The position numbers were made by a program, and so were the translations under genes. Under the pieces are notes generated by a model. That model saw nothing but the letters and a program-made list of their open reading frames with translations. It made no database searches and was not told where the DNA came from. DNA of 24,576 nt, taken from positions 1 through 24,576 of IMG/VR virus record IMGVR_UViG_3300006919_000418; one strand, 5' to 3'. The DNA is from a virus. Shown in pieces: positions 1 through 24,576 of the stretch; positions within the stretch are counted from its first letter, which is position 1, and each line of letters begins with the position of its first letter.

Positions 1-1562
1 GTGTACGATAGCCCCGATATCCCGTGGACCATCGCGATGTGCACGAGTTCCAGCGTGCCGCCCGTGCAGCCCGTGGGCGAGCCGGTGAGCGTCCAGGTCG
101 TCGATGTCACGGCACTTACCTGATAGGTGCCATCACATCCGCCAGTGGTGCCGGATACCAGCACAATCGGCGGCCAGTTCGCCGCGTAACTGTCATTGTT
201 CGTGCCGCTGGCGATCGTCGCCACGCCGCCGCTAATGCTGGTCAGTGAATACTGATACCCGTTGTCGTAGCCGTGATCGCTGCCAAACGTCAACACAGGC
301 TGCGAAACCTTCGTCGCCGACGTGAACTGAGCCGCGATCCGCCGATGGACGATGCCGCCCGACGTGTACGTGCCGCCATCGGTGAAGGCGTGCAGGTAGG
401 GCTTGAGCGTCTTCGACCCGATGACGTGCTGCCAGTAGTTGATGCTCGATGTCCGGGCCTGCGGATTGTTGCCGCCGTGGAACCATCGCGACTGCATCCC
501 CGGCGCGCGGACAATCGCAGTACCGTACTGGTCGGACGTGCCCTTGTCCGTGTATCGCTCAGCCACGAACGCGCTCGTCATCGTGATCGTTGCCGGCGAG
601 GCGCTGCTGACGCTGCTGATGGGCTCTAGCGGATAGGTCAACGTGGTGAAGTCGGGCCGCGCGATCCTGATTCGCTGGAAGCGGATGTTCTGCTTTCCCT
701 CGCACTCGATCAGGGGCCGCGCCAACGGCTGCGTTAGGTTCATCTCGATCCCGCCGATACCAGCCTCGGGATCAACCGAGCCGCCAAACGGTGCGTGCGC
801 GTCGGTGTTCGGGTACTCGCTGTAGACCAGCAGTTTGTTCGTCGCGTCCGTGATCGTCGGGCAAGTGTACTGATCCAGCGGCGAGGTTTCATGCTCTGGA
901 CGACATATTTGCCCGGCAGGGATCTTGACGCCATAGATGAGATTCGAGCCCGCCGCATCCATCGCGGTCTGCTGCGATTCCATCAAGGCATCGAGGTTCG
1001 TACACTCGCCGCCCGAAACCGTTACCGTTACCGTGTTGTCCAGGTCCGTCGCCGGGTCGATCTCCACAAAGGCGTTCGCGTGCGTGGGAGCAGTTGGTGC
1101 GGTCGGCGTTCCATCGCCTGCCGGCGTAGTGATCTCCAGGATCAAATCAGTACCAGCGCCGCCGCCGTCCGCGTCTACCGCTGGATCGCAGTTGGCCGTC
1201 AATCCGTTGCAGTCAATCGCCGCGATCTCGGTCTGGCAGTCTGTGTAATCGCTGTATGACGCTGAACCTGTGTCATATAGCCCAATGTCCACGAGGTAGG
1301 CCGTAGCCGGGTCCAGGTTCGTGACGAACGCCGATATGCCATCGCCCGTATCGCTTGGATCGTAGGCGTAGGTCGCCTCAGCCGTGAACGTCGCATTGTC
1401 AGTCAGTCGCAACCGCGCTAGCGTCACCGCGTCCGTGGGATTATCCCATTCCAGCTCCAGCGAAAACCCGCCCTGGCTCACCGATAGCAGTTTGATCGAG
1501 TCCGGGCAGACTTGCGCCGACATCGGGAGAGCGAGCAGAACTACTAGTAGGAGTTTCTTCAT
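1..1562 (-). CDS. Exported FnIII-containing fibre-like protein, partial at its 3' end
   Basis: The frame is open from an ATG at 1562 to the window edge (520 codons, no stop). The N-terminus MKKLLLVVLLALPMSA is a textbook Sec signal peptide with likely cleavage after MSA. Residues about 19-115 read as a fibronectin type III-like beta sandwich, with an S-x-E-L-E-W strand near its start and an N-L-D-P-A-T-A-Y-L-V turn and strand. The rest is Thr/Ser/Gly-rich and predicted beta, with pectate-lyase-like phrases (GVKIPAGQICRP, NIRFQRIRI), so a beta-helix or stacked-sandwich fibre is likely. Several cysteines occur, which suits an exported oxidised protein. The start overlaps the stop of the upstream gene as ATGA. 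Function is inferred from position and fold; it could be a receptor-binding, surface-modifying or adhesive protein. Confidence 0.8.
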   Translation of the reverse strand, partial: MKKLLLVVLLALPMSAQVCPDSIKLLSVSQGGFSLELEWDNPTDAVTLARLRLTDNATFTAEATYAYDPSDTGDGISAFVTNLDPATAYLVDIGLYDTGSASYSDYTDCQTEIAAIDCNGLTANCDPAVDADGGGAGTDLILEITTPAGDGTPTAPTAPTHANAFVEIDPATDLDNTVTVTVSGGECTNLDALMESQQTAMDAAGSNLIYGVKIPAGQICRPEHETSPLDQYTCPTITDATNKLLVYSEYPNTDAHAPFGGSVDPEAGIGGIEMNLTQPLARPLIECEGKQNIRFQRIRIARPDFTTLTYPLEPISSVSSASPATITMTSAFVAERYTDKGTSDQYGTAIVRAPGMQSRWFHGGNNPQARTSSINYWQHVIGSKTLKPYLHAFTDGGTYTSGGIVHRRIAAQFTSATKVSQPVLTFGSDHGYDNGYQYSLTSISGGVATIASGTNNDSYAANWPPIVLVSGTTGGCDGTYQVSAVTSTTWTLTGSPTGCTGGTLELVHIAMVHGISGLSY

Positions 1563-1942
1563 CGCGTCGAACCAAGCATGAATAGCAGGCCGGAATCTTG
1601 AACGTCGCAGGCGTCGCCCACTTGCGCCTCGCCGGTCGCGCATGTAGAGGCGTCGGCGTCTTGCGGGGTGGATGTCCGCGCTATCCAGTAGCGCCTCACA
1701 GCCGCCATGACGGACTTGTCAACAACTGGCGCGATCGTAAGCGCCCCTGATCCGTTCGCGCGGAATACCACGCACTCGCCGTCGCTACAGAGCAGCGTGC
1801 TGTCTTTGATGGCGATTGCTGGACCGCCAATGATCTCCCTCACGTTGGCCTCCAGCGCTCGGTCGGCTTGGCCTGCTGGCCATCGCGCTACTTCGCCAAA
1901 CGCCGAAACTGCCACCAGCAGTAGTAGTGCAAATCTCATCAT
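1559..1942 (-). CDS. Small exported protein with four cysteines, unknown function
   Basis: 127 aa with two consecutive ATG codons (1942 and 1939); the first shares its A with the upstream stop (TAATG), and GGGAG lies just ahead. The N-terminus MMRFALLLLVAVSAFG is a signal peptide with likely cleavage near AFG-EVA. The mature part has CSDGEC and a second pair, C-ATGEAQVGDA-C, both well spaced for disulfides. There are no catalytic motifs I recognise. It lies inside the run of signal-peptide genes and overlaps the next gene by 4 nt. It may be an accessory to its larger neighbours. Confidence 0.75.
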   Translation of the reverse strand: MMRFALLLLVAVSAFGEVARWPAGQADRALEANVREIIGGPAIAIKDSTLLCSDGECVVFRANGSGALTIAPVVDKSVMAAVRRYWIARTSTPQDADASTCATGEAQVGDACDVQDSGLLFMLGSTR

Positions 1943-2661
1943 TAACTCCCTGGGGTAAATCCGAGTACCACTTCTACATCAGTCGCGGGTGTGCCATGCA
2001 CGCCGTCGAAGTCGATACGCACAAAGTCGCCGGTTTCGAGTGTCTTGTCGGCGGTCGTACTGGTGATTGTGGCTGATGTTGAACTAGTCAAATCAACGGC
2101 CATCGTTAGATTGGTTGACAACATATCGGCTGCTGAATTGCAACCACTGCCCGCGCTGGGTGTACAGAGCGCTAGGTCGATATTGAGCGTGCCCGAGGTC
2201 GTCCCGCCCGTGAAGGCGCTTACGCGCACGCTCGTCAGCACATAGTTATTGAGTTCTGAGCCGACCGAGAACTTTGCTTTACCGTCTCCGGTGGTAGACG
2301 CAGCCGTGTCGTCAATCGGGATCGTAATGTAAACTATTAAGTCAGTGGAAGCTACAAACGTGGACTGACCACCACCCGTGACTGTAATCGGCCCAGGTGT
2401 TGAAATCGGACCATTGAGAATGGATTCCAAGCCTGCGTTTTGATAGACGCAAAATGCGTAGTATGCACCGCCGTCGTCAACTCCATCGCAATCCGTTACA
2501 GAACTGGCTCCAGTAATCTGAACCACTGTTCCCGGCTTAATCTGACCAGCAGATATCTGCGAAGCAATTTCATCGGCTGGCGCACGCAAGATGGCCGGGA
2601 CGCCGATTGTGTCGGCTTGACACAGGCCACACAGCGCCAATAGTAGGTATAGGGTTTTCAT
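1942..2661 (-). CDS. Exported tail-fibre-like beta protein
   Basis: 239 aa. MKTLYLLLALCGLCQA is a signal peptide; a cysteine lies near the cleavage site but it does not fit a good lipobox. Residues about 17-85 form a small domain with a cysteine pair (DCDGVDDGGAYYAFC). Residues about 120-239 resemble the beta-sandwich domains of phage tail fibres: alternating Thr/Ser/Val strands, an LETGDFVRIDFDGV segment and a final VEVVLGFTPG strand. A second cysteine pair (C-TPSAGSG-C) sits in this domain. The ATG overlaps the upstream stop as ATGA. The combination of a fibre-type domain with a secretion signal is unusual for a virion protein. The exact role is unknown. Confidence 0.75.
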   Translation of the reverse strand: MKTLYLLLALCGLCQADTIGVPAILRAPADEIASQISAGQIKPGTVVQITGASSVTDCDGVDDGGAYYAFCVYQNAGLESILNGPISTPGPITVTGGGQSTFVASTDLIVYITIPIDDTAASTTGDGKAKFSVGSELNNYVLTSVRVSAFTGGTTSGTLNIDLALCTPSAGSGCNSAADMLSTNLTMAVDLTSSTSATITSTTADKTLETGDFVRIDFDGVHGTPATDVEVVLGFTPGS

Positions 2662-3650
2662 CGTACTAGCACCACCCCGCTGCCCAGGGCATCCCCGTAG
2701 ATGTCTTGGACCGCCTGGTTTTGTTCGTTCGTCATTGCGCTGATTGGGTCAAACCACAAGATGTCGCCGTTGGTTACCCCTTGCAGCAATTCTTCGGTAT
2801 GGTCCAAGATGATCCCGCCACCCGTGGAAATCACTGAAAACGCCCCCGGATAAGCTGCCAACAGAGCGTCGGACGTAATCCTTGGAGTGAATCGAATGTC
2901 TGCGTAATCGGCCCCGAATTGGAAATAGCCGTCTCTGGTAACTTGGCTGTGCTCCGGGATAAACAGCACGTGAGGGAACGTCTTGCGAAGCCCTTGAAGA
3001 ACAGTGACCTCCATCAGGTTTTCCAGACCCTCAGCGATGAAATTGCTGTCGATGTAGAAAATGCGAGCGCCCCAACGATTCAAGCAATAGTCCGACTTGG
3101 CTTTGAGAACTGCCAACGCTTCGGCGTGTGTTGACGCTTGGCTTTGCGTTGGCGGGTCAACAGCAAGGCTCACTATCTGGGGTCGAATCGTAAAGCCAAT
3201 ATGATACCCGGCGTCGGTGAACTTGGCGAAAAAAGCATCCGCGATGGCGTCAAACTCCGGGGCCATCACGGGCAGCAGTTGGGGGTCTCCGGTGTACTTG
3301 ATCTCGATATGCTCAAGCCCTTCTACATCCCAGAACACAATGCCTTGCGGCTTCACGCCAGCGAATGAATCCATGCGAGCAACCACGGTATCCGCAAACC
3401 CCATCATGGCAGCCGAAAACGTAGCCGGGTCCAGTGCGTTCAGGCTGGACTGGCCTAACCACCCACGCGGATTAGTCTCGCTGGTCTGCACTTCGCTGGC
3501 TAGAAACATTCGCGCAAGCGGCCTCCGATCAGGCCACGGGCCAGCAGGGCCTCGATCACTAATCGCGGCGTTACCGATTACGCCCGACGCAATTACGGCC
3601 TGTCCTGGTAACACAGACAAGCCCACCAGCAACACTATGACGACTCTCAA
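2658..3650 (-). CDS. Exported TIM-barrel, glycoside-hydrolase-like protein
   Basis: I place the start at a TTG (3650) rather than the in-frame ATG at 3677. The TTG overlaps the upstream TGA as TTGA, has GGAG 6 nt upstream, and makes the protein (330 aa) begin MRVVIVLLVGLSVLPGQA, a clean signal peptide. The mature sequence alternates strands and helices as in a (beta/alpha)8 barrel: GIVFWDVEG (103-111), GFTIRPQ (152-158), RIFYIDSN (about 196-203) and VLFIPEHS (about 228-235). Acidic residues sit at strand ends (D108, E110, D201, E233) where glycosidase catalytic acids are typically found. I recall similar barrels in uncharacterised bacterial proteins, but I cannot assign a GH family. A surface-polysaccharide hydrolase is plausible; a non-catalytic binding barrel is the alternative. 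Confidence 0.7.
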   Translation of the reverse strand: MRVVIVLLVGLSVLPGQAVIASGVIGNAAISDRGPAGPWPDRRPLARMFLASEVQTSETNPRGWLGQSSLNALDPATFSAAMMGFADTVVARMDSFAGVKPQGIVFWDVEGLEHIEIKYTGDPQLLPVMAPEFDAIADAFFAKFTDAGYHIGFTIRPQIVSLAVDPPTQSQASTHAEALAVLKAKSDYCLNRWGARIFYIDSNFIAEGLENLMEVTVLQGLRKTFPHVLFIPEHSQVTRDGYFQFGADYADIRFTPRITSDALLAAYPGAFSVISTGGGIILDHTEELLQGVTNGDILWFDPISAMTNEQNQAVQDIYGDALGSGVVLVR

Positions 3651-4429
3651 TTTGCACTCCGGCTGGTCTCGCGCCACCTGTAATTTGTGCCGTCGTACAC
3701 ACAGGCGAGGCTGAGCGTGTCGCCTGATGTAGTCGTGAAGTTGCCCGCCAAGTCAAGATTGCCGGTCAGGTCACCCACCGTCAGGGAACCTGCGAATAGC
3801 AGAGTAAGCGGCTTGCCTGTCATGGTGGAATCGCAGGTGTTAATCGTGTCGATGTTCGTTGTTCCAGTGACGTAGGCGGCGTTCATTGTAGCCACAGAGA
3901 TCGTGGCCGCTGAAGCGATGTCTGCGCCCTGTTCAAACCGCGCTTCGTCGATACTGAAAACGCCGTCACTGCGTAATGTCGCTCTAAGAACGGCTGATGT
4001 GGCGTCGGTGTAGAACTCCAATGAGTTGCTTTGAGCGCGTAGATATACTCTGTTGTCCGACCCACTGAGCACTAAGTTTCGGCCAAGCGCAATGCGTGTA
4101 TGTCCACTGGTATCCACCCAGAAACGATCAGTGCCGGCTATCGCGATAGCAGCGGGTCCTGTGCCGCTGGCCACTGCAATACCGCCCTCGATGAATGGGA
4201 TTCGCCCGTTCGTCAACCGCGACCCAATAGCCGCCAAAATCTGCTCGTTGACGTAAGCGCCGCCGTTGTCTACGAGGATGTCGCCCGAGGCGCGAGACGT
4301 GATCGTAACGTCCGACAGGTCGTTTGCCGCTGAGGCCCCGCCCGACGTAGCCCCGCTGACGGCTTGGCCGAACGCCGACATTGGCATCAGTAAGGCCAAT
4401 AGAATCAATAGTTTGCGAACGGCCATCAT
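3647..4429 (-). CDS. Exported tail-fibre protein
   Basis: The frame is open from 4465, but AAGGAG stands 4 nt before an ATG at 4429 and 7 nt before a second at 4426. Starting there (260 or 259 aa) gives MAVRKLLILLALLMPMSAFGQA, a strong signal peptide, and avoids overlap with the co-chaperonin gene. After the signal comes NDLSDVTITSRASGDILVDN, a phrase typical of phage tail fibres. A Gly/Ser/Thr-rich beta region follows, and the C-terminus GDTLSLACVYDGTNYRWRETSRS matches the common fibre ending. Two cysteines (C in DTINTCDS and C in SLACVYDG) could pair. A fibre identity is well supported by these phrases; the signal peptide is the anomaly. It overlaps the next gene by 4 nt (TTGA). Confidence 0.8.
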   Translation of the reverse strand: MMAVRKLLILLALLMPMSAFGQAVSGATSGGASAANDLSDVTITSRASGDILVDNGGAYVNEQILAAIGSRLTNGRIPFIEGGIAVASGTGPAAIAIAGTDRFWVDTSGHTRIALGRNLVLSGSDNRVYLRAQSNSLEFYTDATSAVLRATLRSDGVFSIDEARFEQGADIASAATISVATMNAAYVTGTTNIDTINTCDSTMTGKPLTLLFAGSLTVGDLTGNLDLAGNFTTTSGDTLSLACVYDGTNYRWRETSRSAN

Positions 4430-4451
4430 CGGTCTCCTTTGCATCGTGGCG

Positions 4452-4877
4452 TCAAGCCGCCTCATCTACCCGCACAGCGTCAGCCAGTACGCCGTCTTCC
4501 GCAACCATCGTGCAGAGCACTTCGGAAGTGAAGATGATCTTAAACTGGCCTTCCGTGCGGTTCTCCGTGAAGTCCACGCCTGCGTACTTCGAGAACATCA
4601 CGGCATGGCCCACTTCGTACTGCCCCTCGGGCACTTGGTCGCCCACCTTGATGATGATGCCCATCGAAGGAAGGGGCGTGTTTGACTTCTTGACATCATC
4701 TGGGATGAACAGGATGCTGTTCTCTTCGAGTTCGTCAATCTTCGTGCGCGGCTTGATGGGGCGAATGAGCAGCCTTTCGCCTCGCACCGTATCCACGCGG
4801 AGTTTCCCGCCGATGTGCTGAAGTTTGTGTACCTCCGCAATCGGGAGTTGTTTCATGAGTTCTGCCGGGTCGTTCAT
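4452..4877 (-). CDS. Phage-encoded GroES-type co-chaperonin
   Basis: 141 aa; the start is fixed by AGGAG 5 nt upstream of the ATG at 4877. Residues about 32-128 follow the GroES order: RGERLLIRPI (first strand), a mobile loop at about 44-70 whose ILF (55-57) aligns with the GroES IVL that contacts GroEL, then SMGIIIKVGD, GHAVMFSKYAGVDF (roof-to-barrel strand; GroES has DIVIF..GYGV) and SEVLCTMV (C-terminal strand; GroES EVLIM). It has about 30 extra N-terminal and 12 extra C-terminal residues relative to the roughly 97-aa bacterial protein. No GroEL is visible, so it presumably caps host GroEL, as T4 gp31 does. It sits between the ejection-protein block and the exported fibres. Clients are unknown; capsid or tail proteins are likely. 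Confidence 0.85.
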   Translation of the reverse strand: MNDPAELMKQLPIAEVHKLQHIGGKLRVDTVRGERLLIRPIKPRTKIDELEENSILFIPDDVKKSNTPLPSMGIIIKVGDQVPEGQYEVGHAVMFSKYAGVDFTENRTEGQFKIIFTSEVLCTMVAEDGVLADAVRVDEAA

Positions 4878-4885
4878 GCTATCTC

Positions 4886-5077
4886 CTAGTAGCCTTTCTT
4901 GCCGCCCTTGTTCAGGGCGATCGAGTTGCCCACCTTGCTAGCCGAGGCTGAGCCCGGTCGCACTGCGATCGAGTTCTTGACGGGCTTCGGTGAGCCTTTG
5001 CCTTTCCCCATCGGGGGGATCAGCGAGTTCTTTGCGCTAGTACCGCCAGCGCCTCCGGTTTTGCGTGCTCTGTTCAT
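4886..5077 (-). CDS. Tiny basic Gly/Lys/Ser-rich repeat protein
   Basis: 63 aa with AAGGAG upstream; its ATG overlaps the stop of the preceding gene (ATGA), and its own stop abuts the ribosome site of the co-chaperonin gene. It is rich in Lys, Gly and Ser with almost no acidic residues. It carries three spaced copies of a short motif: KNSLI (16-20), KNSIA (34-38) and GNSIA (50-54). It is probably disordered. I recognise no family. Basic charge and location after the ejection proteins allow a DNA-binding or virion-packaged role, but this is inference. Confidence 0.7.
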   Translation of the reverse strand: MNRARKTGGAGGTSAKNSLIPPMGKGKGSPKPVKNSIAVRPGSASASKVGNSIALNKGGKKGY

Positions 5078-7899
5078 TTCAGCAGTCTCCTTTTCACCAA
5101 CCTAAGAAACGGTGCAGGCTTGCCCTGGTAAGCATTCTTGTTCCGCCTGACGATCCGCTCCACTATGAGCTTTTTCAACTCGTCGGGTTTTGACTCCCAG
5201 CCAGGAGAGTTCATTAGCGGGGCCAAGTCCTTGTGGATCATCTTCCCAACGACTTCTTGTTCTAGCAGGTAGTCCTCATTGCTTTGCTCGTCCTCTTGGC
5301 GCGGCTTCGTGAGGCCCATGCCAAGTCGCTCCATCTCTGTCCGCACTCGATCGCCAGACTCCTTGCGCGGCATCCCTGGGTCGTAAGTGTGGCGGATGTC
5401 GGATTTAACCTCATCCCCAAAAGCGTCCCGCAGTGCTGGTAGGTCTTTACGCAGACCCGGCAACCGTTCCTTGACCGAATCAAGGACGCCGGCCCCCTTG
5501 AGGTAAGTTGTACGAACTTTATCGTCGGCGCCCCGCGCAAAATCAGCAACAATGGTAGGAACCCACGTTCCTAGCTGCTCTCGCAAGTAGGCCTTCGGAG
5601 CTGTAGCGGGAGATTCCATCACCCTGTCAATCGTCTCAGTTCCCTGTAAAAGCGGGAGATCCTTTAACCCTCTTATTGCCCCCTTTAGCAACAGGGACGA
5701 ACGCTTACTCTCGTCATCCATCTCCCTTGTGCTGTTTTCATACATTGACGCGCCCGTGATGAGAAGCGGCGCAGCCGGGGCGTACTCATTGAATTTCCGC
5801 CATTCGCCATCCGGAGTCTTGTACGACATCGGTTGCTTCCCTGATGCCATGTCAATAGCGCGCTCGCCGGGGGACTCCGCAGGGAATCCAGTCATCGTTC
5901 CCTTCGATGCCATCGTGTAGCCCATGTACATCAGCGCGCTTCCAGTCGCTCCCCTGCCGATTGCTTGCGATAGCGCTTTTTGCTGCTCTGGCGTGAACGA
6001 CTCGGCTATCATTTTGTGCGCCTCTTTGATAGAGCGCCCATTGCGAGTGCCATCCCATACGGCCCGGACTGCCGAGCCCTGCGCCTTGCCAACCTCAAGG
6101 GCTGTGTTCAATGGCGTGTACTCGATCGTGCGAGCGATGATGTTGGTCGGCGTTGTCACATATGGCATCACTAAGTCAAGGCTGACTCTCATCGCCTGCC
6201 CGCTTTGCTTGCCGGAGTTGATCCATGATGCCAGTTTGTTTTTGTTCGCTAACACAGCGTAGTCCGCTGCGTACATCGCATCGGCGGTCAAGTCCTTGGG
6301 CGGATTCGCGGCGAGTTGCTTGGCGTATGACGATACGCTCTCCCCAGACGGCAATTTGTTCTGGAGTTGCATGGTCTTTGCTCTTGTACGCGCACCGTCG
6401 TCCAGGGCTCTCTGGAAAGCATAGGAGCGAAATATTTTGTCTTCTGCGCCGAGTACCCGGAAGTTGCCATTTACCCACCCGTTGATAGCTTTATCAATTT
6501 TACCACCGCCAAACACTTTCGAGTTTAGTTCGCCATACCCCAGGTCGAACTTCTTTGCTGCATCCAGCGTCGTTCCGTATTTCCGAACTTCCCACGCCTC
6601 TTTGAGCCCCTGGGTTGCAGCGGCGTGCATTCCCCTGTGGACGTTCAGCCCAGGCGGCGCAATCGTGGACTGTTTAGAGAACATGCTAAAAGCCACATCA
6701 GCAATGTATTCAGGAATTTGCGAGACCTCTCGCGTTGCTGCAAATAAGGCGTTGCCGCCTAGATTGCGAGCGTGCGATTTAATGCCAGACACAAGCCCAG
6801 CCTTGCGGAACGCAAGAGCTACGTCAATTACGCCATGCTCCTCAAACTGGTTCATCCATTTGGCAAGAGCCAACTTGCCAAGGCTCTTGGCCTTGTCGTC
6901 CGTGGCGTCAGCAATCTGTTTGAGGATGCCATTCAACTCCAAGGCCTTGTCGCCCGGTAGCCGCCCACCCGCTTTCTGCGTTGCCCGCCCCAGCCAAAAC
7001 CCAGGGTCCGTCGTCTCCTCGGCTATTTGCCGCCAGACCCTCAAGCCTCTGCCGGCCTCAGCTCGTGCCCCTGTTTGGATGCCGACCAGTCTTGCAATGT
7101 CGTTCTCGGCGGCAGCGGCCTGAGCCAGCGACATTGTTTTCGTAGCTTCATCTACTGCACCCTGAGAGGACGCAGTGAATCTTTCGAGATCACCCATCCT
7201 GCTCTTGATCGCATCGCGCAGGGCCAAAGATGTAGCCTCATTAAATCCACCCGAGCCGGGTTTCGGCGTCTCCAGCAAGAACAGCGATTCGAGGTCTATC
7301 TTGTTGGCGTCCGCGCGAACCGCCGCATCCGGCAGGACGGCCTTGGGGTTCGGCAGCGCACCCGGAACTTCAGCCGGGGCCTGTGCATACTTCTCGATCA
7401 GACCCCGCAGACCCGCCTCGCCCTCATCTGACAACCCCATCTTGGAGAAGTTGATGTACTCATCAGCTAAAGACTTCGCTGCCTTCTTGCCGCCTTTAAG
7501 CGCAGCTTTAGTCCCCTTGATGGGGGCTGCTGCAATCGGGTTCATGAAGTCAGACGTATCGAAGTCTAAAGCCCCAGCAACAAACGGCTTAGCTGGCCCG
7601 AGCCAGTCTGGAAGTTGCTGCTCGATTTCCTTTTGATAATGCTCTGGAAACGCCCAGTCCACGATGTCGCCAGGGGCGGCTGCCAGCCTCTCCCCATATG
7701 ATTGATCCTTCCTCTTCTGATACGTCTCAAGGGCGTGAATGTCCAGGCCATTACGAACAGGCGGACGCGGAGGGGCGGGAGGCCCTACCGGGTCATCCTG
7801 ATAGAGCCACGGCACCATCTGCGGCGAAGGCACGGGAGCGCTTGCTGACTGCTGCATCAGCCGGTCCATTAACTCCTTTGCTGTGAGCCGAGTTGCCAC
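5074..7899 (-). CDS. Large internal virion (ejection-type) protein
   Basis: 941 aa from a GTG start directly after the upstream stop (TAA then GTG), with GGAAGGA upstream. The N-terminus is Pro-rich (about 22-50). The remainder is largely alpha-helical with Ala/Lys-rich stretches, for example helices around 225-300. A conserved-looking central section reads AGLVSGIKSHARNLGGNALF (367-386) followed by REVSQIPEYIADVAF; phrases of this kind occur in very large phage virion proteins and polyvalent-protein domains. Later come RVLGAEDKIFRSYAFQRAL and a Gly/Met-rich, weakly hydrophobic stretch (GSALMYMGYTMASKG). No lytic transglycosylase or protease motif is evident. As the largest gene, last of the block after the tail genes, it best fits a DNA-ejection protein; the assignment is by size, composition and position. 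Confidence 0.65.
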   Translation of the reverse strand: MATRLTAKELMDRLMQQSASAPVPSPQMVPWLYQDDPVGPPAPPRPPVRNGLDIHALETYQKRKDQSYGERLAAAPGDIVDWAFPEHYQKEIEQQLPDWLGPAKPFVAGALDFDTSDFMNPIAAAPIKGTKAALKGGKKAAKSLADEYINFSKMGLSDEGEAGLRGLIEKYAQAPAEVPGALPNPKAVLPDAAVRADANKIDLESLFLLETPKPGSGGFNEATSLALRDAIKSRMGDLERFTASSQGAVDEATKTMSLAQAAAAENDIARLVGIQTGARAEAGRGLRVWRQIAEETTDPGFWLGRATQKAGGRLPGDKALELNGILKQIADATDDKAKSLGKLALAKWMNQFEEHGVIDVALAFRKAGLVSGIKSHARNLGGNALFAATREVSQIPEYIADVAFSMFSKQSTIAPPGLNVHRGMHAAATQGLKEAWEVRKYGTTLDAAKKFDLGYGELNSKVFGGGKIDKAINGWVNGNFRVLGAEDKIFRSYAFQRALDDGARTRAKTMQLQNKLPSGESVSSYAKQLAANPPKDLTADAMYAADYAVLANKNKLASWINSGKQSGQAMRVSLDLVMPYVTTPTNIIARTIEYTPLNTALEVGKAQGSAVRAVWDGTRNGRSIKEAHKMIAESFTPEQQKALSQAIGRGATGSALMYMGYTMASKGTMTGFPAESPGERAIDMASGKQPMSYKTPDGEWRKFNEYAPAAPLLITGASMYENSTREMDDESKRSSLLLKGAIRGLKDLPLLQGTETIDRVMESPATAPKAYLREQLGTWVPTIVADFARGADDKVRTTYLKGAGVLDSVKERLPGLRKDLPALRDAFGDEVKSDIRHTYDPGMPRKESGDRVRTEMERLGMGLTKPRQEDEQSNEDYLLEQEVVGKMIHKDLAPLMNSPGWESKPDELKKLIVERIVRRNKNAYQGKPAPFLRLVKRRLLK

Positions 7900-9333
7900 T
7901 TACTCGTCCTTCCCTTCTTTATCCAGCAACTCTTTAATCGCTCGCGTTAGTTCGTCTGGATTCTTTGACAGCTTCTTGAGTTCGTACTTAATGTCGCCAA
8001 GATACTCATCGACTTTCTTCTTGTCGCCACCAAATGCCATATATGCCAAGTTCAGCGCGTTGTCATAGGCGACATCCGGGTCGCTGTTTGTCACCGTAAG
8101 AATCTGGCTGACAGCTCTCTTAACATCAGCCTTTGCGGCATCTTCACGCCTTGTGCGGCTCAAGGATTCATCCGCGCGCCCACTAGCCTGTTGCGCCAAT
8201 GTAGCGTTCTGCTTGGCGATCTTCAGGCGCGTTTGCGTCATGGATTCGCCAAGGCCTTTGATCGCCTTAGCGATATCGGCTTGGTCGGCGTCCTTGGAGA
8301 ACATCAGCAGTGTGGCCGCTTTGATCTTTTCCGGTGACGCGCCGGGATAGTCCGCCGTCAGTTTGATTGTCGCTTCATTGAGTTTCTGCGTATCGACAGT
8401 AGCGAACTCGGGGGCTTCGACCTTGCCAGTTTTGTCGAACACCCAAGACTCCGAAGCAATTGCTTGTTCGGGGTCCATCTTCGTCGCCACAGACTTGCGA
8501 TAATCAGCGCGAGCCTTCTGGTTGGCTTCCTGTTCCGCCTGCTCTTTAACCTGCTTCATCATCTCCGGGAAAGCGGCCTGCGCCATCTTTGCGCCCATCG
8601 CGTCCCCGGCCTGCCCTGGTAGCATCCCCTTAGTTGCCATCTGGATGCGCTGCGCTCGCTCCATGATGTACGGGTCTTCCATCGTCTTGCCAGCCTTCAG
8701 CCCGGCCAGCAACTCTTGCGTATCGGTCAGGACTTGCCGCTGGAGGTTCTGTTGCATACCTTCCATCTCGGAACTCATGGCCCCGCGCTTCTTGATCTCC
8801 TCAAGCATCTGCATCGTGCCCCGCTGCTGCGACGCAGACGGCGGTTGCGGCACGCCCATAGCGCGACCGAGGCGGCTGAAGATTCCACCACCACCTTGCC
8901 CGCCGCCCTGCGGAGGCCCGCCTTGAGGCATCCCCGGAGGCGGACCTTGCATAGGCGGTCCCTGCTGGGGCATCCCGCCGGGAGGAGGGGGCGGCGGGGA
9001 TTGCTGCGGTCCTGCCATTGGAGGCATCCCGCCTCCTGGCGGCATTCCGCCTTGCGCCCCAGCAGGAGCTTGTTGTGGGGCTGCGGGTGATTCGTAGTCG
9101 AGTGCGATGCCAGCCACGCGAGCCCACTTCGCCATCTGTTTGAGGTCAACACCCGGCAAGCCTTGCCGCAATAAAGCAAGGTGCTTGTCAAAGTTAGCGG
9201 CGGCCTCTTGTTTCTTCGACTTCTGCGTGCCTTGATACGCTTCGATGAATTGCGACAAGCCCGCGCCAAAGCCGTTCCCCTGCGTCGGGGGCGGCGGCAC
9301 GATCGGTCTCGGTTGCGGTCCTGGTTGCGGCAT
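7900..9333 (-). CDS. Pro/Gly/Gln-rich virion protein, probable ejection protein
   Basis: 477 aa. The first 30 residues are Pro-rich. A short helical segment follows (GLSQFIEAYQGTQKSKKQEAAANFDKHLALLRQG lies at about 25-58), then a low-complexity tract at about 84-150 made of Pro, Gly, Met and Gln including six consecutive prolines. The C-terminal two thirds is charged and helical, with likely coiled coil (for example QVKEQAEQEANQKARADYRK, and the Lys/Glu-rich end). No enzymatic motif is seen. The stop is immediately followed by the GTG of the 941-aa gene, so the two are translationally linked. Position and composition suggest an internal virion or scaffold-type component. Confidence 0.6.
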   Translation of the reverse strand: MPQPGPQPRPIVPPPPTQGNGFGAGLSQFIEAYQGTQKSKKQEAAANFDKHLALLRQGLPGVDLKQMAKWARVAGIALDYESPAAPQQAPAGAQGGMPPGGGMPPMAGPQQSPPPPPPGGMPQQGPPMQGPPPGMPQGGPPQGGGQGGGGIFSRLGRAMGVPQPPSASQQRGTMQMLEEIKKRGAMSSEMEGMQQNLQRQVLTDTQELLAGLKAGKTMEDPYIMERAQRIQMATKGMLPGQAGDAMGAKMAQAAFPEMMKQVKEQAEQEANQKARADYRKSVATKMDPEQAIASESWVFDKTGKVEAPEFATVDTQKLNEATIKLTADYPGASPEKIKAATLLMFSKDADQADIAKAIKGLGESMTQTRLKIAKQNATLAQQASGRADESLSRTRREDAAKADVKRAVSQILTVTNSDPDVAYDNALNLAYMAFGGDKKKVDEYLGDIKYELKKLSKNPDELTRAIKELLDKEGKDE

Positions 9334-9351
9334 CGTTTATCTCTCTTGTTC

Positions 9352-9379
9352 GTACAGTTTTTAGTACAGTTTTTAGTAC
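9352..9379. repeat. 12-bp tandem direct repeat in intergenic gap
   Basis: GTACAGTTTTTA occurs twice head to tail (9352-9363 and 9364-9375), followed by a third GTAC (9376-9379). It fills most of the 55-nt gap between two virion genes, upstream of the ribosome site of the 477-aa protein gene. On the transcribed strand it reads as A-rich repeats. It may be a slippage duplication or an A/T-rich spacer that affects translation. Confidence 0.9.
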
Positions 9380-9388
9380 GCCTGTCAC

Positions 9389-11524
9389 CTACCCCAAGAT
9401 CCCGCCGAAGTAACCGCCGAGATTGGTTGTAGAACCTTGCGCGCCGCCCCCGCCGCCGAACCCGCCCAAGATGCTCGAAAGCCCCGGAGCCAAGCCGCCC
9501 AAAATAGACGGCCATTGCGACTGATTCTGCTGCGGATACGCCGTCACCGGGTAGCCCGTGGCCCCAGCGTATTGATACGGCAACAGCGGCGAGTTGTAGT
9601 TCCGCGTCCGCAGCCATTCTTGGTAGATGCGGTCGATCTCATTCTGGCCAATACCGTACTGCTGTTGACCCAGCGCCGATCCAGCGCCAAGGTTCTGCCG
9701 CCAGAGATTCGACAAGTCGCCAGCACCCGCTAGCGACAACTGCATCAGCGCCATCTGACGATCCTGCTCAGTCATGCCCGCCGCCGTCTCCGCGCCGTAC
9801 AATTGCGTCGCCGCCTGCATGGCCGTCTGGTTGAGTGACTGCGCCGCGCCCACCGAGCCCTGGTACATCTGCTGCGCCAAGTCGTAGGCGTGCTGCATCT
9901 GCCACATATCGGACTGAAAATCCTGCCCCGACAATTGGCTGATGCCTTGCTGTGCCATTTGCCCCAACTGGCCGGAAGCCCCGTACTGCCGACCCATCGC
10001 AGCCTCTAGTGCTTGAGTCGTCATCTGCGCCAACAGCGCATTCTGCTCCAGCCCTGCTTGAGTCTGGAAATCCACCGCCGCTTGGCCGAACGGCGTAGAC
10101 GCCCGATTGCCCGATACGTTGAACGATTCCTGGAGGTCCGCATAGCGCCTGTCTAGGTTCCGTTGCTGTGCATCCGTCATCGCCTGCCACGCCGGAAGCT
10201 GATTGATCGCTTGGCCGTCTTGGGCGAAGCTCTGGAGATAGCCAAAGTCATTAGCCCCAGATGCCAGCCATTCAGCAGCCGACGAGGGGACGCCGTTCGC
10301 AGAAGCGTTGCCAACACCACCGCCACCGGGGTTCGGGTTCGTAACCGTAGGTTGATTGTAGGTTGGGGAGGCGTTACTGCCCGGCAGACTGGGTAAAGTG
10401 GTTCCGCCCCCCCCGGTCCCGCTGCCGGAACCACTTCCCCCCGAACCACCTGCCGGAGGGAAAGGATTGGGATTTGCGCCGCCCGTGCCCGAGCCCGAGC
10501 CGTTGCCCTGGCCATAGCCCGAGCCACCGCCAAAGACGCTCCCGTAGTCATAGCCGCCGCCGGCGTTTGTTCCTGGGTTGTACTGGCTGCCGCCAGGGGC
10601 CGACGCCCCAAACCCGTTCTGACCGTAATACGACGCCTGCGGCAGTCCGCCCTGGCTTGCGCCAATTGGGAACCCGTTGTCGTCATACAGCGACGGAGCC
10701 GGAGGGTAAGAGCCCTCCAGGTAGTTGCTGCCGTCAAGCCCTGCGCTCGCCGCGACCCACGGCGGAACGAACCCGTGCAATGGACCGCCATACCCAGGCA
10801 GGCCGCGCATCAACTGATCGGTCTGCACTCCAGCCCCGAACAAGCCGGGGTTGGTCTGCATCAGGTTCGGGTCGAACGACTGCGTGATGTTGCCAGGAAG
10901 AACAGCGCTTTGGCCGTAGGGCGTGTCGTAGGTCCGCGCCTGGGGAAAGTTCAACTGAGACCCAAGGGGGCCTTCAGCCCGTGGTCCTTGATTGTTGAAC
11001 CACGTCATGAAGTCGTTGACGGCGGTTTGATTGAGCGTGCCAAGCCCTAGATCGCTGCGTTGCTGCGCTGCTGCCGCCGTGCGCGATCCCATCGGGGCCG
11101 TCATGCCGGTTTGCTGCGACTGTATCCCATGATCCGCCGCGTTGGTCGAGCCCATCGCCCCCAACACTCCGGCGTTGTTATAGTAATCGCCGATGAGCTG
11201 GCCCGAGCCCATGCCCGTGACACCCTGTTGCCTCGCAACTTGATCCACTTCGCCGGGGACGTAGATCGACCCCATTCCCTGCTGGGTCTGGGTTGAAGGC
11301 GTGTGGTAGGCGGACCCCGCCAATGAGCGGTAGCTTCCGCCCGGCAAGCCCAACTGTTTCGCAACGTCAGAGCCCCAGAACATCGTCCCGTTTGGGGCCG
11401 TGTTGCCGCTGGGCATCGCGCCGTAATAGTTTACGGCTTGGTTGTAGATGTCCTCGCTGACGACCCCCTGTGCTTGGGGGTTGTTGCCCATCCATGTGCC
11501 GTAGTCGATGTTGCCGAATGCCAT
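9389..11524 (-). CDS. Gly-rich virion protein, probable ejection or tail component
   Basis: 711 aa, with the start 1 nt after the upstream stop and GAGGGG ahead of it. The first roughly 330 residues are rich in Gly, Asn, Gln, Tyr and Ser. A Gly/Ser/Pro linker (about 330-410) follows. Residues about 415-640 are helical and Gln/Ala/Met-rich (for example QTQAGLEQNALLAQMTTQALEAAMG), and the C-terminus is hydrophobic and Gly-rich (WPSILGGLAPGLSSILGGFGGGGG), which could insert into membrane. Long Gln/Ala helices with a Gly-rich hydrophobic tail are common in phage ejection proteins. No catalytic motifs are visible. Assignment is from composition and gene order. Confidence 0.6.
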   Translation of the reverse strand: MAFGNIDYGTWMGNNPQAQGVVSEDIYNQAVNYYGAMPSGNTAPNGTMFWGSDVAKQLGLPGGSYRSLAGSAYHTPSTQTQQGMGSIYVPGEVDQVARQQGVTGMGSGQLIGDYYNNAGVLGAMGSTNAADHGIQSQQTGMTAPMGSRTAAAAQQRSDLGLGTLNQTAVNDFMTWFNNQGPRAEGPLGSQLNFPQARTYDTPYGQSAVLPGNITQSFDPNLMQTNPGLFGAGVQTDQLMRGLPGYGGPLHGFVPPWVAASAGLDGSNYLEGSYPPAPSLYDDNGFPIGASQGGLPQASYYGQNGFGASAPGGSQYNPGTNAGGGYDYGSVFGGGSGYGQGNGSGSGTGGANPNPFPPAGGSGGSGSGSGTGGGGTTLPSLPGSNASPTYNQPTVTNPNPGGGGVGNASANGVPSSAAEWLASGANDFGYLQSFAQDGQAINQLPAWQAMTDAQQRNLDRRYADLQESFNVSGNRASTPFGQAAVDFQTQAGLEQNALLAQMTTQALEAAMGRQYGASGQLGQMAQQGISQLSGQDFQSDMWQMQHAYDLAQQMYQGSVGAAQSLNQTAMQAATQLYGAETAAGMTEQDRQMALMQLSLAGAGDLSNLWRQNLGAGSALGQQQYGIGQNEIDRIYQEWLRTRNYNSPLLPYQYAGATGYPVTAYPQQNQSQWPSILGGLAPGLSSILGGFGGGGGAQGSTTNLGGYFGGILG

Positions 11525-11525
11525 A

Positions 11526-12212
11526 TCAACCCCTCGGCGGGACCGGAACCTTGCGGTGGGGGTTCAGGCTTCCAGCCATTGCCTCTTTCATGAAGTTGCC
11601 CATCGGCGTTCCCGTAACGCCAAACTGCGCGAGGTTGCCAAGATACTGGCCAGCCTCGGACGGAGCGCCGTATTGCAGCGCGGTCTGAACTCCCGAATGA
11701 CCAGGACCGCCAAAGCCGCCGTAATCCATGAGTTGCCGCGCTCGCGGATCTTCCTGCCCAACCGGGTTCTGGTTGTAGAGGAAGTCGGCAAGGTACTGCG
11801 TGCCTGCATCCCACGGCTGCCAGTTCTGGTAGACGTTCGGCAGGATCGTGTTGTTAACGTCCGGCGACATTTGGCCGATCGTCTCCGTGCCGGGGCCTTC
11901 TTGCGAGCCAGAACCCGCAGGACCGCCAGATCCCGGAAACGCTTGATGCCCGTAGTATGCGCCCGTAGCGGGGTCGATGTAGTTGCGCAGGTATTGACCA
12001 AAGTTCTCCTGCAAGAACGGATACGTCGGATCAAGCTGAACAGGCAATCCGTCTTCTGTGGCATTCTTGTTCCCGCCGAGCAAGCCGCCGCCGATACCCA
12101 GGATGGCCGGCAGGATGTTGGCGAGCGCACCCCAGAACGCCCCCACGGCAAACAAGCCGACGAGTTGAAAGATTAGCGGTAGAGATGATGGGTCTGTGTT
12201 GGTTACGATCAT
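11526..12212 (-). CDS. Membrane-active virion protein, probable ejection protein
   Basis: 228 aa with GGGAG 8 nt before the ATG. Residues about 11-47 (LPLIFQLVGLFAVGAFWGAL and onward to GGGLLGG) form a long hydrophobic segment with Gly motifs, suited to membrane insertion. The rest is Pro/Gly/Asn-rich and polar without a recognisable domain. It stands first in the block of unusual-composition proteins after the tail genes and abuts the 711-aa gene. I infer an internal virion protein that helps form a DNA conduit. A structural neck component is an alternative. Confidence 0.55.
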   Translation of the reverse strand: MIVTNTDPSSLPLIFQLVGLFAVGAFWGALANILPAILGIGGGLLGGNKNATEDGLPVQLDPTYPFLQENFGQYLRNYIDPATGAYYGHQAFPGSGGPAGSGSQEGPGTETIGQMSPDVNNTILPNVYQNWQPWDAGTQYLADFLYNQNPVGQEDPRARQLMDYGGFGGPGHSGVQTALQYGAPSEAGQYLGNLAQFGVTGTPMGNFMKEAMAGSLNPHRKVPVPPRG

Positions 12213-12230
12213 TGCGTGTTCTCCCTTATC

Positions 12231-12866
12231 CTAAGCGCTCTTCAGCCTCGCCCGATGCACGTAGCACGACCACCCCAATGTATCTCCAAGGAAGTTTGAT
12301 GCTGATGTGACCAAGACCTCGATCTTGATCGAAGTTTTGTACTCAAAATTCAGCGGTATCGCAAAAGCATCACCGGGCTTGTTGCCCCAATCGCCGGTTG
12401 TGGTCGTGCCATTTGTGCGCCACGCCCACGTCCATTTATGCCATTCGGCTTGACCGGACGTGCTCAGAGGCAAAAGCGTCGGAGTGCCCCCGTCGATTGT
12501 AATGCGGAGATCCGCTACGATAGCCTCGCCACCACCCCATCCCGCATAGTTGCTGTAATCGCATACTACGCCAAGAGCCATTATCTTGCCTTCTTCCGTG
12601 GCATCCACAACGTCTTGCGCTGTTGGCGGGGAAAGCGTAGCAATATCGAAAGACGCATACCCGTTGCCTTGGCTTGCTGCTGTTAGGCCAGGGTCCATGT
12701 ATTCCCAACGATCACCCACGACAGCAACCTCCTCGGACCCGGCAAAGTGCGTAACATTCCCGCCCACCAACTGCGGCAGGCGCTCGTAGCGCAAATACTG
12801 ATCCGCAGTCAGCAGCATCGCCTTGAACTCGGCGAACTCTTGGCGCAACTCTTCGATTTCCGTCAT
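12231..12866 (-). CDS. Small virion protein with N-terminal coiled coil and beta-sandwich
   Basis: 211 aa; the ATG overlaps the upstream stop (ATGA), with GAGGG ahead. Residues 1-30 (MTEIEELRQEFAEFKAMLLT) look like a short trimerising coiled coil. The rest is predicted beta, with Trp/Thr/Gly strands such as EWHKWTWAWRTNG and ending in LGWSCYVHRARLKS, consistent with a jelly-roll or fibre-head fold. It directly follows the nozzle-like gene, so it could be a tail appendage or tail-tip protein. No specific family is recognised. Confidence 0.6.
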   Translation of the reverse strand: MTEIEELRQEFAEFKAMLLTADQYLRYERLPQLVGGNVTHFAGSEEVAVVGDRWEYMDPGLTAASQGNGYASFDIATLSPPTAQDVVDATEEGKIMALGVVCDYSNYAGWGGGEAIVADLRITIDGGTPTLLPLSTSGQAEWHKWTWAWRTNGTTTTGDWGNKPGDAFAIPLNFEYKTSIKIEVLVTSASNFLGDTLGWSCYVHRARLKSA

Positions 12867-14467
12867 GCGGCCCTCGATTGCGCGCTATCATCGCCATGCA
12901 CTTCCACCTGCTTGATTGCCAACTTGATACCCGTAGGGACGTTGAGTTTCAACTTCAACAGGTTCCCATTAAGTCGCATCGGGAACTTCGTCCTATTCCA
13001 CTCGCTGCGCCGGGCGTCAATCTTGCAAGCCAAGTCCAACCGTTGCTTGGTCGTCACCTGCTTGTGGTTCTGCTGGAAGGTCGCCGTCAGGTCCACCATC
13101 GGATGACTGAGCGTTCCGTTGGATGTTGGCCCGCCTTCCATCGCCCACACGAGATACAATTCCTTCACGTCGTAGTCGCGCTCGGCGGACCCGTTGAGCA
13201 AGAAGACCGGCGAAGTCAGCGACGCATCTTGGTCAATCAAATCATCAGGCCAAGACGAGACCGCGTTGTATGCCCCGCTCTGACCGTCAAACCACTGATA
13301 CCACTGCGGCGGAATCGAGTCATCCACAAACGACAACGAGAAGATCGGGTGCTTCTGCGGCCACTGCACCTTCTCAAAGGCCGCGTGGATATTGGTGTTG
13401 TACGAGTGCGCCGCCCACGTCTTCTCGCGCACGTCGTAGCTGTAGTGGCGCGCACCCTCATGGGGGACAATTGGGACAAGGTGGTATCGCAGTCGAGGGA
13501 TGAAACTCGCGGCTTCGTCCACGTCGGAAGCGGACTCAGAGTTGTAGCGATAATCACCCCGCGTCACGATGCCCTTGTACCGCGCACCCTCATGGAGCGA
13601 GTGCATCAACGCATCCCGGATACTGCCGCCAATCGGGCTCGGGCCGGAGGCGATGTCGAACGTGTACACGTCGTCATGCCCCACGCAGAAAATGGTGTTG
13701 TTGAAGTGCGCGAGCGTCGAAGGCCAAGCGCAGCCCGACCCCTCTCGCACCTTCATCTCCCAACGGAACGGGCCTGTCGTATTGGAGCCCGTCACATAGC
13801 CCAGCGTCCACCCGTAAGTACGTGCCACCACGATGATATTGTTGATGTTGACAATACCCGTAATGTCGTCCGGGATGTCCGTCAGCTCGGTTGACCCAGC
13901 GCCCGTGCTTGTCCAGTCCGTAATGTCAGTGGTGGTGCTCCACCCGATCTTGCGCGGGTTGTTTGCCCCCGATGTGATATCGTAAGCCGCCACGGCCCGA
14001 TTGAACGAGGTAGTGACGTAGCGGTACTTCGCGTCCGAAACTACGGCGTAGGTTGACGTGGAAATCGGCGTATGCGTCAGCAGCCCGCCGACGTTGTTTC
14101 CAACCAAGACGATTCCAGCCCAGACCGCGACGTTGTGGAACATCCGATCGCCAAAGCTCGTACCGGCCCCGGTGATCTCCGCGCCGGAATACGTGCTTGC
14201 GGAGGCGGTCGATCCCAGCCTGCGCAACGCGCCCGCACTGTCGATATAGACGATGTAGCGGTTGCCCTGGTTGAGCAGAAACGCCTTCGCGTAATCTACC
14301 CTAGCGCCTGACGCCCATTCCGAGAAGCGCTTTCGCAAGTGTGGGCGGGTTCGTGCTACGCCACGCTCAAACAAGAAATTGAGCGCATCGCTGCACTCCG
14401 TCTCGCCTAGCGAAATCGGGGCCGCTTCTGTGTTGAGAATCTGCGGGGTCCACTTAGCGAGCAGCAT
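12863..14467 (-). CDS. Tail nozzle / stabilisation protein (P22 gp10-like beta-propeller candidate)
   Basis: The frame is open from 14500, but GGAGGT stands 7 nt before an ATG at 14467 that shares its A with the upstream stop (TAATG). This start gives 534 aa beginning MLLAKWTPQILNTEAAP. The protein is almost entirely predicted beta, with repeated blade-like strands such as NRYIVYIDSAGALRRL, NVAVWAGIVLVGNN, NIIVVARTYGWTLGYV and NTIFCVGHDDVYTFD. This is the usual appearance of P22 gp10 and T7 gp12-type nozzle proteins, which plug the short tail beneath the adaptor. Its place directly after the adaptor gene supports this. Assignment is by pattern, not alignment. Confidence 0.7.
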   Translation of the reverse strand: MLLAKWTPQILNTEAAPISLGETECSDALNFLFERGVARTRPHLRKRFSEWASGARVDYAKAFLLNQGNRYIVYIDSAGALRRLGSTASASTYSGAEITGAGTSFGDRMFHNVAVWAGIVLVGNNVGGLLTHTPISTSTYAVVSDAKYRYVTTSFNRAVAAYDITSGANNPRKIGWSTTTDITDWTSTGAGSTELTDIPDDITGIVNINNIIVVARTYGWTLGYVTGSNTTGPFRWEMKVREGSGCAWPSTLAHFNNTIFCVGHDDVYTFDIASGPSPIGGSIRDALMHSLHEGARYKGIVTRGDYRYNSESASDVDEAASFIPRLRYHLVPIVPHEGARHYSYDVREKTWAAHSYNTNIHAAFEKVQWPQKHPIFSLSFVDDSIPPQWYQWFDGQSGAYNAVSSWPDDLIDQDASLTSPVFLLNGSAERDYDVKELYLVWAMEGGPTSNGTLSHPMVDLTATFQQNHKQVTTKQRLDLACKIDARRSEWNRTKFPMRLNGNLLKLKLNVPTGIKLAIKQVEVHGDDSAQSRAA

Positions 14468-15186
14468 TACATGGACCTCCGGTAAGGCTGCATCCCCCAA
14501 TCCTCGTCAATCGACTCGCGCCATGTGAGGGTGGACAGCAGATCGTTCCACAACCGGGGGATGATACCCATCTCTTTCGAGTGCCGCTTCCGCACGGACG
14601 GTCCATCAGGCAGCATGGCCGGCATCATCAGCGCCCCAGCCTTGTCGAACGATTGTAAGAAGTGGTACGTCCGGTAGAGGGTTTCCCAAACCAGCAACTC
14701 TTCCCATTCGACCGGGATCAGCAACTCATGCGAGGCCGGGTCCGTCACGCTGATGACGGGCTTGCGCCAGAAGTATGCACGGATAGTATGGGCCGACGAT
14801 GACGGCGCAACGTCAAACTCGATCGTATCTTGGTCCACTCGCGCGTACAGGCGCGGAGTCCCGCTGGTCTGGTAGGAGTACCATTCGTGGTTTCGCGCAT
14901 CGTCGCGCGTCAACCTGAAAACCTCGGTAGCCGAGACCTTGTACCGCAAGGATATGATCCCGGCTACCTCGTAGTCCGACAGATTCGTTGTCAGGTTTAG
15001 GGTTTGAGAATCTTGAGTGACTGCGATCTCGTCGGACCGAACTAACAACTCAGGGAAGGGAACCTTGTTGGCGATCGTGCGATACGCCATTGTGGCGGCT
15101 TTGATGGCGAATCCAATCGTCTCGTCGGGGCGCACGAGGATATCGTTTGCCACCGTCGATGCAATGTCGCCCAAAGTCGTAGCCAT
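14467..15186 (-). CDS. Head-tail adaptor (connector) protein
   Basis: 239 aa. The ATG immediately follows the upstream TAG. The N-terminal helical pair (DIASTVANDILVRPDETIGFAIKAATMAYRTIANKVPFPEL), a beta middle (TLNLTTNLSDYEVAGIISLRYK, DTIEFDVAPSSSAHTIRAYFWRKP) and a C-terminal helical part with VEWEELLVWETLYRTYHFL match the general plan of P22 gp4 / T7 gp11 / SU10-type adaptors. Such proteins form a ring under the portal and receive the nozzle. The following gene overlaps the stop as TAATG. Confidence in the role is good; the subfamily is uncertain. Confidence 0.7.
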   Translation of the reverse strand: MATTLGDIASTVANDILVRPDETIGFAIKAATMAYRTIANKVPFPELLVRSDEIAVTQDSQTLNLTTNLSDYEVAGIISLRYKVSATEVFRLTRDDARNHEWYSYQTSGTPRLYARVDQDTIEFDVAPSSSAHTIRAYFWRKPVISVTDPASHELLIPVEWEELLVWETLYRTYHFLQSFDKAGALMMPAMLPDGPSVRKRHSKEMGIIPRLWNDLLSTLTWRESIDEDWGMQPYRRSM

Positions 15187-15450
15187 CTAAATCTCTTCGC
15201 TCCCAAAGAAGCGCCTTCGCATGTGGCGCGTGTCCGTCCCTTCGTATTGCGCGCCCTGCTGGAGAACACGCGATATTTCCCGCTCTCGGCGTTCCACATC
15301 CAACGAGTCCACGCATGTTTCCGCACAAACAAAATGCCCCTTGGTTCGACGCGAGTTAGAGACGACCAACTCGCTCATGGGAAACTCCAGTCCGCAGATG
15401 TGGCAAAATTCCCATGCTTCCTCCGCCCTGAAGTTGCGCTTGCGTCGCAT
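15187..15450 (-). CDS. Small zinc-ribbon-like protein
   Basis: 87 aa, starting MRRKRNF, with a strongly basic N-terminus. C16-H-I-C19 and C42-A-E-T-C46 give a CxxC plus CxxxC set that suits a zinc ribbon or treble-clef finger. The second half is Arg/Glu-rich and probably helical (VERREREISRVLQQG). It sits between a small head protein and the adaptor and is coupled to both by 0-3 nt. It could be a nucleic-acid-binding or assembly factor; nothing fixes the function. Confidence 0.65.
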   Translation of the reverse strand: MRRKRNFRAEEAWEFCHICGLEFPMSELVVSNSRRTKGHFVCAETCVDSLDVERREREISRVLQQGAQYEGTDTRHMRRRFFGSEEI

Positions 15451-15453
15451 AGC

Positions 15454-15750
15454 TCACTCGATGATGATCTCCAGTACGCCGGATGCCAAAGCAGGAACCT
15501 CCAGCGGCCCAGCGAGAGGCGCTGCAAACTCTTGCTCAAAGAAGGATTCTCCCGCCACTGCTTCGTGGAAGAAGACCGTGCGCCCCTTTGCGTCCTTGAC
15601 GTGTACGGCATCCCCAGGGTCGGAAGACCCGTCAGGCTGCCAGCGAATGCGATGGGCGAAGATACGCGAGCCGCCGGGGACATCGCGGCCAACAGCCGAG
15701 GTCGGGGCGTCGTCGGGATAAATCCGCCAAATGTTTGTGGTCAGTTCCAT
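15454..15750 (-). CDS. Small beta-rich phage protein
   Basis: 98 aa. Strands such as RIFAHRIRWQPDG, GDAVHVKDAKGRTVFFHEAV and a terminal PLEVPALASGVLEIIIE follow a pattern I know from small proteins encoded near capsid genes in many phages (roughly GDTVVIKDKNGKVVFEA, then WVNGLYVPTLASGKLYIYL). The fold is likely a small beta-sandwich. Role is unknown; capsid decoration or neck accessory is plausible. Confidence 0.6.
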   Translation of the reverse strand: MELTTNIWRIYPDDAPTSAVGRDVPGGSRIFAHRIRWQPDGSSDPGDAVHVKDAKGRTVFFHEAVAGESFFEQEFAAPLAGPLEVPALASGVLEIIIE

Positions 15751-15787
15751 CTAGGCCGCCCCTACTGAAGTTCCTATCTCTTGTTGC

Positions 15788-15823
15788 GTGGTTGCGGGCA
15801 TGGCGAACAATACCCGCAACCAC
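15788..15823. other. Perfect 11-bp stem hairpin between virion genes
   Basis: GTGGTTGCGGG (15788-15798) pairs perfectly with CCCGCAACCAC (15813-15823) around a 14-nt loop. It lies in the 88-nt gap after the beta-helix gene. The T-rich run (TTTGTTT) follows it only on the plus strand, whereas genes run on the minus strand, so it is not a standard terminator for this operon. It may act as an RNA stability or processing element. Confidence 0.75.
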
Positions 15824-15838
15824 TTTGTTTGCACCGAC

Positions 15839-16777
15839 TTAGGCGTCGGTCGAAGCCGTGCCGTTCCACTGTAGCGCTTGCTCGCCATCGAGGTTGACGA
15901 TCGGCAGGTTCGGACCAAACTGCATGTCCGCGCCCACGAGCGCTTCGGTGATGTTGGCCGCGTTGTCGGCCAGACGGCTGAAGATGTTGTTCACGAAACC
16001 AGTCGTGGTCGCAACAGCCGTGAAGATCACATCCGCCGAGTTGCGGTTCCGGGCAAGGTTGTAGCCGGCCGTCTTCGCGCCGATCTTCAGGTTCGTCGCC
16101 GCCGTGGTCACGTTCAAAATGGCCGCGACCGCGAAGTTGCCGTCGATATCGAAGTCGTCGATCTCGCAACCGTCACCGCCCACGATGTAGATGGCCGTAT
16201 CGGCTCCAGCAGCGGCAGCGCCGCGATGGACCCAGCCCTTGATCTTCAGGCGATCCGCGTTAGCGTCGGCGTTGATGCAGTCGGTTGCCTGCCCGGTCAC
16301 ATCCCGGTACTCGCAATTGACGATCGTGCAGTCCGCCGCGTTGATGTCGATCGGGAACACCAGGGCGTCAATGCCGCCCGTGAACAGGATGTTCTCGATG
16401 TAGATGTTGGCCGCGTCCACGTCCATGTCAGCCGTGGTGGCGGTCGTGAAGTTCACGGTCGGGCGCAGCGAGCCGGAGCCCAAACCGATGATCGAGATAC
16501 CGGCAACGTCCAGATCCAGGCCGCCGGCAGCCGAGACAGTCTCGACATGGCCCGGCATCGCGTAAATCACGTCGCCCTTGTTGGCCGTGCAGCGACCGAC
16601 CGCATAGTCGATCGAGGCGAACGGCTCATCAGGGTTGGTGCCGCGACCGGGAGAATCCGAGCCGGTGCTCGAATGCACGAAGAACACCGACCCAGTGGTG
16701 GTGTAGGGGAAGGAACCAGCGCCGACTTGCGGAATGCCGAAGCTCGAAACACCGTGAGGAAAAGCTGTCAGACCCAT
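15839..16777 (-). CDS. Right-handed beta-helix protein, capsid-associated candidate
   Basis: The frame is open from 16819, but AGGAG lies 6 nt before the ATG at 16777, giving 312 aa beginning MGLTAFPHGVSSFGIPQVG. After a short N-terminal arm and a VFFVHSSTGSD strand comes FASIDYAVGRCTANKGDVIYAMPGHVE, the typical entry to a pectate-lyase-like beta-helix. Regular rungs follow (AGISIIGLGSG, ADMDVDAANIYIENILFTG, AADCTIVNCEYRDVTG, DRLKIKGWVHRG, GDGCEIDDFDIDG). I know closely similar sequences as uncharacterised proteins beside phage capsid genes. Its place directly after the major capsid gene suggests a decoration or head-fibre protein rather than a tailspike. No catalytic residues for polysaccharide cleavage are apparent. 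Confidence 0.75.
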   Translation of the reverse strand: MGLTAFPHGVSSFGIPQVGAGSFPYTTTGSVFFVHSSTGSDSPGRGTNPDEPFASIDYAVGRCTANKGDVIYAMPGHVETVSAAGGLDLDVAGISIIGLGSGSLRPTVNFTTATTADMDVDAANIYIENILFTGGIDALVFPIDINAADCTIVNCEYRDVTGQATDCINADANADRLKIKGWVHRGAAAAGADTAIYIVGGDGCEIDDFDIDGNFAVAAILNVTTAATNLKIGAKTAGYNLARNRNSADVIFTAVATTTGFVNNIFSRLADNAANITEALVGADMQFGPNLPIVNLDGEQALQWNGTASTDA

Positions 16778-16825
16778 TGAGTACTCCTGTGGGGCGGTTA
16801 AGGCCGCGTACAACCCCAAACGCCT

Positions 16826-16843
16826 CGGCGGCTTGGCCCGCCG
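16826..16843. other. GC-rich hairpin in the gap after the capsid gene
   Basis: CGGCGG (16826-16831) pairs with CCGCCG (16838-16843) around a 6-nt loop. It lies downstream of the UUCG hairpin and upstream of the beta-helix gene. No T tract follows on the minus strand. It probably contributes to structured leader RNA. Confidence 0.5.
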
Positions 16844-16887
16844 TTTACCCTATGAACCCAAGTGGTCTGCCTTCACCAGGGGTTGAG

Positions 16888-16907
16888 CGGGGGGCCGAAG
16901 CCCCCCG
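16888..16907 (-). terminator. UUCG-tetraloop hairpin after the major capsid gene
   Basis: An 8-bp all-GC stem (16888-16895 with 16900-16907) closes a four-base loop. Read on the coding (minus) strand the loop is C(UUCG)G, the extra-stable tetraloop. It starts a few bases after the capsid stop. No clear U tract follows, so it may be a partial terminator, or a 3'-end block that stabilises abundant capsid mRNA. Confidence 0.65.
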
Positions 16908-16912
16908 TGTGT

Positions 16913-17821
16913 TTACGGGTTGGAACCAACCCAGCCGCGATAGTCGGTCACAACGACCGAGCAACGCATCGTGCTCTTGAACTGCGCGGAACCCGTGTTG
17001 AAGTCGTCCGTTTGGGCCGTCTTTGGGCGCATCCGCCAGTAGAACGTGTACTTGTTCTCGTCTTTGGAGGCGAGGAACCAGTTGGTCGTGTCGGTGAGGC
17101 GGTGCAGCACGCACGGCATCAGCCGGTTGTAGAGAGGGTTGACCGCGTTCTCGCCCGATTCGGGGTCGAACTGCGATTGCAGGATCTTCGCCGCCGTGAA
17201 CTGCAACTGCGGCGGAATGTAGAGCTTGTCGGGGGAGATCGCGATCCGCAAGCCCCGTTCGTTCACCTGATTCTCATAGAGGATCAGCGCGTCCTGAAGA
17301 GCCGTCACCGAAAGCTCGGCGGCGGGGTTCAGCAGGTTGGATTGGGTGGAGGTTGTGATCTCGCCCTGCGAGGGGTCCTGCAAGGGGTGATCGGTTGCGA
17401 AGAACGCCTTGCCGTCCGCCGTGGTGGTGGACGAAAAGCCGGTGTTGAGGGGAACAATCGCCAGAGTCTCGGCGGTGGCTTGCATCGAGCGCGCCATGTC
17501 CTTCGGGAAGCTCTGGATGATGTCGTACTGGTCGTCGGCGATCATCTCGTCGGTGACCTGGAAAGCAAGCGCGTAGGTCTCGTGGATCGCGCGCTTGGAC
17601 GGCCCCATCAAGGGATCGTCAAAGGTGACCGGAGCGCCTTCATTCTTCAGGCGAGCGAGCCCGAAGCCGGCGACGCGGTGAGTGTCTTCAAACGCACGGT
17701 CGGAAGTCTTGACGACGCAGTATTGCGAATACTCCTCAGGGAGTTTCGCCCACTCGTCTTTCATGATCTTGTCGATGCCCGGCGCGAGTAGGGGGCCGAA
17801 GTTTCCTCTAAATGTTGCCAT
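16913..17821 (-). CDS. Major capsid protein (HK97 fold, Mu gpT-like)
   Basis: 302 aa with AGGAGG before the ATG. The order and phrases fit the Mu gpT-type branch of HK97-fold capsid proteins: an N-terminal helical arm (FGPLLAPGIDKIMKDEWAKLP), KRAIHETYALAFQVTDEMIADDQYDIIQSFPKDMARSMQATAE (long E-loop and spine-helix region, about 77-119), DGKAFFATDHP (136-146), ALQDALILYENQVNERGLRIAISPDKLYIPPQL (A-domain strands and helix) and a final strand YRGWVGSNP. It lies after the scaffold-like and decoration-like genes and before a strong hairpin, as expected for the most abundant virion protein. Length is typical for the family. Confidence 0.82.
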   Translation of the reverse strand: MATFRGNFGPLLAPGIDKIMKDEWAKLPEEYSQYCVVKTSDRAFEDTHRVAGFGLARLKNEGAPVTFDDPLMGPSKRAIHETYALAFQVTDEMIADDQYDIIQSFPKDMARSMQATAETLAIVPLNTGFSSTTTADGKAFFATDHPLQDPSQGEITTSTQSNLLNPAAELSVTALQDALILYENQVNERGLRIAISPDKLYIPPQLQFTAAKILQSQFDPESGENAVNPLYNRLMPCVLHRLTDTTNWFLASKDENKYTFYWRMRPKTAQTDDFNTGSAQFKSTMRCSVVVTDYRGWVGSNP

Positions 17822-17830
17822 GTCAGCCTC

Positions 17831-18391
17831 CTAGACGAACGCCCGCTTGGACGAAGTGAACTTGAAAAGAACGTGCTCGGTGGAGTTGGGATCGGCCCCA
17901 ACGATTTCGACCACATGATCCGCGCCGGTCCCTGTGTCGGTGGAATCAACCGACCAGTAGCCGTTGGATTCCCGCGCCAGTTCGTAGAGCGTGCCGGGCT
18001 GCACCAAGGCAGCCGAGTAAGTTTGGCCGTCAGTCAAAGCCGCGCGCCAAGTAGCATTGCCGGTGGCGTGAAGCACCTGGACCTTGCCATCCTTCATCGG
18101 CGAGCCTACGGCGGAAATACCAGCCGCAGACATGCCTTGCGGCGTGCCGTGTTCGCTGCCAACCTCGGCAGTGTTCTGCGTGGCGAGGTTGTGACCAGCC
18201 TCGGCGGAAACGCCGAGTACGGTTTCGGTGCCGCCAAAGCTGGTGGTCACCTCGTTGACCATGCCGTCGCCGTCAAGAAAGACGGGGACGCCACGGTTGA
18301 AAGTCTCGCTGGCGTCTTCAGGGTAGCGATCGCCCGCAGGCAGACCTGGCCCATCAACACGCCACAGAGTAATTGGACTAGCCGTTGCCAT
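17831..18391 (-). CDS. Probable capsid decoration / head-stabilising protein
   Basis: The frame is open from 18433, but GGAG stands 6 nt before an ATG at 18391, just after the upstream TAG, giving 186 aa beginning MATASPITLWRVDG. The sequence is Gly/Thr/Val-rich and predicted beta (GVPVFLDGDGMV, GTETVLGVSAEAG, DGKVQVLHATGNATW, PGTLYELARESNGYW) with a basic C-terminal strand. Its gene ends 9 nt before the major capsid gene, and its stop overlaps the capsid ribosome site, so expression is linked. Small beta proteins in this slot are commonly capsid cements. No family is identified. Confidence 0.6.
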   Translation of the reverse strand: MATASPITLWRVDGPGLPAGDRYPEDASETFNRGVPVFLDGDGMVNEVTTSFGGTETVLGVSAEAGHNLATQNTAEVGSEHGTPQGMSAAGISAVGSPMKDGKVQVLHATGNATWRAALTDGQTYSAALVQPGTLYELARESNGYWSVDSTDTGTGADHVVEIVGADPNSTEHVLFKFTSSKRAFV

Positions 18392-18392
18392 T

Positions 18393-18860
18393 CTATTCTC
18401 CGTTGGATATGGATGCGCCGTCCTCTTCTGCAAGGTGCGCGCGAATACCAGCCTGCCGGGCCGTTTGCAAAATGGGCGCTCGCGATTGGCGCAAGTTCTG
18501 GACTGCCTTCAGCTCGCTGTAGAGCTTCAAGGCGTCATGCCGCTGCTTGTCAGCAGACATCAGAATCAAATCGCCGCGAACGAATGAGCCATCAGGCTTG
18601 CGCCAAACGCTCTGAACTGTGGGTTTATCCCGCTTGTCCTTGCCGTCCTTGACAACTTCGTACCCCATGCCCATGCGCGAAGCAATGGTTTCGGGGGAGT
18701 TGCGGACCCAGACATACGCCTTGGAGGGATCGCCGTTGAGCAATGCCCCCAGGTTGCGGGTTGCGTTTTCGTGGATGACGTGAACGTCGGCAAGCAGCTT
18801 CGCGAATGCGGCGCTCTGCTTCTCGTCGGGGGTGTCGTAGATGGCGCGGGCTTCAAGCAT
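18393..18860 (-). CDS. Small helical head-morphogenesis protein, unknown
   Basis: 155 aa; its ATG lies within the end of the scaffold-like gene (8-nt overlap). The N-terminal half is helical (EKQSAAFAKLLADVHVIHENATRNLGALLNG), followed by a Lys/Asp-rich section, then a further helix (KQRHDALKLYSELKAVQNLRQS). No motif or family is recognised. Its position between scaffold and decoration genes suggests a role in capsid assembly. Confidence 0.6.
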   Translation of the reverse strand: MLEARAIYDTPDEKQSAAFAKLLADVHVIHENATRNLGALLNGDPSKAYVWVRNSPETIASRMGMGYEVVKDGKDKRDKPTVQSVWRKPDGSFVRGDLILMSADKQRHDALKLYSELKAVQNLRQSRAPILQTARQAGIRAHLAEEDGASISNGE

Positions 18861-19650
18861 TGGCTTTGGCTCTCTTGCGTGGCTTGCGGGAGTCGAGCGT
18901 AATCACATCCGACCAACCGCTCTTGAGCATGTTCCGTCCAGTCGTGGGGGCCGATAGGTCCGTGGCCCACCCCTTGCGGGCGTCCTCGTAGTCCGCATCG
19001 GACATTCCCAGGAACTCTGCCATCGCGCGCTCATCGTCCGACAAGCCCTTAGGCTCATCTCCCGAGAACCCGCGACGCGAAGGCGCGTTGATCGAAGCGG
19101 CGGCTTTTTTCTTCTGGGCCTTCCACTCTGCGATTTCGTCCAGGTGGTCGGCCTTAACGCCCTTCAGCCCTTGCTCCCAAACGAACGGGTTCGTCCAGTC
19201 AGCCGGGCCGTAGGTGTTGCGCACCCACTCGGAAACCTTGTCTTTGTACTTGTCGAAAACTTCGGGGTCCTTGCCGCGCGCCTCGTCTTGCGCCAGCCGG
19301 ACCTGCATCGGATGCAACTCGCCGCGTAGTTGGTTGGCTTGCTGCTGAGCAGCCTGCGTCGCCATGTGGGCGGTGACGCCGGTAGGGTTCTGGAAGAACG
19401 CATCCTCAAACTGCTTGCGCTGGACGTTGGGGTCCGGGCGCTGCTGCTGTTGAGGCTTTTGTGGTCGCTGGAAGAAGTTGGAGAGAAAACCGTTTTGGTC
19501 ATCCAGCTTCTTCTCTAGCCGGGCAAGTCGGTCATCGCCAGGATCGGGAGTGTCGTTTTGCTCGGCGGGTTCGTCGAACAACTCCGCTTGGCCGCCGCCA
19601 CCGCTTTCCGGTTCGGGGTCGCGCAATACGCCAGACAGAAAATGTCGCAT
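18853..19650 (-). CDS. Scaffold-like protein
   Basis: 265 aa from the ATG at 19650 (a TTG at 19656 is also in frame); no good ribosome site is visible for either. The N-terminus is acidic and Gln/Pro-rich, followed by a predicted coiled coil (DDRLARLEKKLDDQNGFLSNFF, about 41-62), a polyglutamine patch, Lys/Glu helices and a basic tail (SRKPRKRAKANA). An acidic disordered start, a helical body and a basic C-terminus resemble phage scaffolds such as that of P22, whose basic end binds coat protein. The position two genes before the capsid supports this. It is an assignment by composition and place. Confidence 0.6.
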   Translation of the reverse strand: MRHFLSGVLRDPEPESGGGGQAELFDEPAEQNDTPDPGDDRLARLEKKLDDQNGFLSNFFQRPQKPQQQQRPDPNVQRKQFEDAFFQNPTGVTAHMATQAAQQQANQLRGELHPMQVRLAQDEARGKDPEVFDKYKDKVSEWVRNTYGPADWTNPFVWEQGLKGVKADHLDEIAEWKAQKKKAAASINAPSRRGFSGDEPKGLSDDERAMAEFLGMSDADYEDARKGWATDLSAPTTGRNMLKSGWSDVITLDSRKPRKRAKANA

Positions 19651-19659
19651 CCACAATGA

Positions 19660-19688
19660 TATGTACCAGTTACGTCAGTTCAAGTCAA
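19660..19688 (-). promoter_or_regulatory. Weak candidate promoter ahead of the scaffold-like gene
   Basis: On the minus strand TTGACT (19688-19683) is followed after 17 nt by TACATA (19665-19660). The first matches a -35 box in 5 of 6 positions; the second is only a partial -10. A start of transcription here would fall within a few bases of the ATG at 19650, giving a leaderless or near-leaderless mRNA, which would fit the missing ribosome site. Confidence 0.25.
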
Positions 19689-19696
19689 GCGTTACT

Positions 19697-20068
19697 TTAG
19701 GTTTTCGCTGCATCTTGTTCAAAAGACTCGCGTTTCAAGTCCGCCGCCTCTGCGATTGCACGTCGCATGTCCCTCACGTATTGCACCGTAAGGTGTTGAG
19801 TTAAAAGGTCTTGCATGTCGAGAGCGCCCTGCGAGTAGCGGATCGACTCGATGTTCGCCTTTTTATCGCGCACCACCCGTTCATGGTGGCGACCGCCGCT
19901 GATGAGGTAGCGCTTGAGCGCGTGCCAGCCCTCACTGCGGAGCAGGGCCTCCAATTGCTCCCATTCCTCCGGCTCCAGGGGGCTGGCCTTGAGCAGGGCC
20001 TCCGCTTGGTCCAGGTTGGGGTTGAGGCTGCTGAGACTCGATGGCTCGTTTGGCATCTGGTATGTCAT
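19697..20068 (-). CDS. Small helical protein overprinted on the portal C-terminus
   Basis: Taking the ATG at 20068, the protein has 123 aa and overlaps the portal gene by 137 nt in another frame. The segment PEEWEQLEALLRSEGWHALKRYL resembles small proteins encoded beside portal genes in many phages, and part of it lies inside the overlap, so the overlap appears real. No strong ribosome site precedes 20068; a TTG at 19954 would cut the overlap to 23 nt but would remove the start of this segment. The rest is charged helix ending in EQDAAKT. Function is unknown. Confidence 0.65.
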   Translation of the reverse strand: MTYQMPNEPSSLSSLNPNLDQAEALLKASPLEPEEWEQLEALLRSEGWHALKRYLISGGRHHERVVRDKKANIESIRYSQGALDMQDLLTQHLTVQYVRDMRRAIAEAADLKRESFEQDAAKT

Positions 20069-21791
20069 CAATCAATCCGTGTAGGTCGAACTCGTTGAGC
20101 AAAGCGCGGGCGATGCCGTGCTGCATCTGTAGTGTTTCAAAGGCGATCGTGCGCATGACCGGGTTCATCGACTCGTTCACCGCTTGCGCCGCCAACTGGA
20201 GCTGCTGTTGCGAGAACTGCGATAGCGTATTCGCCATCGTCATCAGGTTGGCTTTTCGGGCTTCGGCGTTCATCGCCGCATCGGAGACCCGAACCTCAAA
20301 GATCGAGCGCGCCAATTGGGCCGGCGTGGACATCTGCATGGCCTGCCGTACTAATGGCTGCATCTTTTGGGGCAATTGCCCAATGGCGGGATCATCCGGC
20401 TCAATCTCGCGCTGTAGCCCGAACATCGCCTTGATGACGCCGCCGAGGCACAGCCGGAAGTCCTTGATGTTGGTATCCTGCCGCTGGTTTCCCTCAGCCA
20501 TGACGGCCATCGTGCCTTGGGTGTTATAGACGCCGCCCTTGCCCTGTCCGCCCTGCGATGCGGCCTGCATCCCCGCCGAGATGCCCGAGACGCGATCGGC
20601 CAGCGATAGGGAGTGGTTCTCCTCGGCGATCATGTCCTGGTAGTTGCCGCCGATGGTCTGGACGCTGAAATCGTCCATGTCTTCCACGTTGTAGACCTTG
20701 CCGGGGTAGAAGACATTGCTGGACTGGCCGGGCATCCTCGCACCCTCTTTCTTGAGGATGATTGGAGCCGAAGTCATCACCGACAGATTCCGGCGTTCAT
20801 TGTGAATCTGTGAGACTTCCTCTTGACCTTGGCTGAGGATTTCGCACATCGACTCGCCGGGGAACACGTCGTCGCGGGGGAACGGACGGTAGGCGTGGAA
20901 CAACTCGATCTGCGGCGGGTAAGAGTTGATGCGGAAGTCTACGAGCGTCTTGGTGACGGGCTCGAAAAGCGCGATACAGCGAAACGTCTTGCCGCTGACC
21001 TCCCAGTCGAAGTGGCATTCGATGATCGACATCTCGCGATAGTCGCCATCGCTCACGCCCGCTGACCGCTGTTCTTGATCCCGCTTGGCATCCGAGGGGT
21101 ACTTCAGCGCCGCCTCAATCTCTTCCGACGACAGGCCCCACTGATTGCGGTTTGCGTGGGCGACTTCCTCGGGGTAGCGAAGCCGATGGAACATGATCTC
21201 GACTTCAGCGACGGAGTTCGCTGTGATCGGGTAGAGAAACCAGTCATCGAAAGCAATGTGATCCGCACTTGGCCCGCTGTAGCGCATGACGGGAATGGAT
21301 TCGAGCTTCTGCTCCCCATCCTCGCTGAAGACCTGCATGGGCGAGTTGACTTCATCCTCGCGCCAAAACACCTTTGTCAAGGCGGTGCCGTACTTGTTGC
21401 CCCGCATCAGGATTCCGCGCGCCAACTCGTAGATGTCCCAGTCTTGCCTACACTTGAGGTTTAGGTACGCCTCAAGCGCCTCGCGAACCTCAGCGGGATA
21501 TCCAGACACCCCCACCAAGGGCCGCGTCTTGAAGACCACGTTTAGGGTCCTGGCGACGAATGTATCCACGTACATGCGGATGATGGGCACTACGAAGTTA
21601 GAGGCGTTCGGCCACGGGAAGTTGCGCTGCTTCTGAGCCGGCACGGCGCGGTACTGCCGATCCCAAGTCTTGTAGAACGACTCCGTTTCCTGGGAGCGAG
21701 CGTCTTCGGCGCGTCGCCAGTGCATTGCCAGATACCGCTCTAGCTCTTCGCGCTGGTCGGTGGAAAGGTTGGGTTGGATGATTCCTGTCAT
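19932..21791 (-). CDS. Portal protein
   Basis: 619 aa, in the size range of podovirus portals. The N-terminal helical region is followed by RNFPWPNASNFVVPIIRMYVDTFVARTLNVVF (57-87), a hallmark-like entry segment, then a beta clip/wing section (DHIAFDDWFLYPI), the region FRCIALFEPVTKTLVDFRINSYPPQIELFHAYRPFPRDDVFPGESMCEILSQGQEEVSQIHNERRN typical of P22-type portals, and long crown helices (QFSQQQLQLAAQAVNESMNPVMRTIAFETLQMQHG). The end (587-619) is a Pro/Gln/Gly-rich tail. It directly follows the large terminase gene. The 12-mer portal is the DNA channel at the capsid vertex. Confidence 0.85.
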   Translation of the reverse strand: MTGIIQPNLSTDQREELERYLAMHWRRAEDARSQETESFYKTWDRQYRAVPAQKQRNFPWPNASNFVVPIIRMYVDTFVARTLNVVFKTRPLVGVSGYPAEVREALEAYLNLKCRQDWDIYELARGILMRGNKYGTALTKVFWREDEVNSPMQVFSEDGEQKLESIPVMRYSGPSADHIAFDDWFLYPITANSVAEVEIMFHRLRYPEEVAHANRNQWGLSSEEIEAALKYPSDAKRDQEQRSAGVSDGDYREMSIIECHFDWEVSGKTFRCIALFEPVTKTLVDFRINSYPPQIELFHAYRPFPRDDVFPGESMCEILSQGQEEVSQIHNERRNLSVMTSAPIILKKEGARMPGQSSNVFYPGKVYNVEDMDDFSVQTIGGNYQDMIAEENHSLSLADRVSGISAGMQAASQGGQGKGGVYNTQGTMAVMAEGNQRQDTNIKDFRLCLGGVIKAMFGLQREIEPDDPAIGQLPQKMQPLVRQAMQMSTPAQLARSIFEVRVSDAAMNAEARKANLMTMANTLSQFSQQQLQLAAQAVNESMNPVMRTIAFETLQMQHGIARALLNEFDLHGLIDDIPDAKRAIESQQPQPQPGPSGGPAQGQPPGAGGMGAIGGPAPQ

Positions 21792-21792
21792 G

Positions 21793-23415
21793 TCACTGTG
21801 TCCATTGCGAATACGACTGCCCCAGTTCCGCTAACCGCGCTTGGTCGGCCACGATCGCGTCCTCTTCCTCTTCCGATCCCATCGGGTAGCGCCAGACCCT
21901 CGGCCCTTGCGCCAAGGCGTCCAGGAGATCGTAGTCGTGGCCGGGCACCTTATGAGGGAATGTTCCAGCCATCTCCGGCATCTGCTCATGCAGTTCGTTA
22001 ATCCCAAAACGACCAGTTTCGACCGCTGGGATCAGGTAGTCCCTCACGCGGATTTCCATCGGCTTGCCGCCAGTTGAGACCGGCTTGATCCGCCGAAACG
22101 GGCGAAACGACGATGATTGGAACTCCTTTGTTTGCTGGAACTTCTTGATGTAGAACTCGGCCATGTTCTGCCCGCCTACATCCTCGTAGGTGAGCATCAT
22201 TGGGTCCCATCGCGTGTTGAGCCTGAACATCTCTTCAAAGACGCGATCGTAAGAGACGCCCTTCTTGCAGAAACTATCCAGCATGAACACATGCTTGTCT
22301 GTCGCCGTCCCAGTCACCACAATAGCCGGCAACGATTTGGAGAACTTCCCCTTTGCGTTGTACGGATCGTAGTGGATGTAGCGGTTCATGCCCTCAACGT
22401 CATAAGCCTTCTGGCATGTCTTACACCAGAGTTGCCCGCTGTCCATCACCTTGTAGCGGTGAATCTTGTCCGCGTCGAAATCAGCCCCACCAGGGGGCCT
22501 CGGCTCATTCTGGTACTGGGCGAAGAACTCATCCTCGGACATCGAAGCCCGTTTCTGATCCAACACTTCCAAGGGGTACACTGTTGGCCACGTTGGCACC
22601 CGATTCCCATCCCCATCGAGAGTGTAAGACTGGAGGTAGGAGAACTCCCAATGTGGCTCGTTGATCCGCAGGTGGGCGTTCAAGTCGTTGAAACCCCAGC
22701 GGTTAGAGACGCCGAATCGCCACGTCCGACCACCCAACTGCTCAATGCCGTTGAGTTGCCCGAACCACTGGATCGTGTCGTTCATGACGGTCTCAGACTT
22801 GATCGCGTCCTTGCCCACCACGTCATCGGCCCAGATCGCATCGAAGTGCCGCGATTGCAGTGCGCCGCCAACACCGATAGCCTCAAAGGTCGCTTCCGGC
22901 TGTAGGTGCTTCCGGGGGTTGCGGCGAACGCACAACGCCCCCTCATTCCAGGGGTTCTCCCCGCCCGTGTAGGCGATCTCGGGGAACACGACCCGGAAGG
23001 TCTCGTACTCTTCAAAGAATCGGCGGATGTTGCGCAGTTTGCGCTTCGCGTTGTCGTGGGTCTCAAACACCAGCAGTTGCGAGATGTTTTGATTCCGCAA
23101 CCTAGAACGTTCATCCCATACTTCAGGTGTGATTCCTAACTCATTGATAGCACAGGCTTTATCGGCTGCATCTTCAGGTAGACACAGCCACACGGAAAGC
23201 CCTTGAGTGAACACCGACGACTTCAAGAACCCACGCGGCCACTCGATCCACTTGTAGCGCTTCCCGCTGGCCATCGAGCGGACACACTTCTCCAGTTCGA
23301 CCCCGTGGATCGCTTCGTCCATATCGGGGTTCTTCAGCAATGTCTTGATGAAGAAGTACGGCGAGACGAGAGCTTGCGCCCGCAGCCGCCTTAGGTTGTC
23401 GTCAAGGACGGCCAT
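21793..23415 (-). CDS. terL: Terminase large subunit
   Basis: 540 aa. The ATPase half shows WPRGFLKSS (59-67) as a Walker A-like motif and HFDAIWADD (190-198) as Walker B. FAQYQNEPRPPGG (298-310) is the typical junction before the nuclease half. Candidate RNase H-type nuclease acids are D350 (RYIHYDP), E411 (LTYEDVGG) and D495/D499 (GHDYDLLDALAQGP). A CKTC pair (331-334) stands just before the nuclease domain; only two cysteines are there, so zinc binding is uncertain. The gene overlaps the small terminase gene by 14 nt and precedes the portal gene. It drives ATP-dependent DNA packaging and cuts the concatemer. Confidence 0.9.
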   Translation of the reverse strand: MAVLDDNLRRLRAQALVSPYFFIKTLLKNPDMDEAIHGVELEKCVRSMASGKRYKWIEWPRGFLKSSVFTQGLSVWLCLPEDAADKACAINELGITPEVWDERSRLRNQNISQLLVFETHDNAKRKLRNIRRFFEEYETFRVVFPEIAYTGGENPWNEGALCVRRNPRKHLQPEATFEAIGVGGALQSRHFDAIWADDVVGKDAIKSETVMNDTIQWFGQLNGIEQLGGRTWRFGVSNRWGFNDLNAHLRINEPHWEFSYLQSYTLDGDGNRVPTWPTVYPLEVLDQKRASMSEDEFFAQYQNEPRPPGGADFDADKIHRYKVMDSGQLWCKTCQKAYDVEGMNRYIHYDPYNAKGKFSKSLPAIVVTGTATDKHVFMLDSFCKKGVSYDRVFEEMFRLNTRWDPMMLTYEDVGGQNMAEFYIKKFQQTKEFQSSSFRPFRRIKPVSTGGKPMEIRVRDYLIPAVETGRFGINELHEQMPEMAGTFPHKVPGHDYDLLDALAQGPRVWRYPMGSEEEEDAIVADQARLAELGQSYSQWTQ

Positions 23416-23887
23416 CAGGGGTCACATCAATAGGGGCCGCAATCAACCTCGATGACTCAGCTCGCGCCGATTCCAGCGCCGCCGCTGATTCCGGGTCCAA
23501 CCTGTGAGTGATCGTGTGTTCGTGTTGGATCTTCTGGTTCAGCCCGTCCATCGTCAAAGCCGCATCGAAGAACTTACCGTGAATCCGCGCCCGTACATTC
23601 GCAGGCACGTTTTGATCCATCCCCATCTCACGCAGAGCCCAGTAGGACTCCATCTTTTGATCGTGGATCAACTCAAGAGCCGTCTTGTCTGCAATGTCTT
23701 GTAACGATTCAGGCCCCGTAACTTGCACGGTTTCAGCAAGATAACGCTCAACGAACTTGCGTGAGCGCTGCAAAGCACGGATATCCGCAATGTCGCAGCC
23801 AAGAGCCTCGGCAGCAACCTGTGGATTCCATGCCTGTTTCAGGTAGGCAAGGTAGTCGGCGGGTTCAATCGTGCGCTCGCGCGCCAT
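23402..23887 (-). CDS. terS: Terminase small subunit candidate
   Basis: 161 aa from the ATG at 23887 (a TTG lies directly before it). Residues about 9-50 (PADYLAYLKQAWNPQVAAEALGCDIADIRALQRSRKFVERYL) look like a helix-turn-helix used for DNA recognition. The middle is helical (ALELIHDQKMESYWALREMGM), as in TerS oligomerisation cores, and the C-terminus is polar. It overlaps the large terminase gene, the expected arrangement. The upstream gap holds the parS site. Identity is by position and architecture rather than sequence family. Confidence 0.72.
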   Translation of the reverse strand: MARERTIEPADYLAYLKQAWNPQVAAEALGCDIADIRALQRSRKFVERYLAETVQVTGPESLQDIADKTALELIHDQKMESYWALREMGMDQNVPANVRARIHGKFFDAALTMDGLNQKIQHEHTITHRLDPESAAALESARAESSRLIAAPIDVTPDGRP

Positions 23888-23917
23888 CAAACCTATCTTC
23901 TAGTGAATCGCACACTA

Positions 23918-23923
23918 AGTCAA
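23918..23923 (-). promoter_or_regulatory. TTGACT -35-like box upstream of the terminase genes
   Basis: TTGACT on the minus strand lies 31 nt before the small terminase ATG, with only weak -10 candidates downstream. The same hexamer with similar spacing precedes the scaffold-like gene. A promoter is possible but not demonstrated. Confidence 0.25.
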
Positions 23924-23935
23924 GTGAAACCAATA

Positions 23936-23951
23936 TGTTCCACGTGAAACA
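23936..23951. promoter_or_regulatory. parS: parS site (ParB-binding palindrome)
   Basis: The 16-bp sequence TGTTCCACGTGAAACA agrees at all 15 fixed positions with the bacterial chromosomal parS consensus TGTTNCACGTGAAACA and departs from a perfect palindrome at one base pair. It lies in the 95-nt non-coding gap between the 73-aa gene and the terminase genes. A weaker partial copy (CAAGTGAAACC, 23921-23931) lies next to it. No parA or parB gene is in this window. A ParB clamp loading here would be expected to spread over nearby DNA and could affect terminase expression or genome segregation. Confidence 0.8.
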
Positions 23952-23982
23952 TCAAGTTGAGTATGAGGTTTTGAAGCGGGCT

Positions 23983-24204
23983 TCAGGCTTCCCAGTGATC
24001 CCGAATCGCCTTGGCAATCTGAATCGGATCACGGTTCACCGCAATCTCCGCACCGCCAAGGATGTACTCTTGCTCCGTCGCAGTTCGCCTGAACGTCACC
24101 ACAGGGATTCCGCGAATCACACCGGCAAGCCTTTCAACGCCACCGAATACGCTGTTGAGATATCTGTCAACGGCCACGATGCTGCTAGGGGTTTGAGGAC
24201 TCAT
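23983..24204 (-). CDS. Small protein of unknown function
   Basis: 73 aa, beginning MSPQTPSSIVAVDRYLNSVF; its ATG overlaps the stop of the upstream membrane-protein gene (ATGA), which supports it as real. The sequence mixes short hydrophobic strands (GIPVVTF, YILGGAEIAV) and ends in a helix (DPIQIAKAIRDHWEA). No family is recognised. It is the last gene before the parS gap and the terminase genes. Confidence 0.55.
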   Translation of the reverse strand: MSPQTPSSIVAVDRYLNSVFGGVERLAGVIRGIPVVTFRRTATEQEYILGGAEIAVNRDPIQIAKAIRDHWEA

Positions 24205-24368
24205 CGCGTCAACCTCGCTCGCCCAAACTCAATCGCCCCCGACATCAGGATGATCTGCCCAATCGAGGTCAATTCCGTCTCGTCAAAGTGGCTCGCGTTC
24301 AACCACAAGGCCCCGATCACCACAGCTAGATGTAACGTCTTCCAGATGGGGTGGTGCTCGTTGGGCAT
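24201..24368 (-). CDS. Small two-hydrophobic-segment membrane protein (holin candidate)
   Basis: A 55-aa frame from the ATG at 24368, with AAGGAAA about 10 nt upstream. It begins MPNEHHPIWKTLHLAVVIGA. Hydrophobic stretches lie at about 12-24 (LHLAVVIGALWLN) and 34-47 (LTSIGQIILMSGAI), with a basic C-terminal end (RARLTR). It overlaps the next gene by ATGA. The two-segment layout with basic tail resembles small phage holins, but no neighbouring endolysin is visible, so holin is only a hypothesis. Confidence 0.6.
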   Translation of the reverse strand: MPNEHHPIWKTLHLAVVIGALWLNASHFDETELTSIGQIILMSGAIEFGRARLTR

Positions 24369-24576
24369 CGTGCTACGTTTCCTTGAGTTCGTATGCTAGT
24401 GGCCGCCCAAAAGCCTGAAATCTACATACTTTGCGTTTGCGCCGCGTCTGCAAGCTAGCTTGCGTGCGCGTCGCTTTCGCAAAGTATAACAGGTAGTGTC
24501 AAGTTTCCGCAAGCCTTTACTGAAAACAAAGGACTTAGGCGGCGCAAGGCACTGCACTCAGGTGTACGGAATCTCA
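24369..24576. other. Gene-free leader region at the right edge
   Basis: No convincing coding frame is seen here. Besides the palindrome it holds, on the minus strand, TTGACA (24502-24497) and TATACT (24488-24483). These match -35 and -10 boxes well but are only 8 nt apart, so they cannot form one standard promoter. A small imperfect hairpin (24511-24536, AAGCCTTT with AAAGGACTT) lies farther upstream. The region looks regulatory for the leftward operon. Confidence 0.5.
24426..24487. repeat. 62-bp near-perfect palindrome
   Basis: Outer arms ATACTTTGCG (24426-24435) and CGCAAAGTAT (24478-24487) are exact inverted copies, and the centre GCAAGCTAGCTTGC (24450-24463) is a perfect palindrome about the same axis (24456.5). 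In between, 24439-24441 and 24443-24446 also pair with their mirror positions. In all, 24 of 31 pairs are Watson-Crick and two more could be G-U. No T tract follows on either strand, so a simple terminator is unlikely. It lies in the gene-free stretch 24369-24576. Confidence 0.85.

Follow-up and report, generated by a model that had tools for sequence, protein, structure and literature searches.

Tail fibres of phages are taken to fold and to attach within the cytoplasm. Exported phage proteins are known from T5 (Llp) and phi80 (Cor), whose exclusion proteins may act on receptors, as the proteins described here may, but are single small (lipo)proteins, unlike fibre-type cassettes. In Bacteroidetes, most substrates of signal peptidase I (SPI) expose a glutamine at +1, which is then cyclised (the Q-rule; PMC5837995, PMC10653852); the rule is reported as specific to this group, with scattered species of other groups showing high values, and Acidobacteria are absent from the text of the Q-rule paper (PMC5837995). 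Q-rule signal genes have also been described in P. gingivalis phages (Gln at +1 after a Sec signal), for which the authors propose a modification of the host surface (PMC10367356); these genes are cited in PMC10653852 as a phage use of the rule, and are described neither as fibres nor as a block. In a search of literature that was largely open-access, we found no paper on Sec signals as a feature of tail or virion fibres, and no description of the Q-rule signals on virion proteins of the phage discussed next.

In Cellulophaga phage phi10:1 (KC821618), we observed five consecutive genes with Q-rule Sec signals (gp091-gp095) at the end of the tail operon, with the sites LSA/Q, SFG/Q, VSA/Q, LNA/Q and CFS/Q (a slash marks the predicted cleavage). 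The cassette comprises fibre, tailspike and pectate-lyase types: gp091-gp094 are annotated 'structural protein, experimental MS/MS', gp095 is a pectate lyase, and gp094 and gp092 have PHROG matches to tail fibre and virion structural families. When eight other virion-listed proteins of this phage were submitted to the signal rule detailed below, none was called. Furthermore, gp094 matches a PHROG tail fibre family over its entire length, signal included, and its signal together with the ~25 residues that follow is common to two further families (tail protein and pectate lyase); by this comparison its N-terminus appears to be a signal-plus-adaptor module. Among other isolates, a small protein with a Q-rule signal and PHROG matches to tail fibres is encoded by Flavobacterium phage FCL-2. 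The arrangement is not universal, since a relative of phi10:1 (Flavobacterium phage 11b) has at the fibre position a large protein without signal, and phi17:1 and phi12:1 gave zero calls by the signal rule. In Cellulophaga phage phi14:2, two adjoining signal-peptide genes (L037 9-1278), one of them annotated as OmpA-domain, lie outside the structural module.

A five-gene block with Q-rule signals

The window (the whole stretch of DNA analysed, a complete IMG/VR record of 24,576 bases) covers part of a tailed-phage genome, and its genes all read on the minus strand. Its nearest isolates by TerL (~24% identity) are the Zobellviridae podoviruses CW02 and Klyazma, which have a similar order of head and tail genes, but whose annotated fibres are without signal peptides, unlike the block of five consecutive, translationally coupled genes that runs head to tail from position 4429 to 3 of the window (Table 1). 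Neighbouring genes of this block overlap by 4, 4, 1 and 4 bases (1/2, 2/3, 3/4 and 4/5, respectively). The ATG of gene 1 (at 4429) is preceded by AAGGAG, and the start of gene 2 was revised to a TTG at 3650, a codon that follows a GGAG, shares bases with the gene 1 stop and yields the N-terminus MRVVIVLLVGLSVLPGQA. The GroES-like gene was recognised through Pfam Cpn10 (E 0.0019, below the cut-off) and PHROG co-chaperonin GroES (E 3e-4). After the capsid gene, a probable beta-helix protein (15839-16777; fold judged by eye) is encoded without a signal, so that, besides the block, the phage encodes a spike-like protein that is not exported.

Table 1. Genes and signal features of the window, and the analogous cassette of phi10:1 (positions are those of the window unless a contig is named; a slash marks the predicted cleavage site)
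Feature	Position	Strand	Description
Gene order in the window			small terminase, large terminase (PHROG 38), portal (PHROG 1216), capsid
Capsid gene			PHROG 133/371, Pfam Phage_capsid_4
Genes after the capsid gene			connector and nozzle-position genes, internal virion protein, GroES-like gene, then the five-gene block
Internal virion protein gene	5074..7899	minus	PHROG 6651 internal virion protein, E 1e-7; end of structural operon
GroES-like co-chaperonin gene	4452..4877	minus	just upstream of the block
Gene 1	3647..4429	minus	signal peptide MMAVRKLLILLALLMPMSAFG/QAV, then fibre-type protein; mature part 239 aa, 2 Cys
Signal peptide of gene 1	4367..4429	minus	protein identical in relative L005
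Gene 2	2658..3650	minus	TTG start; signal peptide MRVVIVLLVGLSVLPG/QAV, then 314 aa of no known family; 1 Cys
Gene 3	1942..2661	minus	signal peptide MKTLYLLLALCGLC/QAD, then 225 aa; 4 Cys
Gene 4	1559..1942	minus	signal peptide MMRFALLLLVAVSAFG/EVA, then 111 aa; 4 Cys
Gene 5	3..1562	minus	runs off the left edge; signal peptide MKKLLLVVLLALPMSA/QVC, FN3-like domain, ~400 aa more; 10 Cys
phi10:1 signal cassette	L039 41847-48878		MS/MS-annotated structural proteins with Q-rule signals

Signal peptides were called by a rule that combines h-region hydropathy, n-region charge and a von Heijne matrix; the calibration of this rule, and not its absolute score, is to be trusted. It recognised 17 of 20 E. 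coli proteins labelled as exported; among other E. coli proteins it called 2 of 61, and in three phages 4 of 215 proteins, with no annotated fibre among them. The sequence-only reading had described five consecutive genes each with a Sec-type signal and had proposed signal prediction on all of them; the calibrated rule bears this out, calling 5/5 N-termini in the block and 0/20 in the remaining genes of the window. The five N-termini possess a basic n-region, a short hydrophobic h-region (9-13 residues) and small residues at -3/-1, with c-regions that are weak by the von Heijne matrix in genes 2 and 3. The sites fall between a small residue and Gln in genes 1, 2, 3 and 5 (AFG/Q, LPG/Q, GLC/Q and MSA/Q, respectively) and before Glu in gene 4 (AFG/E), which gives a +1 residue of Gln in four cases and Glu in one; of the cleavage sites proposed earlier, those of genes 2 and 3 had to be moved, being better placed before Q. 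A lipoprotein (SPase II) reading was rejected, as none of the five N-termini has a lipobox ending in Cys at +1. Moreover, cysteine makes up 1.5% of the residues in the mature block proteins versus 0.5% in the remaining window proteins (n = 20; Fisher p = 0.0002).

The signal layout and the Gln at +1 are those of Bacteroidetes Sec/SPI substrates, with the difference that the latter are host proteins and the former phage proteins, the host of which need not belong to Bacteroidota. This match to a host export style argues that the signals of the block work as cleavable ones.

Conserved signals, exchanged bodies and fibre resemblances

The contigs of two close relatives (TerL 92%, portal 99%) break off within gene 1. 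In the comparison of gene 1 with one of them (L005), the signal and the ~55 residues that follow are kept, while the remainder is unrelated or replaced; the first 20 aligned codons contain 2 synonymous and 0 non-synonymous changes, and the next 30 codons 7 and 3, respectively. This pattern is that of a fibre whose N-terminal part is fixed and whose tip is exchanged, a comparison that applies to gene 1 only, the contigs of the relatives ending before genes 2-5. The signals, the position of Gln or Glu, the order of the genes and the conserved signal-plus-adaptor of gene 1 with its replaced body can all be read directly in the sequences. All three contigs of this lineage (the window at its left edge, L004 and L005) stop inside the fibre block, which is probably hypervariable and breaks the assembly.

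Related phages were also searched for the same arrangement, as had been suggested, and a distant relative (L018; portal 23% identical; terminase, portal and capsid in the same PHROGs as those of the window) was found to harbor three Q-rule signal genes in its structural operon: one before the portal gene, a second immediately behind the capsid gene, and a third for a long protein with the motif GGAVGQVQYNNSGAFGG, which we take to be of fibre type (sites CLG/Q, MYS/Q and CFT/Q). The long protein had no PHROG match, and a sequence scan with it returned solely itself. A further Q-rule signal gene (site ASA/Q) is present in a close relative (L009 1326-1655), so that Gln occupies +1 in all four of these additional signal genes. 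The L009 gene encodes a small secreted-type protein (MKQIILMAVFAVAASA/QVYGPQPRPIMPPPP) that has ~40 residues in common with the N-terminus of a signal-less virion protein of the window (9333-7900), and by this similarity it would be a paralogue, in secreted form, of a portion of what is probably a structural protein. A contig that turned up through a fortuitous match has, a short way behind its capsid-like gene, a gene (L006 11173-11718) that likewise starts with a hydrophobic N-terminus.

Taken together, host-type Q-rule signals that are kept while the fibre body changes, on cysteine-rich proteins, give good support to export through the host Sec system, and we regard Sec export and cleavage of the block proteins as likely on this sequence evidence.

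As for the nature of the block proteins, the sequence-only reading had considered all five as fibre-like, a description that suits gene 1 (through weak matches at both ends), extends in gene 5 to an FN3-like N-terminus only, and finds nothing to sustain it in genes 2-4. In gene 1, the region behind the signal is similar to parts of tail fibres from cyanophages and other phages; over 35 residues it shares 54% identity with a tail fibre segment of Synechococcus phage S-WAM2 (E 0.003). Its C-terminal 90 aa are 38% identical to the terminal part of the tail fibre of Alteromonas phage XX1924 (E 0.002). Gene 5, after its signal, was modelled (AlphaFold2 and Foldseek) as an FN3-like sandwich with a TM of ~0.6-0.7 on the target, in a model of low confidence (pLDDT ~60 over the FN3-like part and 36 overall); it also has a weak Pfam match to Pur_ac_phosph_N, and no match in viral contigs or annotated phages. 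Genes 2-4 gave no family matches (Pfam and PHROG among the searches) and no known relatives in what was searched; for gene 3 this covers annotated phages, and for gene 2 viral contigs, genome contigs and annotated phages. The 'glycosidase-like' character earlier attributed to gene 2 is unsupported, with no match in Pfam, PHROG, NCBIfam or PDB; its single-sequence AlphaFold2 model is unreliable (pLDDT 43) and the Foldseek matches of this model were discarded as meaningless.

Probable destination of the block proteins

We consider the block to represent, with a probability of roughly 0.55, a set of Sec-exported and processed fibre-type proteins, that is, virion parts whose maturation is extracytoplasmic and whose attachment takes place at lysis. 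The five genes would form a late cassette, each precursor of which would be targeted to the host Sec translocon and cut by host signal peptidase I before Gln (or Glu); the mature N-terminus would probably be capped as pyroglutamate and disulphides probably formed in the periplasm, and the mature proteins, most likely receptor- or polysaccharide-binding fibres, would be added to the tails when lysis opens the inner membrane. We infer that cleavage does take place, that folding is periplasmic, that attachment has this timing and site, and that the products of genes 2-5 end up as that of gene 1 does. This reading draws on the 5/5 versus 0/20 calls, the Q/E at +1, the conserved signal, the L018 genes, the cysteine enrichment, the fibre similarities of gene 1 and the MS/MS records of phi10:1, the last of which extend the virion destination to the block by analogy.

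The strongest competitor, which we hold to be possible though distinctly less probable, is that the proteins are exported without becoming part of the virion, and remain in the periplasm, on the cell surface or among the debris of lysis, to bind the phage's own receptor or matrix, to block superinfection or to keep progeny off the debris in a manner similar to T5 Llp. Identical export signals would be expected in this case, a variable fibre-like C-terminus could track a receptor, the Q-rule genes of P. gingivalis phages have been proposed to modify the host surface (PMC10367356), and FCL-2 and phi14:2 have single Q-rule genes outside the structural block; against it stand the location of the five-gene cassette in a structural operon, the conserved adaptor-like stretch after the signal and the MS/MS virion records for the analogous cassette of phi10:1. 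These records could, in turn, reflect co-purified exported protein, and the virion reading is further weakened by gene 1 alone being fibre-like by sequence, by the lack of convincing homology to phi10:1 and by the signal-less protein of 11b. The earlier interpretation is borne out in part: Sec export stands (on the Q-rule signals, the conserved signal and the richness in cysteine), and the roles in masking, exclusion or matrix remodelling during infection are conjectural. That the N-termini remain uncleaved, as anchors or assembly tags of virion proteins made in the cytoplasm, had been offered as an alternative and would be compatible with the virion presence in phi10:1; we judge it improbable, as h-regions of such length fall short of what most anchors need, as the small-residue/Q or E sites that follow them fit a host-type Q-rule and resemble cleavage sites, and as the cysteine enrichment fits an oxidising compartment. 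Even though the predictor is home-made, wrong starts or chance hydrophobic N-termini are a very improbable source of the pattern, given that the calibrated rule calls ~2% of phage genes, that the starts are coupled (with a Shine-Dalgarno sequence before some of them) and that there is conservation in relatives.

The likeness of the block to the cassette of phi10:1 extends across phages that differ in family and in tail genes, phi10:1 having a Bacteroidota host. As sequence comparison gave no convincing homology between the proteins of the window and those of phi10:1 (best E 0.004), the arrangement probably arose or was assembled more than once. These observations suggest that some phage fibres cross a host membrane before joining the virus. 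More broadly, and tentatively (we would place it somewhat below even odds), some tailed phages of Q-rule bacteria may make fibres or spikes as Sec precursors that mature in the periplasm, acquire disulphides there and are fitted at lysis, an extracytoplasmic branch of assembly present in unrelated lineages. Fibre cassettes with signal peptides in phages of separate lineages, one of which has recorded virion proteomics, would imply a tailed virion that is built in part outside the inner membrane; this would permit disulphide-bonded adhesins and tie the evolution of fibres to the export rules of the host.

The Q-rule as an indication of the host

For uncultured phages, the Q-rule may furthermore serve as a sequence marker of host lineage. 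A search of bacterial genomes with the portal protein, for prophages or a host, yielded no match. The window has a GC content of 59%, and 11 of its 20 genes have a Shine-Dalgarno match of at least 4 bases (versus 13% expected), features that speak against a typical Bacteroidota host. Small-residue/Q sites were observed in 23 of the 28 signal-called ORFs of Granulicella (Acidobacteriota; 250 kb of the Granulicella tundricola plasmid pACIX901, L025-L029), as compared with 8 of 26 in E. coli; exported proteins of Acidobacteriota, as seen in this one plasmid, follow the Q-rule. The host would be Bacteroidota-like or Acidobacteriota-like, the latter being weakly favoured by the Shine-Dalgarno use and the GC content.
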